From contig JADBJK010000024.1 in the NCBI GenBank assembly GCA_014874485.1, forward strand, positions 1-64,000: a stretch of DNA of 64,000 nucleotides, given 5' to 3'. This document shows positions 1 to 64,000 of the stretch, in pieces. How positions within the stretch are numbered: the first letter of the stretch is position 1; each line of letters starts with the position of its first letter. The stretch is from Chloroflexota bacterium. GTDB taxonomy: Bacteria; Chloroflexota; Anaerolineae; DTLA01. A model generated the notes under the pieces. The model was not told the DNA's origin. It did not search any database and was given only the letters and a program-made list of their open reading frames with translations. A program made the position numbers and the translations under genes.

Positions 1-152
1 CTCTGCGGTGAGAACCCCCTTGTGCTCGGCGAGCGGGCAGTGCACCTCCACGCTTGCCCACGGCGGCTTGGTTCACCGCAGAGAACCCAGAGAGCGCGGA
101 GATTTCTCGGGTTCTCTGCGTTCTCTGCGTTCTCTGCGGTGATAAGGGCGAG
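1..152. repeat. Dispersed CGCAGAGAA-type intergenic repeat
   Basis: This stretch has several copies of TTCTCTGCG on one side and CACCGCAGAGAA on the other. The arms at 74-85 and 130-141 are a perfect 12-bp inverted repeat. Related sequence recurs at 43738-43871 and more loosely near 19740. No gene is supported here. It looks like a degenerate dispersed repeat of unknown origin. Confidence 0.5.
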
Positions 153-241
153 TGCCTCTGACGGCATGGAAAGCCACCCCACGGACTCGGGATGACCGTT
201 CGCGACAAATCTGGAGGCGCGCGGGCGGGCTGTGCTTGCTC

Positions 242-271
242 TTGCTAGCGCGCGGTGGGCTGTGCTATACT
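242..271 (+). promoter_or_regulatory. Candidate promoter of the SARP-like regulator
   Basis: TTGCTA and TATACT are separated by 18 bp. The -10 box is good and the -35 box is weak. Transcription would start near 278, giving a leader of about 150 nt before the regulator. The region from 153 to 241 shows nothing else. Confidence 0.4.
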
Positions 272-426
272 TGTGGTGCGAGCGCAGGGCTGGTAGGTAT
301 ACCGTGGGTTGAGGGCACGCGCAGTTTGATTCGCCCCCATCGCTGCTTCCGCGCCAACGCGGCTTGCGCTGCTTCAACTGGCCGTGCTATCGGTTGTGAG
401 TTGTGTTCCAGGTGCAGGTCGGAGCC

Positions 427-2376
427 ATGAGCACCAATCGCGCCATTGACGATCTCCTGGAGGAGAGCGCCCGCTTGGAGGCCGCCGGCCAATTCGCCGA
501 AGCGATGGAGCAGGCCACCGAGGCGCTGGCGTTGGCGCGTGCCGCCGATGACATGCGCAATGTGGTGGCGGCCCTGAATCGGGTCGGCCTCCTCCACTTC
601 CGCATTGGGCAATACGCCCAGGCGCAGGCGCTTGCCGAGGAGGCCCTGGCCCACGCGGGCGAGAATGCCCAGGCGCGAGCGGATGCGTTGCTGCTGATGG
701 GGCTGTGCGCAACGGAGACCGATGACCTGGACGCCGGTGAGGACTACTACCGCCGCGCGATTGACCTGAGCCGTCGTTTGGGGTACAAGCGTGCGCTGTT
801 TCGGGGCCTGCACAACCTGGCAGCGGGTGTGTACATGCCTCGCGGGCAGTTTGACCTTGCCGTTGCCGCCGATTCCGAGGTGCTCCGCCTGGCCGAAGAA
901 CTGAATGCGCCTGACCTGGCTTGCTTCCCGCTCATCATGCTGGCCTGGATATACTGGCTGACCGGCCAGCGCCCTCTCGCCGAGGAGACCCTGGCCCAAT
1001 TGCAGGCGGTTGTGTCGCCAGGGACGCCCGCAGAAGGGTACTACTGCTGCCTGTCGGGTTTCATGGCCGAAGAGCGGGGCGACTTGGACCGCGCCGGCTC
1101 CCTGTACGCGCGAGCGCACTCCATCGGCGAGAAGACGGGCGAACTGAGCGTGAGCATCCTCGTGCGACTGGGGATGAGCCGCCTGAAGCGCGCTTGCGGC
1201 AATGCGTCTGCGGCGCACCAGTGGGCGAACGACGCTGCGACTCTGGCTGCCCGCGCCGAGTACTTGCACTTTGAGGGGATGGCGCTCATTGAGCGCGGGC
1301 GCGCATCGTGGGAGATGGGCGATGCGCTTGCTGCCGAGACCGACTGGCGTGCGGCCATTCAGGTGTTGGAGGCCATCGGCGCGGCCTTTGACCTGGCCCG
1401 GGCGCGCTTGTTCCTGGCGGTGCTTCTGCATCAGCAGCAGCGTGCCGAATGCACGGCCGCCTGGCGCGAGGCGGTGAGGAGCATTGTCCTGGGCAATTAC
1501 CTGTTCCTGATAGACCAGGAGCGCGCGTTGACCTACTCGCTCATTGCGGCGTACCTGCGCCACCCAGATGCGGAGGTGGCCGCGCTGACTTCGGAGATTC
1601 TGGAGCATCTGGGTCGTACCCCCGCGCCCCCGCTGCACATCTTCACGCTGGGCCGCTTTGAGGTGCTTCGCGACAATCGGCCGGTGCCGGCGCACCTGTG
1701 GCGGCAGCGGCGCGCGGGTGAACTGCTCCGCCTGCTTCTGCTGGCCCACAGGCGCACCCTGACCCGCGATCAGATCGTGGAGGCGCTGTGGCCGAACAAA
1801 CCGCCCGACTCCGCCCAGGCGTTGCTACACCAGGCGACCTCGGCGCTGCGCCGCGCCCTGGAGCCTGGCCTCCCGGACAAGTTCCCTTCGCGCTATCTGC
1901 ATCTAGAGGAGGGGCAGGTGAGCCTGGAACTGCCCCCCGGCTCCGAGGTGGATTTTGAGACCTTTGAGGCGTTGCTTCGGGCCGGCGATTGGGAGGCCGC
2001 CCTGAGCATTTACAAGGGCGACCTGTTTCCCGATGACTTGTACGCCGATTGGGCCGTGCTGCCCAGGGAGCGCCTGAAGCGACTGTACATGCAGGCGCTA
2101 TACGGCGCTGCCCGTGCCAGGATGCAGGCGGGCCGCGCACGGGAAGCCCTGGACGCCTGCCTTCGGATTCTGGAAGTTGACGCCTGGCAGGAAGAGGCCG
2201 TACTTCTGGGGATGGAGGCGTCGGTGGCCCTGGGCGACCGTGCCGGGGCCTTGCGCCTGTACCGCTCTCTGGAACAATCCCTCCGCGAGGAACTGAACAC
2301 CGTTCCCCAAGAACCCCTCCGCCGCTTCTGCGAGTCCCTTCTGCGCAACCGACAAAGCGATTCTGCTGCGTCATAG
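427..2376 (+). CDS. SARP/BTAD-family transcriptional activator with N-terminal TPR repeats
   Basis: A cytoplasmic DNA-binding regulator of about 649 residues. Residues about 10-400 are alpha-helical TPR-like repeats (AEAMEQATEALALARAADD and similar units). Residues about 403-500 form a winged helix of the OmpR type, opening with HIFTLGRFEVLRDNRPV. Residues about 508-640 are a BTAD domain (ALSIYKGDLFPDD, LYRSLEQSLREELNTVP). The order differs from classical SARPs, where the DNA-binding part is N-terminal; here the TPR block comes first. I chose the ATG at 427 because it follows GGAG closely and begins the TPR pattern; an in-frame ATG at 403 is possible. The two genes downstream each carry a SARP-style direct-repeat operator, so this protein is their likely activator (inference). 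Confidence 0.88.
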   Translation: MSTNRAIDDLLEESARLEAAGQFAEAMEQATEALALARAADDMRNVVAALNRVGLLHFRIGQYAQAQALAEEALAHAGENAQARADALLLMGLCATETDDLDAGEDYYRRAIDLSRRLGYKRALFRGLHNLAAGVYMPRGQFDLAVAADSEVLRLAEELNAPDLACFPLIMLAWIYWLTGQRPLAEETLAQLQAVVSPGTPAEGYYCCLSGFMAEERGDLDRAGSLYARAHSIGEKTGELSVSILVRLGMSRLKRACGNASAAHQWANDAATLAARAEYLHFEGMALIERGRASWEMGDALAAETDWRAAIQVLEAIGAAFDLARARLFLAVLLHQQQRAECTAAWREAVRSIVLGNYLFLIDQERALTYSLIAAYLRHPDAEVAALTSEILEHLGRTPAPPLHIFTLGRFEVLRDNRPVPAHLWRQRRAGELLRLLLLAHRRTLTRDQIVEALWPNKPPDSAQALLHQATSALRRALEPGLPDKFPSRYLHLEEGQVSLELPPGSEVDFETFEALLRAGDWEAALSIYKGDLFPDDLYADWAVLPRERLKRLYMQALYGAARARMQAGRAREALDACLRILEVDAWQEEAVLLGMEASVALGDRAGALRLYRSLEQSLREELNTVPQEPLRRFCESLLRNRQSDSAAS

Positions 2377-2385
2377 CCCCGCAGT

Positions 2386-2417
2386 GTCAGTCCGGTGTCA
2401 GTCGCATGTGCTATTGT
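2386..2417 (+). promoter_or_regulatory. SARP-type operator/promoter, site 1
   Basis: Two identical heptamers GTCAGTC lie at 2386-2392 and 2397-2403, 4 bp apart and so on an 11-bp period. An 8-bp gap then leads to the -10-like hexamer TATTGT at 2412-2417. Heptamer repeats with a 4-bp spacer, ending 8 bp before the -10 box, are the published layout of SARP binding sites. There is no recognisable -35 box apart from the repeats, as expected for SARP-dependent promoters. The downstream gene starts at 2457. Confidence 0.65.
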
Positions 2418-2456
2418 GGCGCTGACGATGGCCACTCTCGTCTGACAGGCGGTCTT

Positions 2457-2720
2457 ATGCGAACAACCCAGACGTATGTTTTGCGCCTACTGGTGGACAA
2501 TGAATGCCCTGCGGAACTGCGGGGGATTCTGGTTTCCGTTGCGGACAACGCGGAATACCCGTTTGCCGACGCCGAGGCGCTGCTGGCCCTGCTGCGCCAT
2601 GTGGCGGGGGCCGGAGAGGGTTCGGAAGAGGACAAGCGAGGGGTACCTAATGTAGGCCAATCAAGGGAGCCCGGTGGCCTCACGGAGCCGCACGGGAAAG
2701 GAGGCGATACTGGAGATTAG
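2457..2720 (+). CDS. Small conserved-type hypothetical protein under SARP-like control
   Basis: An 87-residue protein. The first 50 residues look like a compact alpha/beta fold (start MRTTQTYVLRLLVD, then a region ending ALLALLRHV). Small proteins of this style accompany BTAD regulators in Chloroflexota, in my recollection; the function is unknown. The C-terminal 35 residues are polar and look disordered. An upstream in-frame ATG at 2406 is disfavoured because it would lie before the predicted transcription start (about 2424). The RBS is weak. Confidence 0.6.
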   Translation: MRTTQTYVLRLLVDNECPAELRGILVSVADNAEYPFADAEALLALLRHVAGAGEGSEEDKRGVPNVGQSREPGGLTEPHGKGGDTGD

Positions 2721-2741
2721 GTACTGGTGAAGCGCGATAGT

Positions 2742-2773
2742 GTCAATTCTGTGTCGGTCCGATGGTGCAGAAT
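2742..2773 (+). promoter_or_regulatory. SARP-type operator/promoter, site 2
   Basis: Imperfect heptamers GTCAATT (2742-2748) and GTCGGTC (2753-2759) are separated by 4 bp. An 8-bp gap leads to CAGAAT at 2768-2773. Spacing is identical to site 1 at 2386-2417, and both begin with a shared GTGTC core. Transcription would start near 2780, just before the RBS of the zinc-ribbon gene at 2806. Confidence 0.55.
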
Positions 2774-2805
2774 CCTGTTACGGGATTCCATAAGGAGGTA
2801 GAGCG

Positions 2806-3249
2806 ATGCCGTACTGTCCGAGTTGTGGTGCGAAGAACAAAGATGGCGCTCGGTTCTGCGAGGCGTGTGGCGCGCCGCTGGCCGTCGCCGCTGCGCCAAA
2901 TCCGCCAGCCGCCCCGGCCCAGACCCCGGCGGCCGCCCAGTCGTTCGGGAGCGCCAAAGGTCTGATTATCGCCGCAGCGGCCATCTATGCCTTCACGGCG
3001 CCCCTGGCCGTTTTCGCGGGCCCCATTGGCTTCATTACGGCGCTCCTTGCCCTCGGTGTGGTTCTTCTCCTGGCGTACGAACCGCTCCGCAAGGGCAATG
3101 TGGGTGCGGCAAAGACCGGAGTCTTGATCGGCGCCGGGCTGGCGATACTCTACACGCTGATAGACTTCGCTATGGGAGCGCCGCTCGCGGCCGTACTGAA
3201 TCTTGCCGCCGGGGTGGCTCTGGCTGTGGCCTACATGCAACTGAAGTAG
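2806..3249 (+). CDS. Zinc-ribbon membrane protein
   Basis: A 147-residue protein. Residues 4-24 form a double-CxxC zinc ribbon (CPSCGAKNKDGARFCEACG), followed by a Pro/Ala linker to about residue 45. Three or four hydrophobic membrane segments follow, ending in LAVAYMQLK. The start is fixed by AAGGAGGTAGAGCG directly before ATG. No enzymatic motif is visible. Proteins of this layout are common in Chloroflexota and usually unassigned; two more occur in this window at 23296 and 33431. It probably belongs to the regulon of the SARP-like protein just upstream. Confidence 0.75.
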   Translation: MPYCPSCGAKNKDGARFCEACGAPLAVAAAPNPPAAPAQTPAAAQSFGSAKGLIIAAAAIYAFTAPLAVFAGPIGFITALLALGVVLLLAYEPLRKGNVGAAKTGVLIGAGLAILYTLIDFAMGAPLAAVLNLAAGVALAVAYMQLK

Positions 3250-3337
3250 GCCGCCGCTTCGGGGTTGCCGCAACTGTCGGGGCTTGCCGTCGTGTCATGA
3301 CGGCCGCGGGCGCCAGCGGAACGGCTCCCTTCTGTTG

Positions 3338-3378
3338 CCCTGCCGTTCTCCCGTGTGCCAGGTGGGAGAACGGCAGGG
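3338..3378 (+). terminator. Strong hairpin, probable terminator
   Basis: A perfect 15-bp stem (CCCTGCCGTTCTCCC at 3338-3352 and its complement at 3364-3378) encloses an 11-nt loop, followed by a weak T/C-rich tail. It lies 90 bp after the zinc-ribbon gene. The rest of 3250-3441 shows no gene. Confidence 0.6.
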
Positions 3379-3441
3379 TCTTCCGATTGTCCCCATTCCT
3401 CTGTCCGGTGTCCGCTCATCGTGCGCCATTTCACAAGTGAT

Positions 3442-3470
3442 TTGCCATGTGGGCCAGAACGTGCTACAGT
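3442..3470 (+). promoter_or_regulatory. Promoter of the hydrogenase-like redox cluster
   Basis: TTGCCA (3442-3447) and TACAGT (3465-3470) are separated by 17 bp. The predicted start near 3477 leaves a leader of about 100 nt before the first gene at 3579. Confidence 0.6.
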
Positions 3471-3578
3471 AGCATGGCCTGTTCGGCAGGTGGCAGTCCC
3501 GTCCAGCGAAGTTTACATCATTCGCAGATACTCATGGTTTCGCAGGCGCGGTTCCCATCTCGCATCAAGGAGGTTGCG

Positions 3579-3842
3579 ATGATCACCGTTACCATCTGCG
3601 TCGGGAGTTCCTGCTCGGTGCGCGGCTCGGACGAGTTCGCCGATGCCCTGGAGCGGGAGATTGAGAAGAGGGGACTGGGAGACCGCATTCGTCTTGTGGG
3701 GGCTTTCTGCATGGAGCAGTGTTCCAAAGGCATTTCGGTGAAGGTGGACGACCAGCAGTACCGCGAAGTCCATTTCCTGGAGGCGGCCTCGTTCTTTGAG
3801 CGGGAGATTCTGCCTCGGTTGAATCGTGAGGAGTCGTCATGA
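3579..3842 (+). CDS. Thioredoxin-like [2Fe-2S] ferredoxin (NuoE/HndA C-terminal type)
   Basis: An 87-residue electron carrier. Cys7, Cys12, Cys44 and Cys48 match the thioredoxin-like [2Fe-2S] pattern (CVGSSC, then CMEQC). It is only the ferredoxin half of NuoE/HndA, with no N-terminal helical domain. The ATG at 3579 follows AAGGAGGTTGCG. Its last codons overlap the next gene by 4 nt (ATGA), so the two are translationally coupled. It probably passes electrons to, or senses redox state with, the hydrogenase-like protein that follows (inference from family and context). Confidence 0.85.
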   Translation: MITVTICVGSSCSVRGSDEFADALEREIEKRGLGDRIRLVGAFCMEQCSKGISVKVDDQQYREVHFLEAASFFEREILPRLNREESS

Positions 3843-5557
3843 CCCATTCGGTTGTCAGTACGAACGTGGCGCGGTGCCGCGACTGCTACCGGTGCGTGCG
3901 CAACTGCCCGGTCAAGGCCGTGCGAGTCCAGGGCGGGCAGGCGCAGGTGGTGCCCGAGTTGTGCATCGTCTGCGGCACGTGTGTCCGCGAGTGTCCCCAG
4001 GGTGCCAAGAGCGTGCGCGACGACCGCGACTTGGTCCGCGAGGCGCTGGCCGCGGGCCGGACGGTGGTTGCCAGCGTGGCGCCCTCGGCTCCGGCGTACT
4101 TCGGCATTCAGTCCTTCGCCCAGATGGAGCGGGCGCTGCGGGCATTGGGGTTCGCGGCGGCGCACGAGACCGCCTTCGGTGCGGAGATGGTCGGTCTGGC
4201 TCACCGGGAACTGGTGGAGGCCGAACCTTCGCGCTGGCCCATCATCACCTCGTCGTGTCCGGTGGTGGTCAACCTCATTGAGATTTACTACCCGGACCTG
4301 ATTCCGCATCTGGCGCCCATCGTCTCGCCAATGCTCGCCCATGGCCGCTGGCTTCGTCAACGCTACGGGGATAGCGCCTTCCTGGTGTTTATCGGCCCGT
4401 GCTTCGCCAAGAAGGGCGAAATCCACGACGAGGCGGTGCGTGGCGTGATGGACGCGGCGCTGACCTTTGGCGAGTTGTCCGAGTGGCTGGAGTCCGGCGG
4501 CATCGCCATGCCGCAACCTCCTGATGAGCACGAGCGGGTGCCCCGCGCCAATGCCCGCGCCTTCCCGGTTGAGGGCGGCCTTGTGGGAACGGCGAACCTG
4601 GATACCGACATCCTGACGAGCGAAATCGTTACCACGTCGGGCCTGGCTGCGTGCGAGGACGTGCTCCGTAGCATTCGGGCGGGCGGGTTGCAGGCATCTC
4701 TCGTGGAACTGATGGCGTGCGAGGGCGGCTGCATCAACGGCCCAGGCATGGGCAAGGACATCGGCGTGTACCTGGCCCGCCAGCGGGTGCTGGATTACGC
4801 GGCGAGGCGGCAACCCCAGCCGTTGCCGTCGCGGGCGGAATGGCCTTCCCTGTCCCGCACCTACCGCGACAAGAGCGTTCCGCTGCCTGAATTTACCGAA
4901 GAGCAGATTCGCGAGGTTCTGCACCGCGTGGACAAGTACACGCCCGAAGACGAACTCAACTGCGGCGCGTGCGGCTATCCCACGTGCCGCGACAAGGCCA
5001 TCGCCACGCTGCGGGGGCTGGCCGAGGCCACCATGTGCATCCCCTACACGCGCAAACGGGCGGAATCCCTGCGCCAGGTGGTCATGGCCGTAACCCAGGA
5101 CCCGGTCATCACCGTGGACACGCGGCTTCACATCCAGGACATGTCGCCCTCGGCCGAGGCGATGCTCCGCTGTGCGCTCCAGCAGATCATTGGCCATCCC
5201 CTGGACGAGGTGGCTCCGCCCGTTGTGTTGGAGGGCTTCCAGAGGGTGCGCCAGACGGGCCAGCCCATCATCCGCCAGCGCCTCACGCTCAACGGGCTTG
5301 TCGTGGAGCAGACCATTGTGGCCGTCAAGGACCAGAACCTCATCGTGGGGATTCTGCGAGATGTTACCGAGCGCGAGCAGCAGCGGGAGCAATTGGAACG
5401 CATCCGCGAAGAGACGCTCCAGCGGACGCAGGAGGTGGTCATCAAGCAGATGCGCGTGGCCCATGAGATCGCGCAACTGCTGGGCGAGACGACCGCCGAC
5501 ACGAAGATCATGTTGTCGCGGCTTGCCAAGTTGCTGGAGGAAGGGCAGGAGCCATGA
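3839..5557 (+). CDS. Sensory [FeFe]-hydrogenase-like protein with PAS domain (group C/D, HsfB-like)
   Basis: A soluble 572-residue iron-sulfur protein. Residues 8-55 hold two [4Fe-4S] motifs (CRDCYRCVRNCP, CIVCGTCVRECP). Residues about 65-330 are an H-cluster domain: L1 TSSCPVV, L2 FIGPCFAKKGE and L3 ACEGGCINGPG keep the four cluster-binding cysteines. The proton-relay cysteine of catalytic enzymes (TSCCP) is serine here. Residues about 375-410 carry another FeS motif (CGACGYPTC plus a distal Cys), followed by a PAS domain (about 415-525) and a coiled-coil tail. The missing relay cysteine and the PAS domain indicate a sensor rather than a bulk hydrogenase. It overlaps both neighbours by 4 nt, and the next gene is a PP2C phosphatase, the usual partner for signalling. 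Confidence 0.88.
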   Translation: MTHSVVSTNVARCRDCYRCVRNCPVKAVRVQGGQAQVVPELCIVCGTCVRECPQGAKSVRDDRDLVREALAAGRTVVASVAPSAPAYFGIQSFAQMERALRALGFAAAHETAFGAEMVGLAHRELVEAEPSRWPIITSSCPVVVNLIEIYYPDLIPHLAPIVSPMLAHGRWLRQRYGDSAFLVFIGPCFAKKGEIHDEAVRGVMDAALTFGELSEWLESGGIAMPQPPDEHERVPRANARAFPVEGGLVGTANLDTDILTSEIVTTSGLAACEDVLRSIRAGGLQASLVELMACEGGCINGPGMGKDIGVYLARQRVLDYAARRQPQPLPSRAEWPSLSRTYRDKSVPLPEFTEEQIREVLHRVDKYTPEDELNCGACGYPTCRDKAIATLRGLAEATMCIPYTRKRAESLRQVVMAVTQDPVITVDTRLHIQDMSPSAEAMLRCALQQIIGHPLDEVAPPVVLEGFQRVRQTGQPIIRQRLTLNGLVVEQTIVAVKDQNLIVGILRDVTEREQQREQLERIREETLQRTQEVVIKQMRVAHEIAQLLGETTADTKIMLSRLAKLLEEGQEP

Positions 5558-6729
5558 GGCTCTTCATTGAGGTCGCCTGGGACAGCCTGGCGAAGCACGG
5601 CGAGGAACTCTGCGGCGATTGCGTGCGTGTGGCCACCACACCCCAATCGTTCATCGTCGTGCTGTCCGATGGCCTGGGCAGCGGCGTGAAGGCGAACATC
5701 ATGGCCACGCTCACCGCAGAAATCGCCGCGTCCATGTTCCAGCGCGGCGCGTCGGTGGAGGAAGTGATCAGCACGCTCGTGGCTACCCTGCCCGAGTGCA
5801 GCGTGCGCAAACTGGCCTACGCGACGTTCGCGGCGCTTCTCGTGGAGCGCGGGCGCGATGCCTATCTGGTGGAGTACGACACGCCGCCCTTGATTCTGAT
5901 TCGCGGCGGGCAGATTTGGAGCCTGCCGCGCGTGGAACGGGAGGTGGAGGGGCGCAAGATTCACGAGGCGCACTTCTGGCTCCAGGAAGGCGACTATCTG
6001 GTGATGGTCAGCGACGGCTACGTCCATGCGGGCGTGGGCGGGCTGTACCGCCTGGGCTGGGGCTGGCAGAACATCGCCGTGTCGGTGCGGCGCTGGGTGC
6101 AGACGGGCGGGGATGCGCACAGCCTGGTGCGGGCGCTGTCCAACACGGCGATGCGGCTATACGATGGCAAGCCTGGCGACGACAGCACCGCCGTGGCGAT
6201 GCGCGTGCGGCGCACCGTCGTGGCGACCATCTGGACGGGCCCGCCCGCCGACCGCGAGCAGGACGCGCAGGCGGTTGCGCGGCTCATGAAGTCGCGGGGC
6301 ATCAAGGTCATCTGCGGCGGCACGACGGCCCAGATTGCGGCGCGGGTCCTCGGCCAGGAACTCAAGGTGGACTGGGTGCCGCCCAGCAAGCGCGGGAATA
6401 CCCCGTCGCGGGCGCGCGGTACGCCGCCCACGGCGCGGCTGGACGGCGTGGATCTGGTTACCGAGGGGATTCTCACGCTGGGCCAGACGGTGAGCCTGCT
6501 GGAACAGGCCAAGACCGTCCACGACCTGCCGCCAGGGGAGGACGCCGCCAGCCGACTCGCGCGGATTCTCCTGTCGGCCGACGAGATTCACTTCCTGGTG
6601 GGCACGGCCATCAATCCCAACCAGGTGGCGGATGTGATTCGGGGCGAATCCATGCGGATGCTGTACGTGAAGGAATTGGCCCGCCAGTTGGAGCAAAGGA
6701 ACAAATCGGTTACACTAGAGCGTATCTAG
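5554..6729 (+). CDS. SpoIIE/PP2C-type serine phosphatase
   Basis: A 391-residue cytoplasmic phosphatase. The PP2C/SpoIIE core spans about residues 1-225 with the metal-binding motifs LSDGLGSG, MVSDGYVHAG and GDDSTAVAM. Residues 230-391 form an extra alpha/beta region (CGGTTAQIAARVLG) also present in hydrogenase-linked SpoIIE proteins; its role is unknown to me. It overlaps the hydrogenase-like gene by 4 nt, implying joint output: the sensor could set phosphatase activity on an unknown phosphoprotein. The TAG stop is part of the CTAG end of the repeat element that begins at 6726. Confidence 0.85.
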   Translation: MRLFIEVAWDSLAKHGEELCGDCVRVATTPQSFIVVLSDGLGSGVKANIMATLTAEIAASMFQRGASVEEVISTLVATLPECSVRKLAYATFAALLVERGRDAYLVEYDTPPLILIRGGQIWSLPRVEREVEGRKIHEAHFWLQEGDYLVMVSDGYVHAGVGGLYRLGWGWQNIAVSVRRWVQTGGDAHSLVRALSNTAMRLYDGKPGDDSTAVAMRVRRTVVATIWTGPPADREQDAQAVARLMKSRGIKVICGGTTAQIAARVLGQELKVDWVPPSKRGNTPSRARGTPPTARLDGVDLVTEGILTLGQTVSLLEQAKTVHDLPPGEDAASRLARILLSADEIHFLVGTAINPNQVADVIRGESMRMLYVKELARQLEQRNKSVTLERI

Positions 6730-7053
6730 GGCTTTGCCACAGGGATTCTTGACAGTGTGTCATTGCGAGGGTGCGGAGCGCCCGGAGCAATCCCAGCGGA
6801 CTGTCATTCTGGGGTGCGAAGCGCCAGGCGTGGGATTGCTTCGCTTCGCTCGCAATGACGGATGAGGTGTCATTGCGAGGGGCGAAGCCCCGAAGCAATC
6901 TCGCTGGGCTGTCATTCTGAGCGGCGAAGCCGCGAAGAATCTCGTGAACCGAGATGCTTTGCTGCGCTGATGCTTCGCTGCGCTCAGCATGACAGATAGG
7001 GCGTGGGATTGCTTCGCTTCGCTCGCAATGACAGCAGTTCTCACTGTGGGCAA
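6726..7053. mobile_element. CTAG-bounded intergenic element with imperfect terminal inverted repeats (copy 1)
   Basis: The left end is CTAG followed by GGCTTTGCCACAGGGATTCT, then TGTCATTGCGAG. The right end, read on the minus strand, has TTGCCCACAGTGAGAAC before the same TGTCATTGCGAG. The right CTAG is not preserved. The interior is made of alternating TCATTGCGAG-GAAGC and TCATTCTGAG-GAAGC hairpin units. It has no coding capacity and resembles a MITE or composite REP. It starts at the stop codon of the PP2C gene. Confidence 0.6.
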
Positions 7054-7076
7054 CCGATAACATGGGAGTAGGTAAG

Positions 7077-7640
7077 ATGGAGACCAAATCGTTGGTTCTG
7101 AATCGCGGCATGATCTGGGCGGGCGCGGCCAAGTTCGCCCTCGCCCTTGCGGCGGCGCTCGCCATCACAAATATGGGGCTGCCCCAGTACGTTACCGGCC
7201 CGCTGGTCAACGCCCTGTTGCTGTTGACGCTGGAGTGGTGCGGGCTGGGCCAGGCCCTGGTCGTCGGCATGGTTACTCCGATGGGCGCGGCGCTGCGGGG
7301 CATTCTGCCCCTGCCGCTGTGGGTGATGATCCCGTTCATCGCCGTCGGGAACGCGGCGTTCGTGGGCATCTTCCACCTGCTGCGCGGGCGCAACCGCGCC
7401 GTGGCGCTGGTGCTCGCCGCGGTGGTGAAGTTCGCGTGGCTCTACGCGGCGGTTACAGCGCTGGTGGTCTGGCCGCTGCAGGTGGCCGTCGGCGGCAATG
7501 TGGCGACCGTTGCCATTCCGCAGGCGCTCGTCAACATGATGCGCTGGCCGCAGTTGGGGACGGCCCTGGCGGGCGGGGTGCTGGCATTTGGCGTGCAGGG
7601 CGTCGTCCGCTGGGCGCGGCAGGATCGCAGGCACCCGTAG
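7077..7640 (+). CDS. ECF-transporter S-component-like membrane protein
   Basis: A protein of 187 residues with five or six hydrophobic helices. The segment LPQYVTGPLVNALLLLT and the later RGILPLPLWVMIPFIAVGNA match a family of small integral membrane proteins often annotated 'iron hydrogenase' because they sit beside [FeFe]-hydrogenase genes; they resemble ECF substrate-binding (S) components. The substrate is unknown. The start at 7077 is preferred over ATG 7062 because GGGAG lies 8 nt before it. The following gene starts 11 nt downstream, so they are probably co-transcribed. Confidence 0.7.
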   Translation: METKSLVLNRGMIWAGAAKFALALAAALAITNMGLPQYVTGPLVNALLLLTLEWCGLGQALVVGMVTPMGAALRGILPLPLWVMIPFIAVGNAAFVGIFHLLRGRNRAVALVLAAVVKFAWLYAAVTALVVWPLQVAVGGNVATVAIPQALVNMMRWPQLGTALAGGVLAFGVQGVVRWARQDRRHP

Positions 7641-7651
7641 GAAGGCGCGCT

Positions 7652-9475
7652 GTGGGCACATGCTGGATTGATTTTGAGCCGCTCGGCCGCAGGGCGGAAT
7701 GTGTTCCCGGCGAGACGCTGCTGGACGCGGCGCGGCGCGCGGGGGTCGCCCTAGCGGCGATTTGCGGCGGCGCGGGGTCGTGCGGGCGCTGCCGCGTGCG
7801 CGTGATGGTCGGCGACGTGTCATCGCCGTCGGAAACGGAGATTCACAGGCTGGGAACCGAAGCCGTTGAGCAAGGGATGCGCCTGGCGTGCCAGACGCGC
7901 ATCCATGGCGGCGTCAAGGTGTACGTCCCCGCCGACTCCCTGAGCACCACGCAACGTCTCCAGGTGGAGGGGCAGGCCGTCCGGGTTGCGCCGAACCCGC
8001 CGGTGTTGGCCTGTCCTGTGGAACTGCCCCCCGCCACGCTGACCGACCTCCGGGCCGATGCCGTCCGCCTGCGCGATGCCTTGCGCGAGGCCCACGGCTT
8101 TGGCGATGTGGCGCTAGACGTCGCGGTCGCGCAAACCTTACCTGACCGCCTGCGGGCGCAGGAGTGGCGAGGCGTGGCGCACGTCCGCCGCGTGGGGGGG
8201 CGGGCCGAGGTCGTGCGATTCGGTGCGCCCGATGAGCCGCCCCTGGGCCTGGCGGTGGACCTGGGCACGACCAAGATCGCCGCGCACCTGGTGGATTTGC
8301 GGACGGGCCTATCCCTCGCGGCGGATGGTGTCATGAACCCGCAGATTGCCTTCGGCGAGGATGTGATGGCGCGCATCGGCTACGCCATGCAGGGAGAGCG
8401 CCAAGCGCGGGAATTGCAGGAGGCCGTCGTCGCTGCCATTGGCGGCCTGGCGCGGACCCTGTGCGGGCGGGTGGGCCGAACCCCGCGCGAAATTGTGGAG
8501 GCCGTCGTCGTGGGCAACACGGCCATGCATCACCTGTTCGTCGGCCTGCCGGTGCGCCAGTTGGGCACGGCTCCCTACGTCCCGGCCGAAAGCGCCGCCA
8601 TGGACGTGAAGGCGCGCGACATCGGCCTCGCCCTCGGGGAGGGGGCGTATGTGCATCTGCTGCCCAACGTGGCCGGCTTCGTGGGCGCCGACCACGTCGC
8701 CATGTTGTTGGGCACGGGCATCCCGGACATGGACGGCGTCGTGCTGGGGCTGGACATCGGCACGAACACCGAACTGGTGTTGAAGACCCCCTCGCGCCTC
8801 ATCAGTTGCTCTACGGCGTCGGGGCCGGCCTTTGAAGGCGCGCACATTCGCGACGGCATGCGCGCGGCGTCGGGGGCCATTGAGTGGGTGAGCCTGGACG
8901 ACGGGGAGGTGCATTGGCAGACGGTGGACAACGCGCCGCCTGTCGGGATTTGCGGGTCCGGCGTCCTGGACGCGGTGGCGGTACTGCGCCGTGCGGGTGT
9001 GCTCACGGCGGCCGGCAGAATGCTGGACCATCCGCGCGTGCGCAGGGGAGACGACGGGCTGGAGTTCGTCCTGGCGACCGAGGGCGAGACGGGCCACGGG
9101 CGGCCCATCGCGATCTCTCGCAAAGATGTGAGCGCCATCCAACTGGCGAAGGGAGCCATTCGCGCCGGCATTGAGTTGCTCATGGCCGAGGCGGGCGTCG
9201 CGGTGTCGGACCTGGACGCGGTGATTTTGGCGGGCGCGTTCGGCACGTACTTGAGCGTGGACAGCATCCTGGAAATCGGCCTGCTTCCTCCGGTGCCTGC
9301 GGCGCGGGTGCACCAAGTTGGGAATGCGGCAGCGGTGGGGGCACGCCTGGCGCTGGTGTCGCTGGACGAACGCGAGCGCGCCCGTGCCATCGCGGCCCGC
9401 GCGGAGTACCTGGAATTGACCATCCTGCCCGAGTTCCCCAATGCGTTTGCGGAGGCGATGCTCCTGTCGCCGTAG
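7652..9475 (+). CDS. Ferredoxin-ASKHA protein, corrinoid-activation (RACE) family
   Basis: A 607-residue protein. Residues 1-95 are a plant-type [2Fe-2S] ferredoxin domain (CGGAGSCGRC, with the fourth Cys in LACQ). Residues about 100-190 are a linker domain. Residues about 195-607 are an ASKHA ATPase domain with two phosphate loops (VDLGTTK, LDIGTNTE). Proteins of this build reduce inactive Co(II) corrinoids in an ATP-dependent way for corrinoid methyltransferases. No corrinoid protein is present in this window, so its partner is elsewhere or differs. The GTG start at 7652 is set by GGAAGG 6 nt upstream; the open frame extends further back without a start that suits the family. Confidence 0.85.
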   Translation: MGTCWIDFEPLGRRAECVPGETLLDAARRAGVALAAICGGAGSCGRCRVRVMVGDVSSPSETEIHRLGTEAVEQGMRLACQTRIHGGVKVYVPADSLSTTQRLQVEGQAVRVAPNPPVLACPVELPPATLTDLRADAVRLRDALREAHGFGDVALDVAVAQTLPDRLRAQEWRGVAHVRRVGGRAEVVRFGAPDEPPLGLAVDLGTTKIAAHLVDLRTGLSLAADGVMNPQIAFGEDVMARIGYAMQGERQARELQEAVVAAIGGLARTLCGRVGRTPREIVEAVVVGNTAMHHLFVGLPVRQLGTAPYVPAESAAMDVKARDIGLALGEGAYVHLLPNVAGFVGADHVAMLLGTGIPDMDGVVLGLDIGTNTELVLKTPSRLISCSTASGPAFEGAHIRDGMRAASGAIEWVSLDDGEVHWQTVDNAPPVGICGSGVLDAVAVLRRAGVLTAAGRMLDHPRVRRGDDGLEFVLATEGETGHGRPIAISRKDVSAIQLAKGAIRAGIELLMAEAGVAVSDLDAVILAGAFGTYLSVDSILEIGLLPPVPAARVHQVGNAAAVGARLALVSLDERERARAIAARAEYLELTILPEFPNAFAEAMLLSP

Positions 9476-9490
9476 CCTTGCCACTCCGGC

Positions 9491-9833
9491 CTAGCACTGT
9501 ACCACAGGGATTCCTGATGATTTGTCATTGCGAGGGCGCGCAGTGCCCGTAGGGACAATTCATGAATTGGCCCTACTGAGGCGCGGAGCGCCGAAGAATC
9601 TCGCCAACCGAGATGCTTCGCTTCGCTGATGCTGAGCGAAGCGAAGCATGACAGACGACTCTGTCATTCTGAGGCGCGGAGCGCCGAAGAATCTCGCCAA
9701 CCGAGATGCTCCGCTCCGCGCACAATGACGTGCACGTGCGACGCACCTCCGAGGTGCGTCGCACGTGGGCCGACTGGGATTGCTTCGCTTCGCTCGCAAT
9801 GACAACGGGCAATTCTCTGTGGTCAACGACTAG
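9491..9833. mobile_element. CTAG-bounded intergenic element (copy 2, complete)
   Basis: CTAG is present at both ends (9491-9494 and 9830-9833), consistent with a 4-bp target duplication. The left arm reads CACTGTACCACAGGGATT, then TGTCATTGCGAG. The right arm, on the minus strand, reads TCGTTGACCACAGAGAATT, then TGTCATTGCGAG. Inside are two nested palindromes (9549-9576 and 9733-9767) and GAAGC-type hairpin units. The right CTAG supplies the TAG stop of the beta-propeller gene at 9830. Confidence 0.7.
9733..9767. repeat. 35-nt perfect palindrome nested in an element
   Basis: The arms CACGTGCGACGCACCTC and its exact complement flank one central C. Related palindromes lie at 41323-41357 (imperfect) and 48452-48486. 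The last has matching changes in both arms, so pairing is kept. Confidence 0.75.
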
Positions 9834-11110
9834 GGGCGTATGACGATGGGCAAGTAATGACGGAAGGCGGGGGCCGGGGTTGCGGTGGGGGTGGCCGTCG
9901 GCGTTGGCGTGCTTGTCGGTGTGCGTGTTGGCGTTGGATAGGCAGGCAGAGGGGCATCGGCTGCCTGCCAGCAGTACACGATGCCTTCCGAGGGGAAGTA
10001 CGGCTCCGAGTCGGTCCACACCGCGTGGAGGATTCCGTCTGCATCCATCGCAAAAGCAGGCTGGAATGAGTATCCCCAGTTGTGCGAAAGGTCTTGCACC
10101 GTAGACCAGGCTTGCCCGTTCCAGCGAATGTAGTAGATTTCCCACTGATCCACGACGAGGTCGTCCCACAACACGTGCAGGACGTTGTCCTCGTCCACGA
10201 TGAGGTCAATCTGGCTGCTGATGCCGCTGGGCATGATGATGACATTCCTCGGCAGGGACCACTCGCTCCCGTCCCAGATGGCGGTGTGCAACTCGGACGT
10301 GCCAGTAGCGTTGTCTTCCCAGACGGCCACGACGCGCCCTGTGAGGTCGCCGATGATTGCTGGGTGTCGCGAGAACGACGGGTTGCGCGAGACGTTGGCT
10401 ACAGGCGACCATCCGTTGGGCAGGAGGTGTCGGTGCAGAACCTCGGGCGCGGCGGGCATGCCTTCCTGCCAGGCGACGTGAATGCGCCCGTGGGCGTCAA
10501 CAGCGATGTCTGGGTCTTCCGAGCGTGCGGGTGTGTTGGATAGATTGACGGGCGCATCCCATCGGTCGCCGTTTCCAGACGTGTAGAAGACCTCGCGGTT
10601 GGTTCCGAACTTCTCCACCCAGGCCACATGTGCCGTGTTTTCGTCATCCACTGCGATGGCGGGGGACAGGGAGTCGGCTGGCGACTGCGATAGGTTCATG
10701 GGCGCAGACCACGCGACGCGGTCCCAGTAGACATAATAGATATCCGATTCGCCCTCACTGCCTTCGGCCCAGACGACATGCACCCACCCGCGCGAATCCG
10801 CTGCCATGCGGGGCGTTCGGGATGCCTCTGCCGAGTTGGACAGGTTCAGCGGCGCGGACCATTCGCCGCCAGATTTGCCCACCAGCAAAATTTCGCCGTC
10901 GCGTTCTCGCTCCCAGACGGCATAGACATCGCCGAATGGGTCCGCTGCGATGTCGGCGCTGACGCAGCCGTAGGATGAAATGGGCTCCCAGTGGGTCCAC
11001 GCCCGCGTCCGAGGGATTGCGCCTGTCAGGGCGATGGATACCACAAGGGCGAACAAAGCGAACGCAGACAGGAGTGCGAGGGGGGTATCCCGCGGTGTGG
11101 GGCCTTTCAT
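9830..11110 (-). CDS. Secreted beta-propeller protein with Pro/Thr-rich tail
   Basis: A 426-residue exported protein. The N-terminus has a single hydrophobic signal/anchor (residues about 13-33). Seven repeats of about 50 residues follow, with the pattern IAVDxxGxxHVVW...IYYxxWNGxxWSxPxNLS, consistent with a seven-bladed propeller of the BNR/sialidase-like kind without visible catalytic residues. A Thr-Pro linker (PTPTRTPTSTPTPTATPT) precedes the C-terminal motif HYLPIVIRP, a tail recurrent in exported Chloroflexota proteins and perhaps a sorting signal. The ATG at 11110 follows GAGGAGGCGCGT; an upstream extension is less likely. The role is unknown, probably cell-surface binding. Confidence 0.8.
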   Translation of the reverse strand: MKGPTPRDTPLALLSAFALFALVVSIALTGAIPRTRAWTHWEPISSYGCVSADIAADPFGDVYAVWERERDGEILLVGKSGGEWSAPLNLSNSAEASRTPRMAADSRGWVHVVWAEGSEGESDIYYVYWDRVAWSAPMNLSQSPADSLSPAIAVDDENTAHVAWVEKFGTNREVFYTSGNGDRWDAPVNLSNTPARSEDPDIAVDAHGRIHVAWQEGMPAAPEVLHRHLLPNGWSPVANVSRNPSFSRHPAIIGDLTGRVVAVWEDNATGTSELHTAIWDGSEWSLPRNVIIMPSGISSQIDLIVDEDNVLHVLWDDLVVDQWEIYYIRWNGQAWSTVQDLSHNWGYSFQPAFAMDADGILHAVWTDSEPYFPSEGIVYCWQAADAPLPAYPTPTRTPTSTPTPTATPTATPAPAFRHYLPIVIRP

Positions 11111-11194
11111 ACGCGCCTCCTCGGCCACGCGCGGGAGCGACAGCGGAGATGGCTCAATGCAGGGGCGCTCCCGTCGGACAGTTGCGACGGGCAC

Positions 11195-11223
11195 ATGGTA
11201 GCCCCGCTGCTCGGCGCTGTCAA
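11195..11223 (-). promoter_or_regulatory. Promoter of the beta-propeller gene
   Basis: TTGACA (11218-11223) and TACCAT (11195-11200) are separated by 17 bp on the minus strand, giving a leader of about 80 nt before the ATG at 11110. Confidence 0.6.
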
Positions 11224-11270
11224 ATCAAGTGGCCCCTACCTCGGCGGCGTGTGGCGGTCGTTCCTGCGCC

Positions 11271-12107
11271 TTACAAATCCTTGCGCGAGAAGTTGCGGAT
11301 GGCGATGGCCAGCGCGGCCACGAGGTACGCGAACGTGTAGGCGACCATGGCGAGGCTCGGCTGTGCGTTGCTGCCGAATGGGCTGACGTTGAACGTCCGC
11401 AACAGGGGCGGCTGCATGAGGTAGGCGGCCCAGCGCCACATGGCCTCCGACGGCATGATGAGGCTGCTCAGGATGCCGATGTTCACGACGGTCTCGTTGT
11501 ACATCAGGCTGCCGAACTCCTCCATCCAGCCGCCGATGAAGGCCACACCGAACAGTCCCAGCACGAAGACGCCATTGGCCAGCGTGGACAGGAATGTGCC
11601 GCCGAGCAGCGAAAGGTGCAGGACGATGAACCCCTCCAGCACCATGAGCAGGCTGCCCCGCAGGACATTGGGCGGCGTGTAGCCCGTGAGCGCGCGGGTG
11701 ATGAGCACGACGCCGCCGATCATCAGGGTGGCGTACAGGACCAGCATGACGGCGAACCCCAGCCATTTGCCGAGGAGAATCTCTGCGCGGCGGATGGGCT
11801 TCGTGGCGATGGCGTGAATCGCGCCCGACGCCACCTCGCCCGCGATGGTGTCCACCGATGTGAGGACGGTCATGACGATGATGAGGAAGTTCACCGCGTA
11901 CAGCGCCATCATGACCAGCATGTTGACGGCGGTCAACGTGCCCTGCGGGTACTGATCCATGCCCGTAATGATCTCGCCCCGCAGGAAGTACAGCCCCAGC
12001 GCGTAGATGGCCAGGAACGCCAGGCCCAGGAGCACCGCCGCCCACATGATCTTGCGGCGGCGGGCCTCGTGAAACGTGAGTTGGGCAATCAGAGCGATGC
12101 GGCTCAT
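11271..12107 (-). CDS. ABC-2 type transporter permease
   Basis: A 278-residue membrane protein with six hydrophobic segments and the ABC-2 permease layout: N-terminal helix after ALIAQLTFHEARRRK, then the conserved intracellular AGEVASGAIHAIATKPIRR region. It pairs with the ATPase gene whose stop overlaps its start by 4 nt, forming an exporter. The substrate cannot be told from sequence. Confidence 0.85.
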   Translation of the reverse strand: MSRIALIAQLTFHEARRRKIMWAAVLLGLAFLAIYALGLYFLRGEIITGMDQYPQGTLTAVNMLVMMALYAVNFLIIVMTVLTSVDTIAGEVASGAIHAIATKPIRRAEILLGKWLGFAVMLVLYATLMIGGVVLITRALTGYTPPNVLRGSLLMVLEGFIVLHLSLLGGTFLSTLANGVFVLGLFGVAFIGGWMEEFGSLMYNETVVNIGILSSLIMPSEAMWRWAAYLMQPPLLRTFNVSPFGSNAQPSLAMVAYTFAYLVAALAIAIRNFSRKDL

Positions 12108-13027
12108 TTCACCTCTCCCGTGTCGCCCACGACTTCCATGAAGAGGTCTTCCAGGGACACGCGCTCGGGGGTCAGGGCGTACAGGCGCGCGCCATTCGCC
12201 ACGATCCAGTTGGCAATGGCGGGCAGGCTTTCCTCTTCGTCCACAACCATGTGGATATACGTGCCATCGGCGCGGACTTCACGCCCCCACTGCTTCAGCC
12301 CTTCCAGCGTCTCGGGGGTAACGCCTGCGGCTCGGATGTGCACGGTGGTTTCGCCCGCGATCAGTTGGCGCAGGCTGGCCGTGCGGACGACGACCCCCTC
12401 GCTGATGAACGCCACGCGGTCGCAGGTGATTTCCACTTCGCCCAGCAGGTGCGAGTTCAGGAACACCGCGCAGCCCTTGTCGCGCAGGTGGCGAATGACA
12501 TCCCGCACCATGCGCCGCCCGATGGGGTCAAGGCCCGACGTGGGCTCGTCCAGAAACACCAGTTCGGGGTCGTTGAGCAGGGCCTGGGCCAGGCCCACGC
12601 GCTGAAGCATCCCCTTGGAGAAGGTCTTGAGGCGCTGGTCGGCGTGGTGGATGAGCCCCACCATCTCCAGCAGTTCGGGTATCTGCTTCTCGCAGGCCGC
12701 GTCGGTCATGCCGAGGAGTTTGCCGTGGTAGCGCAGGAGTTCCCGCGCCGTGAGCCAGTCGTAGAAGCGGAAGTGCTCGGGCAGGAAGCCGATCCTGCGG
12801 CGGACTTCAATGTCGGAGAGGGGGCGGCCCAGGATTCGGCCTGCGCCCGCGGTCGGCGCGATGAGCCCCAGGAGCATCTTCACGGCGGTCGTCTTGCCCG
12901 CGCCGTTGGGGCCCAGGAACCCGAAAATCTCGCCCCGCTGCACGGTCAGCGACAGGTCGGCGACGGCGACTTTGGCCCCGTACTCTTTGCGGAGGCCGCT
13001 GGTTTCAATGGCGGGCGATGCACTCAT
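12104..13027 (-). CDS. ABC transporter ATP-binding protein
   Basis: A 307-residue ATPase of the ABC-2/drug-exporter class. The Walker A GPNGAGKTTA, signature FSKGMLQRV and Walker B ELVFLDEP are intact, followed by the H-loop NSHLLGEVE. The C-terminal 80 residues are the usual exporter-specific domain. The ATG at 13027 has no ribosome-binding site and sits 6 nt after a good -10 box, so the mRNA appears leaderless. It is translated together with the permease (4-nt overlap). Confidence 0.9.
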   Translation of the reverse strand: MSASPAIETSGLRKEYGAKVAVADLSLTVQRGEIFGFLGPNGAGKTTAVKMLLGLIAPTAGAGRILGRPLSDIEVRRRIGFLPEHFRFYDWLTARELLRYHGKLLGMTDAACEKQIPELLEMVGLIHHADQRLKTFSKGMLQRVGLAQALLNDPELVFLDEPTSGLDPIGRRMVRDVIRHLRDKGCAVFLNSHLLGEVEITCDRVAFISEGVVVRTASLRQLIAGETTVHIRAAGVTPETLEGLKQWGREVRADGTYIHMVVDEEESLPAIANWIVANGARLYALTPERVSLEDLFMEVVGDTGEVK

Positions 13028-13033
13028 ACGGTC

Positions 13034-13062
13034 AGTGTACCACAGCGGGATTGGATTGCCAA
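13034..13062 (-). promoter_or_regulatory. Promoter giving a leaderless ABC-exporter mRNA
   Basis: TTGGCA (13057-13062) and TACACT (13034-13039) are separated by 17 bp. Only 6 nt lie between the -10 box and the ATG at 13027, so transcription should start at or next to the start codon. Confidence 0.65.
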
Positions 13063-13070
13063 AGCGAGGC

Positions 13071-13099
13071 GGGGCGGCGAGAAGCGCGCTCGTCGCCCC
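13071..13099 (-). terminator. GC-rich hairpin between anti-sigma gene and ABC operon
   Basis: A 10-bp stem (GGGGCGGCGA with TCGTCGCCCC, one wobble pair) closes a 9-nt loop. It lies 28 bp after the anti-sigma stop and just before the ABC promoter, a sensible place for termination, although no clear T-run follows. Confidence 0.4.
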
Positions 13100-13126
13100 G
13101 CGGTCTGGCCTGGTTCGGTGCGCGGT

Positions 13127-14266
13127 CTAGAACATGGACTCGGCGATGCCCACCAGTTCCTGGGCGGACATCGGGCCTTCCAGCCCGTAGACGATGCCGT
13201 CTTTCTGAAACACCAGAAGACCGTGCTGCGCACCCTCGGTTGCACTGTCTGCAAGGAACACGCCATGCGCGCCCGCCACAGTTACCTCTTGGTAGGATGC
13301 GTACCCCAACGGCACGGGGATGATGAGCGTATTCGTCCAGTCAATGGCGGCCGCCATGGCGCGGGCTTGCGCCGTCGGGATGCCCGCCAGCCGCAGGCCA
13401 AACTCGCCGATTTGCTGCAGGTCCAGGTTGGGCGGCAACTGAACCTCGGGCGACATTGCCTGGACAACGGTGAGCCAACCTCGTTCGGATGCGTAGTTGG
13501 CGGCGAGTATCTTCGGCACGGTTACATCCAGCACCGCTCCGTCCAACCCTGGCGGGATGGGGACATCCGTCTTGCCCAGGGCCTCCCGAACGGCCAGCAC
13601 GTAGTCCATGTTCACACGTGCGCGAAATCCGAACTCGCCCTGGATGCTCATGCTGGGCTGGGCTGGGTACCCTTGGGGCAGTGCCGACGGAAGCCGCACC
13701 GCGAACCCCAGGGCCGCCGATGCGTCCTCGGGGGAGGCGACGGGGGTCGCGGGCCCTGGCTCCTTGGTGACGGTGAGTTGATCCGAGAACGCGGATTGCA
13801 GCAGGTTCTCAAACGTTGGGTTATCCAGCGCCGCCACGTTGATGGGCACGGCGACGAATTTGCGCACGCGGAACACACCCAGGAAATCCGATGCCGCCGT
13901 CCGCAGCGGCGGGTAGAACACGAACAGCGACGCAATCACAAGCACCACAAGGCCGATCCAGACGGGCCTCCATCGGCGCAGTGCTCCCTGCTTGGTCATA
14001 GATGCTTTCCTCCCTTCTCGGTGTTCATGTATGTCGTAGTGTTGCCGAAAGCGCGCGAGCGCCGTGGACGGGTGGGGCAAGCGCGCGGTCGGTGTGGATT
14101 GCAGGTCGGACATCGCGGCTGCCGCACGGTCGCGGTTCGCCTCCAGTCGCTGCAAGCGCTCGCGGCACGCCTCGCACGCGCGAAGATGCGCTTCTACTTG
14201 CCGCCTCTCTTCGGGCGTTACTTGCTCGTCCAGGTATGCGCGCAACAGTCCTTCGCGGATATGCAT
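13127..14266 (-). CDS. Membrane anti-sigma factor with zinc-finger N-terminus
   Basis: A 379-residue protein. Residues 1-50 are a zf-HC2 anti-sigma domain (HLRACEACRERL, the HxxxCxxC motif). One membrane helix lies near residues 103-120 (IGLVVLVIASLFVFYPPL). The extracytoplasmic part ends in a DUF4367-like region (FQKDGIVYGLEGPMS, QELVGIAESMF). It starts 2 nt after the sigma factor gene, so it should bind and restrain that sigma factor and release it on an envelope signal (family knowledge). Confidence 0.85.
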   Translation of the reverse strand: MHIREGLLRAYLDEQVTPEERRQVEAHLRACEACRERLQRLEANRDRAAAAMSDLQSTPTARLPHPSTALARFRQHYDIHEHREGRKASMTKQGALRRWRPVWIGLVVLVIASLFVFYPPLRTAASDFLGVFRVRKFVAVPINVAALDNPTFENLLQSAFSDQLTVTKEPGPATPVASPEDASAALGFAVRLPSALPQGYPAQPSMSIQGEFGFRARVNMDYVLAVREALGKTDVPIPPGLDGAVLDVTVPKILAANYASERGWLTVVQAMSPEVQLPPNLDLQQIGEFGLRLAGIPTAQARAMAAAIDWTNTLIIPVPLGYASYQEVTVAGAHGVFLADSATEGAQHGLLVFQKDGIVYGLEGPMSAQELVGIAESMF

Positions 14267-14268
14267 GG

Positions 14269-14835
14269 TTACCTCTCCCGATGACTCCCAGCGCGGCCCG
14301 TCGCGTCGCCCTTGTAGTGCTTTGCGAAGGCGCGCTCGGCGCGGGCCAGCAGCGTTCCCACAGATGATGCCTTGACCCCGACGATTTCGGCGAGTTCCGC
14401 GTATGTGTACCCCTGGTGCCGCAGGAACAGGATCTGCGCCTGGCGGAAGGGCATTCGCGCCAGGGCCTGTTGCACTTCTCGCCGCGCTTCCTCGGCAAGG
14501 GCTTCGGCTTCTGGGTCGTCGGCGGCCTTCGCCTGGGATTCCCAGACCTCCTGCCGCTTCGCCCTGCGCGTTCGCTCTCGGATGGCGTTGTACCCCAGGC
14601 GTGTGCCCACGCGGATGAGCCAGCCCCTCAGATTGTGCTCGTGCCCTGGGGACAGCGGGCGGCGGTACAGCCTCCAGAACGTCTCCTGGGCGATGTCCTC
14701 GGCTTCGTCCACAGAGCCCAGCAGTCTGGACAGGAGATGGACGAGGGGTTCGTAGTGTTGTACGAAGATGTCCGCGAACGCTGCCTCGTCGCCCTCCCGC
14801 CAGCGCTCCAGCAGGAGCGCGTCCGATGTTGCCAT
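14269..14835 (-). CDS. ECF-type RNA polymerase sigma factor
   Basis: 188 residues from this start. Region 2 is seen in FADIFVQHYEPLVHLLSRLL and EAEDIAQETFWRLYRR; region 4 in ALARMPFRQAQILFLRHQ and TYAELAEIVGVKASSVGT. I chose the ATG at 14835 because it begins at the usual point before region 2. An in-frame ATG at 14874 adds 13 residues but has no ribosome-binding site. The gene is immediately followed by its zf-HC2 anti-sigma factor; autoregulation is likely but I could not define an ECF promoter. Confidence 0.88.
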   Translation of the reverse strand: MATSDALLLERWREGDEAAFADIFVQHYEPLVHLLSRLLGSVDEAEDIAQETFWRLYRRPLSPGHEHNLRGWLIRVGTRLGYNAIRERTRRAKRQEVWESQAKAADDPEAEALAEEARREVQQALARMPFRQAQILFLRHQGYTYAELAEIVGVKASSVGTLLARAERAFAKHYKGDATGRAGSHRER

Positions 14836-14930
14836 GGCGCTCTGGCCTTTCGGAATCGGTTGAAGTGCTTTCATTTTATCAACACCGTAGGAGGCCAGAA
14901 TGTGACAGTCGGGCGCGGCGGAGCAAGGGG

Positions 14931-15503
14931 CTAGCGGGGTCGCGCAATGAGTTCCTGGGCCTTCTGGCGGAGGGCATGCATGTCAAGCGGTTTGAACATG
15001 CATTCGTCGGCGCCGGCCTCCAGGGCCTGCTCGTAGATGCCTGGGTGCTTGTATCCCGTGATGCACAGAATGGCGGTGTTGCGCAGTTCGGGGTCGCTTC
15101 GTACCAGACGACAGACCTCAAATCCATCAATGCCGGGGAGCATCAGATCCAGCACCAGGAGCGCCGGGGTGAAGCGCAGGAGTTTCATGCCGGCCTCTAC
15201 GCCGTCGGATGCGGTTTCCATGCGCCAGCCCGGGAAGACGGGGCGAAGGGCATGGAGCACGACCTCCAGGATGGCCGGCTCATCGTCCACGACCAGGATC
15301 ACCTTCTTGGGCCCCTGCGCTTTGGGTCCGTAGTGTTCCGATAGGAAGCGCGCGAGGTCGGCCTCGGCGATGCGGTAGTGCCCGCCGGCTGTGGTGAACG
15401 CAGCCGGTAATTTCCCGGACTTGATCCAGTGGAGGACCGTCGTCCGCGTAACGCCGGCCCTGCTGGCCACTTCGCCAGTGCTGAGAAGATCACCTTTTTT
15501 CGC
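14931..15503 (-). CDS. MerR-type HTH plus response-regulator receiver protein
   Basis: About 190 residues. The first 60 are an excisionase/MerR-like DNA-binding helix-turn-helix (LSTGEVASRAGVTRTTVLHW, then GGHYRI). The rest is a CheY-like receiver (VILVVDDEPAIL, acceptor Asp in LLVLDLMLPGIDG, Lys in MFKPLD). The HTH-first order is unusual for a response regulator. There is no ATG. I chose TTG at 15503 after a GGTGGGGGGAA run; a TTG at 15536 would add 11 residues. No histidine kinase is adjacent. Confidence 0.75.
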   Translation of the reverse strand, partial: AKKGDLLSTGEVASRAGVTRTTVLHWIKSGKLPAAFTTAGGHYRIAEADLARFLSEHYGPKAQGPKKVILVVDDEPAILEVVLHALRPVFPGWRMETASDGVEAGMKLLRFTPALLVLDLMLPGIDGFEVCRLVRSDPELRNTAILCITGYKHPGIYEQALEAGADECMFKPLDMHALRQKAQELIARPR

Positions 15504-15538
15504 CAATTCCCCCCACCTGCGGCACGGACGTTGCAATA

Positions 15539-15563
15539 CCCCCGCGCACTCTCTGCACGGGGG
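15539..15563 (-). promoter_or_regulatory. Leader hairpin before the HTH-receiver gene
   Basis: A 10-bp GC stem (CCCCCGCGCA with TGCACGGGGG, one wobble) has a 5-nt loop. It lies in the 75-nt leader between the -10 box at 15586 and the start. It could affect stability or translation; no function is proven. Confidence 0.4.
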
Positions 15564-15585
15564 CTTTCCGTTTCTTACGTTTTGT

Positions 15586-15616
15586 ATTATACCACAACTT
15601 CTGCGAAGCGGTGCAA
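15586..15616 (-). promoter_or_regulatory. Promoter of the HTH-receiver gene
   Basis: A perfect TATAAT (15586-15591) lies 19 bp from TTGCAC (15611-15616) on the minus strand. The -10 box is convincing; the spacing is longer than usual. Confidence 0.5.
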
Positions 15617-15650
15617 ACTGCGGTTCTTCGGGTAGGGCGGTCGGCCCAAC

Positions 15651-17867
15651 CTAGCCTTTGCCGTGGAGCGCGCGCCAGACCATCTCGCTCGTCGCGGGTA
15701 TGCGCTTCAGCCAGACGCCCGTCGCGTCGTGGATCGCGTTGGCGATGGCGGCGGCGGTGGGCAGGGTCGGCGTCTCGCCCAACCCCTTTGCGCCGAAGGG
15801 GCCCGTGGGGTCTTCCACCTCAACCGCCAGTGAAACCAACTCCCGCGGCATGTCCAGCACGGTCGGGATGAAGTACTCGCTGAATCGGCGGGTGCGCGGC
15901 ACGCCGTTTTCCATGATGAACTCCTCGGTCAGCCCGTAGCCCACGCCCATGTGGACGCCCCCGGCGACCTGGCCGAAGTACATGGCGGGATTGACCACCT
16001 TGCCTGCGTCGTGCGCCGCCCACATCTTCAGAACTTCGGTCTCGCCGGTCTCCAGATCCACCTCCACGAGCGCGATTTCCGTACCGTAGGAGTACGAGAT
16101 GTGCGGGTTGCACTGGCCGGTAACGGGGTCGTAGGCCGTGGTGGGGCGGCGAGAGCGCCCGCGGTACAGGTACTTGGCCGATACCGTCATCTCGCCGGTT
16201 TCCTCCAGCAGGATGCGCTCGCGTTTCTCCAGGGCCGCCTTGCAGGCCCCGTACACGGCGTTGCCCGTGATGTACGTGTGGCGCGATGCCGAAGAACTCC
16301 CCGCGTTGGGGGTGTCCGCGGTGTCAATCAGCGCGACGCGGACTCTGGACACGGGGACACCGAGCGCCTCCGCGGCGATCTGCGCCAGCGCGGTGGTTAC
16401 GCCTTGCCCCACGTCCACGGCGGCGGTCTTCACCGTGGCGCTGGCGATGCTGCCGTCATCCCTGAGGCGCAGGATGACCTCGGCCTCCGACTTGTCGTCA
16501 AACCCGAACGAGTACCCCACGTTCTTGTAGGCGCAGGCGATGCCGATGCCGCGCTTCTTGTGGGGGGCGGACGGCTGGCCCAGGTCGGGCTTGATCCAGC
16601 GGTCGCCTTGCTGCCGCCAGCCCGCGGCGATGGCCGCCTGCCGCAGCGTCTCCTTGATGCCGACGCCGCCCCACATGGCGTTGCCCGTGATGGTGATGTC
16701 GCCATCGCCCAGCAGGTTTTTGAGGCGGAACTCTACAGGATCCATCTGCAGGGCTTCGGCCAGTTGGTCCATCATTCGCTCGTACATGACGGGCGGCTGG
16801 GTGGCGCCGAACCCGCGCATGGCCATCGTAACCGCGTTGTTGGTGAACACGGTGTAGGCGTCCACGTGGGCGTGCGGGTACTTGTAAGGCCCCGCGGCGA
16901 AACTGGCCGCGTTGTTCAGCACGGGGATGGATGTGGACGCATAGGCTCCCGCGTCGGAGATGAGCCGAATCTTCACCGCCGTCAGGGTCCCGTCGCGCTT
17001 TGCGCCCACCTTGTACGCAAAGTAGAACGGGTGGCGCTTGCCCGTGTGGGTGATGGACTCCTCGCGGTCCCACACCATCTTGATCGGGCGCCGCATGACG
17101 AAGGCGCACAGCGCCAGCAGGTGCTGGATGTACATGTCCTCGCGCCCGCCGAACGCCCCGCCGACCGCGGGCACGATCTCGCGCACCTGGTCTTCGGGCA
17201 GGTTCAGCATCCGCGCGATCTGGTGCAGGTCGTCGTGGGGCCATTGCGCCGCCGCGATGACTGTAACCCGCCCCTCCTCGTCTATGTAGCCGATGCCCGC
17301 CTCTGGCTGCATGTAGGCGTGCTCCACAAACGGGGTGGCGACCTCACCCTCCACGATGACATCGGCCTGGGCAAATCCTTCCTCCACGTTGCCCTTGCGG
17401 ATGGGGATGTGGTGCAGGATGTTGTTGGGGCGGTTCTCGTGGACGAGCGGGGCGCCGTCTTTCATGGCGGTGAACACGTCGGTCAGCACAGGCAGCGGCT
17501 CATAGTCCACCCGCACCAGGTCGCGCGCCCTGTGGGCCGTGCGAAGGTCCTGCGCCACCACGATGGCGATTCGGTCGCCCACCCACCGCACCTTCTCGCC
17601 TTCGCCCACCAGGACGGGCTGGTCAGGGATGCCGATGCCGTAACTGTTGACGGGCACGTCTTTGGACGTGATGATGCGGACGACGCCGGGCACCGCCTCT
17701 GCGGCGGATGTGTCAATGCGGCGGACGATGGCATGGGGGTGCGCTGCCCAGACCACGGCGGCCCACAGTTGCCCCTCCATGTTGAAATCCTGCGGGTACT
17801 TCCGCGTGCCCTTGACTTTCGCGGCGATGTCCAGTCGGGCTTGTGGCGTGCCGATTGCGTCGCTCAT
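15651..17867 (-). CDS. Xanthine dehydrogenase-family molybdopterin-binding large subunit
   Basis: 738 residues forming the catalytic Mo subunit of a heterotrimeric molybdenum hydroxylase. Seen are the N-terminal a/b hammerhead (VKGTRKYPQDF), GGAFGGRED for cofactor binding, AMRGFGATQ, and the C-terminal GAKGLGETPT, whose Glu is the catalytic base in this family. The carbon-monoxide dehydrogenase AYRGAGR signature is absent, so a purine or other N-heterocycle substrate is more likely. The ATG at 17867 follows AGGAGGGGCGAAA and overlaps the small-subunit stop by 4 nt. Confidence 0.9.
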   Translation of the reverse strand: MSDAIGTPQARLDIAAKVKGTRKYPQDFNMEGQLWAAVVWAAHPHAIVRRIDTSAAEAVPGVVRIITSKDVPVNSYGIGIPDQPVLVGEGEKVRWVGDRIAIVVAQDLRTAHRARDLVRVDYEPLPVLTDVFTAMKDGAPLVHENRPNNILHHIPIRKGNVEEGFAQADVIVEGEVATPFVEHAYMQPEAGIGYIDEEGRVTVIAAAQWPHDDLHQIARMLNLPEDQVREIVPAVGGAFGGREDMYIQHLLALCAFVMRRPIKMVWDREESITHTGKRHPFYFAYKVGAKRDGTLTAVKIRLISDAGAYASTSIPVLNNAASFAAGPYKYPHAHVDAYTVFTNNAVTMAMRGFGATQPPVMYERMMDQLAEALQMDPVEFRLKNLLGDGDITITGNAMWGGVGIKETLRQAAIAAGWRQQGDRWIKPDLGQPSAPHKKRGIGIACAYKNVGYSFGFDDKSEAEVILRLRDDGSIASATVKTAAVDVGQGVTTALAQIAAEALGVPVSRVRVALIDTADTPNAGSSSASRHTYITGNAVYGACKAALEKRERILLEETGEMTVSAKYLYRGRSRRPTTAYDPVTGQCNPHISYSYGTEIALVEVDLETGETEVLKMWAAHDAGKVVNPAMYFGQVAGGVHMGVGYGLTEEFIMENGVPRTRRFSEYFIPTVLDMPRELVSLAVEVEDPTGPFGAKGLGETPTLPTAAAIANAIHDATGVWLKRIPATSEMVWRALHGKG

Positions 17868-18343
17868 TTTCGCCCCTCCTCTGCCAGCCGCTTGGCGGCC
17901 AACGCTACCGCGTCCACGATTTGGTAGTACCCCGTGCAGCGGCACAGGTTGCCCGATATGCCGTGCATGATGTCTTCCCGCGTGGGGTTGGGGTTGGCGT
18001 CCAGCAGGGCTTTGGTCGCCATGATGAAGCCTGGCGTGCAGTAGCCACACTGCGATGCCGTGCTGTCCACGAATGCCTGCTGGATGACGTGCAGTTCCGT
18101 GTCCCGCGAGAGCCCCTCTATAGTTGTTACGCGCCTGCCGTGGGCCTTCATGGCGGGTGTGATGCAGGACGTAACGGCCACGCCGTCAATGAGGACGGTG
18201 CATGCCCCGCATTCGCCCTCGCCGCAGGCGATTTTAGTTCCGATTAGGCCGAGTCGGTCGCGGAGCACCTCGGCGAGGGTCTCGTCCGGGTGGATTTCCA
18301 GGCGGACGTCGGACCCGTTGACGTTCATCTCCAGCGTTTGCAT
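17864..18343 (-). CDS. Molybdenum hydroxylase [2Fe-2S] small subunit
   Basis: 159 residues with two [2Fe-2S] domains. The plant-type motif is CGEGECGACTVLIDG plus a Cys in TSCITP; the helical motif is CGYCTPGF with CRCTGY. Length is typical. It passes electrons from the Mo site to the FAD subunit. It lies between the FAD and Mo genes, one base after the FAD gene stop and overlapping the Mo gene by 4 nt. Confidence 0.93.
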   Translation of the reverse strand: MQTLEMNVNGSDVRLEIHPDETLAEVLRDRLGLIGTKIACGEGECGACTVLIDGVAVTSCITPAMKAHGRRVTTIEGLSRDTELHVIQQAFVDSTASQCGYCTPGFIMATKALLDANPNPTREDIMHGISGNLCRCTGYYQIVDAVALAAKRLAEEGRK

Positions 18344-18344
18344 G

Positions 18345-19217
18345 TTATCCCCTCCTGTGGCATTCCTGGGCAGCCTCGGCCAGCGCGCGGCGCACCAGCA
18401 CGCCGACCATTGCCGTTCGGTACTCGCTGGAGCCGCGGATCAGGCTGTCGCGCGGCTTGGCCTTGGCGGCGGCCAATTGTCCGGCCTCGGCGAAGACGGA
18501 TTCCTCTGCCTTCTTGCCGACGAGGTGGGCTTCGGCGTCGGTGGCGCGGTAGGGGGTGGGCGCCACCGGCCCGATGGCGATGCGCGCCGCCTTGATGGTG
18601 TCGCCGGTCATCTCCAGTACGACCGCGACTACCAGCGTTGGGAGCGTGAGCGCCTTGCGCCTGGCCAGGCGCTGGTAACTGCACCCGCACGCGTTGACGA
18701 GCGGCTTGAAGCGGACGGCGGTTACCATCTCCCTGCAGGCGTTGATGGTGCAGACGCCGACGCCGCGGTAAACGTGGGAAATCGGCTCCCAGCGGCGGCC
18801 TTCCTGCGTGGCGACTTCCAGTTCGGCGTCCAGCACGAACAGGGCCGTGGCGCCATCGGCCGCCGGTTGGGCGTTGACCACGTTGCCCACGAGTGTCCCG
18901 GCGTTCCGCGTCTGCGGCCCGCCCACCTGCGAGCACGCCATGGCGAGAATCGGGGCTTTGTCGCGTATGAGCGGGGAAGCGGCGATCTGGGCGTGGGTAA
19001 CTTGGGCGCCGATGAGGATGAATCCATCGCGCTCTTCAATCCGATTGAGGCCGGGGATGCGGGTGATGTCCACCATGACGGTGGCAGGACACTGGCCGCG
19101 CTGACTCTGGAGCACCAGGTCGGTGCCGCCCGCGATGAGTTGCGCCCGTCCTTCGTAGCGGGCCAACAGTTCCAACGCGTGTTCCACAGAATTCGCGAAG
19201 AGGTATTCTTCCCACAT
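18345..19217 (-). CDS. Molybdenum hydroxylase FAD-binding subunit
   Basis: 290 residues of the CO-dehydrogenase/xanthine-dehydrogenase medium subunit family. FAD-binding motifs are LIAGGTDLVL near residue 30 and TRNAGTLVGNVVNAQPAAD near 105; the C-terminal domain follows. It is the first gene of the three-gene operon, with a promoter at 19259. Confidence 0.9.
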   Translation of the reverse strand: MWEEYLFANSVEHALELLARYEGRAQLIAGGTDLVLQSQRGQCPATVMVDITRIPGLNRIEERDGFILIGAQVTHAQIAASPLIRDKAPILAMACSQVGGPQTRNAGTLVGNVVNAQPAADGATALFVLDAELEVATQEGRRWEPISHVYRGVGVCTINACREMVTAVRFKPLVNACGCSYQRLARRKALTLPTLVVAVVLEMTGDTIKAARIAIGPVAPTPYRATDAEAHLVGKKAEESVFAEAGQLAAAKAKPRDSLIRGSSEYRTAMVGVLVRRALAEAAQECHRRG

Positions 19218-19258
19218 GGCTCACCCATCCTTTTGTGAGAGTGCTGCCGCTTGTGGGT

Positions 19259-19287
19259 ATTGTAGCAGACTTCGCGTGCCGTGTAAA
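19259..19287 (-). promoter_or_regulatory. Promoter of the molybdenum hydroxylase operon
   Basis: TTTACA (19282-19287) and TACAAT (19259-19264) are separated by 17 bp on the minus strand, about 40 nt before the FAD-subunit start. Confidence 0.65.
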
Positions 19288-19351
19288 GGTGGGTGAGTGC
19301 GCGATTCGGTTCCGTCTTGTGTTGGTGACCGAGATGCGACGCACTTCCGAA

Positions 19352-19735
19352 AGAGCGTCGCACCTTGGCTGGTTCTGCATCTTTCCGTTGTCATTGCGAG
19401 CGAAGCCAAGCAATTCCAGGTACGGGGGAGATTGCTTCGGGCGCTCTGCGCCCTCGCAATGACAGGTCATTCTTCCTTAAGAGCGTCGCACCTTGGCTGG
19501 TTCTGCATCTTTCCGTTGTCATTGCGAGCGAAGCCAAGCAATTCCAGGTACGGGGGAGATTGCTTCGGGCGCTCTGCGCCCTCGCAATGACAGGTCATTC
19601 TTCCTTAAGAGCGTCGCACCTTGGCTGGTTCTGCATCTTTCCGTTGTCATTGCGAGCGACGCCAAGCCATCCCAGGAATGGGGAGATTGCTTCGGGCGCT
19701 CTGCGCCCTCGCAATGACAGGTCATTCTTCCTTCA
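19352..19735. repeat. Three tandem 128-bp repeats
   Basis: Copies begin at 19352, 19480 and 19608 with AGAGCGTCGCACCTTGGCTG and have a strict 128-bp period. Copies 1 and 2 are near-identical; copy 3 differs around AAGCCATCCCAGGAATGGGG. Each contains a TCATTGCGAGCGAAGCC / GCTTCGGGC-CTCGCAATGACA inverted pair, so each is one hairpin unit of the widespread intergenic family. No coding function is supported. Confidence 0.85.
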
Positions 19736-19793
19736 CCCTGCGGTGAGACCGTGCTTCACCGCGCAGGCGCAGAGTGCGTGGAGAAGAGGCAGA

Positions 19794-19867
19794 GGATTTG
19801 GAGCACGAAAGCCGCGAAAGAATGCGAAAGACGCGCCCCCCTTTCGCGCCCTTCATGCTCCAAATCC
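19794..19867. repeat. Long inverted repeat between hydroxylase and potassium operons
   Basis: The arms GGATTTGGAGCA (19794-19805) and TGCTCCAAATCC (19856-19867) are exact complements. GCGAAAG and CTTTCGCG inside the loop pair again. The surrounding 19736-19967 has no gene. It may be a bidirectional terminator or a degenerate small element. Confidence 0.55.
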
Positions 19868-19967
19868 CCTCCGTTGTCAGTGTGAACGAAGCGAAGCATC
19901 TCGGATGGTGAGGTTCTTCGGCGCTCCGTGCCTCGCGTGCGATGGGAGCCAGGGGACTTCGCGGCGG

Positions 19968-20657
19968 CTATTCCCGGGGAGCCTCCGCGCGCGCGGGATT
20001 GGCCAGCAGGTTGCGGAACGCCGTCTGCGAACCCGTGCGCACCAGCGCCAGAATCTCATCGTGGGCGCGGAGCACCGTGTCCCCGCGAGGCATCAGGATG
20101 TCGTTGTCGCGGATGGCGCCGACCAACAGGCAGTCCTTGGGGAGCGGCAGGTCGGCCACCCGCTTGCCCTCGGCAGGCGCGCCCGGCTCCAGTTTCTCGG
20201 TAACCAGCGAGATTTCGCCCTTGCGAAGCCGGAGGAGCACCATCATGTCTCCCAGCGACATCTCCTCCAGGATGAGTTTGGCGAGCAGGTCCGTCTGGTT
20301 CACGGCCACGTCCACGCCCATCTCCGGCGTGAACAGCCAGGCGTTGCGCGGGTTGTTGATGCGGCCGATGACGCGGGGAATCTTGTAGAACGTCTTCGCC
20401 ATCAGGGCGATGGTGAGGTTCACTTCGTCGTCGCCGGTAACGGTAACGAGGACGTCGGCGCGGTCGGCGTGGGCCAGGTCCAACGTCTCTCGGCGCGCAC
20501 CGTCGCCGTCCACAATGACCTCGGTCGGGAGTTCGCGGTGCAGGCGAGCCAGGACATGGGGACGGTTCTCCACGATGCGGACATCGTGGTTCCCGTCAAG
20601 CAACAGCGAAGCCAGATACGAGCCGACCTTGCCGCCGCCAACGATGACAACGTTCAT
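19968..20657 (-). CDS. TrkA-family potassium regulatory protein (second copy)
   Basis: 229 residues: an RCK-N Rossmann domain (VVIVGGGKVGSYLASLLL, acidic residue at the end of strand 2 in RIVENR) and an RCK-C domain from about residue 140. Such proteins bind nucleotide and gate or regulate potassium transporters. It overlaps the preceding TrkA-like gene by 4 nt. The two paralogues probably form a complex, like split TrkA. Confidence 0.88.
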   Translation of the reverse strand: MNVVIVGGGKVGSYLASLLLDGNHDVRIVENRPHVLARLHRELPTEVIVDGDGARRETLDLAHADRADVLVTVTGDDEVNLTIALMAKTFYKIPRVIGRINNPRNAWLFTPEMGVDVAVNQTDLLAKLILEEMSLGDMMVLLRLRKGEISLVTEKLEPGAPAEGKRVADLPLPKDCLLVGAIRDNDILMPRGDTVLRAHDEILALVRTGSQTAFRNLLANPARAEAPRE

Positions 20658-21322
20658 GACAGTCCCTCTTTCTTGAGATGCTCCAGCCAGTTCTTGAACT
20701 CATCCAGGTAGTCGGACACAACGGCCAGGCGCAGTCGGTCGCCTTCTCCCAGGCGCGTGTCCATGGTGGGAAGCGACGCCGCACCGCCGTGGAGCACGGC
20801 CACGTCGGTCGTCTGCCCGGGATGGACGAATTCGCGGACGGTGCGCCCGATAAGCCCTTCGGAGACCTGAACCTCCACAACTTGCACTTCACCGTTGCCC
20901 AGGGTTCCCACAACGCTGAGCGTGGGCTGACACAGGAGTTGCTCCAGACGTTGCACCCGCCAGGTTACCGACGACACGGTGGGCACCCCCATGCTCGTGT
21001 AGAGCGACGCCCGTTCAGGCTCATAGAGCCGGGCCACCACGTTGGGGACGTTGAAGGCCAGTTTCGCGATGCGGCACACGATCATGTTGGCCGCCTCGTC
21101 GTTGGTGAGCGCGGCCAGTCCATCGGCCTCTTGGATGCCCGCGCGCACGAGCACGTCGTGGTCAAAGGCCAGCCCCTCATACGTGCGCCCTCGGAATCCG
21201 GGACCAAGCCGAGAGAACGCGCTCTCGTCCTTGTCTATCACGGCGACATGGTGCCCCTTGCGGCAGAGCGATTGCGCCAATGTTGCGCCGGTGCGTCCGC
21301 ACCCTACGACGATGAACTTCAT
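20654..21322 (-). CDS. TrkA-family potassium regulatory protein (first copy)
   Basis: 222 residues with RCK-N (FIVVGCGRTGATLAQSL, AVIDKDE) and RCK-C (from about residue 135) domains. It lies 13 nt after the KimA-like gene and overlaps the second TrkA gene by 4 nt, so all three are in one operon. No TrkH or KtrB channel is present in the window; KimA is the likely partner. Confidence 0.88.
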   Translation of the reverse strand: MKFIVVGCGRTGATLAQSLCRKGHHVAVIDKDESAFSRLGPGFRGRTYEGLAFDHDVLVRAGIQEADGLAALTNDEAANMIVCRIAKLAFNVPNVVARLYEPERASLYTSMGVPTVSSVTWRVQRLEQLLCQPTLSVVGTLGNGEVQVVEVQVSEGLIGRTVREFVHPGQTTDVAVLHGGAASLPTMDTRLGEGDRLRLAVVSDYLDEFKNWLEHLKKEGLS

Positions 21323-21335
21323 CAGACTTGCCTCG

Positions 21336-23177
21336 CTATTCTTCTAGGTGGAAGGGAACGTCGGTTACCATGACGTCCCGACGGAATACAAAGGCCAGGT
21401 GAATGAGAATGGCCGTCTGGTTGTGCAGCAGGTTGTGCCAGGGTCGGGCGGGCACAAACTGCGGCAACACGATGGTTACCACCTGGTCGCGGCGGTTGGG
21501 GTCATCCACCTTGTCCACGTACTCAATCAGCGGCCCGATGATGGAGCGGTACTCGGACTTGAGCGTTACCAGCCGAATGCCCTCGCCCCAATCGGCCCAC
21601 TTGCGTTGTATCTTCGGCGTCTCGGCGGGGTCCACCTCCACGTACACCGCCGTAACGTCGTCGGAGATGGAGCGCGCGTAGTTCAGCGCCGCGATGACGC
21701 CGCGGTGCACGTCGGCCACAGGCACGATGACCCGATGGCGGCGGATCGGCGGAAGGCTGCCGCGATTCTCCAGCGACAACTGCTGCGCGACGCGCTGGTA
21801 GTGGCGGTGGACCGAGAGGAAGAACGAGATGAAGATGGGGATCCACACGATGACGATCCAGGCGCCTAGGGCGAACTTCGTAACCGCGATGACAATGAGC
21901 ACCACGCCCGTGGCCAGCGCGCCTAGGCCGTTGATGGCTGCCTTGATCTCCCAGTGCCGCGTTCGCAGCCGCCACCACCGCACCACCATGCCCGTCTGCG
22001 ACAGCGTGAACGACAGGAACACGCCGATGGCGTACAGCGGGATCAGCCGCGTGGTCTGCCCGCCGAACAGCACGATGAGCGCCGACGATGCCAGGGCCAG
22101 CGTGATGATGCCGTTGGAGAACACCAGGCGGTCGCCTAGGTTGGCGAACTGGTGGGGCATGTAGCGGTCGCGGGCGAGGATGGACGACAGCCGCGGGAAG
22201 TCCGCGAAACTGGTATTCGCCGCCAGCACCAGGATGAGCATGGTCGCCACCTGCAGGGCGAAGTACAGCGGCGAACCCTCGCCGAGCACGTACCTGCCCA
22301 GTTGCGACACCAGCGTCTCGTGCGTCGCCTCGTCTGGGACGATGCCGAATTGGTGGGTGAGGAACGTGATGCCCAGGAACATCGTGGCCAAGAGCGTGGC
22401 CATGGCGATGAGGGTCTTGCCCGCGTTGTCCGACTCGGGTGGTTTGAAGGCAGGGATGCCATTGCTGATGGCCTCAATTCCGGTCAGCGCCGCGCACCCG
22501 CTGGAGAAGGCGCGCAGAATGAGGAACAGGGTGAGGCCCTGCACCGCCGGGTAGTCTATGCGCGGGGGCTGCGCGGGGGGCATGCCAGCGCTTATCCAAC
22601 GGGCAAATCCCGCGGCCAGCGTTGTGAACATGATGGCCAGGAACAGGTAGGTCGGCACCGCGAAGATGGTGCCCGACTCGCGCACGCCACGCAGGTTGAG
22701 CGTCATGATGAGCGCCACGAAGAACAGCGCGATGGTAATTCGGTACGGGTACAGGACAGGGAATGCCGACGTGATGGCCGCCACGCCCGCCGTGATGCTC
22801 ACCGACACGGTGAGGACGTAGTCGGTGAGAAGAGCCGCCGCAGCAACCAAGCCGGGCATCTGGCCTAGATTGTCATGCGCAACGATATAAGAGCCACCCC
22901 CCGAGGGATAAGCGTGTACCGTCTGGTAGTACGAAAACGCAACGATCGCGATCAATGCCGCGATGGCCAGTCCAATGGGCCACGCCAGACCTACCGCTGC
23001 GCTTCCCGCCACGATCAGCATGAGCATGATTTCCTCGGTCGCGTACGCCACCGAGGACAGCGCGTCGGACGAGAAAACGGCCAGCGCCTTGATCTTCGTC
23101 AGGCGCTCGTGTTTCATTTGCGCAGTAGCCAGCGGCCGACCGATCAGGATACGCCGCAGGCTGAACGAACGAGCCAC
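21336..23177 (-). CDS. kimA: KimA-type high-affinity potassium transporter (APC superfamily)
   Basis: A 613-residue protein, close to KimA's usual length. It has about 12 membrane helices and a cytosolic C-terminal domain of about 150 residues. Strongly recognisable segments are LTKIKALAVFSSDALSSVAY at the N-terminus, YPSGGGSYIVAHDNLG, SSGCAALTGIEAISNGIPAF, and the tail LPQFVPARPWHNLLHNQT. KimA imports potassium with protons and is inhibited by c-di-AMP in Bacillus (family knowledge). The start is GTG 23177 after a GGTAGGGGGAA ribosome site. Co-transcription with two TrkA proteins supports a potassium role. Confidence 0.88.
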   Translation of the reverse strand: MARSFSLRRILIGRPLATAQMKHERLTKIKALAVFSSDALSSVAYATEEIMLMLIVAGSAAVGLAWPIGLAIAALIAIVAFSYYQTVHAYPSGGGSYIVAHDNLGQMPGLVAAAALLTDYVLTVSVSITAGVAAITSAFPVLYPYRITIALFFVALIMTLNLRGVRESGTIFAVPTYLFLAIMFTTLAAGFARWISAGMPPAQPPRIDYPAVQGLTLFLILRAFSSGCAALTGIEAISNGIPAFKPPESDNAGKTLIAMATLLATMFLGITFLTHQFGIVPDEATHETLVSQLGRYVLGEGSPLYFALQVATMLILVLAANTSFADFPRLSSILARDRYMPHQFANLGDRLVFSNGIITLALASSALIVLFGGQTTRLIPLYAIGVFLSFTLSQTGMVVRWWRLRTRHWEIKAAINGLGALATGVVLIVIAVTKFALGAWIVIVWIPIFISFFLSVHRHYQRVAQQLSLENRGSLPPIRRHRVIVPVADVHRGVIAALNYARSISDDVTAVYVEVDPAETPKIQRKWADWGEGIRLVTLKSEYRSIIGPLIEYVDKVDDPNRRDQVVTIVLPQFVPARPWHNLLHNQTAILIHLAFVFRRDVMVTDVPFHLEE

Positions 23178-23207
23178 GCGATTCCCCCTACCTTCCGCTC
23201 ACAGAAA

Positions 23208-23245
23208 TACCCCGCAGGAACCGATGGGGCCGTGCCTACGGGGTA
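23208..23245 (-). promoter_or_regulatory. 5'-end leader hairpin of the kimA operon
   Basis: TACCCCGTAGG pairs with CCTGCGGGGTA (one wobble) around a 16-nt loop, starting almost at the predicted transcription start. The 65-nt leader is too short for the known ydaO c-di-AMP riboswitch. It may protect the mRNA or control translation. Confidence 0.45.
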
Positions 23246-23249
23246 CTTC

Positions 23250-23278
23250 ATTCTAGGCCATTGTGGTTTCTCTGTCAA
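23250..23278 (-). promoter_or_regulatory. Promoter of the kimA-trkA-trkA operon
   Basis: A consensus TTGACA (23273-23278) lies 17 bp from TAGAAT (23250-23255) on the minus strand. It is one of the best promoters in the window. Confidence 0.75.
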
Positions 23279-23295
23279 ACCGACGGCGAGGCGCG

Positions 23296-23721
23296 TCAGG
23301 ATTTCTTGCGTCCCCAGACGTACCAGATGATGCCGCCGCCGATCATGAGCACGAGGGCGGGCAGCACGCAGCACAGTCCCCCGGCCGCGACGAGCCATCC
23401 CGAATCGGTGTCGGTGCTCATCCAGGACGCTCCCAGCATCACCAGTGTCCCCAGGATGCACGCGACGGCGCCGATGAGGATGAGGATGACGCCCGTAACG
23501 ATGGCCCACGTCCGGTTTTCCGATGGGCCGGTGGTGGGGCGGGCGGGTTCCTGGGGCGCGCTCGGAGGCTGGGCGGCCGGCGCGGCTTCAGGAGCCGCAG
23601 GCGGGTTGGGCGGCGGCACGAACGTGGGCAGGCCACACTCGCCGCAGTACCGGTCGGTGGGGCGCAGTTCCGCGCCGCAGTTGGCGCAACGTCGGATGGG
23701 CTGGGGCGCTTCTTCGGTCAT
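23296..23721 (-). CDS. Zinc-ribbon membrane protein
   Basis: 141 residues. An N-terminal zinc ribbon (CANCGAELRPTDRYCGECG) is followed by a Pro/Ala linker, then two hydrophobic helices (AIVTGVILILIGAVACILG, and a second ending IIWYVWGRKKS). The ATG at 23721 is preceded by AAGGAGGTACACG. Same architecture as the genes at 2806 and 33431; function unknown. Confidence 0.75.
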   Translation of the reverse strand: MTEEAPQPIRRCANCGAELRPTDRYCGECGLPTFVPPPNPPAAPEAAPAAQPPSAPQEPARPTTGPSENRTWAIVTGVILILIGAVACILGTLVMLGASWMSTDTDSGWLVAAGGLCCVLPALVLMIGGGIIWYVWGRKKS

Positions 23722-23747
23722 CGTGTACCTCCTTGGATTCGGGTCGC

Positions 23748-23962
23748 CTAGCGCTTGACCACACAGAAAACTGCCCGTTGTCATTGCGAGCGAAGCGAAG
23801 CAATCTCACGCTCCATCTGTCATGCTGAGCGAAGCGAAGCATCTCGGTTGACGAGATTCTTCGGCGCTTCGCGCCTCAGAATGACAGTCTGCTGGGATTG
23901 CTTCGGGCGCTGTGCGCCCTCGCAATGACACACTGTCAAGAATCCTTGTGGCAGAGTACTAA
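23748..23962. mobile_element. CTAG-bounded intergenic element (copy 3)
   Basis: The left end is CTAG, then GCGCTTGACCACACAGAAAA and TGTCATTGCGAG. The right end on the minus strand is TTAGTACTCTGCCACAAGGA, TTCTTGACAG, then TGTCATTGCGAG; its CTAG has become CTAA. Inside are two GAAGC-type hairpin units. The right boundary contains the TAG stop of the metallo-hydrolase gene. Confidence 0.62.
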
Positions 23963-24657
23963 AGACGGGACTCCTGCAGGCGGGCGGCGAAGTCGGCGAT
24001 CGCGGCGCGCGCGTCGCTGGTGATCGCCGGCCCGTGTCCGAAACAGCACACCTCAAAATCGTGCTGCGCAAGGCGCTGGATGGAACGGACGGCCTCTGCC
24101 ATGTCCGTCGTGTACGCTTTCATGGGGAGCGCCAGATGCCCGCCCCAGTGCGTGAGGGCGTCCCCCGCGAACAGCACCTTCTGCGCGGGGAGCAGGTAGC
24201 AGGCGCTCCCCGGCGAGTGCCCCGGCGCGTGGATGACGGTCAGCCCAAAGGCCGAGTCGCCATCCCCGACGGGGTGGGATACGGCCACCGGCTTGGACGG
24301 CATGACCAGCCGCACAAGGGGGGCCATGAGCCGGTCGGCGGAACTGGGCGCAGTGGGACGGCGCACGTCGCGCCCTTCCACCAGCGGCACCTCGGCCCGG
24401 TGCGCCACGACCGACGCGCCGGTTTCGCGTGCGATGGCGTGGAGCCCGCCGATGTGGTCGCCGTCGCCGTGGGTGATGAAGATGGCCTTGACCGCCGATG
24501 GATCAAATCCGAGTCGTCGGATGTACCGAAGCACGCCCCTCGCCGCCCACGCGATGCCGGTGTCCACCAGCAGCAGGCCGTCCTCTCCCACGATGAGGTA
24601 GGCATTGCTGACGGGCGGGATGCCCTCTATTTGGTGGACGTTGGGCGCGATCTCCAT
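23959..24657 (-). CDS. MBL-fold metallo-hydrolase
   Basis: 232 residues of the metallo-beta-lactamase fold. The first metal motif is THGDGDHIGG, where the usual HxHxDH has Asp in place of the second His; later ligands are in HAPGHSPGS, FAGDALTHWGG and CFGHGPAI. The substrate is unknown (glyoxalase II or quorum-lactonase-like hydrolases share the fold). The ATG at 24657 follows AGGAGGCCGCCGGC. The TAG stop is shared with the element at 23748. Confidence 0.82.
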   Translation of the reverse strand: MEIAPNVHQIEGIPPVSNAYLIVGEDGLLLVDTGIAWAARGVLRYIRRLGFDPSAVKAIFITHGDGDHIGGLHAIARETGASVVAHRAEVPLVEGRDVRRPTAPSSADRLMAPLVRLVMPSKPVAVSHPVGDGDSAFGLTVIHAPGHSPGSACYLLPAQKVLFAGDALTHWGGHLALPMKAYTTDMAEAVRSIQRLAQHDFEVCCFGHGPAITSDARAAIADFAARLQESRL

Positions 24658-24677
24658 GCCGGCGGCCTCCTGCAAGT

Positions 24678-24941
24678 TTACATAACGCGATGGCTGCGGC
24701 GGCTGTAGGGGATGTGGCGCACATCCGTGCCGTAGCGCAGCAACTGGTCAAGCCGCCACAGTTGGTCATCCTGCGACACCGTCTCGCCGCAGAAGTCGCA
24801 GACATCTGCGGTAACGTTGGACACGATGATCAACTGGTCCTCGTGCCATTCGGCATGGGACGTTCGGCGGGTGCGAATCTGTCCGATATGGCAGATAGGG
24901 CAGATGCGCTTGGGTTCCGAAGCTTTGTCATCCTTGGACAC
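24678..24941 (-). CDS. YgiT-type zinc-finger protein, orphan antitoxin-like
   Basis: 87 residues. CPICHIGQI and CDFCGETVS provide four zinc ligands, as in the N-terminal half of MqsA/YgiT antitoxins; the DNA-binding half is absent. It starts at GTG 24941 (AGGAGGCGCAGA upstream), overlapping the end of deoC by 14 nt. No toxin gene is adjacent, unlike the pair at 47570-48123. Confidence 0.72.
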
Positions 24942-25593
24942 TCTGCGCCTCCTGCATGATTTTGACGCTGGCGCTCGCGCCGATGCGGTTGGCACCCGCG
25001 GCCACCATCCGCTGAAGCGCCTCCAGGGTGCGGATGCCGCCCGCGGCCTTCACGCCCATGTCGGGGCCTACGGTACGCCGCATGAGCGCCACGTCTTGCT
25101 CGGTTGCGCCGCCCGGCCCGAAGCCTGTGGACGTCTTGACGAACTCGGCGCCCGCCCGCTTGGCCAGAGTGCAGCCGCGAATCTTCTCGTCGTCCGTAAG
25201 GTAGCAAGTTTCCAGAATCACCTTGCAGATCGCGCCGCCCGCGTGGCACGCTTCCACAACGGTGGCGATGTCCTGTTCCACGAGGTCATCCTGACCTGCT
25301 TTGAGGGCGCCGACGTGGATGACCATGTCAATTTCCGATGCGCCATCGCGTATGGCCTGCTGGGCCTCAAAGGCCTTGACCTCGGGAAGGGTGGCGCCGA
25401 GCGGGAACCCGACGACCGAGCAGACCTTGACCGGGCTTCCCTTGAGCAAATCCCAGGCAAGTTTGACATAAACAGGGTTCACGCACACCGAAGCGAACCC
25501 GTACTCTCTCGCCTCGCTGCAGAGTTGGGCGATCTGCTCGGGCGTGGCCTCGGGCTTGAGCAGCGTATGGTCAATCAGGCTTGCGATGTCCAT
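24928..25593 (-). CDS. deoC: Deoxyribose-phosphate aldolase
   Basis: 221 residues, standard length. A TIM-barrel class I aldolase cleaving 2-deoxyribose-5-phosphate to glyceraldehyde-3-phosphate and acetaldehyde in deoxynucleoside salvage. Motifs are [18 protein letters not shown], and the Schiff-base Lys in [10 protein letters not shown] with the second Lys in [10 protein letters not shown]. The start ATG 25593 follows CGGAGAACGCAGG. Confidence 0.95.
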
Positions 25594-25656
25594 CCTGCGT
25601 TCTCCGTGCGTCTGTCTGCGGGCGCGCTGCCTTGTAGGCGCGTGCCTGCGAGGCGA

Positions 25657-25685
25657 ATGGTACATGAGGAGCGCGCGGTTGTCAA
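25657..25685 (-). promoter_or_regulatory. Promoter of deoC
   Basis: TTGACA (25680-25685) and TACCAT (25657-25662) are 17 bp apart on the minus strand, leaving a leader of about 57 nt. Confidence 0.6.
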
Positions 25686-25812
25686 ACGCCCGACGCGCGG
25701 ATTCGCGGTTTTCCCCACGCCGTGATTCTTCGTACCTTCGCCGCTCGGAATGATATTCTCGGCTAGGCGAAGCCCCTCGGTTTTTGGGGTCGCAAGGAAG
25801 CCGTGTCTGCAC

Positions 25813-26277
25813 CTACTTGGCGAACGCCTGCACCACCGGCGATGCCAGGCGGGCGAAGTCGGCGTACTTCATCTTGAACGTGTCAGTGTGCGTCCCGACG
25901 GCGAAGACGATCTCATCCTGGGCTGCCAGCCCTTGGTCCACGTACACGGGCACGTGGTATAGGTTGCCGAAGGGTGGCATGGAGCCCACCTCGCAGTCGG
26001 GAAACAGTTCGGCGAAGTCGCCTTCCCTGGCCAGCGTCAGGGCCTTCGCGCCCAGCATCTGGGCGGCCTTGCGCAGGTCAACCATCGCACTGGCCTGGAG
26101 CACCAGCATGACGGGCTTGTCGTCGGCCTTGACGATGACCACCTTGGCCAGTTGCTTGCCCGAAACGCCCTGCGCCGCCGCCACCTCCTGCGCGGTGTAC
26201 GCGGTCGGGTGGCTCATCGCCTTGAAGGGCACGCCGTTCTCCGTAAGATACTGGGCAAGTCGCTCTTTGCATCTCAT
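25813..26277 (-). CDS. YbaK/EbsC-type aminoacyl-tRNA deacylase
   Basis: 154 residues, one YbaK domain covering the whole chain. Seen are the substrate-binding Lys in KVVIVKAD, the MLVLQASAMVDL strand and the SMPPFGN loop near residue 101. Family members hydrolyse misacylated tRNAs (Cys- or Ala-tRNAPro). The ATG at 26277 has AGGAGG 8 nt upstream; a GTG two codons earlier is too close to it. Confidence 0.88.
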   Translation of the reverse strand: MRCKERLAQYLTENGVPFKAMSHPTAYTAQEVAAAQGVSGKQLAKVVIVKADDKPVMLVLQASAMVDLRKAAQMLGAKALTLAREGDFAELFPDCEVGSMPPFGNLYHVPVYVDQGLAAQDEIVFAVGTHTDTFKMKYADFARLASPVVQAFAK

Positions 26278-26387
26278 CTCCACTTCCTCCTGTCTTCCCG
26301 GACTGTGGAGGCGCCGCGGTGATGAGGGGCGCTGTGTGGCGATGGGGTGCGTTGGATGGCGGGCCTCGCGCGATTCTCTGTGCCCCT

Positions 26388-26416
26388 ATGATACACCTAT
26401 TGCGCCCACCCGTCAA
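26388..26416 (-). promoter_or_regulatory. Promoter of the YbaK gene
   Basis: TTGACG (26411-26416) and TATCAT (26388-26393) are 17 bp apart on the minus strand. It is back to back with the promoter of the divergent Lon-domain gene at 26424. Confidence 0.65.
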
Positions 26417-26423
26417 TGTTCTT

Positions 26424-26452
26424 TTGGCGCTTTCTGCTCGGATGGATAGAAT
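26424..26452 (+). promoter_or_regulatory. Promoter of the Lon-N gene
   Basis: TTGGCG (26424-26429) and TAGAAT (26447-26452) are 17 bp apart. Transcription would start at about 26459, right at GGAGG, which supports the ATG at 26475. Confidence 0.6.
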
Positions 26453-26474
26453 GGGCTTGGAGGATGCGGCGACG

Positions 26475-27146
26475 ATGGATGAACTCCCGCTGTTCCCACT
26501 GCGCACGGTGCTCTTCCCGGGCATGCTGATGCCCATCAACGTGTTTGAGCGGCGCTATCTGGAGATGATCGCGGCCTGCCAGGCGGAGGGCCGCGCGTTC
26601 GGCGTTGTGCTCATCAAGGAGGGTCCGGAGGTGGGCGGGCCTGCCGTGCCTCACCGCGTGGGCACATCGGCCCATGTGATCCGCGCCGAGCGGAATGAAG
26701 ATAACAGCGGTCTTACCATCGTGGTCGTGGGGCGGGAACGCTTCGTGATCCGCGACATCCTCCAGAAGCGTCCCTATCTCGTGGGCGCAGTAGAGCGTTT
26801 TCCTCTGGAGGGTGTGGACGACCCCAGAGTGGGCCAACTCGTGCGCCGGGTCAAGGATGACCTGCGGGCGTACATGGGGCTGCTGGGCCGTGTGTCGGGC
26901 ACGGTGATTCAGGTGGAGCAGTTGCCCGATGAGCCGGATATTCTGGCCTGGGTGATCGGCATTGCCCTCCAGGTCTCGTCATTGGAACGTCAGGAACTGC
27001 TGGAGTGCGCGGACTTGCCCAGGCTGCTAGGCCGCGAGTTGCAACTGCTGAACCTGGAGCAGAAACTCCTCCAGTTCATGGCGCGCACCGAGGATGACCA
27101 GGAGCGCTGGAACACCTTCCCCTTCACCCAGCGCCCGCCGAATTGA
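26475..27146 (+). CDS. Lon substrate-binding (LON-N) domain protein
   Basis: 223 residues, a free-standing Lon N-terminal domain (LPLFPLRTVLFPGMLMPINV, FERRYLEM) with no AAA+ or protease part. Such proteins are thought to act in substrate recognition or protein quality control, but their role is poorly known. ATG 26475 is supported by the promoter position; earlier ATGs would precede the transcription start. Its stop overlaps the next gene's possible TTG start. Confidence 0.85.
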   Translation: MDELPLFPLRTVLFPGMLMPINVFERRYLEMIAACQAEGRAFGVVLIKEGPEVGGPAVPHRVGTSAHVIRAERNEDNSGLTIVVVGRERFVIRDILQKRPYLVGAVERFPLEGVDDPRVGQLVRRVKDDLRAYMGLLGRVSGTVIQVEQLPDEPDILAWVIGIALQVSSLERQELLECADLPRLLGRELQLLNLEQKLLQFMARTEDDQERWNTFPFTQRPPN

Positions 27147-27163
27147 GGGCTCAGGAACGCGCG

Positions 27164-27985
27164 ATGGATGCTGACTGGGTGGTTTCCCCGCCTCTATCCG
27201 TGGAGCAGATTGAGTCCCTTGCGCGCCATCCTTCGGAGAATCCCCTGGTGGAGAAGCGCGCCCATTATCTGCTGCGCCGGATGAGCAAGACCATCCGCGA
27301 TTACGACATGATTCGCGGCGGCGACCGCGTGGCCGTGGCGGTGTCGGGCGGCAAGGACAGCCTGGCGCTTCTGGATTTGCTGCTGCGCCACCGCGCCATC
27401 GCCAAAGACAAGTACGACATCGCGGCCATTCACGTGCGGACAGACCCGCCCTGCGGCGGCTGCCTGGGCCCCGACGAACTGGCCGCCCTGTGCCGGGCCT
27501 ACGGCGTGCCGCTGTCGGTAGAGCACGTCTCCGAGGCCGAACTCCGCAACGAGCGCGGCGAGATCACGTGCTTCGGCTGCGCGTTCCAGCGACGCAAGGC
27601 GCTTTTCCTCGCGGCGCACCGCATGGGCTGCAACCGCATCGCCTTCGCGCACCACCGCGACGACGCGGCCACCACCGCCATGCTCAACCTGTACCGCCAC
27701 GGTATCCTTCTGGGCCTGGAGCCGGTGCGGGTCATGTTCGGCGGGGTGCTGACCCTGGTCCGCCCGTTGCTGGGCGTGGACGAGCGGCGCATTGTGGAGT
27801 TCGCCCAGGCACGCGGCATCCCTCCGCAGGTGTCGCGCTGCCCCAACGCGGCGACGTCTGAGCGCGTGCGCATGGCGCGCATCCTGCGGGAACTGGAGCG
27901 GGAGTGCCCGTCGGCGAAGGCCAACGTGCTGAAGGTCGTGGCGCGCTTCGGCGGCGACCCCGCCCGCCAAGATGAGGAAATCTGA
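27164..27985 (+). CDS. TtcA-family tRNA thiolation ATPase
   Basis: 273 residues. The PP-loop SGGKDSLALLDLLL binds ATP; CGGC and CFGC pairs match the cysteines that hold the [4Fe-4S] cluster in TtcA/TtuA-type sulfurtransferases; AFAHHRDDAA is also typical. It likely thiolates a tRNA base (2-thiocytidine-32 if truly TtcA). Start ATG 27164 follows AGGAACGCGCG; a TTG at 27143 would overlap the preceding gene by 4 nt. Confidence 0.82.
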   Translation: MDADWVVSPPLSVEQIESLARHPSENPLVEKRAHYLLRRMSKTIRDYDMIRGGDRVAVAVSGGKDSLALLDLLLRHRAIAKDKYDIAAIHVRTDPPCGGCLGPDELAALCRAYGVPLSVEHVSEAELRNERGEITCFGCAFQRRKALFLAAHRMGCNRIAFAHHRDDAATTAMLNLYRHGILLGLEPVRVMFGGVLTLVRPLLGVDERRIVEFAQARGIPPQVSRCPNAATSERVRMARILRELERECPSAKANVLKVVARFGGDPARQDEEI

Positions 27986-28010
27986 ATCCGCTCGCAATGG
28001 CAGATGGCTC

Positions 28011-28355
28011 TGTCATTCTGAGCGGCGAAGCCGCGAAGAATCTCGCCAACCGAGATGCTTCGCTTCGCTCAGCATGACAGATGGAGCGGGAGATTGCTTC
28101 GCTTCGCTCGCAATGACAGATGGCTCTGTCATTCTGAGCGGCGAAGCCGCGAAGAATCTCGCCAGCGGAGATGCTTCGCTTCGCTCAGCATGACAGATGG
28201 AGCGGGAGATTGCTTCGCTTCGCTCGCAATGACAGAGCCATAGTGTCATTCTGAGCGGCGAAGCCGCGAAGAATCTCGCCAACCGAGATGCTTCGCTCCG
28301 CTCAGCATGACAGATGGAGCGGGAGATTGCTTCGCTTCGCTCGCAATGACAGATG
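28011..28355. repeat. Three tandem repeats of about 116 bp
   Basis: Units begin with TGTCATTCTGAGCGGCGAAG at 28011, 28127 and 28244. Each pairs a TCATTCTGAG hairpin (ending CAGCATGACA) with a GGGAGATTGCTTCG / CGCAATGACA half-unit. The copies are nearly identical, implying recent duplication. No terminal CTAG motif is visible. The rest of 27986-28424 holds only a partial further unit. Confidence 0.85.
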
Positions 28356-28424
28356 GAGCGCCCGAAGCAATCTCACCGCACACTTTGCCAATAGAAGACC
28401 GACCCAAGCCCGGAAAGGAGCATC

Positions 28425-29249
28425 ATGCACGTCAGCGAGCACACGCGTTTTGCCATGTCCATCGCGCAAGAGGCGGGCGCGGAACTCCTGCGCCGCTTCA
28501 ACGACCACCACAATGTGCGGAGCAAGTCCACGCCCAACGATTTGGTTACAGAGGCGGACGAGTTTTCCGAAAAACTGCTGGTGGCGCGCATTCGCCGCCG
28601 ATTTCCCGGCCACGGCATCTTGACCGAAGAGGGAACCTCGCAGAGCAGCCTGGCCAGCGAATGGCTGTGGCTCGTTGACCCGCTGGACGGCACGGTGAAC
28701 TACGCCCACGGCCTTCCGAGTTTCAGCGTCAGCATTGCCCTCGTCCACGAGGGCCAGGTCGTGTGCGGCGCGGTGTGCAGCCCGTGCCAGGGCCTGCTGT
28801 TTGTGGCTGAGAGGGGCCAGGGCGCGTGGCAGGACGGCAAGCGGCTGCATGTGTCTGCCGCGCCAACGTTGAGCCAGGCTATGCTGAGCACCGGGTTCCC
28901 GTACCGCATGGTCGGCAACCCCGAAAACAACCTGCGCGAGTTCACGCAGGTGGCCTTGCGGGCGCAGGCCGTGCGCAGGCTGGGTGTGGCGTCGCTGGAC
29001 TTGGCGTGGGTGGCGGCGGGCGCGCTGGACGGCTACTGGGAGGCCAATCTGCAGCCGTGGGACTGGGCGGCGGGCGCGCTCCTGGTGGAGGAAGCGGGTG
29101 GCAGGGTTACCGACTACGAGGGCCGACGCTGGACCGTGGAGACGACGCACCTGGTAGCCACCAACGGCCTGTATCATGAGGAACTGCTGGCGGTGTTGCG
29201 GGGCGTGGCGGACAGAGATGATGCTGAGGGAGCAGCCTCTCTACCTTGA
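28425..29249 (+). CDS. Inositol monophosphatase-family phosphatase
   Basis: 274 residues. Metal-binding and catalytic motifs are complete: EADEFSEK, ILTEEGT, DPLDGTVNYAHG and WDWAAGALLVEEAGG. It dephosphorylates inositol-1-phosphate or related sugar phosphates; family members also act on fructose-1,6-bisphosphate or PAP. ATG 28425 follows GGAAAGGAGCATC. Confidence 0.9.
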   Translation: MHVSEHTRFAMSIAQEAGAELLRRFNDHHNVRSKSTPNDLVTEADEFSEKLLVARIRRRFPGHGILTEEGTSQSSLASEWLWLVDPLDGTVNYAHGLPSFSVSIALVHEGQVVCGAVCSPCQGLLFVAERGQGAWQDGKRLHVSAAPTLSQAMLSTGFPYRMVGNPENNLREFTQVALRAQAVRRLGVASLDLAWVAAGALDGYWEANLQPWDWAAGALLVEEAGGRVTDYEGRRWTVETTHLVATNGLYHEELLAVLRGVADRDDAEGAASLP

Positions 29250-29273
29250 CATCCGCCAGCAGTCTGCTATCCT
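29246..29273 (+). promoter_or_regulatory. Promoter of the GNAT gene
   Basis: TTGACA (29246-29251) and TATCCT (29268-29273) are separated by 16 bp. The -35 box overlaps the stop of the phosphatase gene. Confidence 0.6.
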
Positions 29274-29297
29274 GCGCAGCGGCGACAGGAGGCGACG

Positions 29298-29918
29298 ATG
29301 ACCGGTGTGGCTGAGGTAATGCAGGAATGGTCGTTCCATCCGCTGACCCCGGAGCGTTGGCATGACTTTGAGGCGCTGTTCGGGCCGCGTGGGGCGTGTG
29401 GTGGGTGCTGGTGCATGTGGTGGCGGCTGACCCGCGCGGAGTTTGACCGCATGAAGGGCGAAGGCAACCGCGAGGCCATGCGGGCGCTCGTGGAGTCCGG
29501 CCGTGTGCCCGGCATCCTGGCCTATGCGGGCGGCGTGCCCGTAGGGTGGTGCTCGGTGGCCCCGCGCGAGGAGTTCGGGGCGCTGACGCGTTCGCGGGTG
29601 CTGCGGCCGGTGGATGATGCGCCGGTGTGGTCGGTCGTGTGCTTCTTCGTGGACAAGGCGCACCGGCGGCGTGGCCTGACGGTGGCGCTGCTGCGTGCGG
29701 CGGTGGGCTATGCGGCAGCGCACGGGGCCACCGTCGTGGAAGGCTACCCCACCGAACCCAAGAAGGCCGACGCCCCTGCTGCGTTCCTGTACACGGGAAC
29801 CGTGTCGGCTTTTCGCAAGGCCGGGTTCGTGGAGGTGGCGCGGGGATCGCCCTCGCGGCCCATCATGCGGTATCGTGTCCAGTCATCCCCAGTTGACAGC
29901 GAGGCGGCCTCGGGGTAG
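29298..29918 (+). CDS. GNAT-family N-acetyltransferase
   Basis: 206 residues. The acetyl-CoA loop region is VDKAHRRRGLTVALLRAAVGYA, with motif A just before it (WSVVCFFV); TGTVSAFRKAGFVEV is the usual C-terminal strand. A Cys/Trp-rich stretch (CGGCWCMWWRL, residues 35-45) is typical of one GNAT subgroup. The acceptor is unknown. ATG 29298 follows ACAGGAGGCGACG. Confidence 0.85.
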   Translation: MTGVAEVMQEWSFHPLTPERWHDFEALFGPRGACGGCWCMWWRLTRAEFDRMKGEGNREAMRALVESGRVPGILAYAGGVPVGWCSVAPREEFGALTRSRVLRPVDDAPVWSVVCFFVDKAHRRRGLTVALLRAAVGYAAAHGATVVEGYPTEPKKADAPAAFLYTGTVSAFRKAGFVEVARGSPSRPIMRYRVQSSPVDSEAASG

Positions 29919-29921
29919 AAT
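29893..29921 (+). promoter_or_regulatory. Promoter of the anion ABC transporter operon
   Basis: TTGACA (29893-29898) and TAGAAT (29916-29921) are 17 bp apart and overlap the end of the GNAT gene. Confidence 0.65.
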
Positions 29922-29969
29922 GTGCTCGCCCGCCGAGGATGCGGGGAGTCCTCTTGTGAGCGAGCGCCT

Positions 29970-31694
29970 ATGGCTCGGTTCCCGCGACTGCTCCGAACCG
30001 AACAGCCCCTACATCGCCCTCTGACGTGGGGTGATGTGCTGGCTTTGCTCCTGGTCGCCGTCTTGCTGTACGTGGGCGTGCGGCTTTCTTTCGGCGCGCC
30101 GGCCGTCGTCCGAGGGCCAGCGATTTCCCTGTCCCCCACCTCTCTGCCGTGGTACGCCGTGCTGTCGGTGGGCCGCATGTTGGCTGCCTACGCGCTATCC
30201 ATGCTGTTCACGTTGACCTATGGGCGCTGGGCTGCGTACAGCCGCCGCGCCGAGGCAGTACTGATGCCTCTGCTGGATGTGCTGCAAAGCGTGCCCATCC
30301 TCTCGTTCTTGCCCGTCGTGCTTCTGAGCCTGAGCGCCATTCTGCCGGAAAGCGTGGCTGCTGAACTCGCGTCCATCGTCCTCATCTTCACCAGCCAGGC
30401 ATGGAACTTGACGTTCGGCTGGTATCAGTCCTTGAAGACCATCCCTAACGAATTGCGCGAGGCCAGTACCATCTTTCGTTTCAACGGTTGGCTTCGGTTC
30501 AAAGCCCTGGAACTGCCCTTCGCGGCGATCAGTCTCATCTGGAACAGCATGATGAGTTGGGCAGGTGGGTGGTTCTTCCTCATGGCCGCCGAAATCTTCA
30601 CCGTGGGCCAGCGCGACTTTCGCTTGCCCGGCCTGGGCGCCTATCTCCAGGAAGCCGCCAACCAGGGGAACGTGGGGGCGATTCTCTGGGGCGTGGGTGC
30701 TCTGGTGCTGGTGGTCGTGGCACTGGATCAATTGGTGTGGCGGCCTCTGCTGGCCTGGTCCGACCGCTTCAAACTGGAGATGGTGGAAGGCGACGAGCCG
30801 CCCTCATCCTGGTTCCACGACATGCTCCGCCATTCGCGTCTAGCCGGCTGGCTCGCGGAATCCGTCTGGCATCCCATCAGCGAGCGACTGGACGCCTTCC
30901 TCATCCGCCGCTTCCCGATGCGGGACGCCCCTTCGCAAGAACGACGGCGGGCGTCATGGTTGGGGTTTGTGCTGATCGGGCTGGCGGGCGCGGCGCTGGT
31001 GTATGGAGCCTACCGCGCCACGCTCCTGCTGATCGTCGTGCCCCCGCCACAATGGGTCCGGATTCTTGCGGGCGTCGGCGCGACGCTGCTGCGGGTTACC
31101 GCGGCGCTGGCGGTTGCGCTGGCGTGGACGTTGCCGCTGGGGGTGGCCATTGGCACAAACCGGCGGCTGGCTGCGGTGCTCCAGCCGGTGGTGCAGATTG
31201 CGGCGTCGGTGCCCGCGACCGCGCTGTTCCCTATTTTCGTGCTGGTGCTCGTCAGCCTCCCTGGCGGGCTGAATCTTGCCGCCGTCTTGCTGATGCTCAT
31301 GGGCACGCAGTGGTACCTGCTGTTCAACATCATCGCGGGTGCTTCGGCCATTCCGCAAGATTTGAAGTACACGACGGCGCTCCTTGGCGTCGGACGCTGG
31401 GAACGATGGCGCACCCTGATACTGCCCGCGCTGTTCCCATACATCATCACCGGCGCGATCACCGCCAGCGGCGGCGCGTGGAACGCCAGCATTGTGGCCG
31501 AGCATGTGGAGTTCGCGGGCCGCACCCTGAAGACCGTCGGCATCGGCGCGTTGATCGCCGAGGCCACCGGAGTCGGGGACTATCCGCTGCTGCTGGCGGC
31601 GACCCTGTCCATGGTGCTGGCCGTTGTGCTCATCAACCGTCTCGTGTGGCGCAGATTCTACCGTCTGGCCGAAGAACGTTACCGCATGGAGTGA
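29970..31694 (+). CDS. Duplicated ABC anion transporter permease (NitT/TauT type)
   Basis: 574 residues made of two fused BPD-type permease domains of about 260 residues each. Each half has five or six helices and an EAA-like loop: the first near PNELREASTIFRFNG, the second near PQDLKYTTALLGVGRWERW. This matches the 'duplicated permease' class of nitrate/sulfonate/bicarbonate transporters. No substrate-binding protein is nearby. ATG 29970 is chosen at the start of the first domain; its ribosome site is weak. Confidence 0.86.
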   Translation: MARFPRLLRTEQPLHRPLTWGDVLALLLVAVLLYVGVRLSFGAPAVVRGPAISLSPTSLPWYAVLSVGRMLAAYALSMLFTLTYGRWAAYSRRAEAVLMPLLDVLQSVPILSFLPVVLLSLSAILPESVAAELASIVLIFTSQAWNLTFGWYQSLKTIPNELREASTIFRFNGWLRFKALELPFAAISLIWNSMMSWAGGWFFLMAAEIFTVGQRDFRLPGLGAYLQEAANQGNVGAILWGVGALVLVVVALDQLVWRPLLAWSDRFKLEMVEGDEPPSSWFHDMLRHSRLAGWLAESVWHPISERLDAFLIRRFPMRDAPSQERRRASWLGFVLIGLAGAALVYGAYRATLLLIVVPPPQWVRILAGVGATLLRVTAALAVALAWTLPLGVAIGTNRRLAAVLQPVVQIAASVPATALFPIFVLVLVSLPGGLNLAAVLLMLMGTQWYLLFNIIAGASAIPQDLKYTTALLGVGRWERWRTLILPALFPYIITGAITASGGAWNASIVAEHVEFAGRTLKTVGIGALIAEATGVGDYPLLLAATLSMVLAVVLINRLVWRRFYRLAEERYRME

Positions 31695-31697
31695 GAG

Positions 31698-33014
31698 ATG
31701 GCACAGGACGCACGACTTCTGGAACTTCAGCACATCAGCCAGTCCTACGGCGCGGGATCGCGTCAGTTTGTCGCCGTTGAGGACGTGAACCTGACGCTGA
31801 GCGATGGCGAATTCGTCGCGCTGCTGGGGCCGTCGGGCTGCGGCAAGAGCACGTTGCTGCGCATCATCACGGGCCTGCAACGCCCCACCAGTGGCCTGGT
31901 GCTGTACCGTGGCAGGCCCCTCCATGGCGTCAACCCGAACGCGGCTATCGTCTTCCAGACCTTCGCCCTGTTCCCGTGGCTGACGGTGCTGGAAAACGTG
32001 GAGGTCGCCTTGAAAGCGCGGGGCGTCCCGGCACCTATCCGAACCACGCGCGCGGTGGACTTGCTGGACCGCGTGGGGCTTGACGGCTTTGAGACGGCGT
32101 ACCCGCGCGAACTGTCGGGCGGGATGCGCCAGAAGGTGGGGTTTGCCCGCGCGATGGCCGTGGAGCCGGAACTGCTGTGCCTGGACGAGCCGTTCTCGGC
32201 CCTGGATGTCCTGAGCGCCGAGGCCCTGCGTGGCGAACTGCTGGAACTGTGGACAAGCGGCAGCATTCCGACCCGCGCCATCCTCATGGTAACGCACAAC
32301 ATTGAGGAAGCGGTTTTCATGGCCGACCGCATCGTGGTCATGGACAAAGACCCCGGTCGGGTCATTGCTGAACTTGCCATTCCTTTGCCGCACCCGCGCC
32401 AACGCAAGCACGTGGACTTCCTGAAGGTCGTGGATGAGGTGTACGGCATCCTGGCCGGGCAGACGGAGCCGGAGCAAGTGGAAATGGGGAGCGCGCCGGG
32501 CGAACCCGGACATACCCGCGCTCTGCCCCATGTTACGGTGAACCAACTGGCAGGTCTCCTGGAGCATCTGGCCGAGGCGCCCGGCGACCGCGCCGACCTG
32601 TACCGATTGTCCGAAGATCTGAAGGTGGACTCGGATTCCCTGTTGCGTCTGGCAGAGACGGCAGAACTCCTGGGGTTCGCCACGATTGCGAAGGGCGACA
32701 TCATGCTGACTCCCCTGGGCGAAACGTTTGCCGAGGCCGGTATTCTGGCGCGAAAAGAGATATTCCGCACGCGCATCCGGCGGCTGCCGCTGTTCAAGTG
32801 GTTGCTCAGCATGCTGAAGGCGGCATCCGGTCAGCGCCTGCAGAGCGAAATCGTGAGGACCGCCCTGGAACTGGAGTTCCCGCCCGACGAAGCGGCGCGG
32901 CAGTTGGAGACGGCCATCAACTGGGGCCGCTATGCGGAACTGCTGGCATACGACGACAGCGACGAGAGGATTTACCTGGAGCCGACCCAACCCGCTGCCG
33001 AGAAGGCTGCGTAG
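31698..33014 (+). CDS. ABC anion transporter ATP-binding protein with AAA-associated C-terminal domain
   Basis: 438 residues. Residues 1-255 are a NitT/TauT-like ATPase (GPSGCGKSTLL, LSGGMRQKVG, LLCLDEPFSALD). Residues about 270-430 form the extra 'AAA-associated' domain found only in this subclass (VTVNQLAGLLEHLAEAPGDR, LGETFAEAGILARKEIFR), probably regulatory. It begins 3 nt after the duplicated permease gene, so they make one transporter. Confidence 0.9.
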   Translation: MAQDARLLELQHISQSYGAGSRQFVAVEDVNLTLSDGEFVALLGPSGCGKSTLLRIITGLQRPTSGLVLYRGRPLHGVNPNAAIVFQTFALFPWLTVLENVEVALKARGVPAPIRTTRAVDLLDRVGLDGFETAYPRELSGGMRQKVGFARAMAVEPELLCLDEPFSALDVLSAEALRGELLELWTSGSIPTRAILMVTHNIEEAVFMADRIVVMDKDPGRVIAELAIPLPHPRQRKHVDFLKVVDEVYGILAGQTEPEQVEMGSAPGEPGHTRALPHVTVNQLAGLLEHLAEAPGDRADLYRLSEDLKVDSDSLLRLAETAELLGFATIAKGDIMLTPLGETFAEAGILARKEIFRTRIRRLPLFKWLLSMLKAASGQRLQSEIVRTALELEFPPDEAARQLETAINWGRYAELLAYDDSDERIYLEPTQPAAEKAA

Positions 33015-33032
33015 GCCCGGCGACGCACTTCC

Positions 33033-33362
33033 CTACGGCGCGGGCGGGACGAACCGTAGCGCGCCGACCCAGATGGCGAACCAGCCCGCCACCAGCGTCA
33101 GCACATTCAGGGCAAGCCAGACCGTGCCCTCGGTGCCGGCCACCAGGTCGCGCGCGGCGTGCCGCCGGAAGAACAGCAGGTCTATGGCGTTGGCGGCGGG
33201 GTGCGAGCAGACGTACAGACCCAGCAGGACGCCGATGGTTCCATCGGCCACGTCGTTGCCCGTCAGCGTGCCGAACAGCCACAGCGCGCCCACGTAGGCC
33301 AGGGCCAATGCCCCGAACCCCGCCAGCGCCGCGCTACTTCGGAACGGCCGTTGCCGGGTCAT
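33033..33362 (-). CDS. Small hypothetical membrane protein
   Basis: 109 residues with three hydrophobic segments (ALAGFGALALAYVGALWLFG, TIGVLLGLYVCSHPAANAID, VWLALNVLTLVAGWFAIWVG). No motif assigns a function. GAGAGGATAGGGC precedes the ATG. It follows the zinc-ribbon gene by 68 nt in the same direction. Confidence 0.55.
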   Translation of the reverse strand: MTRQRPFRSSAALAGFGALALAYVGALWLFGTLTGNDVADGTIGVLLGLYVCSHPAANAIDLLFFRRHAARDLVAGTEGTVWLALNVLTLVAGWFAIWVGALRFVPPAP

Positions 33363-33430
33363 GCCCTATCCTCTCTACACGATTCCCTGTTTGCGGCTCT
33401 CAGGGGCTGCCGAGGGTGCGGGGCCGGCCT

Positions 33431-34024
33431 CTACCCGATGCGCACCCTGCCGTTGAACACCACGAGCAGCACGCCCAGGCCAACGAGCAGCAGGCTGGTC
33501 AGGCTGGGCGCAGTATCCCGCGCAGGGGCGTTCAGGTTAGGCCAGGCGGGGAGGTAGCGTATGGAAACCTGCGCGCCTTCGTTGGGCAGCGTGGCGACGT
33601 TCAGCGCCTCCTGATTCCACGAGCCGGTGTACGCCTTGCCGCCCGCGACGAACCGGTAGGTGATCTGGTACTCGTGGTCTTCCCTGTCGGAGACCGAGAC
33701 ATCCGTGATGACCGCGGTCTCCGGCTGGCCCGCGATGCTCAGGATCGGCCCGCGCAGCCCCAGGACGATGAGCACCAGGCCCACCAGGATCGCGAGGAGC
33801 CGTCCCAGGATTGGCGTTCGCTTCTTCTTCGGGGCGGTCTCCATGACGGCGCACGCCTGGGCCTGGGCGCGCGAGACCGCCGGTGCGGGCGGTTGCGGGG
33901 GCGGCGGCGCCGGTGGTGGGGGAGCGGGCTGGGCGACCGGCTGGCCGCATTTGCCGCAGAACCGCGCGTTGGGCCCCAGGGGTGCACCGCATTGTTCGCA
34001 ATACCGTTGCTCGTCGGTGCTCAT
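33431..34024 (-). CDS. Zinc-ribbon DUF3592-like membrane protein
   Basis: 197 residues. A zinc ribbon (CEQCGAPLGPNARFCGKCG) and a Pro-rich linker lead to a helix (LLAILVGLVLIVLGLRG), an extracytoplasmic beta domain resembling DUF3592 (EYQITYRFVAGGKAYTGSW), and a second helix near the end. ATG 34024 follows CGGAGGATGAC. Function unknown; the third protein of this style in the window. Confidence 0.7.
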   Translation of the reverse strand: MSTDEQRYCEQCGAPLGPNARFCGKCGQPVAQPAPPPPAPPPPQPPAPAVSRAQAQACAVMETAPKKKRTPILGRLLAILVGLVLIVLGLRGPILSIAGQPETAVITDVSVSDREDHEYQITYRFVAGGKAYTGSWNQEALNVATLPNEGAQVSIRYLPAWPNLNAPARDTAPSLTSLLLVGLGVLLVVFNGRVRIG

Positions 34025-34044
34025 GTCATCCTCCGAATGTGTCG

Positions 34045-34323
34045 TCAATCTTGAGCCTTCGTCTTGCTGTCCGATGTGCGATAATCCACACGGCCCTCGG
34101 CTGCCCGCTGGGCCAGTGAGACGGACGCCACCGGAAGGGCCACAGCCTCCAGGCGCGTCAGGTTGGCAATCTCGCTCGCATGGTCTATGTCAATGCCTAC
34201 CAGTCGCCCGTTCTCGTCAAAGTCCAATACGACACCCGGCGCGACCTCCCGCGAGTCGGCGCTAGGGCGCTCTGCGAGATCTATGTAGAGCGAATCTGTT
34301 TCTGGATAATAATGAAATCTCAT
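34045..34323 (-). CDS. DUF2283 protein, possible antitoxin-like partner
   Basis: 92 residues. The core YYPETDSLYIDL, then VAPGVVLDFDENGRLVGIDI, is diagnostic of DUF2283, small proteins often paired with DUF4258 or RelE-like partners. It overlaps the preceding small gene by 4 nt, so the two are co-translated. A toxin-antitoxin role is inference. Confidence 0.78.
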   Translation of the reverse strand: MRFHYYPETDSLYIDLAERPSADSREVAPGVVLDFDENGRLVGIDIDHASEIANLTRLEAVALPVASVSLAQRAAEGRVDYRTSDSKTKAQD

Positions 34324-34559
34324 GGTGCCACCTCATCAAAATCCCTGTCAGGGAAGGCATTGTGTACAGTCTCGCCATCCTCCAGTGTTACAACGCGCAG
34401 GTACTTGCCCAGTTCTGGGATGAATGCCCAGTATCGGATGCGGCCATCTGGTTGCACCTGCTTGAGCACCGGCTGTTGCAGGACTTGGAGACACCATTCC
34501 CGCCGGATATAAGGCCGCTTTCGGAGTACCTGCTCTTCAAAGTATCGCGTTGTTTTCAT
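34320..34559 (-). CDS. Small basic protein paired with DUF2283
   Basis: 79 residues, positively charged (MKTTRYFEEQVLRKRPYIR, then RIRYWAFIPELGKYLRVVTL). The layout of an N-terminal helix followed by antiparallel strands resembles RelE/DUF4258-like toxins, but I see no diagnostic motif. It is first in a two-gene unit with DUF2283, which fits a toxin-antitoxin-like module. Confidence 0.65.
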   Translation of the reverse strand: MKTTRYFEEQVLRKRPYIRREWCLQVLQQPVLKQVQPDGRIRYWAFIPELGKYLRVVTLEDGETVHNAFPDRDFDEVAP

Positions 34560-34653
34560 ACTCGTACCCGAGTGCTGCAGGGTCAGCGGTCAAGCCATCA
34601 ACGCAGCCTGCGGCAGGTTGACACGTTTATGCCCGCGCTCCGTGCGGGGCGCG

Positions 34654-36123
34654 CTACGCGGTCTTGTACACGAGCCGACCCTCTACCTTCGCGTTCAGGT
34701 TCTGGTTGTTGCGGAAGTACTCCTGCAGTACGTCCTGGACCGACGTGCTCACGACTTTGGGCTTGCCGTGAGCGGACAGTTCGTCGTAGGTGATGTTCAG
34801 GTACACCGACGAGTTATTGACGTGGTACCCCTGCAGGACGAGGGTGTACAACGCCTCGCTGTCCACGGGCTTGCCGCGCACGTGGAGCGATTCCAGTTCC
34901 CGCGTGGCCTCGTTGTACACGGCGCGGACGCCGCGGTTGACCTGGTAGCATTCGCCTTCGCCGTCGCGGTTTTCGGGTCGCATGACGTGGGCGAAGATGC
35001 GCTTCAACTGCCCGCCGGTCAACGTGAACCGAGTCAGCGTGTCGTCAAACGGGAAGCAGGAGATGAAATTGCCCAGCGTGAGCACCGGGCCCAGTTCCTT
35101 GAGCCGTATGGAGCCGCTGCCCACCATGACCACGTCGGCCTCGGTGTACTCGGCCAGGGCGTCGGCGACCAGGTTGCCCAGCGCCGTTTCCTCCTCGCGC
35201 TTGGGGTGGGTGAGCACCGTCGCGAATCTGGAGAGGATCGTGTTGTACTTGCGGTCCACCTCCTCCTTGAACGTGGAAATGAAATCGTGCAGGCCCTGGT
35301 CCGGCTCCGCGACTTCGTCGGTGATGGGGATCAACTGCCACCGGTAGTCCACGATGGCGTTGGTGTCATCGTCCACCACGATGTCAAAGCGGCCGATCTG
35401 GTCGGTGCCGACGCCGGCCTGGGTGATGAGGATGCCGTTGACCTCCATGGGGGTTCTGAGGATGGTGTGCGAGTGGCCGCCGATGATCATGTCCACGCCC
35501 CATTCGGGGTTCAGCATCTTCGCCAGTTCCACATCCGAGTCAAAGCCGATGTGAGTCAGGAGCACGGTCAGGTCAATGTCATCGTTCTTGTAGGCGTTGC
35601 AGATGCGGCCCACCTCGGCGCTGGCATCTTCCAGCGAGATGAGGGTGCCGACCGTGGGATCCGTCTTCAACGCGTCTATCACCTTCTCGGTGATGATGCC
35701 GATGAACAGGATGTCAAAGCCGGCCACGTTGATGATGTGGTAGGGACGCATGAGGCGCTTGTTGTAGGGCTTGATGTACAGGTTCGCGTTGACGATGGGG
35801 AAGTTGGCCATGCGCTCCAGGAACAGCAAGTGGGGCAGGCCGTAGTCAAACTCGTGGTTGCCCAGCGTTACCACGTCCGGCCCCAGGTAGTTCATGATCT
35901 CAATCGTGGAGACGCCCCTGTACTCGGTGTCAATGATGGAGCCTTGGACCATGTCGCCGGAGATGACGTACAGGACGTTCTCCTCTTCGCGGCGGACGCG
36001 GTTGATGTAGCCCGACAGGAGCGCAAGTCCTCCGATGAGGTGTCCGCCTTCGCCGCGCATTTCTGCGAGGAAGTCGCCGTGCATGTCATTGGAGTGGAGT
36101 ATGGTGAACCGTTTGGTATTCAT
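34654..36123 (-). CDS. 5'-nucleotidase/UshA-family metallophosphatase without signal peptide
   Basis: 489 residues. The N-terminal calcineurin-like domain carries the dimetal ligands (ILHSNDMHGDF, ISGDMVQGS, TLGNHEFDYG, GGHSHT); the C-terminal 5'-nucleotidase domain from about residue 290 has LGNLVADALAEYT and the substrate-stacking region. Family members hydrolyse nucleotides or UDP-sugars, usually outside the cell, but this protein starts directly with the catalytic domain (ATG 36123 after CGGAGGACGGACG) and has no signal peptide. It follows the membrane protein gene by 31 nt. Confidence 0.87.
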   Translation of the reverse strand: MNTKRFTILHSNDMHGDFLAEMRGEGGHLIGGLALLSGYINRVRREEENVLYVISGDMVQGSIIDTEYRGVSTIEIMNYLGPDVVTLGNHEFDYGLPHLLFLERMANFPIVNANLYIKPYNKRLMRPYHIINVAGFDILFIGIITEKVIDALKTDPTVGTLISLEDASAEVGRICNAYKNDDIDLTVLLTHIGFDSDVELAKMLNPEWGVDMIIGGHSHTILRTPMEVNGILITQAGVGTDQIGRFDIVVDDDTNAIVDYRWQLIPITDEVAEPDQGLHDFISTFKEEVDRKYNTILSRFATVLTHPKREEETALGNLVADALAEYTEADVVMVGSGSIRLKELGPVLTLGNFISCFPFDDTLTRFTLTGGQLKRIFAHVMRPENRDGEGECYQVNRGVRAVYNEATRELESLHVRGKPVDSEALYTLVLQGYHVNNSSVYLNITYDELSAHGKPKVVSTSVQDVLQEYFRNNQNLNAKVEGRLVYKTA

Positions 36124-36154
36124 CCGTCCGTCCTCCGTGGAGTATCCCTCTCGG

Positions 36155-36784
36155 CTATTTGCGCCTCGCGCTTCGCTGGGCGCGGGCTTTCCGTGCGGCG
36201 CTGCGCTTCTCGGCGATGGCGACGTGGGACTGAGCATACGCCGCGACCTGTTCAAACCGTTCGGGTGGGCAGTAGAGGCGCAGCAGCGACCGCCACGAAT
36301 TGCTGAGCGTAATGACCCGCAGGCGGCGGTGCACGGTAACGCGCCGCACGTCTCTCCAACTCACCCGCTCGCCGTCCCCCGACGGGCCCGATGTGGCGCC
36401 GAACACGGCTCCGGGCTGTCGGGCCATTAGGCCCAGGGCGACCATCACCCACCGGAACCGCTGGCCCTGGCCTGCATCCTCCATCTGCGCACCGCGCGCG
36501 TCCAACGTGAAGAGAGCGTGGTAGCGGTTGCCATACACGATCACGGTGGTTATTGCGAACAGCGCGGCCAGAATGCCTGCGACGAGAGCCAATAGCGCCG
36601 GTGGCAACAGGATGGGATCTCCGGCTGCGAGGCTCATGAGGAAGACGAGGAGTTCCATGATGAGCAGGCTTGCCACAACCACCCGCAGGAAATCCCACCA
36701 CATGAACGGGTTTGTCGCCAACGGCAGGGCGTATTCCCAAGTCAGCGCTCCGTGTCCCTTGCCCCCATGCTCGTCGTCCGGCAT
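36155..36784 (-). CDS. Hypothetical membrane protein
   Basis: 209 residues. Two hydrophobic helices (VVVASLLIMELLVFLMSL, ALLALVAGILAALFAITTVI) are followed by a soluble region of about 120 residues with a PH-like strand pattern (YHALFTLDARGAQMED, VSWRDVRRVTVHRRLRVITL) and a basic C-terminus. The function is unknown. ATG 36784 is the natural start 28 nt after the promoter. Confidence 0.62.
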   Translation of the reverse strand: MPDDEHGGKGHGALTWEYALPLATNPFMWWDFLRVVVASLLIMELLVFLMSLAAGDPILLPPALLALVAGILAALFAITTVIVYGNRYHALFTLDARGAQMEDAGQGQRFRWVMVALGLMARQPGAVFGATSGPSGDGERVSWRDVRRVTVHRRLRVITLSNSWRSLLRLYCPPERFEQVAAYAQSHVAIAEKRSAARKARAQRSARRK

Positions 36785-36811
36785 ATTCGCGCCCCGCGTG
36801 AAGTTAGGGAC

Positions 36812-36840
36812 ACTGTAGCACAACTCACGTGGGCCGTCAA
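36812..36840 (-). promoter_or_regulatory. Promoter of the membrane protein/UshA-like unit
   Basis: TTGACG (36835-36840) and TACAGT (36812-36817) are 17 bp apart on the minus strand. Confidence 0.6.
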
Positions 36841-36888
36841 TCCGCACGTCTGCATTTCCGTTCTGGGGCGGGAATGACCGAACCGGCT

Positions 36889-36926
36889 CTCCCCTTTCCT
36901 CTCCGCCCGCGGAGAGGAAAGGGGAG
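36889..36926. terminator. 18-bp hairpin with a two-base loop
   Basis: CTCCCCTTTCCTCTCCGC and its exact complement flank only CC. It lies 65 bp past the stop of the minus-strand transglutaminase-like gene. It may terminate that transcript or belong to a dispersed GGGGAGG-rich intergenic repeat; no T-run follows. Confidence 0.55.
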
Positions 36927-36990
36927 GGTGTGGGAGGGGTTAGGTGAGGTCAAGTGGAGCAGGTCCGGGTCAGAACGCGGTTGCCTGCCC

Positions 36991-37632
36991 TCACTTGCGG
37001 CCGCCCGGCGCGGCGATATACACGCCGGCCATGTCGGTGCCGAGAAACCCGGCGTCGTACATGCGCTTGTCCACAGGGCGCAGGTTGCGGATGGCTTCCT
37101 CGTCCAGGAGCGGGTAGTGCCGCACGCGATCCAGCCGCGCGCCGACAAACTCCAGGTCCTGCTCGGTGGTCATCCAGTGCATGCCGTCAAAGACCGTCAA
37201 ATCCAGCGGGCGCGAGTAGGCGCGCAGGGTCTTCTCGCCCAGAGTGTTGAAGTATTCCTCAAAGTACGAGAGCGCCAGTTCTCGCAGGTTGCGGAAGATG
37301 GGTTCGCGGTAGCGCAGGCCCACGAAGTTGGACTTGGCGACTGCACCCCAGCACCCGCGCCAGCGATAGACGGCGATCACGTGGTCGTCGTCGTTCTCGG
37401 CGCGCAGGTCCACCACAAGGGGCGGGTGGCCGTGGAAGCGCAGGGCCGCCGCCGCGAAGATGGCCCCCTCGGTGCAGTGCGCGCAGCGGTCGCGGAGCAC
37501 TCTCCTCGGCGAGCGAGTCTGGTGGTCGGTGGTGTAGGGGATGCTGTCCAGGAAGTCCTGAACCCGCGCGGGGGTGTTGAGCGAGGCGAGAAGGGCCTGC
37601 TCCTCGTCAGTCCAAAGCGTATGGGACGACAT
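36991..37632 (-). CDS. Transglutaminase-like cysteine protein
   Basis: 213 residues. The likely catalytic Cys is in RDRCAHCTEGAIFAAAALR (near residue 52), the His in DDHVIAVYRWRG, in the right order for the transglutaminase/papain-like fold. The rest is not assignable. It may act as a cysteine hydrolase of unknown substrate. ATG 37632 is chosen over an upstream in-frame ATG because it fits the promoter and fold start. Confidence 0.6.
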   Translation of the reverse strand: MSSHTLWTDEEQALLASLNTPARVQDFLDSIPYTTDHQTRSPRRVLRDRCAHCTEGAIFAAAALRFHGHPPLVVDLRAENDDDHVIAVYRWRGCWGAVAKSNFVGLRYREPIFRNLRELALSYFEEYFNTLGEKTLRAYSRPLDLTVFDGMHWMTTEQDLEFVGARLDRVRHYPLLDEEAIRNLRPVDKRMYDAGFLGTDMAGVYIAAPGGRK

Positions 37633-37679
37633 AGGCGCTCCAGCGATCAGGTGAGTTCGGCACACGGCCTTTGAGGGCG

Positions 37680-37708
37680 ATTATGCGCCCGCGCCGCTCT
37701 CATGTCAA
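37680..37708 (-). promoter_or_regulatory. Promoter of the transglutaminase-like gene
   Basis: TTGACA (37703-37708) and CATAAT (37680-37685) are 17 bp apart on the minus strand; it diverges from the promoter at 37736. Confidence 0.6.
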
Positions 37709-37735
37709 ACTCTGGAATCGGAGCGTTCTCCCGCT

Positions 37736-37763
37736 TTGACAGAGTCCCAAAAGCCGATATGAT
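37736..37763 (+). promoter_or_regulatory. Promoter of the PNPOx-like/TspO unit
   Basis: TTGACA (37736-37741) and TATGAT (37758-37763) are separated by 16 bp. Confidence 0.6.
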
Positions 37764-37811
37764 TGCAGTTGGGCTTGACAGGCACTCTGTCCGAGGTTTC
37801 AGGGAGATGCG

Positions 37812-38258
37812 ATGACAGACAGGGAGCGATTGGAAGCGACGATTCGTGAGTTGTACGCACGGCAGGGAGTGGGTGTTCTGTGCGCGCGCGGGGACCGATA
37901 TCCCCATGCAAGTCTGGTGGCCTTCGCTCCGAGCGAGGATCTGCGCACGATCCTCTTTGCCACACTCCGCCAAGCCCGAAAGTACGGATACATAGTACAT
38001 GACCCTCATGTGGTGCTGACCGTGGACAGTCGCACGGAGACCAATGCTGATCTGTTGCGCACTGTGGTGGCTACCGCAAGCGGTATCGCGGAGGAAATCC
38101 CCTTGGCCGAGCGCAGCGGCTGGAAGGACGTTTATCTCAGGCGGCACCCTTCTCTGCTCGCTTTTGTGGAATCGCCCGACTGCGCCTTGATGGCCATTCG
38201 GGTGCAGTCGTACGAGGTCATCACCGATTTTCAGACGGTGGCGGTCCTGCCATTCTGA
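37812..38258 (+). CDS. Pyridoxamine-5'-phosphate oxidase-like flavin-binding protein
   Basis: 148 residues with the split-barrel FMN-binding pattern: VGVLCARGDRYPHASLVAF, TILFATLRQARKYGYI, then a strand pair ending in IRVQSYEVITDF. It probably binds a flavin or F420-like cofactor; the exact reaction is unknown. Start ATG 37812 follows CAGGGAGATGCG. Confidence 0.75.
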   Translation: MTDRERLEATIRELYARQGVGVLCARGDRYPHASLVAFAPSEDLRTILFATLRQARKYGYIVHDPHVVLTVDSRTETNADLLRTVVATASGIAEEIPLAERSGWKDVYLRRHPSLLAFVESPDCALMAIRVQSYEVITDFQTVAVLPF

Positions 38259-38299
38259 CGGCCTGCGCTGTCGCCTATCTTGCGCTCAAGGAGGCTCCC

Positions 38300-39073
38300 G
38301 TGAACAACGACAGGATTAGGCAAGTCGTGAATGTCTTGGCGACGCTCCTCGTTCTCGTGGTCAACGCGTTGGCAAACGCTTTGCCGCTGAATGGCCTGAA
38401 CACAGGCCAGATTTCCGACCAGTTCAACGTCCTCTTTGTCCCTGCAGGCTACGTGTTCTCCATCTGGGGCCTCATCTACGTGGGCCTCATCGCCTTCGCG
38501 GCCTTCCAGGCGCTGCCGTCCCAGCGGGACAACCCGCGCCTGCGCCGCATCGGGTGGTGGTACGCTGTGGGCTGCCTCGCAAACTCCGCGTGGATTTTCT
38601 TGTGGCATTACCAGGTGTTTCCGTTGACGCTGGTGGCGATGCTCGTGCTGCTGGCGTCGCTTATCGCCGTCTATCTGCGCCTGGACATCGGGCGGGCGAA
38701 TGTCCCCGCAGCGGAGCGTTGGGCAACGCACGTGCCTTTCAGCATCTACCTGGGCTGGATTTCGGTCGCCACCATCGCCAACGTTACCGACGTGCTGGAC
38801 TACGTCGGCTGGGGCGGCTGGGGCCTGTCGCCAGAGGCGTGGGCCGTGCTGATGCTCGCCGTGGCCGCTATCCTCACGCTGGCCATGGGGCTGACCCGCT
38901 CTGATGCCGCGTATGCGTTGGTCATCGCGTGGGCGGCGGCGGGGATCGCCATCAAGCAGGCCCCCGCCTCCGAAGCAGTGGCTCGCAACGCGTGGGTGCT
39001 GGCGGTGGTGGCTGCGGTGGTGGCGGTGGCAAGCATCGTGCGGCGCCTGCGTCCCGCGCAAGCGAAGGGCTAA
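38300..39073 (+). CDS. TspO/MBR-family tryptophan-rich membrane protein
   Basis: 257 residues with five TspO helices plus extra C-terminal helices. Diagnostic parts are FVPAGYVFSIWGLIYVGL and NSAWIFLWHYQ with their conserved Trp/Asn residues. Family members bind tetrapyrroles or other hydrophobic ligands and respond to oxygen or stress. The GTG start is set by CAAGGAGGCTCCC. It lies 41 nt after the PNPOx-like gene, suggesting an operon. Confidence 0.85.
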   Translation: MNNDRIRQVVNVLATLLVLVVNALANALPLNGLNTGQISDQFNVLFVPAGYVFSIWGLIYVGLIAFAAFQALPSQRDNPRLRRIGWWYAVGCLANSAWIFLWHYQVFPLTLVAMLVLLASLIAVYLRLDIGRANVPAAERWATHVPFSIYLGWISVATIANVTDVLDYVGWGGWGLSPEAWAVLMLAVAAILTLAMGLTRSDAAYALVIAWAAAGIAIKQAPASEAVARNAWVLAVVAAVVAVASIVRRLRPAQAKG

Positions 39074-39095
39074 TCCATCGTAGGGGTGAGGGGAT

Positions 39096-41288
39096 ATGCT
39101 GGACCTATTGAAGCCCGCTGTTTTCGTGCTCCTGTCGTGGATCGGTCTGTTCTTCGTCTTCAGCGGCGTCGGCCTGCTGGGGTTTCGGTGCGTTCGGCGA
39201 CTGGCCGAGTCGGTGCCCTTTCCGAGGCGAATGTTCCTGGCGTTCTGGGCCGGATGGGCGCTGACGCTGGCCGTTCTGCAAATCTGGCATGTCTTTTTCG
39301 CCGTCAACTGGGTCGCGCTGACCTTCGTGTGGCTGCTCGGACTGGCCGGGCTGGGGTTGCACTGGCGGGATGTGTGGGCCTTGCTCCAGGCCGAATGGCG
39401 CGGGAACGGGCGGGTCTGGCTGGCCGTGGCGGTGCTGGGCCTGTGGTTTGGCAACCTGGCGACCGCGGGCACGACGAACTACGACGACAGCCTGTACCGG
39501 ATTCAGTCCATGCTCTGGGCCAAATCCTATCCCATCGTTCCCGGCCTAGGCAATGTGCATGGGAGGTTGGCGTTCAACAGCACGTACCACCTGTACGCGG
39601 CCATGCTGGACGCCGGCGAATGGACAGGCCGGGCTTTGCACCTGGCCGGCGGGCTTCTGGCGACGGTGCTGATGGCGCACTCGGTGAGGCGCATGGCTGC
39701 CTTGTTCGGCGGGCGAGGCCAGGGGCGCGCGTATCACCTGTTCTACGCGCTGCTGCTGGCGCCGCTTGTGGTGGAAGTCTCCGGGGGCAACATTGCCACG
39801 CTTGCGCCGTCGGTGCCCGTCTTTGTCCTTGCATCCATCCTGCTGGGGGAGTTGCTGGGATTCTTGGTGAGGGTGGACGAGATGGCCTCGGCGGAAGTAC
39901 GGCTCTGGCTCCTCTGGTTCGCACTGATCGCGTGCGCGGGCGTCGTGGTGGAGCGGAGTTTCGCCGTGTTCGGCATCGGTGTCTTCGTCGTGGCGCTGGC
40001 GATATGGTTGGCGCGGCGGCCCCGGCCTGCGTGGCGAGAGGCGCTGGGCACCCTGACGTGGGGGTGCGTGCCGATCGCACTCCTCATCGCGCCGTGGATG
40101 GCACGGGGCATCATCCTGAGCGGGTATCCCGTGTATCCCAACGTCTTCGGCGGGGTCAACGTGCCCTGGCGCGTGCCTCGGGCGCTGGTCATCAGCGAGG
40201 CGAACTGGCTGCGATCGTGGGTGCGGACGCCGCAAGCGTTCTGGGGCGACGTGCTGGCGGACATGTCATGGGTGCGCACGTGGGCCGATAGCCTGCCCGC
40301 GGATGTGCCGCGCGCGGTCGGCGTCGCGTTCGTGGCAGGGCTGGCCGGGCTTCTCGCGCCCGGGTTTGCGGGCCCGGCGCGCCGCAAACGCCTGTGGCCC
40401 ATCCTGCTGCCGCCCATCGCGGCGCTGGTCGCCTGGTTCCTCACCGTGCCCAACCCGCGCCTGGCGATGGGCGCATTCTGGGGGCTTGCGGCGGGTGCTT
40501 TGACCGCAACTGTCGCGCGATTTGTGAGCGGAGACGATGCGACGGGCGAATCCGACGCAGAAGGAAGGCGGCAGTCGGGGTTCTTGCTGCTCGTCGTGCT
40601 GGCGTTTTTCCTGTTCCTTTCGCCCATTCGCTCGCCCTACCTTGTCGCCCCAGGTTCCGATGCGGGCTTCTCCCCGATGCCCAGGCCGGCGTACGAGGGG
40701 CGCGTAACCAACGCGGGCTTTGTGGTGTATGTGCCCAAGGAGGGCGATCGCTGCGGCAGCGCGCCGTTGCCGTGTGCGCACTCGTTCCGGCCCAACCTGG
40801 GCTCGGTGGTCGTGGCCGGGCGCTACGGGTTCATGTTGGATGACTCCATTCGGTACCTGGACATCAACGGGACGGTTGGCTCGCCAATTGCCGATGGCGT
40901 GAGCGCGATATACCAGTCGGGATGGCATTCCCCAGATCCGGGTACCGGAATTCAATGGATGAGGGAGACCTCGCGGATTCTCATGTACGTGGAGAAACCC
41001 ACAACCCTCTACGTGTCGCTCACGCCCGTATCCATGCACGTGAGGGGGAAGTTCGGCTATTCCGGAAGACTGCGCGTGCTGGTGAACGGGAAAGAGGTCG
41101 GAACCTTTGACATGCGGAAGGATGTGTTCACCGAGGTCGCGTTGCCCCTGGCGCAAGATTTCAACCTTGTTACGTTCCAGTACTTGGGCGGCAGTTTCGT
41201 GCCCAAGGGTTCGGTGCCAGGAAGTATGGACGAGCGCGTACTGGGCATTGGGTTCTACCCGCTTCAGTTCCGGGTGGGAGCGCAGTAG
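39096..41288 (+). CDS. Large membrane protein, GT-C glycosyltransferase-like
   Basis: 730 residues. About 12 hydrophobic helices fill residues 1-520. An acidic pair in the first extracytoplasmic loop (TTNYDDSLYRIQ, near residue 130) resembles the catalytic Asp region of GT-C glycosyltransferases. Residues about 520-730 form a soluble beta-rich tail (VSLTPVSMHVRGKFGYSGRL, FQYLGGSFVP). I infer transfer of sugar from a lipid donor; the family assignment is tentative. GGGGTGAGGGGAT precedes the ATG, 22 nt after the TspO gene. Confidence 0.68.
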   Translation: MLDLLKPAVFVLLSWIGLFFVFSGVGLLGFRCVRRLAESVPFPRRMFLAFWAGWALTLAVLQIWHVFFAVNWVALTFVWLLGLAGLGLHWRDVWALLQAEWRGNGRVWLAVAVLGLWFGNLATAGTTNYDDSLYRIQSMLWAKSYPIVPGLGNVHGRLAFNSTYHLYAAMLDAGEWTGRALHLAGGLLATVLMAHSVRRMAALFGGRGQGRAYHLFYALLLAPLVVEVSGGNIATLAPSVPVFVLASILLGELLGFLVRVDEMASAEVRLWLLWFALIACAGVVVERSFAVFGIGVFVVALAIWLARRPRPAWREALGTLTWGCVPIALLIAPWMARGIILSGYPVYPNVFGGVNVPWRVPRALVISEANWLRSWVRTPQAFWGDVLADMSWVRTWADSLPADVPRAVGVAFVAGLAGLLAPGFAGPARRKRLWPILLPPIAALVAWFLTVPNPRLAMGAFWGLAAGALTATVARFVSGDDATGESDAEGRRQSGFLLLVVLAFFLFLSPIRSPYLVAPGSDAGFSPMPRPAYEGRVTNAGFVVYVPKEGDRCGSAPLPCAHSFRPNLGSVVVAGRYGFMLDDSIRYLDINGTVGSPIADGVSAIYQSGWHSPDPGTGIQWMRETSRILMYVEKPTTLYVSLTPVSMHVRGKFGYSGRLRVLVNGKEVGTFDMRKDVFTEVALPLAQDFNLVTFQYLGGSFVPKGSVPGSMDERVLGIGFYPLQFRVGAQ

Positions 41289-41322
41289 GCGGCTGTGTCC
41301 CCGAAAGGATTGAGATGCGGCC

Positions 41323-41357
41323 CACGTGCGACGCACCTCGGAGGGGCGTCGCACGTG
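41323..41357. repeat. 35-nt palindrome (imperfect copy)
   Basis: CACGTGCGACGCACCTC is followed by a right arm ending CGTCGCACGTG; one arm has GAGGGG in place of GAGGTG, so one pair is lost. Same family as 9733-9767. Confidence 0.65.
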
Positions 41358-41369
41358 CTGACAACCGTT

Positions 41370-41472
41370 ATCTGTCATGCTGAGCGAAGGGAAGCCTCTC
41401 GGTTGAGGAGATTCTTCGGCGCTGCGCCCGCGCAATGACACGCCATCAAGAACCCCTGTGGCGGAACGCTAG
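41370..41472. mobile_element. CTAG-bounded intergenic element (copy 4, right half)
   Basis: The right end, read on the minus strand, is CTAGCGTTCCGCCACAGGGG, TTCTTGATGG, then TGTCATTGCGCGG. The left terminal arm is not recognisable. CTAG (41469-41472) contains the TAG stop of the YqeC-MocA-HAD fusion gene. Confidence 0.52.
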
Positions 41473-43736
41473 CCGCCCAGCACCGCCCGCCACGCCTCGG
41501 CCAGTTCGCCGACATCCTGGAAGATGAGGTCGGGCTGGTAGGGCGATGCCAGTGCCTGCTCGCGGGTGGATACGCCCGACAGCACCATGATGGAGAACAG
41601 CCCCGCGCGGCTCGCGCCCAGAATGTCCGTCTCCAGGCGGTCGCCCAGCGCGGCCGTTGTCTCTTTCGCCGCGCCCAACCGCCGCATGGCGATTTCGTAC
41701 AGATGCTTTTCGGGCTTGCCGATGACCAGCGGCGACACGCCACTGGCAGCCTCCAGCAGGGCCAGCAGCGCGCCGTTGCCCGGGATTTCGCCTTCGGGCA
41801 CGGGGAGCGTCTTGTCGGGGTTCGTGCCCACGAAGAACGCGCCCGCGCGGATGAGCAACGTGGCCCGCGCAAGTTTCTCAAACGTTACCTGCCGATCCAT
41901 GCCCACGACCACGGCTTGCACGTCCTCGTTAGCCAGGACGAACCCCGCCGATGTCAGCGCCTCGCGCAGCCCCGTCTCGCCGATGACGTGGACGCGCGTC
42001 CCCTTCGGGTAGCGGGTCGCCAGGTAGTCCGCCGCCGCCAGCCCCGACGTCAGGATGGATTCGGGCGGGATATCCACACCCATGCGGGCCATCTTGGCCG
42101 AATACTCCTGCGGCGTGAGCGTGGAGTTGTTGGTGGCGAGCAGGAAGCGGATGCCCTTCTCGCGCAGGAACTGGAAGAATGGCACAATGCCGGGGATGGG
42201 TGCGTCGCCCCGGTACAGCACGCCGTCCATATCTACGATGAGGTTGCGGATGGATTTCAGCCGGTGCATCTGTTCTCCTTGTCGTCTGCGATGATGTTCT
42301 TCCAACGCCGCCTGGTACTGCTCTGGCGTGTCAATGTCGGTGAGAAGGCGCGGATCGGCGTGGACATGGGCCACACGGGACGAATCGCCGCGAATCAGGA
42401 CGCGGCAGCCTTGGTCGCCAGGGATGCGGTGGATTTCGTCAAATAGTTCCCGCGCGATGAGGGCCGGAATCCCGCGCACCTCGCCGCCCAGCGTCGCGAC
42501 GAGGGGTTTGCCCGCCTGCCGCCACGTAGCGATGATGTCGCCGATGAGTTGCGGCGGTATCCAGGGCATGTCGCACGGGACGAACACCATGGCGGCGCAG
42601 TCGGGCGGCAGGGCTTCCAGCGCAGCATGGAGCGATGTACTCTGCCCCTGCTCCCAGCGAGGGTTCACGACAACTTGGACTCGCGGTCTTTGCATGCGGG
42701 GCGCGATCTCGTCCGCGTGCGCGCCCAGCACCACGATGACCTCGTCCACCGGCGACCGCAGCAGGATGTCCAGCGCGTGCTCCACGAGCGTCCGGCCGCC
42801 GAACGGCAGGAGTTGCTTCGGCGTGCCCAGGCGGCTGGAACCGCCCGCGGCCAGCAGGACGCCGACCACGCGGCCCCTGGTGTCGGGCCCTGCCGAGGCT
42901 GCAGCGGCGTTGGGGGCCGCGATCGCCTTCGCCCACGGGCGTTCGCCAATCCACGCAACAACGAGGTGCGACACCGCGGCGTGCTTCAGCAGGGCCGCCA
43001 CGAGGGCGTCCGGCACCGGGAAGTCCGGCGTGGGCAGCGTGAGGATCGGCACGGCGCGGATGCCCGGCTTCCAGCCTTTCAGCCCGCCCTCGGCATGCGT
43101 CATCACGCGGGCTATCATCTCGGGCGTGAGGGTTGTGCCGAGAGGAACGCCCAGGATGCGCGCGACGCGCTCGGGGCGGTGGACGAATTGCTCCGTCAAG
43201 GGCTTGCCGAGGACGCCCAGGTGTGCCAGCGGCGACAGGACGGTCGTGGATGCGGGCAGTTGCGGCTCGTACTCGGCGGGTGCTTTGAGCCAGCGGTGGC
43301 GCGCGCCGTCGGCCTCCACGACAAGCGTTAGGTCGGGCAGGGCCGCGTGGATGCGGTCAATCTCGGCGGGCGTGGCGCCGGCGATCTTGGCGTCGGTCAG
43401 GGCGATGGGCTGCGCGACGCCGTCGCGGGCGCGGCACGCAGGGTCGCGCTGGGCCGACGGTTCGCCCGCGACCCAGGGCAATTGCCCGGCGTCCAGGGCC
43501 GCGCGGATGGCCGCGATGGCATCCTCGCGGTTGGCGAAAACGACGCGAATGCGGGGGTCGGGCGCGGGGAGCAGGGTCATGGTGGTGGCGCAGCAGGCGA
43601 CGGGTTCCCCCCGCGCCAGCAACTCCATGCCCAGCAGGGCGGTGAGGGTCGTCTTGCCGCCCGCGCCGACCAGCGCCAACACGTCGCCGCGCCGTAAACC
43701 GATTGCGTCTGCGAAAGTCACTTCACCTGTCTCCAA
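41469..43736 (-). CDS. YqeC-MocA-HAD triple-domain fusion
   Basis: 755 residues in one uninterrupted frame. Residues 1-285 match YqeC, the accessory protein linked to selenium-dependent Mo hydroxylases (LVGAGGKTTLTALLGMELL, LTLVVEADGARHRWLKAP). Residues about 290-480 match MocA-type molybdopterin cytidylyltransferase (VLLAAGGSSRLGTPKQLLPF, FVPCDMPWIPP, DIDTPEQY). Residues 490-755 are a NagD-like HAD phosphatase (IVDMDGVLYRGD, LLATNNS, GKPEKHLY, LGDRLETDILGA). The HAD part starts at an in-frame ATG (42269) with its own AAGGAG site, so it may also be made separately as 266 residues. The first two parts would mature the Mo cofactor of the hydroxylase at 15651. Confidence 0.83.
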   Translation of the reverse strand: METGEVTFADAIGLRRGDVLALVGAGGKTTLTALLGMELLARGEPVACCATTMTLLPAPDPRIRVVFANREDAIAAIRAALDAGQLPWVAGEPSAQRDPACRARDGVAQPIALTDAKIAGATPAEIDRIHAALPDLTLVVEADGARHRWLKAPAEYEPQLPASTTVLSPLAHLGVLGKPLTEQFVHRPERVARILGVPLGTTLTPEMIARVMTHAEGGLKGWKPGIRAVPILTLPTPDFPVPDALVAALLKHAAVSHLVVAWIGERPWAKAIAAPNAAAASAGPDTRGRVVGVLLAAGGSSRLGTPKQLLPFGGRTLVEHALDILLRSPVDEVIVVLGAHADEIAPRMQRPRVQVVVNPRWEQGQSTSLHAALEALPPDCAAMVFVPCDMPWIPPQLIGDIIATWRQAGKPLVATLGGEVRGIPALIARELFDEIHRIPGDQGCRVLIRGDSSRVAHVHADPRLLTDIDTPEQYQAALEEHHRRRQGEQMHRLKSIRNLIVDMDGVLYRGDAPIPGIVPFFQFLREKGIRFLLATNNSTLTPQEYSAKMARMGVDIPPESILTSGLAAADYLATRYPKGTRVHVIGETGLREALTSAGFVLANEDVQAVVVGMDRQVTFEKLARATLLIRAGAFFVGTNPDKTLPVPEGEIPGNGALLALLEAASGVSPLVIGKPEKHLYEIAMRRLGAAKETTAALGDRLETDILGASRAGLFSIMVLSGVSTREQALASPYQPDLIFQDVGELAEAWRAVLGG
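42269..42281 (-). promoter_or_regulatory. Internal ribosome-binding site and ATG of the HAD domain
   Basis: On the minus strand AAGGAGAACAG precedes an ATG (42269-42267) that is in frame with the fusion and begins MHRLKSIRNLIVDMDG, a normal start for a HAD phosphatase. It suggests internal initiation or a stop codon lost from the upstream gene. Confidence 0.6.
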
Positions 43737-43737
43737 A

Positions 43738-43871
43738 GAATCCCACCGCAGAGGACGCAGAGAACGCGGTCAGCGCCCAAGCCAAAGCCGAAGGCCAGCC
43801 GCCAAAGGCCATGGCCAAAGGCTAACGGCCAATGGCCCGACGCCCTTTCCCTCCGCGTCTCTGCGGTGAGC
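43738..43871. repeat. Dispersed CGCAGAG-type repeat and GCCAAAGGC-rich spacer
   Basis: CACCGCAGAGGACGCAGAGA at the left and CTCCGCGTCTCTGCGGTG at the right repeat the family seen at 1-152. Between them are several GCCAAAGGCC-like units. No gene. Confidence 0.5.
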
Positions 43872-45221
43872 CTATAGTCGTTTCCATGCCGCTTGGGCCA
43901 GTTCGCGCGAGCGGGCGGTGATGGCCTCCTCGTCCAGCGTGAGCAACTGGCGGTCGCGCATGAGGACGCGCCCCGCGCAGACCGTCGCCGTGATGGCCGA
44001 CGCCTCCAGGCCGAATAGGATGTGCCACGGCAGGTTGCCCGCCGTGAGCGGCGTCGTGGGGTGGTAGTCCAGGAATACCAGGTCGGCGCTCGCCCCGACG
44101 GTCAGTTCGCCGAGGGTCGTGTCGGGCCAGAAGATGCGGGCCAGGCGGGCGTTCTCGGCGTAGGCGATGCGAAACACCAGGTCGCCGGGCATGACGCGCG
44201 GGTCGCGCCGGGCCAGTTTGTGCACCAGGTACGCGGCCTTCATCTCCGCGAACATCTGATTGGAGAAGCCGTCGTTGCCGAGCGCCACGTTGACGCCGGC
44301 GCGGAGCATCTTCTCCACGGGCGCGACGCCCACCGCGTTGTTCATGTTGGAGCGCGGTTGATGGGTTACCCACGTGCCGGTCTCGGCCAGCGCGGCGATC
44401 TCGCCGTCGTCCACGTGCACGCAATGGCAGGCGATGGTCTTGGGGCCCAGGATGCCCGCGTCGCGCAGGCGGTGCGCCACCCGCTTGCCCGACTTCCGCA
44501 GCGAATCCTCCTCGTCGGCGACGTCCTCGGCGACGTGGACGTGGAAGCCCATGCCGAGGTCGCTGTTCGCGGCTATGCAGTCGGCCAGCGTCGCGTCCGA
44601 CAGCGTCAGCGAGGCGTGGAGTCCGAAGGCTGCAGCCAGCAGCGGGTTGGGGCGGGCACGCAGGGCTTTGGCGAAGCGCACGTTCTCGGCAATGCCGGCG
44701 CGGGCGCGTTCGGGGCCGTCGCGGTCGGTAACTTCGTAGCATAGGCTGGCGCGGACGCCGGCCTGCTGCACGGCCTCGGCGATGACGTTCAGCGAGCCGT
44801 CAATGGCGTTGGGGCTGGCGTGGTGGTCAATGAGCGTGGTCGTGCCGTGCTTCACCGCGTCCACCAGGCAGACCAGCGCGGAGTAGCGCACGTCCTCCGG
44901 CGTCAGGGCCTTGTCCAGCCGCCACCAGAGGCGCTCCAGAATCTGGGGGAAGTTGGCGGCCGGCTCGCCGGGAATGGCCATGCCGCGCGCGAAGGCCCCG
45001 TAGAAGTGAGTGTGGGCGCAGATGGCCGCGGGCATGACCAGTTGGCCGCCAGCGTCCCAGCGTTGGGCGTGCGGGTACTGTGCGGCCAGTTCGGCGGTCG
45101 CGCCGAGGGCGGCGATGCGGTCGCCCCGAATGAGCAGCGCGCCGTCTTCAATGAGTTGTGGCTCCGCGCCCAGCGTGGCGACGCGGGCGTGGGTGATGAG
45201 CAGTTCGGAGTTTGCGGACAT
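43872..45221 (-). CDS. SsnA-like aminohydrolase (amidohydrolase superfamily)
   Basis: 449 residues. Metal-binding motifs are AICAHTHFYGAFARG (HxH), GFHVHVAED, CHCVHVDD, and the Asp in LGNDGFSNQ. The chain resembles SsnA/chlorohydrolase-type deaminases, which are found in Mo-hydroxylase and purine catabolism clusters. It probably deaminates a purine or other N-heterocycle. Start ATG 45221 follows GGGAGGGGAAGCG. Its neighbours are the YqeC-MocA fusion and a YfcC-type carrier. Confidence 0.85.
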   Translation of the reverse strand: MSANSELLITHARVATLGAEPQLIEDGALLIRGDRIAALGATAELAAQYPHAQRWDAGGQLVMPAAICAHTHFYGAFARGMAIPGEPAANFPQILERLWWRLDKALTPEDVRYSALVCLVDAVKHGTTTLIDHHASPNAIDGSLNVIAEAVQQAGVRASLCYEVTDRDGPERARAGIAENVRFAKALRARPNPLLAAAFGLHASLTLSDATLADCIAANSDLGMGFHVHVAEDVADEEDSLRKSGKRVAHRLRDAGILGPKTIACHCVHVDDGEIAALAETGTWVTHQPRSNMNNAVGVAPVEKMLRAGVNVALGNDGFSNQMFAEMKAAYLVHKLARRDPRVMPGDLVFRIAYAENARLARIFWPDTTLGELTVGASADLVFLDYHPTTPLTAGNLPWHILFGLEASAITATVCAGRVLMRDRQLLTLDEEAITARSRELAQAAWKRL

Positions 45222-45266
45222 CGCTTCCCCTCCCGATTAGGATCGCGCGGGCCGTCGCGCAGGCCC

Positions 45267-45295
45267 ATTGTAGCCGACAGCGGGCGTCAGGGCAA
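45267..45295 (-). promoter_or_regulatory. Promoter of the SsnA-like gene
   Basis: TTGCCC (45290-45295) and TACAAT (45267-45272) are 17 bp apart on the minus strand. Confidence 0.55.
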
Positions 45296-45306
45296 GCGGC
45301 GCCGCC

Positions 45307-46755
45307 CTAGAACGGTCCATAGCCGATGGCTGTGCCGATGAGCAGGAACGCTACCGTCGCGACGATTACCCAGACCCACAGGGGCAGCGACCACTTGAGC
45401 CACTTGGCATAGGTTACCGACGTGAGGCCAAGCACGATGAGCAGCACCGGGTTGGTCGGGTACATCAGGTTGGAGAAGCCGTCGCCGAAGCAGTAGGCCG
45501 TTACGGTAACCTGTCGGGTGATGCCCACGAGGTCGGCCAGGGGGATGAGGATGGGCATCATCAGGAAGGCCTTGGCCGAACCCGACGCCACGAAGACCTC
45601 CATCACGAGGGCTACCCCGTAGATGGCGAGCGCGGCTAGGGCCGGGCTGGCCTGGGTGAACGGACGCGCGGCGTAGTGCAGGATGGTGTCCATCACCCCG
45701 CCGCTGACCACGATGTGCTTGATGCTCACCGCCATCAGGATGAGCACGATGCCCGGCGCGATGCCGCCGATGCCCTGGCCGAGGGCCCTCCAGACCGCCC
45801 GCTTGTCCTTCTGGGCGATCAGTCCCGCGCCCACGCCGCCGACGAGGAACAGCAGGCCTACGAGCGGCAGGGCGAAATCCGACAGGACGGGGACGAACGG
45901 CCCGGCCACCAGCGTCAGCACGATGAGCAGGACGCAGACGCCGAACCACGCCATCGCCTTGCCCAGTCCCGGCGTGGCTGCCGAGAAGTCCACTCCTGAC
46001 GCGGCGAAGCGCGCCCGCTCGGCCTTGTCTTCGTCGTACACGGCCGATGTCTCGGGTGCGCGTTCCACCTTCTTGGCGTACCGCACCAGGAAGAGGGCCA
46101 GCAGCGCGTACAGCGTTAGGAAGATGATGAGCCGGAGCCAGGCCCCCGAAAACAGCGGGAGTTCGGCGATCTTCTGGGCCACGCCGATGGTGAAGGGGTT
46201 GGTGATGGCCGCCGAGAACCCCATGTTGGTGGCAAGGATGCTCATGCCCAGGCCCACCAGCGAGTCCCAGCCCAGGTAGAACGACAGCGCGACCATGAGC
46301 GGCACCAGCGGGACGACTTCCTCAAAGATGCCGAAGAAGGCGCCCAGTGCCATGAAGAAGAACGAGACGCTCACCAGGAGCAGGTACTTGCGGCCGCCGG
46401 CCCACCGGACGATGCGCGCGATTCCCGCCCGTAGGATGCCGCTGGCGTCCAGCACGGCGAAGGCGCCGCCGACCATCAGGATGAACAGGATGATGGTGAT
46501 GACGACGATGTTGCCCGGCGCCCACAGCACCTCCACCGGCGCGGTGAGCCAGCGCCAGATGGGGTAATCGGGCCGCGCGGTGAACTGGAACGAGTCGGGC
46601 ACGAGCATCTCGCGGCCTGCCTCCAGCGTGCGCTGGTACGCGCCTGCGGGCAGAACGCGGGTCAGCACGCCCGCGGCCAGCATGAGGACGAACAGGATGA
46701 CGACGGACTGCAGGAAGGCTCGTGTGCTAATGTGCGCGCCGGGCTTGCTCTCCAT
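45307..46755 (-). CDS. YfcC-family membrane carrier
   Basis: 482 residues with about 12 helices. The DcuC/YfcC ion-transporter family pattern is seen in AYQRTLEAGREMLVPDSFQF, FSAAITNPFTIGVAQKIAEL and SGSAKAFLMMPILIPLADL. Family members move carboxylates or amino acids; here context suggests uptake of a purine- or nitrogen-related metabolite (inference). Start ATG 46755 follows GAAGGAGAACGAACGC. Confidence 0.85.
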   Translation of the reverse strand: MESKPGAHISTRAFLQSVVILFVLMLAAGVLTRVLPAGAYQRTLEAGREMLVPDSFQFTARPDYPIWRWLTAPVEVLWAPGNIVVITIILFILMVGGAFAVLDASGILRAGIARIVRWAGGRKYLLLVSVSFFFMALGAFFGIFEEVVPLVPLMVALSFYLGWDSLVGLGMSILATNMGFSAAITNPFTIGVAQKIAELPLFSGAWLRLIIFLTLYALLALFLVRYAKKVERAPETSAVYDEDKAERARFAASGVDFSAATPGLGKAMAWFGVCVLLIVLTLVAGPFVPVLSDFALPLVGLLFLVGGVGAGLIAQKDKRAVWRALGQGIGGIAPGIVLILMAVSIKHIVVSGGVMDTILHYAARPFTQASPALAALAIYGVALVMEVFVASGSAKAFLMMPILIPLADLVGITRQVTVTAYCFGDGFSNLMYPTNPVLLIVLGLTSVTYAKWLKWSLPLWVWVIVATVAFLLIGTAIGYGPF

Positions 46756-46800
46756 GCGTTCGTTCTCCTTCGCGTTGATGTGCGGGGCTTCGCAGCGGGC

Positions 46801-46829
46801 ATTCTACCGGAAGGGGTGCATGCGGTCAA
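46801..46829 (-). promoter_or_regulatory. Promoter of the YfcC-type carrier
   Basis: TTGACC (46824-46829) and TAGAAT (46801-46806) are 17 bp apart on the minus strand. Confidence 0.6.
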
Positions 46830-46884
46830 GCGGGAGGGGCGGGGCATTCAACGTTCTCCCCGACTGCGGAGATGATGAGGAACC

Positions 46885-47106
46885 TCAAAGTAGTTTGAGG
46901 AACTCATCCACACTCAAGCCCGCCTGCCTGATGATGGCGCGTAATGTACCTCTGTCCAGTTCTTTGTGATCAGGGACTACGATCTGCACAAAGGGGCTGT
47001 CTCTGCGAAGAATCACATGGCTCCCTTGCTGGCGCTTCTCGTAGAACCCAACCTTGCGGAGCGCAGCAACGCACTCCTTTCCAGAGATGCGCGGCAGCCT
47101 ATTCAT
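46885..47106 (-). CDS. hicA: HicA-type mRNA interferase toxin
   Basis: 73 residues. The double-stranded-RNA-binding-like fold with the active His (GSHVILRRDSPFVQIVVPDH) and Gly in GKECVAALRKVGF are typical of HicA/YcfA toxins, which cleave mRNA. It follows the HicB-like gene with a 4-nt overlap, so the antitoxin is made first. Confidence 0.88.
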   Translation of the reverse strand: MNRLPRISGKECVAALRKVGFYEKRQQGSHVILRRDSPFVQIVVPDHKELDRGTLRAIIRQAGLSVDEFLKLL

Positions 47107-47309
47107 ACGGCGACCAGCAAGGCCTCAAATCGCTCTTCTGGCACAGGCAGACCGTCTTCCTGGAGGGCCGAGATGTATCCTTGGATCGCCTCCCGGATGT
47201 TCGCAATGGCCTCCTCTTTGGTCTTACCCTGGCTAATGCACCCGGGCAGGCTCGGGCATTCAGCGACCCAGTATCCGTCTTCCCCAACGTATAGGATCAC
47301 CTGCCTCAT
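47103..47309 (-). CDS. hicB: HicB-type antitoxin
   Basis: 68 residues, the partial RNase H-fold domain of HicB (YVGEDGYWVAECPSLPGCIS, TKEEAIANIREAI) without a DNA-binding tail. It neutralises HicA. ATG 47309 has GGAGGTGAGGCG upstream. The promoter is at 47345. Confidence 0.88.
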   Translation of the reverse strand: MRQVILYVGEDGYWVAECPSLPGCISQGKTKEEAIANIREAIQGYISALQEDGLPVPEERFEALLVAV

Positions 47310-47344
47310 CGCCTCACCTCCGCTCGCTCCGTCTCTGATGCACG

Positions 47345-47373
47345 ATTCTATCACATCAGGTCGTGGGCGTCAA
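47345..47373 (-). promoter_or_regulatory. Promoter of hicBA
   Basis: TTGACG (47368-47373) and TAGAAT (47345-47350) are 17 bp apart. The same two hexamers and spacing occur at the next toxin-antitoxin unit (48159). Confidence 0.65.
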
Positions 47374-47393
47374 CGGGGGCTCAACGCCGTGTC

Positions 47394-47545
47394 GTAACAT
47401 ACACGGTGGGTGAGTTTGAGCGTCCCACCGGAGGCACGTGTACCGCGTGAGAAAGGACGTTGGTCGTCCACTCGTGGGCCGCAATTGGCCGGAGAGTGGC
47501 CATGTTCGCCCCACCGCGCGGCCAACCGCCCGCTATGTACAGACA
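47394..47545. repeat. 150-bp direct repeat, copy A
   Basis: Begins GTAACATACACGGTGGGTGA and contains GCGTCCCACCGGAGGCACGT, GTACCGCGTGAGAAAGGACG and GTGGCCATGTTCGCCCCACC. Copy B at 48209 is about 90% identical by eye. The pair flanks the DUF4258-YgiT genes. Confidence 0.8.
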
Positions 47546-47569
47546 CAGCCTCTGGTAGGCAAGGGCCTT

Positions 47570-47812
47570 CTATGTAACCCGGAAGGCCTGGCCCATCGGC
47601 TCGAACTCGGAAACCTCATGTTTCTCTAGTTTCTGGCGGATTTGCTCAAAGCGGCGGATGGTCTCCACGTCATAGAGCCGCTCGCCGCATCGCAGGCACA
47701 CGGATGCCCGGACCTTGACGACAGCCGTGTGAACGCCGCCCCTCAACAGTTTTTCCACTTCTTTTTCAACCAGCGGGCCACCGCAGACTGGACATGAATC
47801 AAAAGGTTTCAT
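47570..47812 (-). CDS. YgiT-type zinc-finger antitoxin-like protein
   Basis: 80 residues. CPVCGGPLVEKEVEK and CLRCGERLYDVE are the zinc ligands of the MqsA/YgiT N-terminal domain; a helical stretch follows (RRFEQIRQKLEKHEV). It overlaps the DUF4258 gene by 4 nt, the usual order for these pairs. The orphan at 24678 is a relative. Confidence 0.83.
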   Translation of the reverse strand: MKPFDSCPVCGGPLVEKEVEKLLRGGVHTAVVKVRASVCLRCGERLYDVETIRRFEQIRQKLEKHEVSEFEPMGQAFRVT

Positions 47813-48123
47813 TTCTTTATCCTCTTCCGCCAGTTGATCCACCGCAGTGGGTCAGGACGGTAGACGGTGATCAGGACGGCCCATTGTGTCTCTGGGTTGT
47901 ACGCCCAAACATTGTGTATGGGCTGTCCCACGAAACTCTCCCCGTGAATGAGGCAACTGGGGTACGGCTTATCATCAGGATAATCTTCAATGATCTCCCC
48001 TTGCAGAACGCTGAAGAATATTTCCTCAAAAGACAATCTATCCGCTTGTGCCTCCTCGTCGGCGTGGTCGGTAATGCGTATGCGACCATGACGGATGCAG
48101 TTGATGATGTCCTGGATGTGCAT
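47809..48123 (-). CDS. DUF4258 toxin-like protein
   Basis: 104 residues. The DUF4258 pattern is clear: RITDHADEEAQADRLSFEEI, then LQGEIIEDYPDDKPYPSCLI and HNVWAYNPETQWAVLITVYR. DUF4258 proteins are RelE/BrnT-like and often encoded with a YgiT zinc finger, as here. It is probably a toxin (inference). The start follows GAGTAGGCCA. Confidence 0.8.
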   Translation of the reverse strand: MHIQDIINCIRHGRIRITDHADEEAQADRLSFEEIFFSVLQGEIIEDYPDDKPYPSCLIHGESFVGQPIHNVWAYNPETQWAVLITVYRPDPLRWINWRKRIKK

Positions 48124-48158
48124 TGGCCTACTCTCATCAAATTCTGCTCTACACTTTC

Positions 48159-48187
48159 ATTCTAGCACCGCGAATCGCGTGCGTCAA
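48159..48187 (-). promoter_or_regulatory. Promoter of the DUF4258-YgiT pair
   Basis: TTGACG (48182-48187) and TAGAAT (48159-48164) are 17 bp apart on the minus strand, just inside repeat copy B. Confidence 0.65.
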
Positions 48188-48208
48188 TGCTGACTACTGC
48201 TTGTATCT

Positions 48209-48355
48209 GTAACATACACTGTGGGGGTGGGCGTCCCACCGGAGGCACGTGTACCGCGTGAGAAATGACGTTGGCCATCCACTCGGGGGCCGCAATTGGC
48301 CTGAGAGTGGCCATGTTCGCCCCACCGCGCGACCAATCAACCGCCTACATAGCAG
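48209..48355. repeat. 150-bp direct repeat, copy B
   Basis: Same orientation and content as copy A (47394), 815 bp away. The copies differ mainly in the first 30 bp and the last 25 bp. No coding function is seen. Confidence 0.8.
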
Positions 48356-48414
48356 ATGCTCAATGCTTGCACGTGCGACGTACCGCACAGGCGCGCCGCA
48401 CGTGCAATTCGGGC

Positions 48415-48881
48415 ACCTTCTGTCATTGCGAGCGAAGCCATCCAGCCGACCCACTTGCGACGCACCTCCGAGGTGCGTCGCAAGTGCCTTCGCACGTCAT
48501 TGCGAGCGAAGCGAAGCAATCTCACGCCGTAGAGATTGCTTCGGGGGCTGCGCCCCCTTCGCAATGACAACTTCTGCCTGTCATGCTGAGCGAAGCGAAG
48601 CATCTCGGTTGGCGAGATTCTGAGGCGCGGAGCGCCTCAGAATGACAGCGTCATCTGTCATGCTGAGCGAAGCGAAGCAATCTCACGCCGTAGAGATTGC
48701 TTCGGGGGCTGCGCCCCCTCGCAATGACAACTTCTGCCTGTCACGCTGAGCGAAGCGAAGCATCTCGGTTGGCGAGATTCTTCGCGGCTTCGCCGCTCAG
48801 AATGACAATCTACAGGGATTGCTTCGGGCACTCCGTGCCCTCGCAATGACACACTCAAGAATCCCTGTGGCAGAGTACTAG
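48415..48881. mobile_element. CTAG-bounded intergenic element (copy 5, enlarged)
   Basis: The right end on the minus strand is CTAGTACTCTGCCACAGGGA, TTCTTGAG, then TGTCATTGCGAGG. The interior has four or more GAAGC hairpin units, including two near-identical blocks of about 120 bp (from about 48500 and 48665) and a palindrome at 48452-48486. No clear left terminus. CTAG at 48878 holds the stop of the Ldh-type gene. 48356-48414 shows nothing. Confidence 0.5.
48452..48486. repeat. 35-nt perfect palindrome with compensatory change
   Basis: The arms are CACTTGCGACGCACCTC and its exact complement. Relative to 9733-9767, CACGTG became CACTTG on the left and CAAGTG on the right, so the stem stays perfect. 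Confidence 0.75.
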
Positions 48882-49984
48882 AAGTACTGCTCGTACCCCG
48901 CGATTTGCAACTCGTCGCGCATGATCTCCAACTCGCGGCGGAGATTCGGGTTCACGGGGATGCCCCGCTCCCGCACGACCTTCTCCATCTCCCATTCCTT
49001 CTCGCCCGCGACGTAGATGCGGTCGTGGCCTGGCTCCTTGCGCGAGTTCTGCAGGTCGCGCATGATCTGGCCCGTGATGCGCCGTGAGACTTCCAGCGGG
49101 ATGAAGTGCTCAATGTCAATGGCCAGGAAGAAGTGGCCGACCATGTACGGGCGGCGCGTGCCATCGGGCGCGTATCCCATCAGGTCGCGCAGGAAGGCTC
49201 CCTCGCTCAGCGATGCGCACAGGATTTCCACCATGGTGGCCAGGCCATAGCCCTTGTGCCCGCCGTACATCTCGCCCTGGCCGCCCAGGGGCAGGAACGC
49301 CGCCAGTCCCTTGTCTAGGTCCTTGAGGATCTTGTGCGGGTCGGTGGCGGGCTTGCCCTCGGCGTCAATGAGCCAGCCTTCGGGGACGGGCTTCTCGGCG
49401 CGGGCGAGGACCTCAATCTTGCCGCGCTGGGTGATGGGCGTAGCGCCGTCAAAGCAGAAGGGGAACGGCATGTCCGACGGCGCGGCGAAGGCGATGGGGT
49501 TGGTGCCCAGCATCGGCTCGGTGCCGAAGGTGGGGGCGATGGCGGGGCGGGCGTTGGTTACGGTGAAGCCCATCATCCCCTCGGCGGCGGCCATCAGCGG
49601 GTAGTAGCCTGCGATGCCGAAGTGGGTGGAGTTGCGCACGGCCACCGCACCCAGCCCGTAGCGGCGCGCCTTGTCCATGGCCAGGCGCATGGCGCGGTAC
49701 GCGATAACCTGGCCCATCCCATGGTGGCCGTCCACTAGGGCGGTGGTCTCCGTCTCCTTGACAATCTCAAACTGCGTTTGGGTGTGCTGGACACCTGCCT
49801 TGATGCGGTCGTAGTAATACTTCAGGCGGCCCACGCCGTGCGACTCAATGCCGCGCAGGTCCGAGGCGATGAGCACGTTGGTGCAGATGCGTGCCTCATC
49901 GGGCGGGACGCCCAGCGCCTGGAACACGTCCATCATGAAGTTCTCTATGACTTCCACGGGGATGTACGCAACATCGTCTGCCAT
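48878..49984 (-). CDS. Ldh2/MDH2-family NAD(P)H oxidoreductase
   Basis: 368 residues of the malate/L-lactate/ureidoglycolate dehydrogenase family (not the Rossmann type). Motifs are SDLRGIESHGVGRL with the catalytic His, VRNSTHFGIAGYY, and GTNPIAFAAPS. It oxidises a 2-hydroxy acid; the exact substrate (lactate, malate, ureidoglycolate) is not clear. The TAG stop is shared with the element at 48415. Confidence 0.9.
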   Translation of the reverse strand: MADDVAYIPVEVIENFMMDVFQALGVPPDEARICTNVLIASDLRGIESHGVGRLKYYYDRIKAGVQHTQTQFEIVKETETTALVDGHHGMGQVIAYRAMRLAMDKARRYGLGAVAVRNSTHFGIAGYYPLMAAAEGMMGFTVTNARPAIAPTFGTEPMLGTNPIAFAAPSDMPFPFCFDGATPITQRGKIEVLARAEKPVPEGWLIDAEGKPATDPHKILKDLDKGLAAFLPLGGQGEMYGGHKGYGLATMVEILCASLSEGAFLRDLMGYAPDGTRRPYMVGHFFLAIDIEHFIPLEVSRRITGQIMRDLQNSRKEPGHDRIYVAGEKEWEMEKVVRERGIPVNPNLRRELEIMRDELQIAGYEQYF

Positions 49985-50143
49985 TGCTCTACTCTCCTTT
50001 GGTCGGTACGAGGGTTGTTCGGCGCCATTGTACCACGAGTTGGCCGCAGGGGGAAATCAACACGTTTGCAGCGGTCAGCGGTCAGCAGTCGGCGGTCAGC
50101 ATGTGTTCGGTGCTGTGCTGGTGTGGTGATGCTGATGCACGAT

Positions 50144-50399
50144 CTAGCAGTTGATCACAGAGAAGATTGCCTGTTGTCATTGCGAGCGAAGCAATCTCAC
50201 GCCGTAGAGATTGCTTCGGGGGCTGCGCGCCCTCGCAATGACAACTTCTGCCTGTCATTGCGAGCGAAGCGAAGCATCTCGGTGGGCGAGATTCTTCGGC
50301 GCTCCGCTCCTCAGTAGGGACAATTCATGAATTGTCCCTACGGGCGCTGCGCGCCCTCGCAATGACAAACGATCAAGAATCCCTGTGGCAAAGTGCTAG
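50144..50399. mobile_element. CTAG-bounded intergenic element (copy 6, complete)
   Basis: CTAG occurs at both ends (50144-50147, 50396-50399). Left arm: CAGTTGATCACAGAGAAGAT, then TGTCATTGCGAGCG. Right arm on the minus strand: CACTTTGCCACAGGGATTCT, then TGTCATTGCGAGG. A nested palindrome lies at 50314-50341. The right CTAG supplies the stop of the HgdB-like gene. The remaining 49985-50143 has GGTCAGC repeats only. Confidence 0.72.
50314..50341. repeat. 28-nt palindrome GTAGGGACAATTCATG-type
   Basis: A perfect 14-bp inverted repeat centred on CATG (arm GTAGGGACAATTCA). A copy with one mismatch lies at 9549-9576, also inside a CTAG-bounded element. Confidence 0.7.
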
Positions 50400-51604
50400 C
50401 GTCCCAGGCTCTCCATGAATGCCTGGATGCGCGTGGCCAGTTGGCTCTCGGCGAAGGCGCGGGTGTCGCACATGTCGGCTTCCAGGATGAGCGTGGGGAT
50501 GCCAGCCTCACGCTCCAGGATGCGGCGCAGGTCGTACTGGCCGAACGAGTAGGGCTTGCACGAGCGGTTGGAGTGGAACACCGCGCCGTCAATGCCAAAG
50601 TCGCGCACCATCTGCACCATGACGCGGGCGCGGTTGGGGACCTGCTGGTTGATGTACACGGTGGTGTAGGCCAGCGCCAGCCCGCGGATGGGGTCGTCGG
50701 CGTCCACCGACACGGCCCAGGCGTTGGTGTACGTGTCGGCGACAACGCACGCGCCGCGTTTGATGAACTGGCTAAACACCGCGAACAGGCGCGGCCAGAT
50801 GGCGATGTTGTCCCACAGCAGGCGAACCCGCTCGTCCACGACCGCGCCCTCGCGGCGGGCGATGCGCCCCTCGGCCTCGCACTTTAGCCGACGGTAGTAC
50901 CACGGCGCCCAGCGCGTGCCGCGCAGCACGACGATGGGGGCCATGGCGATGAACAGGTCGGGCGCGTTCAGCGGCGACGGGCGCGCCTTGCACAGTTCGC
51001 GGATTTCCTTCCACAGGCCGACGGCCTCGTTGGAATAGGCGACGGCGCGGCGAAGTCGGCGGTCGTCCAGTCGGCGGCGCGTGTGGGCCTCCAGCCAGGC
51101 GATCATCTCGCGCAGTTGTGCCTCCACGTAGGCGAGGGTGTGCGCGGGCGGTTCGTCGGCGTGCACGTAGGGCACGTCCAGCAGGAACAGCGGAACGCCG
51201 AAATAACGGGCGAGGTACTGATACCACTTGACCACCGTGCCGCAGATGTTGTTGGACGCGATGAGCAGGTCGGGGCGGGGCAGGCCGCCCATGGGGGCCC
51301 TGTCGGGTGCGAAGACGGAGCCGATGGACGTGCGCGCGTAGGAGCACACATCCTGCGACAGCCCCTCGGCCTCTGCGGCTTGACATAAATCTGTTGCTGC
51401 GCGTTGCGCCCCGCACAAAGCCCCATAGTTTTCGGGGTAGACCGACGCGATGCCCATGGCTTCCAGGATTTCAATCGGTGCGCCGCTGGTAACCCACGCC
51501 AGAGGCCGCACGCGTCCGATCCAGCGGCTACGCAAGTAGTAGGCCGTCATCAGGCGGTTCAGGGCGGTGGCGCTTTGCAATTTGCGATAAGGGCGGGTGG
51601 TCAT
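50396..51604 (-). CDS. 2-hydroxyacyl-CoA dehydratase subunit (HgdB/BcrC family), A
   Basis: 402 residues. Conserved cysteines occur in NYGALCGAQR, ASNNICGTVVKW and HSNRSCKPYSFGQYD, the [4Fe-4S] ligands and substrate-site region of this family. With its neighbour it would form the heterodimeric dehydratase or reductase that works by a radical mechanism after ATP-driven activation. No HgdC/BadF-type activator gene is in the window. ATG 51604 overlaps the stop of subunit B by 4 nt. Confidence 0.85.
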   Translation of the reverse strand: MTTRPYRKLQSATALNRLMTAYYLRSRWIGRVRPLAWVTSGAPIEILEAMGIASVYPENYGALCGAQRAATDLCQAAEAEGLSQDVCSYARTSIGSVFAPDRAPMGGLPRPDLLIASNNICGTVVKWYQYLARYFGVPLFLLDVPYVHADEPPAHTLAYVEAQLREMIAWLEAHTRRRLDDRRLRRAVAYSNEAVGLWKEIRELCKARPSPLNAPDLFIAMAPIVVLRGTRWAPWYYRRLKCEAEGRIARREGAVVDERVRLLWDNIAIWPRLFAVFSQFIKRGACVVADTYTNAWAVSVDADDPIRGLALAYTTVYINQQVPNRARVMVQMVRDFGIDGAVFHSNRSCKPYSFGQYDLRRILEREAGIPTLILEADMCDTRAFAESQLATRIQAFMESLGR

Positions 51605-52722
51605 GGCGTTCGCCCTCCCAGCATCTCGGCGAAGGCTTGCAGGCGCGTGCGCCACTGGGCGGTGGCTGGCCCTGCGTCGTCTTCCAGGGTGATGTGGGGG
51701 ATGCCTGCGACGTCCAGGTCGCGGCGCGCGTCGGCGTAGTCAAAGGCATGGGGGTCGCAGAACTTCTGCAGGTAGAAGATCACGCCATGCGCTTGCCGTT
51801 GTCGGGCCAGCGCCACCAGCGCTGCGCCACGCCGCCAGCCCTCGCGGTGCTTGGCGGGGCAGGGCGTGCGCCCCAGGTAGCGTGTGGCCAGCGCCTCCAG
51901 CGGCGGGGCGTCGGCACTGACCTGGCCTTCCATGTAGCGGGCGCTGGTGCACAGGTCGTCGCCTGCCAGGTGTAGGCCCACTTCGTCCGCGAGGGTGGGC
52001 ACGGTCAGGTCGTCCAGGATGGCGCCAACGAGCATGGCCCGCGGGCGGCTCGTGATTGGCGATGCGGCCTCTACTTGCGGGATGAGGCTTTCGGCCAGGG
52101 GGATGAACTCCTCGCGCGGCATGGTCTGCGCGGCAAGCGTGGCTGCATAGAACTCCGCGTTGGTCATGCGGTCGCGCAGGGTGTCCAAGCGGCCCAGGAG
52201 CGCACGGACGCGGTTGCACAGGGCGATGGCGGCGCGGATGTCATCGTCGCCGATGGGTTTCCCCATCAGGCGCTGCAGCGCCGCGCGGAACTCTATCAGT
52301 TCGCGGAGCATGTACTCCGCCGCGTGGGGGCCATCCAGGCGGGTGGGCACGTTGACGACCCACGCGAACCCATCTGCGAAGCGCATCCGCCAGATGTCGG
52401 CGAGCGCCTGCATGGTGTCGCACGAGTGGGCGAAGACCGCGCCCGCGAAGCCTGCTAACTCGTCGTCGGCGGCCTGTTCCAGCAGGGAGCGGGCCAGGGG
52501 ACAGGCGTAACTCTGCAGGTGTTCGCCCCACGCGCCCGACTGCGAAGGCTGCTTGCGCACGCGCACGGGCGCGAACCCCGCCGCGAGGATGATCTCCTCG
52601 GGGGCGTAGGAGCAGAACACGGCCATGGGGCGCGCACGTGGGTATTCGGCAATCCAACGGTTGGGCGGCAATGCCGCGGCAGTCTTGAATCGGGCGAGGA
52701 CAGCGTCTTTGTCGGTGTTCAT
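51601..52722 (-). CDS. 2-hydroxyacyl-CoA dehydratase subunit (HgdB/BcrC family), B
   Basis: 373 residues, a paralogue of subunit A. Cysteines in SYACPLARSLL, FAHSCDTMQALADIW and YLQKFCDPHAFDY match the family cluster ligands. It is co-translated with A and follows the FMN reductase gene by 21 nt. The substrate is unknown. Confidence 0.85.
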   Translation of the reverse strand: MNTDKDAVLARFKTAAALPPNRWIAEYPRARPMAVFCSYAPEEIILAAGFAPVRVRKQPSQSGAWGEHLQSYACPLARSLLEQAADDELAGFAGAVFAHSCDTMQALADIWRMRFADGFAWVVNVPTRLDGPHAAEYMLRELIEFRAALQRLMGKPIGDDDIRAAIALCNRVRALLGRLDTLRDRMTNAEFYAATLAAQTMPREEFIPLAESLIPQVEAASPITSRPRAMLVGAILDDLTVPTLADEVGLHLAGDDLCTSARYMEGQVSADAPPLEALATRYLGRTPCPAKHREGWRRGAALVALARQRQAHGVIFYLQKFCDPHAFDYADARRDLDVAGIPHITLEDDAGPATAQWRTRLQAFAEMLGGRTP

Positions 52723-52743
52723 GTTGCCATGTGCCTCACGTCG

Positions 52744-53613
52744 CTACAGGCTGGGGGTCGGCGGGCGAATCCACGTCTCGCCGAGGTCGTCGTACCGCGC
52801 GCGCAGAGCCTTGATCTCCTGGCGGTGGGCCATGAACCGCGCGCCCGAAGGCACGACCCAGTCCTGGATGTGATGGTGGAATCCCGACGGTGTCCAGCGT
52901 TCGCTGCGGGAGTCCGCGTCAAAGCGCACGCGGGGTTCGCCCTCGTCCAGAGTCAGCCGCCCCTCCTGCCCGCAGATGGGGCAGACGACGTGCTCGCCTT
53001 GGATGTGGAAGTAGTCCGCGCCGCACGTCGGGCAGACATTCGGGGGCGGGGCCATCGGCTCTTGCGATACGAGACGGCGGCCCAGGTCGCGGGCGGTGGC
53101 AAGCGCGTCGGGTTGCAGCAGCACCTCGCCAGGCCCTGTGGCGTATGCGCTCATCCAGCCCATGAGCCGCCCGCCCAGCGCCATGGCCAGCGTGTTGTAG
53201 AACGCGATGGCCACGCCGCGCCAGGGTTCCAGCCCGCCGACGGTGAGGGTGATGGCCGCCTTGGGTCGCACCTCGGCCCATTCGGGCGCAGACGACCACA
53301 TGAGGAGCCGATCCAGGATGCGCTTCGCCTGGGCGACGGGGCCGACCAGGTACACAGGCCCCGCGATGAGGAAGGCGTCGGCGCGGGACACCTGATCCAG
53401 CAGGAATGCCATGTCGTCGGCGAGGGGGCAGGGCTGGCCCCGCAGAGCGCAGACCATGCAGCCCGTGCACTGCTCCACGCGCAGGTCGGTGAGCCGCATG
53501 AGGGCCAGGGTTTCGGCTCCGACCTCGCGCGCGCCTGCCAGTGCCTCCCGCGCCAGGACTTCGCAGTTCCCCCAGGCCCGCGCCGATCCGATGAGCGCTA
53601 GGATAGTCGCCAT
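52744..53613 (-). CDS. NADPH-dependent FMN reductase fused to a zinc ribbon
   Basis: 289 residues. Residues 1-190 are a flavodoxin-like FMN reductase (LALIGSARAWGNCEVLAREA, CTGCMVCALRGQPCPLADDM, FLIAGPVYLVGPVAQAKRIL). Residues about 193-220 are a zinc ribbon (CPTCGADYF, CPICGQEG). It may supply electrons to the two HgdB-like proteins encoded next. Start ATG 53613 follows CGGAGGGAAGCCA. Confidence 0.85.
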   Translation of the reverse strand: MATILALIGSARAWGNCEVLAREALAGAREVGAETLALMRLTDLRVEQCTGCMVCALRGQPCPLADDMAFLLDQVSRADAFLIAGPVYLVGPVAQAKRILDRLLMWSSAPEWAEVRPKAAITLTVGGLEPWRGVAIAFYNTLAMALGGRLMGWMSAYATGPGEVLLQPDALATARDLGRRLVSQEPMAPPPNVCPTCGADYFHIQGEHVVCPICGQEGRLTLDEGEPRVRFDADSRSERWTPSGFHHHIQDWVVPSGARFMAHRQEIKALRARYDDLGETWIRPPTPSL

Positions 53614-53662
53614 TGGCTTCCCTCCGCAAGTGGGTGCTTGGTCGTCAGTGCGTTCTGCGCCG

Positions 53663-54850
53663 CTATCGGCTCAGGATGTGCCTCCGCAGCAGGTTGAGCG
53701 CGGTGGTTACCACCCACGTGCGCCCGAAGGCATCGCGCGTGGGCCGCGTGAGAATCTGACAATCGGACGCGGCCGGGCCAGCGAAGGCGATGGCGCTGCC
53801 GCCCTGCGCCCCGACGACGGCCAGGCCGTAGGTCGCGCCGAATCGGTGGCGGACGGCGTTGGCAACGGTCTGCGCAGCCAGGCATGCGTCGCCGCTCTCG
53901 TCCCAGGTCGCGCCGATGGCGCTGACGGCGCGTTCGGCCGCCGCGACGATGCCGCCCGCGAAGCCCACCACATCCCGCACCGACGCCAGGCGCTGGGTCA
54001 ACTGGCCGCCGGTTACCGTCTCCAGCACGGCAAGGGTTTCGCCCCGCGCCTGGAGCAATTGCAGCACGACCTCCTCCAGCGTCTGTGCGCCGGTGCCGTA
54101 GATGCTGTCGCCCAGGCGCTCGCGGACACGGGCCTCCATTTCGTCCAGCAGGCGCTCGGCCTCCTCCTCGGTGGCGGCTTTGGCGGTGATGCGCACGTCG
54201 GTTTGGCCAGGGTGCGCGTTCAGGCCGATGGTGGGGTTGCGGCTCTGCATCAGGTCGGCGATACGCTGGTCCACCGCGCTCTCGCCGATGGCGCACGTCT
54301 TTAGGACGCGGGTCTTGATGACCTCGTGCAGACCGAACCGCTCCCGCAGGTACGGGATGACGGCGTGCTCCATGAGGTATTCCAGTTCCCGCGGCACGCC
54401 GGGCAGCGCGATAACTGCGCCGGTCGGAGTCTCCACGGCGAAGCAGGGGGCCGTGCCCACGGGGTTCTCAATCACCACCGCGCCCGCCGGGATGTACGCC
54501 TGTTGGATGTTGTTCTCCGTCATCCGGTAGCCGAAACTGCGGAAGCGGGCCTCAATGGCGGCGAGGAGTTCGGGATGCAGGACGAGCGGGCGGCCTGTGG
54601 CGCGGGCCACTGCCTGCCGCGTAACGTCGTCCACCGTGGGGCCGAGGCCGCCGGTGATGATAACCAGGTCGGCGCGGCGCATGGCGAGCGCGATGGCTTC
54701 TGCCGTCCGCTCTTCGTTGTCGCCAACGGTCGTGCGATAGTGGACGGTGATGCCCAGCCCGCGCAATTGGCGCGACAGGTAGGCGGCGTTGGTGTCCACC
54801 AGGTCGCCCAGCAGGAGTTCGGTGCCCGATGTGATGATTTCAGCACGCAT
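53663..54850 (-). CDS. cinA: CinA-like protein with degenerate C-terminal amidase domain
   Basis: 395 residues. The N-terminal MoaB/MogA-like COG1058 domain is intact (EIITSGTELLLGDLVDTNAA, ITGGLGPTVDDVTR, ALPGVPREL). The C-terminal CinA/PncC domain from about residue 250 lacks the family ESCTGG signature, reading LETVTGGQLTQRL, and the TGIAGPGG region is also absent, so NMN deamidase activity is doubtful. Family members hydrolyse ADP-ribose (N-domain) and NMN (C-domain). The start overlaps the ThiF-like stop (TGATG). Confidence 0.87.
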   Translation of the reverse strand: MRAEIITSGTELLLGDLVDTNAAYLSRQLRGLGITVHYRTTVGDNEERTAEAIALAMRRADLVIITGGLGPTVDDVTRQAVARATGRPLVLHPELLAAIEARFRSFGYRMTENNIQQAYIPAGAVVIENPVGTAPCFAVETPTGAVIALPGVPRELEYLMEHAVIPYLRERFGLHEVIKTRVLKTCAIGESAVDQRIADLMQSRNPTIGLNAHPGQTDVRITAKAATEEEAERLLDEMEARVRERLGDSIYGTGAQTLEEVVLQLLQARGETLAVLETVTGGQLTQRLASVRDVVGFAGGIVAAAERAVSAIGATWDESGDACLAAQTVANAVRHRFGATYGLAVVGAQGGSAIAFAGPAASDCQILTRPTRDAFGRTWVVTTALNLLRRHILSR

Positions 54851-55698
54851 CAGGCGTCTCCGAGTCGCAGGATTTCCACGGATCCCTGTTCCGCGTCCAT
54901 GAGCAACATGCGGTTGCGCAGGGGCTGTCCGCGGCCCGTGATGAGTTTGATGACCTCTTGAATTTGCCACGAGGCGATCATCATGGGCGTGGCGGCGGGG
55001 TTGCCCCACAGCGCCTCGGCGCCGCGCTCGGGCGACTTGCCCTCGGGGTACAGGGCGAACAAACCCACGTCGCCTGGGAAGATGGTCATCACCTGGCCGA
55101 TGTAGCCGGCGATGGCTCCGTGCACCATGGGCACGCCCAGGCTCTGCGCGACGCGCTGGAGCAGGAACCGTGTGGGCAGGGTGTCTAGCGCGTCCACGAT
55201 GACGTGCGAACCTGCCAGCAGCCGGGGCAGCGATTCGGCGTCGGCCCAGACGGCGTGCGCGACGGTTTCCACGGCCGGGTTGAGTTGGCGGACGCGGTCG
55301 GCGGCGACGTCGGCCTTGGACAAGCCCAGCGTGGACTCCCAGCACAGCGCCTGGCGGTTCAGGTTGTTCTCGGCGAAGCGGTCGCCGTCAATGAGGATGA
55401 GGCGGCCCACGCCCATGCGTGCCAGCCCCTCCACGATCCAGCCGCCCAGCCCGCCCAGCCCGACGATGCCCACGGTGGCGCGGAGCAGGGCCAGTTGCCC
55501 GTCCCAGCCCACCGTGCCCAGGCTGCGCTGGTAGCGCGCGGGGAGGACGCGGCTCTCCACGGCGGCGATTTGCACGTCACGGCGGGGCAGGTCGAATTCG
55601 TCGGCCAGGGCCTTTTCGGCGGCGAGGGGCAGGAGGCGAAGGTCGCCTTCCTGGATGGCGGAGGCCAGGAGTCGGTCTCGCAAGGCGGTTTCGTTCAT
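54850..55698 (-). CDS. ThiF/MoeB/HesA-family adenylyltransferase
   Basis: 282 residues. The Rossmann nucleotide loop VGIVGLGGLGGWIVEGLARM, the DGDRFAENNLNRQ strand, and DALDTLPTRFLLQ are typical of E1-like enzymes that adenylate the C-terminus of a ThiS/MoaD-type sulfur carrier. The zinc-binding cysteines of MoeB are not seen, so the partner is uncertain. It is the first gene of a five-gene operon with cinA, an FMN reductase and two HgdB-like genes. ATG 55698 follows CGGAGAGCAACC. Confidence 0.85.
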   Translation of the reverse strand: MNETALRDRLLASAIQEGDLRLLPLAAEKALADEFDLPRRDVQIAAVESRVLPARYQRSLGTVGWDGQLALLRATVGIVGLGGLGGWIVEGLARMGVGRLILIDGDRFAENNLNRQALCWESTLGLSKADVAADRVRQLNPAVETVAHAVWADAESLPRLLAGSHVIVDALDTLPTRFLLQRVAQSLGVPMVHGAIAGYIGQVMTIFPGDVGLFALYPEGKSPERGAEALWGNPAATPMMIASWQIQEVIKLITGRGQPLRNRMLLMDAEQGSVEILRLGDA

Positions 55699-55734
55699 GG
55701 TTGCTCTCCGTGTGAACGGTGGTTTGATAGGGGA

Positions 55735-55763
55735 ATGGTAGCATGGTTGGGCAGGCCGCGCAA
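55735..55763 (-). promoter_or_regulatory. Promoter of the thiF-cinA-hgdB operon
   Basis: TTGCGC (55758-55763) and TACCAT (55735-55740) are 17 bp apart on the minus strand. Confidence 0.5.
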
Positions 55764-56147
55764 GTGCGGGCGGCAAACTCGCCTTCGTTGTTAACTCAGT
55801 GTTGACCACCGTCTGCCATTTCAAGAAAGTCGCGCATCGCGTCTGGGGGTACTTCCGTGCACGGCTCGGGCTCACGATGGCGGCGTTGAATCCTGGTGCA
55901 ATGGAATGGCCTTCAGCCAGACAAGGACGGCTTTGTCAGGCAGGCCATCGCCGAGTTCAGTTTGTGAAGTAGCACCATTGGTTACTACCAGTCTGTGCTG
56001 TCAATTCTTTCACCATCCCCCGCAACCCGCAGGTCTGATCCATGCCTGTGCGCGCGATTTTCTCGCGGATCGGCGCGAGTTAGGCGAAATGTGCTGCCCA
56101 AATCCAAGTGAGAGAAGTTGACCGGTTATGGCGGGCGGCCACCCGAC
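55764..56147. other. Intergenic region with no assignable gene
   Basis: About 380 bp of lower GC content than its surroundings. Short open frames exist on both strands, but none has a ribosome site plus a recognisable domain. It may be a decayed gene; I cannot identify it. Confidence 0.4.
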
Positions 56148-56912
56148 CTACGGGTTCACGGGCCAGATGACGCTGAGACAGGTGGGGCCGCCGTCGGCCT
56201 TGGCGAACTCGGACAGGTTCACGGGCTGCACCTGCAAGCCCAGTTCCTTGAGCAGGGTCGCGGCCCTGGGGTATCCGGCCGGGATGATGGCCTTCGCGCC
56301 GAACACCAGCGCGTCGGCGGTCGGCTCCTCGCCTTCGGGGACGGGAACCCAGTCCAGGCCGATCTCGGCGGCAAGGGGCGCGAACGCGGCGACGGCGTAC
56401 AGCCTCCCGTTGCCCAGGTAGGCCGCACCTGATTTCAGGTGAAGCATGCCAGGGGGCAGGGGCACGGCGTGGGCCTCCACGCCCAGTTTGGCGGCGAGTT
56501 GTGCGATGCCTTCCCGGTTGGTGCGGTCGCCAAGCCCGACATAGGCCACGTCCTCTACCCACAGCACGTCGCCGCCGTCCAGCGTGCCGGGCGGCTCCAC
56601 CTGCGCGATGTGCAGCCCGTGGGCCTCTAGGGTGGGGCGCAGGGTCTCGCCCTCGCCCTGGCGCGACGGAGCGCCGGATCGGGTGAGGAGCGCCTTGCCG
56701 TTGCGAACCACGACGGCGTCCTCCACGAAGCAGCCGTCGGGAAAGCGCTCGTCGGGCGGGAGGGTGATGACTTCCAGCCCGATGTTGCGCAGAGCGCGGC
56801 AGTAGCCGTCGTGCTGGCGGCGGGCTTCGTCCGGGTCAATCCGCGCGGACGTGGAGGATATGGCCTTTACATAACTGTTGCCAGGCGTGCGGGTCAGTGC
56901 AATCCAGCGCAT
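56148..56912 (-). CDS. Dimethylarginine dimethylaminohydrolase/arginine deiminase-like protein
   Basis: 254 residues of the guanidino-group hydrolase fold. Substrate and catalytic residues appear in PDGCFVEDAVVV, PPGTLDGGDVLWVED, GMLHLKSGAAYL (catalytic His) and GGPTCLSVI (catalytic Cys near the C-terminus). It probably hydrolyses citrulline-forming substrates such as methylarginines. Start ATG 56912 follows ACAGGAGGCACCC. Confidence 0.88.
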   Translation of the reverse strand: MRWIALTRTPGNSYVKAISSTSARIDPDEARRQHDGYCRALRNIGLEVITLPPDERFPDGCFVEDAVVVRNGKALLTRSGAPSRQGEGETLRPTLEAHGLHIAQVEPPGTLDGGDVLWVEDVAYVGLGDRTNREGIAQLAAKLGVEAHAVPLPPGMLHLKSGAAYLGNGRLYAVAAFAPLAAEIGLDWVPVPEGEEPTADALVFGAKAIIPAGYPRAATLLKELGLQVQPVNLSEFAKADGGPTCLSVIWPVNP

Positions 56913-56966
56913 GGGTGCCTCCTGTGTGAGTGTGGTGTGTCCGGAATGCTCTCCGTGTGCACAGCG

Positions 56967-59525
56967 CTAACTGAACCAGTAGATGAGCCCAGAGTCAAAG
57001 GGCGTGGTCATGTCCGGATGGTACGGGACGACGCGCACCGTGTACCCGTGCAAGCCGCTGGTGGTGAAGTTGACCTTCCCCTCGTAAATGTAGGCGGCGT
57101 CCTGCTTCTCCGTGAGTTCCATCGGCGCGACCTGGCCCTGCTGGATGTCGCCGGCGGGGTTGACGTGGCCGTAGTACAGTTGGACACGCACATCATCGGG
57201 CGACAGGCTGCCGAGGTTCACCCGCGCGCGGACGACGATCTCGGAGTTCACGTGGACTTCGGCCAGGGTGTTGGCTTCCACGTTCTCCACGCGAAGTTGG
57301 CCCCAGTTCTCGCGAACCGTGGCCTTCCACGCGGCCAGGTTTTTCGCGCGTTGGCCCTGATTCTCCTGCATGGCCAGGTAGCGAGCACTGACGGGCATGT
57401 AGTACTTGGTCGTGTAGTCCATGAGCATGCGGTCGGTGTTGTACACGGGAGCCAGCCGTCCCAGGGCCGCCTTCATCTTGGCGATCCAGGCACGCGGCAG
57501 GCCGTCGCGTCCCCGCGAGTAGAACAGCGGGACAATCTCCTTCTCCAGGAGTTCGTAGATGACCTGGGATTCCAGCGTGTCTTGGTACTCGGGGTCGTCG
57601 TAGATTTCGCCGCGGCCGATGGCCCAGCCGACCTCCGGCGCGTAGCCCTCGTCCCACCAGCCGTCCAGGATGCTCATGTTGAGGACGCCGTTGGCGGCGG
57701 CTTTCATGCCGCTGGTGCCGCTCGCCTCCTGCATGCGGCGGGGCGTGTTGAGCCAGACGTCCACGCCCTGCACCAGGTAGCGGGCGACGTTGGTGTCGTA
57801 ATTCTCCAGGAAGACCAGCCTATGGCGGAATTCTTCCTGGCGGGCGGCCTTCACAATGGCCTGGATGAGTTCCTTGCCGGCCTGGTCCTGCGGGTGGGCC
57901 TTGCCGGCGATGATGATCTGCACGGGTCGGTCGCGGTCGTTCAGGATGCGGGCCAGGCGCTCCGGGTCGCGCAGCAGGAGGGTGGCGCGCTTGTATGTGG
58001 CGAACCGCCTCGCAAACCCGATGGTCAGCGCCTCGGGATCCAGGACCTCGTTGGCGATCTCCACTTCCGACGGGGGCGCGCCTCTGGCTTCCAACTGCGC
58101 GTGCAGGCGCTGTCGGGCGAAGTGCACCAGGCGCTCCCTGCGCCGCTCGTGGGTGCGCCACAGTTCCTCGTCGGGGATGTCGGCCACCTTCTGCCAGACC
58201 GACATGTCGCTGGGTTCCTCGCGCCATCGCGGCCCCAGGTAGCGATCCAGAAGGGACGCCAGGTCCCCGGAAATCCAGGAGCGCAGATGCACGCCGTTGG
58301 TGATGTGGCCGACGGGGATTTCTTCCTCGGGCACGCCGGGCCACAGGTTGGCCCAGAGCCTCCGGGCCACCACGGCGTGGAGGGCGCTCACGGCGTTGGT
58401 GTGGCTGGACATGGTAACGGCGAACACGGCCATGTTGAACGGCTCGCTGGCGTCGGCGGGGTGCTGGCGGCCCAGGGCCAGGAACTGCTCGCGGGTGATG
58501 CCCAGGGTGGGATACCAGCCGCCGAAGTAGCGGTCCATGAGGTCCGGCGCGAACACGTCAATTCCCGCAGGCACCGACGTGTGGGTGGTGAAGACGTTGC
58601 CGGCGCGGGCCAGTTCGGCCGCCTCGCTGAAGTTGAGGCCGAACCGGTCCATGAGCACGCGGATACGTTCCAGGCAAAGGAACGCCGCATGGCCCTCGTT
58701 CATGTGGCAAACGGTGGGCTCAATGCCGAGCGCCATCAGCGCGCGGTAGCCGCCGATGCCCAGCAGGATTTCCTGGCGGATGCGCATTTCGCGGTCGCCG
58801 CCGTACAGTTTGCCCGTGATCTCGCGGTCGCGCGGGCGGTTCTGCTGCAGGTTGCTGTCCAACATATACAGCGGCACCCGCCCGACCTGAATCCGCCACA
58901 CCTGGGCGCTGACGGGCGCATCGGGGTAGTTGACCTGGACGGTAACGGGCGTGCCGTCGGGCTTCCGCATCAGTTGCAGGGGCATGTTGTAGAAGTCGTT
59001 GACGGGATAGTACTCCTGCTGCCAGCCGTCAGGGCTGAGGTACTGGCTGAAGTAGCCGAACTGGTACAGCAGCCCGACGCCGACCATGTGAATCCCCAGG
59101 TCGCTGGCCGACTTGAGGTGATCGCCGGACAGGACGCCCAAGCCGCCGGAGTAGATGGGAATGCACTCGGTGAGGCCGAACTCGGGCGAGAAGTAGGCCA
59201 CGCGGCAGTCGGGGAGTTCCGCGCAGTGCTGCGAGTACCAGGCGCGCTGATTGCCCATGTAGCGGTCAAACTGCTCGCACACGCGCTGGAAGTGGGCCAT
59301 GAAGCCGTCGTCCTTGGCGGCGGCTTCCAGGCGGGCCTGGGCGATGGAGCCAAGCATGGCGACGGGGTTGTGGCCGCTGCGCTCCCACAGGTCGCTGTCC
59401 AGGCGGCGGAACAGGTCGCGTGTCTCGTGGTCCCATGTCCAGCGCAGGTTGTAGGCCAGTTCCGCCAGGCGAACGAGGCTCGGCGGGAGCGATGGAATCA
59501 CGTTGAGCATCATATACGGTCGCAT
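56967..59525 (-). CDS. glgP: Alpha-glucan phosphorylase (short, Thermotoga type)
   Basis: 852 residues, the usual length of this subfamily, which carries an N-terminal DUF3417 region (residues about 12-120: LAELAYNLRWTWDHETRDLF). Phosphorolysis motifs include the PLP region EASGTSGMKAAANGVLNMS (about residue 600) and YSGGLGVLSGDHLKSASDLG near 125. It releases glucose-1-phosphate from glycogen or maltodextrins. GAGGAGGAAAACGCGTC precedes ATG 59525. Confidence 0.93.
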   Translation of the reverse strand: MRPYMMLNVIPSLPPSLVRLAELAYNLRWTWDHETRDLFRRLDSDLWERSGHNPVAMLGSIAQARLEAAAKDDGFMAHFQRVCEQFDRYMGNQRAWYSQHCAELPDCRVAYFSPEFGLTECIPIYSGGLGVLSGDHLKSASDLGIHMVGVGLLYQFGYFSQYLSPDGWQQEYYPVNDFYNMPLQLMRKPDGTPVTVQVNYPDAPVSAQVWRIQVGRVPLYMLDSNLQQNRPRDREITGKLYGGDREMRIRQEILLGIGGYRALMALGIEPTVCHMNEGHAAFLCLERIRVLMDRFGLNFSEAAELARAGNVFTTHTSVPAGIDVFAPDLMDRYFGGWYPTLGITREQFLALGRQHPADASEPFNMAVFAVTMSSHTNAVSALHAVVARRLWANLWPGVPEEEIPVGHITNGVHLRSWISGDLASLLDRYLGPRWREEPSDMSVWQKVADIPDEELWRTHERRRERLVHFARQRLHAQLEARGAPPSEVEIANEVLDPEALTIGFARRFATYKRATLLLRDPERLARILNDRDRPVQIIIAGKAHPQDQAGKELIQAIVKAARQEEFRHRLVFLENYDTNVARYLVQGVDVWLNTPRRMQEASGTSGMKAAANGVLNMSILDGWWDEGYAPEVGWAIGRGEIYDDPEYQDTLESQVIYELLEKEIVPLFYSRGRDGLPRAWIAKMKAALGRLAPVYNTDRMLMDYTTKYYMPVSARYLAMQENQGQRAKNLAAWKATVRENWGQLRVENVEANTLAEVHVNSEIVVRARVNLGSLSPDDVRVQLYYGHVNPAGDIQQGQVAPMELTEKQDAAYIYEGKVNFTTSGLHGYTVRVVPYHPDMTTPFDSGLIYWFS

Positions 59526-59609
59526 GACGCGTTTTCCTCCTCAGAATCGTGTCAGGAGTCAGAAGGACTGCGACGCCAGGCGGGCGTTGCGCTCCTGCTT
59601 GCGCGATGC

Positions 59610-59638
59610 ATAATAACACAGAGGGCTTGCGGCGGCAA
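59610..59638 (-). promoter_or_regulatory. Promoter of glgP
   Basis: TTGCCG (59633-59638) and TATTAT (59610-59615) are 17 bp apart on the minus strand. Confidence 0.55.
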
Positions 59639-59646
59639 AAGGCAAA

Positions 59647-59680
59647 CAATTAGCGGCTGCCAGGGAACAGCCGCTAATTG
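59647..59680 (-). terminator. Perfect hairpin after the ArsR-like gene
   Basis: CAATTAGCGGCTG pairs exactly with CAGCCGCTAATTG around the 8-nt loop CCAGGGAA. On the minus strand a T-rich run (TTGTTTGCCTTTT) follows, so it can terminate the arsR transcript. It is the partner of the smaller hairpin at 59691. Confidence 0.7.
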
Positions 59681-59690
59681 GGTGTGGTAA

Positions 59691-59710
59691 GCGGTGCCAG
59701 GGAACACCGC
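59691..59710 (-). repeat. Second hairpin with the same CCAGGGAA loop
   Basis: A 6-bp stem (GCGGTG/CACCGC) encloses exactly the same 8-nt loop as the neighbouring 13-bp hairpin, 10 nt away. The stems are unrelated. Confidence 0.6.
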
Positions 59711-59718
59711 ATTGGGGG

Positions 59719-60078
59719 CTACTGCTGACGAACGTGTGCCACAGCCGCCTCGTAGATTTTGCCGATGTGCTCGCTGGCCAGGGTGTAGAACACCATCCGC
59801 CCCTGCTTGCGGTTCTTGAGGACGCCCGTGGTGCGCAGGAGACGGAGTTGATGCGATATGGCCGATTGGGTCATGCCCAGGGAACCGGCGATGTCGCACA
59901 CGCACACCTCTCCGGCGGCAGCGATGGCAGACACGATGCGCAGGCGGGTGGGATCCGACAGCGCGTCAAAGACGTCCGCCAACTGCGTGGCTTCCAAGCC
60001 GCTGATGAGGGTCTCCGAGATTTTCTTGACCTTCTCGGCGTCAATGATACGGACTTCGCAGCGATCCTCTCTACGCAT
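59719..60078 (-). CDS. ArsR/SmtB-family transcriptional repressor
   Basis: 119 residues. A winged helix-turn-helix is seen in DVFDALSDPTRLRIVSAI and SLGMTQSAISHQLRLLRTTG, with the wing NRKQGRMVFYTL. GEVCVCDIAG matches the metal-sensing Cys-x-Cys motif of the alpha-3 site of this family (ELCVCDL), suggesting a soft-metal sensor; an extra Cys lies in EDRCEVRII. No resistance gene is adjacent. ATG 60078 follows TCAGGAGGCTGAA. Confidence 0.88.
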   Translation of the reverse strand: MRREDRCEVRIIDAEKVKKISETLISGLEATQLADVFDALSDPTRLRIVSAIAAAGEVCVCDIAGSLGMTQSAISHQLRLLRTTGVLKNRKQGRMVFYTLASEHIGKIYEAAVAHVRQQ

Positions 60079-60119
60079 TTCAGCCTCCTGACATGAATTT
60101 GGGTTCGCACTGCAGGCGT

Positions 60120-60148
60120 ATTGTACCATACTTTCGTACTTTCGTCAA
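60120..60148 (-). promoter_or_regulatory. Promoter and probable operator of the ArsR-like gene
   Basis: TTGACG (60143-60148) and TACAAT (60120-60125) are 17 bp apart on the minus strand. The spacer holds ACTTTCGT twice in tandem (forward strand), a likely self-binding site for an ArsR dimer. Confidence 0.6.
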
Positions 60149-60206
60149 GTAGGAACTTTTCCGTTCAGACGAAAACTCGCGGCGCGGAAGATTCGGGGGG
60201 CCTCTG

Positions 60207-60542
60207 TCAGGGTCTGCTGTTCGGGCCCGGCCAGCTGTGGGGGGCGTCTTGCCCGCATTGCCCGCAACCGATGTGGGGTTCTGGGACGATCTGGTGAGTC
60301 TTCTGGCACACGGCGGTAACGCGCACGCGGTCCCAAATCCCGAATCGGCGCTGCACGCGGCCGTACAGGGTCATGTGCGGGCAAGCGTTGGCGCGGAGAA
60401 TCCCAGGCACAGGGCACGTCCTGCACAGGGCAGGCTTCCACGCGCGGGGGCTGTCCTCCAAAAGGCGGCAGATTTCCGTGTGTCTGCCGCGGGCGTAATC
60501 CCCGTAGAAGAAGCGACATTCCTGACCGTCTGGCGTTCGGAT
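60207..60542 (-). CDS. Cysteine-rich protein with no canonical start codon
   Basis: The minus-strand frame from 60542 to the stop at 60207 encodes about 111 residues with protein-like composition: RTPDGQECRFFYGDYARGR, then ALCRTCPVP, GILRANACPHMTLYGRV, and GCGQCG. Nine Cys, several in CxxC pairs, suggest a zinc or iron-sulfur fold; I recall similar unassigned proteins in Chloroflexota but cannot confirm. No ATG, GTG or TTG lies upstream in frame after the stop. Either ATC 60542 is used (GGGAGG 6 nt before it), or CTG 60563, which overlaps the lipoprotein stop as CTGA. A sequencing error is another possibility. Confidence 0.55.
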   Translation of the reverse strand: MRTPDGQECRFFYGDYARGRHTEICRLLEDSPRAWKPALCRTCPVPGILRANACPHMTLYGRVQRRFGIWDRVRVTAVCQKTHQIVPEPHIGCGQCGQDAPHSWPGPNSRP

Positions 60543-60559
60543 GGCGCACCTCCCTGCTT

Positions 60560-61870
60560 TCAGAATGCGGGCAGCGGCAGTTCAAGCCACGTGGCCCCGT
60601 CGTCGCGGCTTACGAGCAGGCGGTAGGGCTTGTCCGACCCCGTGCTTGTGCCCGACACGGCGGCATACAGGGCCTTCGGCGGGCGGGCGTCCACCGCAAG
60701 CGGGGCCACAAAGCCCAGGGCAAAGGGCGGGGTCAGTGTGCCCTGCGCGAGTGCCTTGCCCCAGACGATGCGCTGCGAGTTCGGCTCGTGAGCGTTGTCG
60801 GACCAGAGCATGAACAGGTGCGAGTTGTTGTAGTAGTAGGCGTCGCACCCCACGTACAGGCGGCGCAGGCTGGGGTCAAATGCCAGGCCGTGGGGCATAC
60901 AGGCGTCGTCGGAGAATCCCGCGCTCGCTGCGCTGGCCCCCAGGGAGAGCGGCTCCCATGTGCCGGTCCTGCCGCCGCGATACAGCCACCCATCCGGCCA
61001 CCCGAACCGCCCGCCGTAGCGGAGATTGGCGTACAGGATGTCGGGGTTGACGGGGTCAATGATGATGCTTGTAACGCCGTAGCCCAGGTACGCCTGGATG
61101 CCGAAGTCGGCCTTGCCCCAGGTCCGCCCCGCGTCGGTGCTTTTGAGGATGACGGCCCTGTACTCCGTGGTCCAGGACACGCCTGCCCACAGGATATTGG
61201 AGTCCACGAAATCCACCGCCAGCGCCTGCGCGTTCAGCGGGTGCACGAACTCCCACGCAGAGTTGCCCACGCGCCGGTAGATGCCGCTGGTCGTGGTAAC
61301 ATACATGACCGACGGGTTGCGGTAGTCCAGCGCCAGCGCGAACAGGCGCGATTCCGGCGCGATGCCGGTGATGTCCAGCGCGGTCCACGTGGAGCCGCCG
61401 TCGGCGCTCCGGTAGGCGGCGTCGCCGATGACGGCGTAGAGCGTGCGTTCCTCGCCCGACGATACAACCAGGGACCGGACCTGAGGGACGGGGACGAAGG
61501 TGGCGGTGGGCGTCGGCGGCTCGGTGGGGCGGGCCGTCGTCGGCGTGGCCGTGGCGGCCGGTGTGGCAGTAGGCAGCGCCGTGCGGGTCGGCGTGGCCGT
61601 GGCGGCCGGTGTGGCAGTAGGCAGCGCCGTGCGGGTCGGCGTGGGTGTGGCGGAGGGGAGCAGCGCGGTCGGCGTGGCCGAGGGCACGATGTGCGGGGTG
61701 GGCGTGGCGGGCGCGGCGGTATGTGTGGGCGTCGGCGACGGGAACGGCGTGCGCGTCGGCGCGCAGGCGGCCACGAGCATAGCGAGTCCCACGACGGCGG
61801 CGACGGCCAGTAAGCGCACCCCTGCGCGGTACCGAGGTCTCATCGGTTGGTGCGACGAGTTGCGAACCAT
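60560..61870 (-). CDS. Exported BNR/YCF48-like lipoprotein with Pro/Thr-rich stalk
   Basis: 436 residues. A lipoprotein signal peptide ends in the lipobox LVAAC (Cys near residue 36). A low-complexity stalk of PT/TATP repeats spans about residues 38-125, including two tandem copies of [16 protein letters not shown]. The remaining 300 residues carry beta-propeller repeats of the BNR type ([53 protein letters not shown]). Probably a surface-bound binding or glycan-handling protein. Start ATG 61870 follows GGAGCAATGGG. Confidence 0.8.
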
Positions 61871-61930
61871 CCCATTGCTCCGTGATGCGGCCGTTTGTGC
61901 GGCTCTCTGCAACGTTGGAGACGCTTGTCC

Positions 61931-61959
61931 ATTGTAGGAAGTTCCACTGGGCCGGTCAA
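61931..61959 (-). promoter_or_regulatory. Promoter of the BNR lipoprotein
   Basis: TTGACC (61954-61959) and TACAAT (61931-61936) are 17 bp apart on the minus strand. Confidence 0.6.
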
Positions 61960-62073
61960 ATGGAGGGATGATGTTTTCGGCGCGGCGGGCGGACGCTGCA
62001 AGTGGGCTGTTTCTGCACACCCGCAACGTTTCGGGTGCGTTTGCGTTGATAGATACGACAGAAGGGAGCGCAG

Positions 62074-64000
62074 TGTCCGTGGGTAGGGACAGAATCTTCA
62101 TCCGAACGCTGGTCCGCGCGGCAGGGCGCTGCATCCTGGCCCTGGGTGTCCTCTTCGCGCTGCTTCCCGCTGGCGGGCATGCAATGGAAGCAGACCCCTC
62201 GGTCAAGATGAGCGCGCTTCTGCAGTATCAACTGGCGCTGAAGCGGGAATTCCTCGCCAACCCCGATGTCGGCATCGCCGAGGCGCTGTCGGCGACGGCA
62301 GGCAGTCGCTGGGATCCCCGGCGCCAGCGTGTTTTCGTGTACCTGCGCGGCTCGCCTTCCTCACAGTGGGCGCAGCGCGCTCAGTCGCTGGGCTTCACGG
62401 TTTACCCCGAAACGTGGATTCCGCCGGTGGGCGCGCACCCCTATGGGTTCTTGGTGGCCAGCGGCCCCACGCAGCAGGTGGGCGCGTTCGCCGCGAGGGA
62501 CGACGTGGTGCGCCTGGACACCGCCGAGCAAATCCTGCACCCGAGCAACGATCTGGCGCGAGACGCCGCGCAGGTGTCGTGGGTACAGGGCTTGGGGTAC
62601 ACCGGCGCTGGCGTGCGATTGGCCGTGCTGGATGCGGGTTTGGACCTGATGCACCCGGACATCCCCGTGCCGCTTGTGGCCAAGGACGTGTCCCGCTACC
62701 CTGAAACGGACAACGATGTGTGGAACCCGTACTCCGGGCACGGGACGCACGTGGTGGCGACGGCGCTGGGGCGGGGGACGCTGTCCGGCGGGCGGTTCCG
62801 AGGCATGGCGCCGGGAGCCGAACTGATCTTCCTCAAGATTGGGTTGGATGAGGAGGGCGCGCCTGCAACGGCGGATGCGTTCGTGGCCGGGATGCACATG
62901 GCCGTGGGCTCGGGGGCACACGTCGTCAATGTCAGTTACGGGATGTGGGACGCCTATCACGACGGCTCGTCGCCGCTGGCGCAGGCGGTGGACTGGGCTG
63001 AGGCGCAGGGGGTGCTGGTCTTCTGTGCGGCGGGCAACAGCGCCGATGATGGTCGGCATGCGCTGATCAGCATCGGCGGGAGCGCGTCGCCCGTGGACTC
63101 GGGTTTCCGCGTGAGGGAGACGGCACGGCTTCGCCTGCGGTTGGTGTGGAACGATGGCAAGAACCAGCGCGAGTCCTACGCTGTATCTGTGTTGGACGCC
63201 GCCCGCAACAAGGTGGAACCCGTTACCGTGCTCTGGGAACCCAGCGAAAGCGACTATGGGACCGAGTCGGGGCTGATTGAAGGGCCGATGCTGGGGCCGG
63301 GTGAATACTTCCTGCGGGTGCGCGCCCTGATGCCCACGCCGGCGGGCAGGCGGCTGCACGCATACAGCGAGAACGCCGCGATCGTGTTCGTCTCGCCCGA
63401 CCCCAATTACACCGTGGATACGCCCGCGGACGCGAGGGGGAGCATCGCAGTGGCCGGGTATGTCAGCCGCGCCGCGTGGATGAACTATCAGGGGACTTGG
63501 TTCGCCTTTGACCCGTCGCCCGGCGCGGTGGACGCCGTTGCCCGATACAGCGCGCAGGGGCCGACGGTGGACGGTCGCCCCAAGCCCGACATCGCGGCCC
63601 CGGGCACGGCGGTGGTCTCTGCGCGCGACAGGGGGTATGCCCTCGGCGGCCAATGGGATGCGTACATTGTGGACAACGACGGCATCGCGGATGGCAATGG
63701 CCCTGCGGATTACTTCGTCATGGGCGGGACGAGCATGGCAAGCCCTGTGGCGGCCGGGGCGGCTGCGCTGCTCCTGGAGGCGTATCCCTCGCTGAAGGGC
63801 CGCCGCGACATGCCGGTTATCCTGCGCGCCGCCCTATTGGACGGCGCGGTTACCCACCGGAACCTGTTGTTGGAAGGCAGAGGATACCTGAACGCGCGGA
63901 ACAGTTACGAGTTGTTGCGGCCGTTTGCCGAGCCGACGCCCACGCCGCTGCCCACGTTCACGCCGACCCGGACGCCGACGGCGACGTTGACGCCCACGCC
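62074..64000 (+). CDS. Subtilisin-like S8 serine protease, incomplete at window end
   Basis: At least 642 residues, exported (signal peptide about 1-38, ending PAGGHA). A propeptide-like region is followed by the S8 catalytic triad: Asp in [10 protein letters not shown], His in [10 protein letters not shown], Ser in [10 protein letters not shown]. An insert domain of about 120 residues separates the His and Ser halves ([18 protein letters not shown]). After the protease domain comes a Thr-Pro rich tail ([18 protein letters not shown]) that runs off the window, so the C-terminus is unknown. GTG 62074 follows AAGGGAGCGCA. Confidence 0.88.

Follow-up and report, generated by a model that had tools for sequence, protein, structure and literature searches.

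The operator layout of SARP regulators has been described from Streptomyces. For example, in the AfsR–AfsS system of Streptomyces coelicolor, a large SARP is paired with an adjacent small gene, afsS, which is its direct target (PMC10972967), and 11-bp direct repeats overlap the -35 region with the 3' repeat 8 bp from the -10 element (PMC10936776, PMC10972967). Large SARPs such as AfsR carry their TPRs after the SARP unit, and EmbR of Mycobacterium tuberculosis has a C-terminal FHA domain (PMC10936776). In this study, we analysed a window of 64,000 nucleotides, which is the beginning of a 318-kb contig in a 3.74-Mb Chloroflexota assembly, and we believe that a regulator encoded near its start is, in all likelihood, a SARP-like activator of an adjacent gene of approximately 63 aa and of scattered genes for secreted and membrane proteins. 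At the contig start, short tandem copies of a GTTCTCTGCG-like sequence were seen at positions 60–150, and this is possibly where the assembly broke.

The regulator gene occupies positions 427–2376 of the forward strand, and a consensus scan placed a candidate sigma-70 promoter for it at 242–271 on the same strand (TTGCTA, 18 bp and TATACT, with TG before the -10). Its Pfam matches were TPR_12, Trans_reg_C (residues 428–480) and BTAD (residues 522–639), and no receiver domain was found in the Pfam scan. The initial annotation had placed the BTAD domain behind the TPR array, not before it, and Pfam and the structural model agreed with this order. Residues 2–397 form a TPR solenoid, and residues 403–640, encoded at 1633–2343 of the forward strand, form a SARP-like unit, in which an OmpR-type winged helix (approximately residues 403–500, recognition helix ALLHQATSALRRALEP) is directly followed by the BTAD domain, as in SARPs. 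The full-length AlphaFold2 model (pLDDT 90.9) brought up nothing but TPR proteins in Foldseek, and a separate model of the C-terminal unit was therefore made (pLDDT 92.7). AfsR (8k60/8hvr, E 8e-10), matched in its transcription complex, and EmbR (2ff4/2fez) were then the only close folds, and the next fold had an E-value more than four orders of magnitude weaker. The likeness of the unit to AfsR and EmbR was seen by sequence too.

The regulator thus shares with AfsR the wHTH–BTAD fold and a TPR module in the same protein, but the order is inverted, with the TPR array first and the SARP unit last, and there is no NOD ATPase domain. Against the AfsR equivalog of NCBIfam (NF053617), it scored 27.2 bits, below the curated cut-off of 1430. 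It shares the fold with EmbR as well, but carries an N-terminal TPR array where EmbR has its FHA domain at the other end. Since an N-terminal SARP unit, with extra domains on its C-terminal side, is part of the SARP definition drawn from Streptomyces, and the regulator has the opposite arrangement, we call it a SARP variant and not a canonical SARP.

Pattern scans of the forward strand located operator 1 immediately after the regulator gene, with GTCAGTC at 2386–2392, the spacer CGGT and GTCAGTC again at 2397–2403. Between the second heptamer and the -10 hexamer TATTGT (2412–2417) lie 8 bp (GCATGTGC), and TG at 2409–2410, just before the hexamer, makes it an extended -10. Operator 2 is degenerate, with GTCAATT at 2742–2748, the spacer CTGT and GTCGGTC at 2753–2759 on the same strand, followed after 8 bp (CGATGGTG) by the -10-like hexamer CAGAAT at 2768–2773. 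The initial annotation had reported both heptamer pairs with these positions, spacers and gaps, and the sequence confirmed them; nowhere else in the window is GTCRRTY-N4-GTCRRTY matched exactly. The direct repeats lie over the -35 region at an 11-bp pitch, and a pitch of 11 or 22 bp there is characteristic of SARP operators.

A search of the whole 3.74-Mb genome, which the initial annotation had proposed, gave seven matches to GTCRRTY-N4-GTCRRTY, and in 7/7 the 3' repeat stood exactly 8 bp from a -10-like hexamer, as in SARP promoters (TACACT, TAAAAT, TACACT, CAATCT, TATTGT, CAGAAT and TATACT). When the extended -10 was included in the consensus, site 1 alone in the genome matched it perfectly. 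Site 2, with four mismatches to the strict pattern, is weaker than site 1 and unconvincing if taken alone, which would suit the idea that the heptamer pairs are chance repeats; its support comes from the homologous promoter in G002 (GTCAGTTtcgtGTCAGTC, with an identical -10), which fits the consensus better. The counts also speak against chance. GTCAGTC-N4-GTCAGTC occurred five times in the genome (0.025 expected by composition), and five times with N8-TANNNT added (0.0001 expected). Exact heptamer pairs at spacings of 0–30 bp numbered five at spacing 4 and one at any other, and a reversed control of a slightly looser pattern had no match at up to one mismatch in the window's genome. Across 39 collected sites, an extended -10 (TGnTAnAnT) emerged, and TG was absent from every search by which these sites were collected. 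With these counts and this spacing preference, and with the ortholog-side conservation and the paralog control given below, we regard chance repeats as hardly conceivable. The relaxed pattern (up to two mismatches) was near background in every genome, and therefore only near-exact matches or matches adjacent to orthologs were counted. Matches in G055 and G371 were judged to be chance, and one in G032 (C121), which falls within an ABC-transporter permease gene, was also discarded.

The two genes downstream of the operators had at first been taken for a local regulon. This did not hold, as at least five additional promoters are found in other parts of the genome, and the predicted regulon is genome-wide, covering secreted proteins, zinc-ribbon membrane proteins and a kinase. 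The predicted target of site 2 (2806–3249, forward strand) encodes a zinc-ribbon protein with hydrophobic segments (Pfam Zn_Ribbon_1). Other sites precede genes for an M4-type secreted peptidase, an LRR protein, beta-helix and beta-propeller proteins, a lipoprotein-like protein (Lon_C match), zinc-ribbon membrane proteins and a kinase–TPR protein. SARPs of Streptomyces typically govern secondary-metabolite clusters, although this is not a mechanistic trait; here, no biosynthetic genes were recognised among the targets examined, of which those matched by Pfam were the M4 peptidase, LRR, zinc-ribbon and kinase–TPR proteins. At another zinc-ribbon membrane gene, the site was conserved in G000, G001 and G002, and the operator and -10 were conserved across these three genomes in promoters whose flanks had diverged.

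The small target gene at site 1 lies at 2457–2720 of the forward strand and belongs to a family (A3) of approximately 63 aa with the motif MRTxxTFILRLLVDxxEPxxLRG. Its conserved part spans approximately 2457–2639 (MRTTQTYVLRLLVD...LLALLR), and the remainder is a lineage-specific tail. The protein had no family match in Pfam or NCBIfam. The regulator was present in 24 of the 25 genomes with a strong copy of the small gene, and in 13/14 when the model sources were left out. Judged from this distribution, the 63-aa gene is a conserved putative partner of the regulator in an arrangement like that of afsR–afsS. The likeness to afsS is one of position and operator only: a small gene adjoins the regulator gene and stands under its predicted operator. 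In G014 and G024, the small gene directly precedes and overlaps a secreted-protein gene. In addition, a weak family member adjoins a different, larger BTAD regulator (G005:C188:3388-4516), and another stands divergently beside a regulator ortholog (G228:C70:5492-7735), so the partnership of the small protein may extend beyond the window regulator family.

The neighbourhood of site 2 has a history of its own. By blastn, positions 2675–4748 of the window were homologous to contig C59 of G002 (92%). The homology starts inside the tail of the small ORF, at the point where a secreted-protein gene ends in G002, and 2675–2722 (forward strand) is a remnant homologous to the 3' end of that gene. The homologous zinc-ribbon promoter of G002 has no regulator beside it. 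In one of the two lineages, a rearrangement either joined the regulator and the small gene to the zinc-ribbon gene or removed them from it; with the breakpoint at 2675, the proximity of site 2 and the regulator is therefore lineage-specific. Further downstream, a candidate sigma-70 promoter was seen at 3442–3470, the ORF at 3839–5557 resembles [FeFe] hydrogenase-type iron-sulfur proteins with a sensor-like later part, and a SpoIIE-like phosphatase follows it at 5554–6729.

Full-length or near full-length orthologs of the regulator were present in 35 of the 396 genomes of the class. A single-sequence search for related loci found no orthologs, but an alignment-based search did, giving ten orthologs in named records; these records are titled Chloroflexi or Anaerolineae, which places the family in Chloroflexota. 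The operator survey covered the 31 ortholog loci whose sequence continues for 150 nt or more past the regulator, among which three pairs are the same regulator in two collections. The initial annotation had named lack of conservation of the repeats in orthologous loci as evidence against it, and we found conservation: an operator of SARP geometry lay 3' of the regulator gene at 24/31 loci. At 18/31, a site within two mismatches fell in the next 400 nt after the regulator, where shuffled sequences led us to expect none. Two further operators (L154 and L161) overlap the end of the regulator gene (GTAAGTTttttGTAAGTC and GTAAGTGttttGTAAGTC), and four loci keep the geometry with divergent heptamers, namely GTAAGTC/GGCAGTG, GTCAATG/GTCAATC, GTTATTC/GTTATTC and GACAGGT/GTCAACC, the last two being weak against shuffles (P approximately 0.04). 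No adjacent operator was found at 7/31 loci (five distinct regulators); among the genomes concerned, G014, G120 and G394 have an operator elsewhere. As a control, 14.6 kb upstream of orthologs contained one site within two mismatches. At L167, a near-perfect operator (GTCAGTCacccGTCAGTC, with the -10 GAGAAT) was seen at most 600 nt upstream of the regulator on the opposite strand, directed away from it.

The exact motif occurred in 11/396 genomes, comprising 8/35 regulator carriers and 3/361 others (p 2e-7, genome relatedness ignored); without the genomes used for model building, the co-occurrence gave p 8e-4, again ignoring relatedness. The three other motif genomes were G001 and G002, both of the window's genus, and one whose match was judged to be chance. 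G001 and G002 keep perfect operators (loci L098, L099, L100 and L124), and orthologs of the regulator and the small protein were not found there. An assembly gap, loss or another reader could each be behind these sites. The operators may then be real and read by another BTAD regulator, with the window regulator either uninvolved or sharing the sites with further readers. Besides the window regulator, G000 encodes three strong BTAD proteins, and G001 and G002 share other BTAD proteins with G000. The large BTAD proteins of Chloroflexota in the same genomes (approximately 1,050–1,300 aa) also have a TPR-like region followed by a wHTH–BTAD part that aligns with the window protein, but they are approximately 400–600 residues longer, have a different recognition helix and have no such operators within approximately 1.5 kb. 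Likewise, 28 loci of other BTAD genes (110 kb) contained no site within two mismatches, and the recognition helices differ, as in the paralog common to G000, G001 and G002 (GFKVALNALNRALEP). On this control and the differing helices, the other BTAD proteins were rejected as sole readers. Since the operators also covary with the helix of the window regulator family, as described next, we consider a different BTAD reader quite unlikely and favour the window regulator.

When the helix ALLHQATSALRR was aligned to AfsR, its Q fell at the position of T88, which is one of two base-contacting residues in the cryo-EM structure of AfsR (PMC10936776). In the 27 distinct regulators whose operator is known, an H here was accompanied by G at base 2 of the downstream heptamer (8/8), and Q, R or T by T (19/19); residue and base each changed four times on a tree built with the helix columns left out. 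In regulators without this H, a proline three residues before the T88 position went with A at base 3 of both repeats (3/3 versus 0/17), each trait changing three times on the tree. Independent pairs on well-supported branches numbered two and three, all concordant and not significant alone. Because the covarying residues were picked post hoc, with the data already seen, and well-supported independent pairs were few, this apparent covariation is strong and not formally conclusive. In AfsR, it is R92 and not T88 that contacts the corresponding base (PMC10936776), and thus the contacts are not transferable one to one. Both repeats vary jointly, for example GTTATTC/GTTATTC with a different helix. 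This pair was seen at L173 (G218) beside the distinct recognition helix LALNTTFSELRR, and it may represent a natural specificity switch. Taken together, the comparisons argue strongly, if indirectly, that these operators are read by the regulator, and binding is predicted. The proposal that SARP-type operators outside Actinobacteria are served by an adjacent TPR-then-BTAD regulator is supported by this covariation and by the conservation at ortholog loci.

Pho boxes likewise consist of two repeats at an 11-bp pitch, have TGTCA in common and replace the -35 element. The repeats could therefore be Pho-box-like sites of a PhoB/OmpR-type response regulator, whose winged-helix fold class and pitch match those seen here, and the sites of AfsR and PhoP overlap in Streptomyces (PMC10972967). 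Against this, the gene at 427 lacks a receiver domain, the sites stand beside the TPR–BTAD gene in 24/31 loci and covary with its SARP-like recognition helix, the motif is nearly confined to regulator-carrying genomes, and no examined target of the seven sites resembles a phosphate-uptake gene. We consider a Pho-box origin very unlikely.

The system is very probably SARP-like in mechanism. By analogy with AfsR, two copies of the C-terminal wHTH–BTAD unit would bind side by side, as a dimer, to a pair of direct repeats (TGTCAGTC, 11-bp pitch), which would stand in for the -35 element. The bound dimer may provide a surface for sigma region 4 to dock on in place of the missing -35, as AfsR does (PMC10936776), and RNA polymerase would be recruited to the extended -10 (TGnTAnAnT) 8 bp downstream. 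A sensing or inhibitory role is likely for the N-terminal TPR array, and the neighbouring 63-aa gene and the scattered genes for secreted and membrane proteins would be switched on. The protein might instead bind these sites and repress or merely modulate, since a protein bound at these repeats could stand in the way of RNA polymerase. However, the exact SARP activator spacing, a -10 without a -35 element and the BTAD domain point to activation, and AfsR activates from the identical geometry, with repeats over the -35 and the 3' repeat 8 bp from the -10 (PMC10936776). We infer activation, and consider repression or modulation unlikely.

In a literature searched largely without subscription journals, we found no paper on a BTAD regulon in Chloroflexota. 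We believe that Chloroflexota probably have a SARP-type regulon of their own, with an inverted TPR–SARP activator, a dedicated 63-aa partner, scattered secreted and surface targets rather than antibiotics, and a code that can be read from natural covariation. It differs from the AfsR system in repeat sequence, in its surface and secreted targets and in phylum. Such a regulon would imply that the SARP promoter mechanism is older or wider than Actinobacteria. If this is true, SARP replacement of the -35 element would extend to another phylum with the domain order reversed, and a regulator family and an unnamed small protein of largely uncultivated bacteria would gain a function. Naturally occurring combinations of helix residue and operator base would open SARP specificity to direct testing, and a phylum with few known regulons would gain a usable promoter rule.
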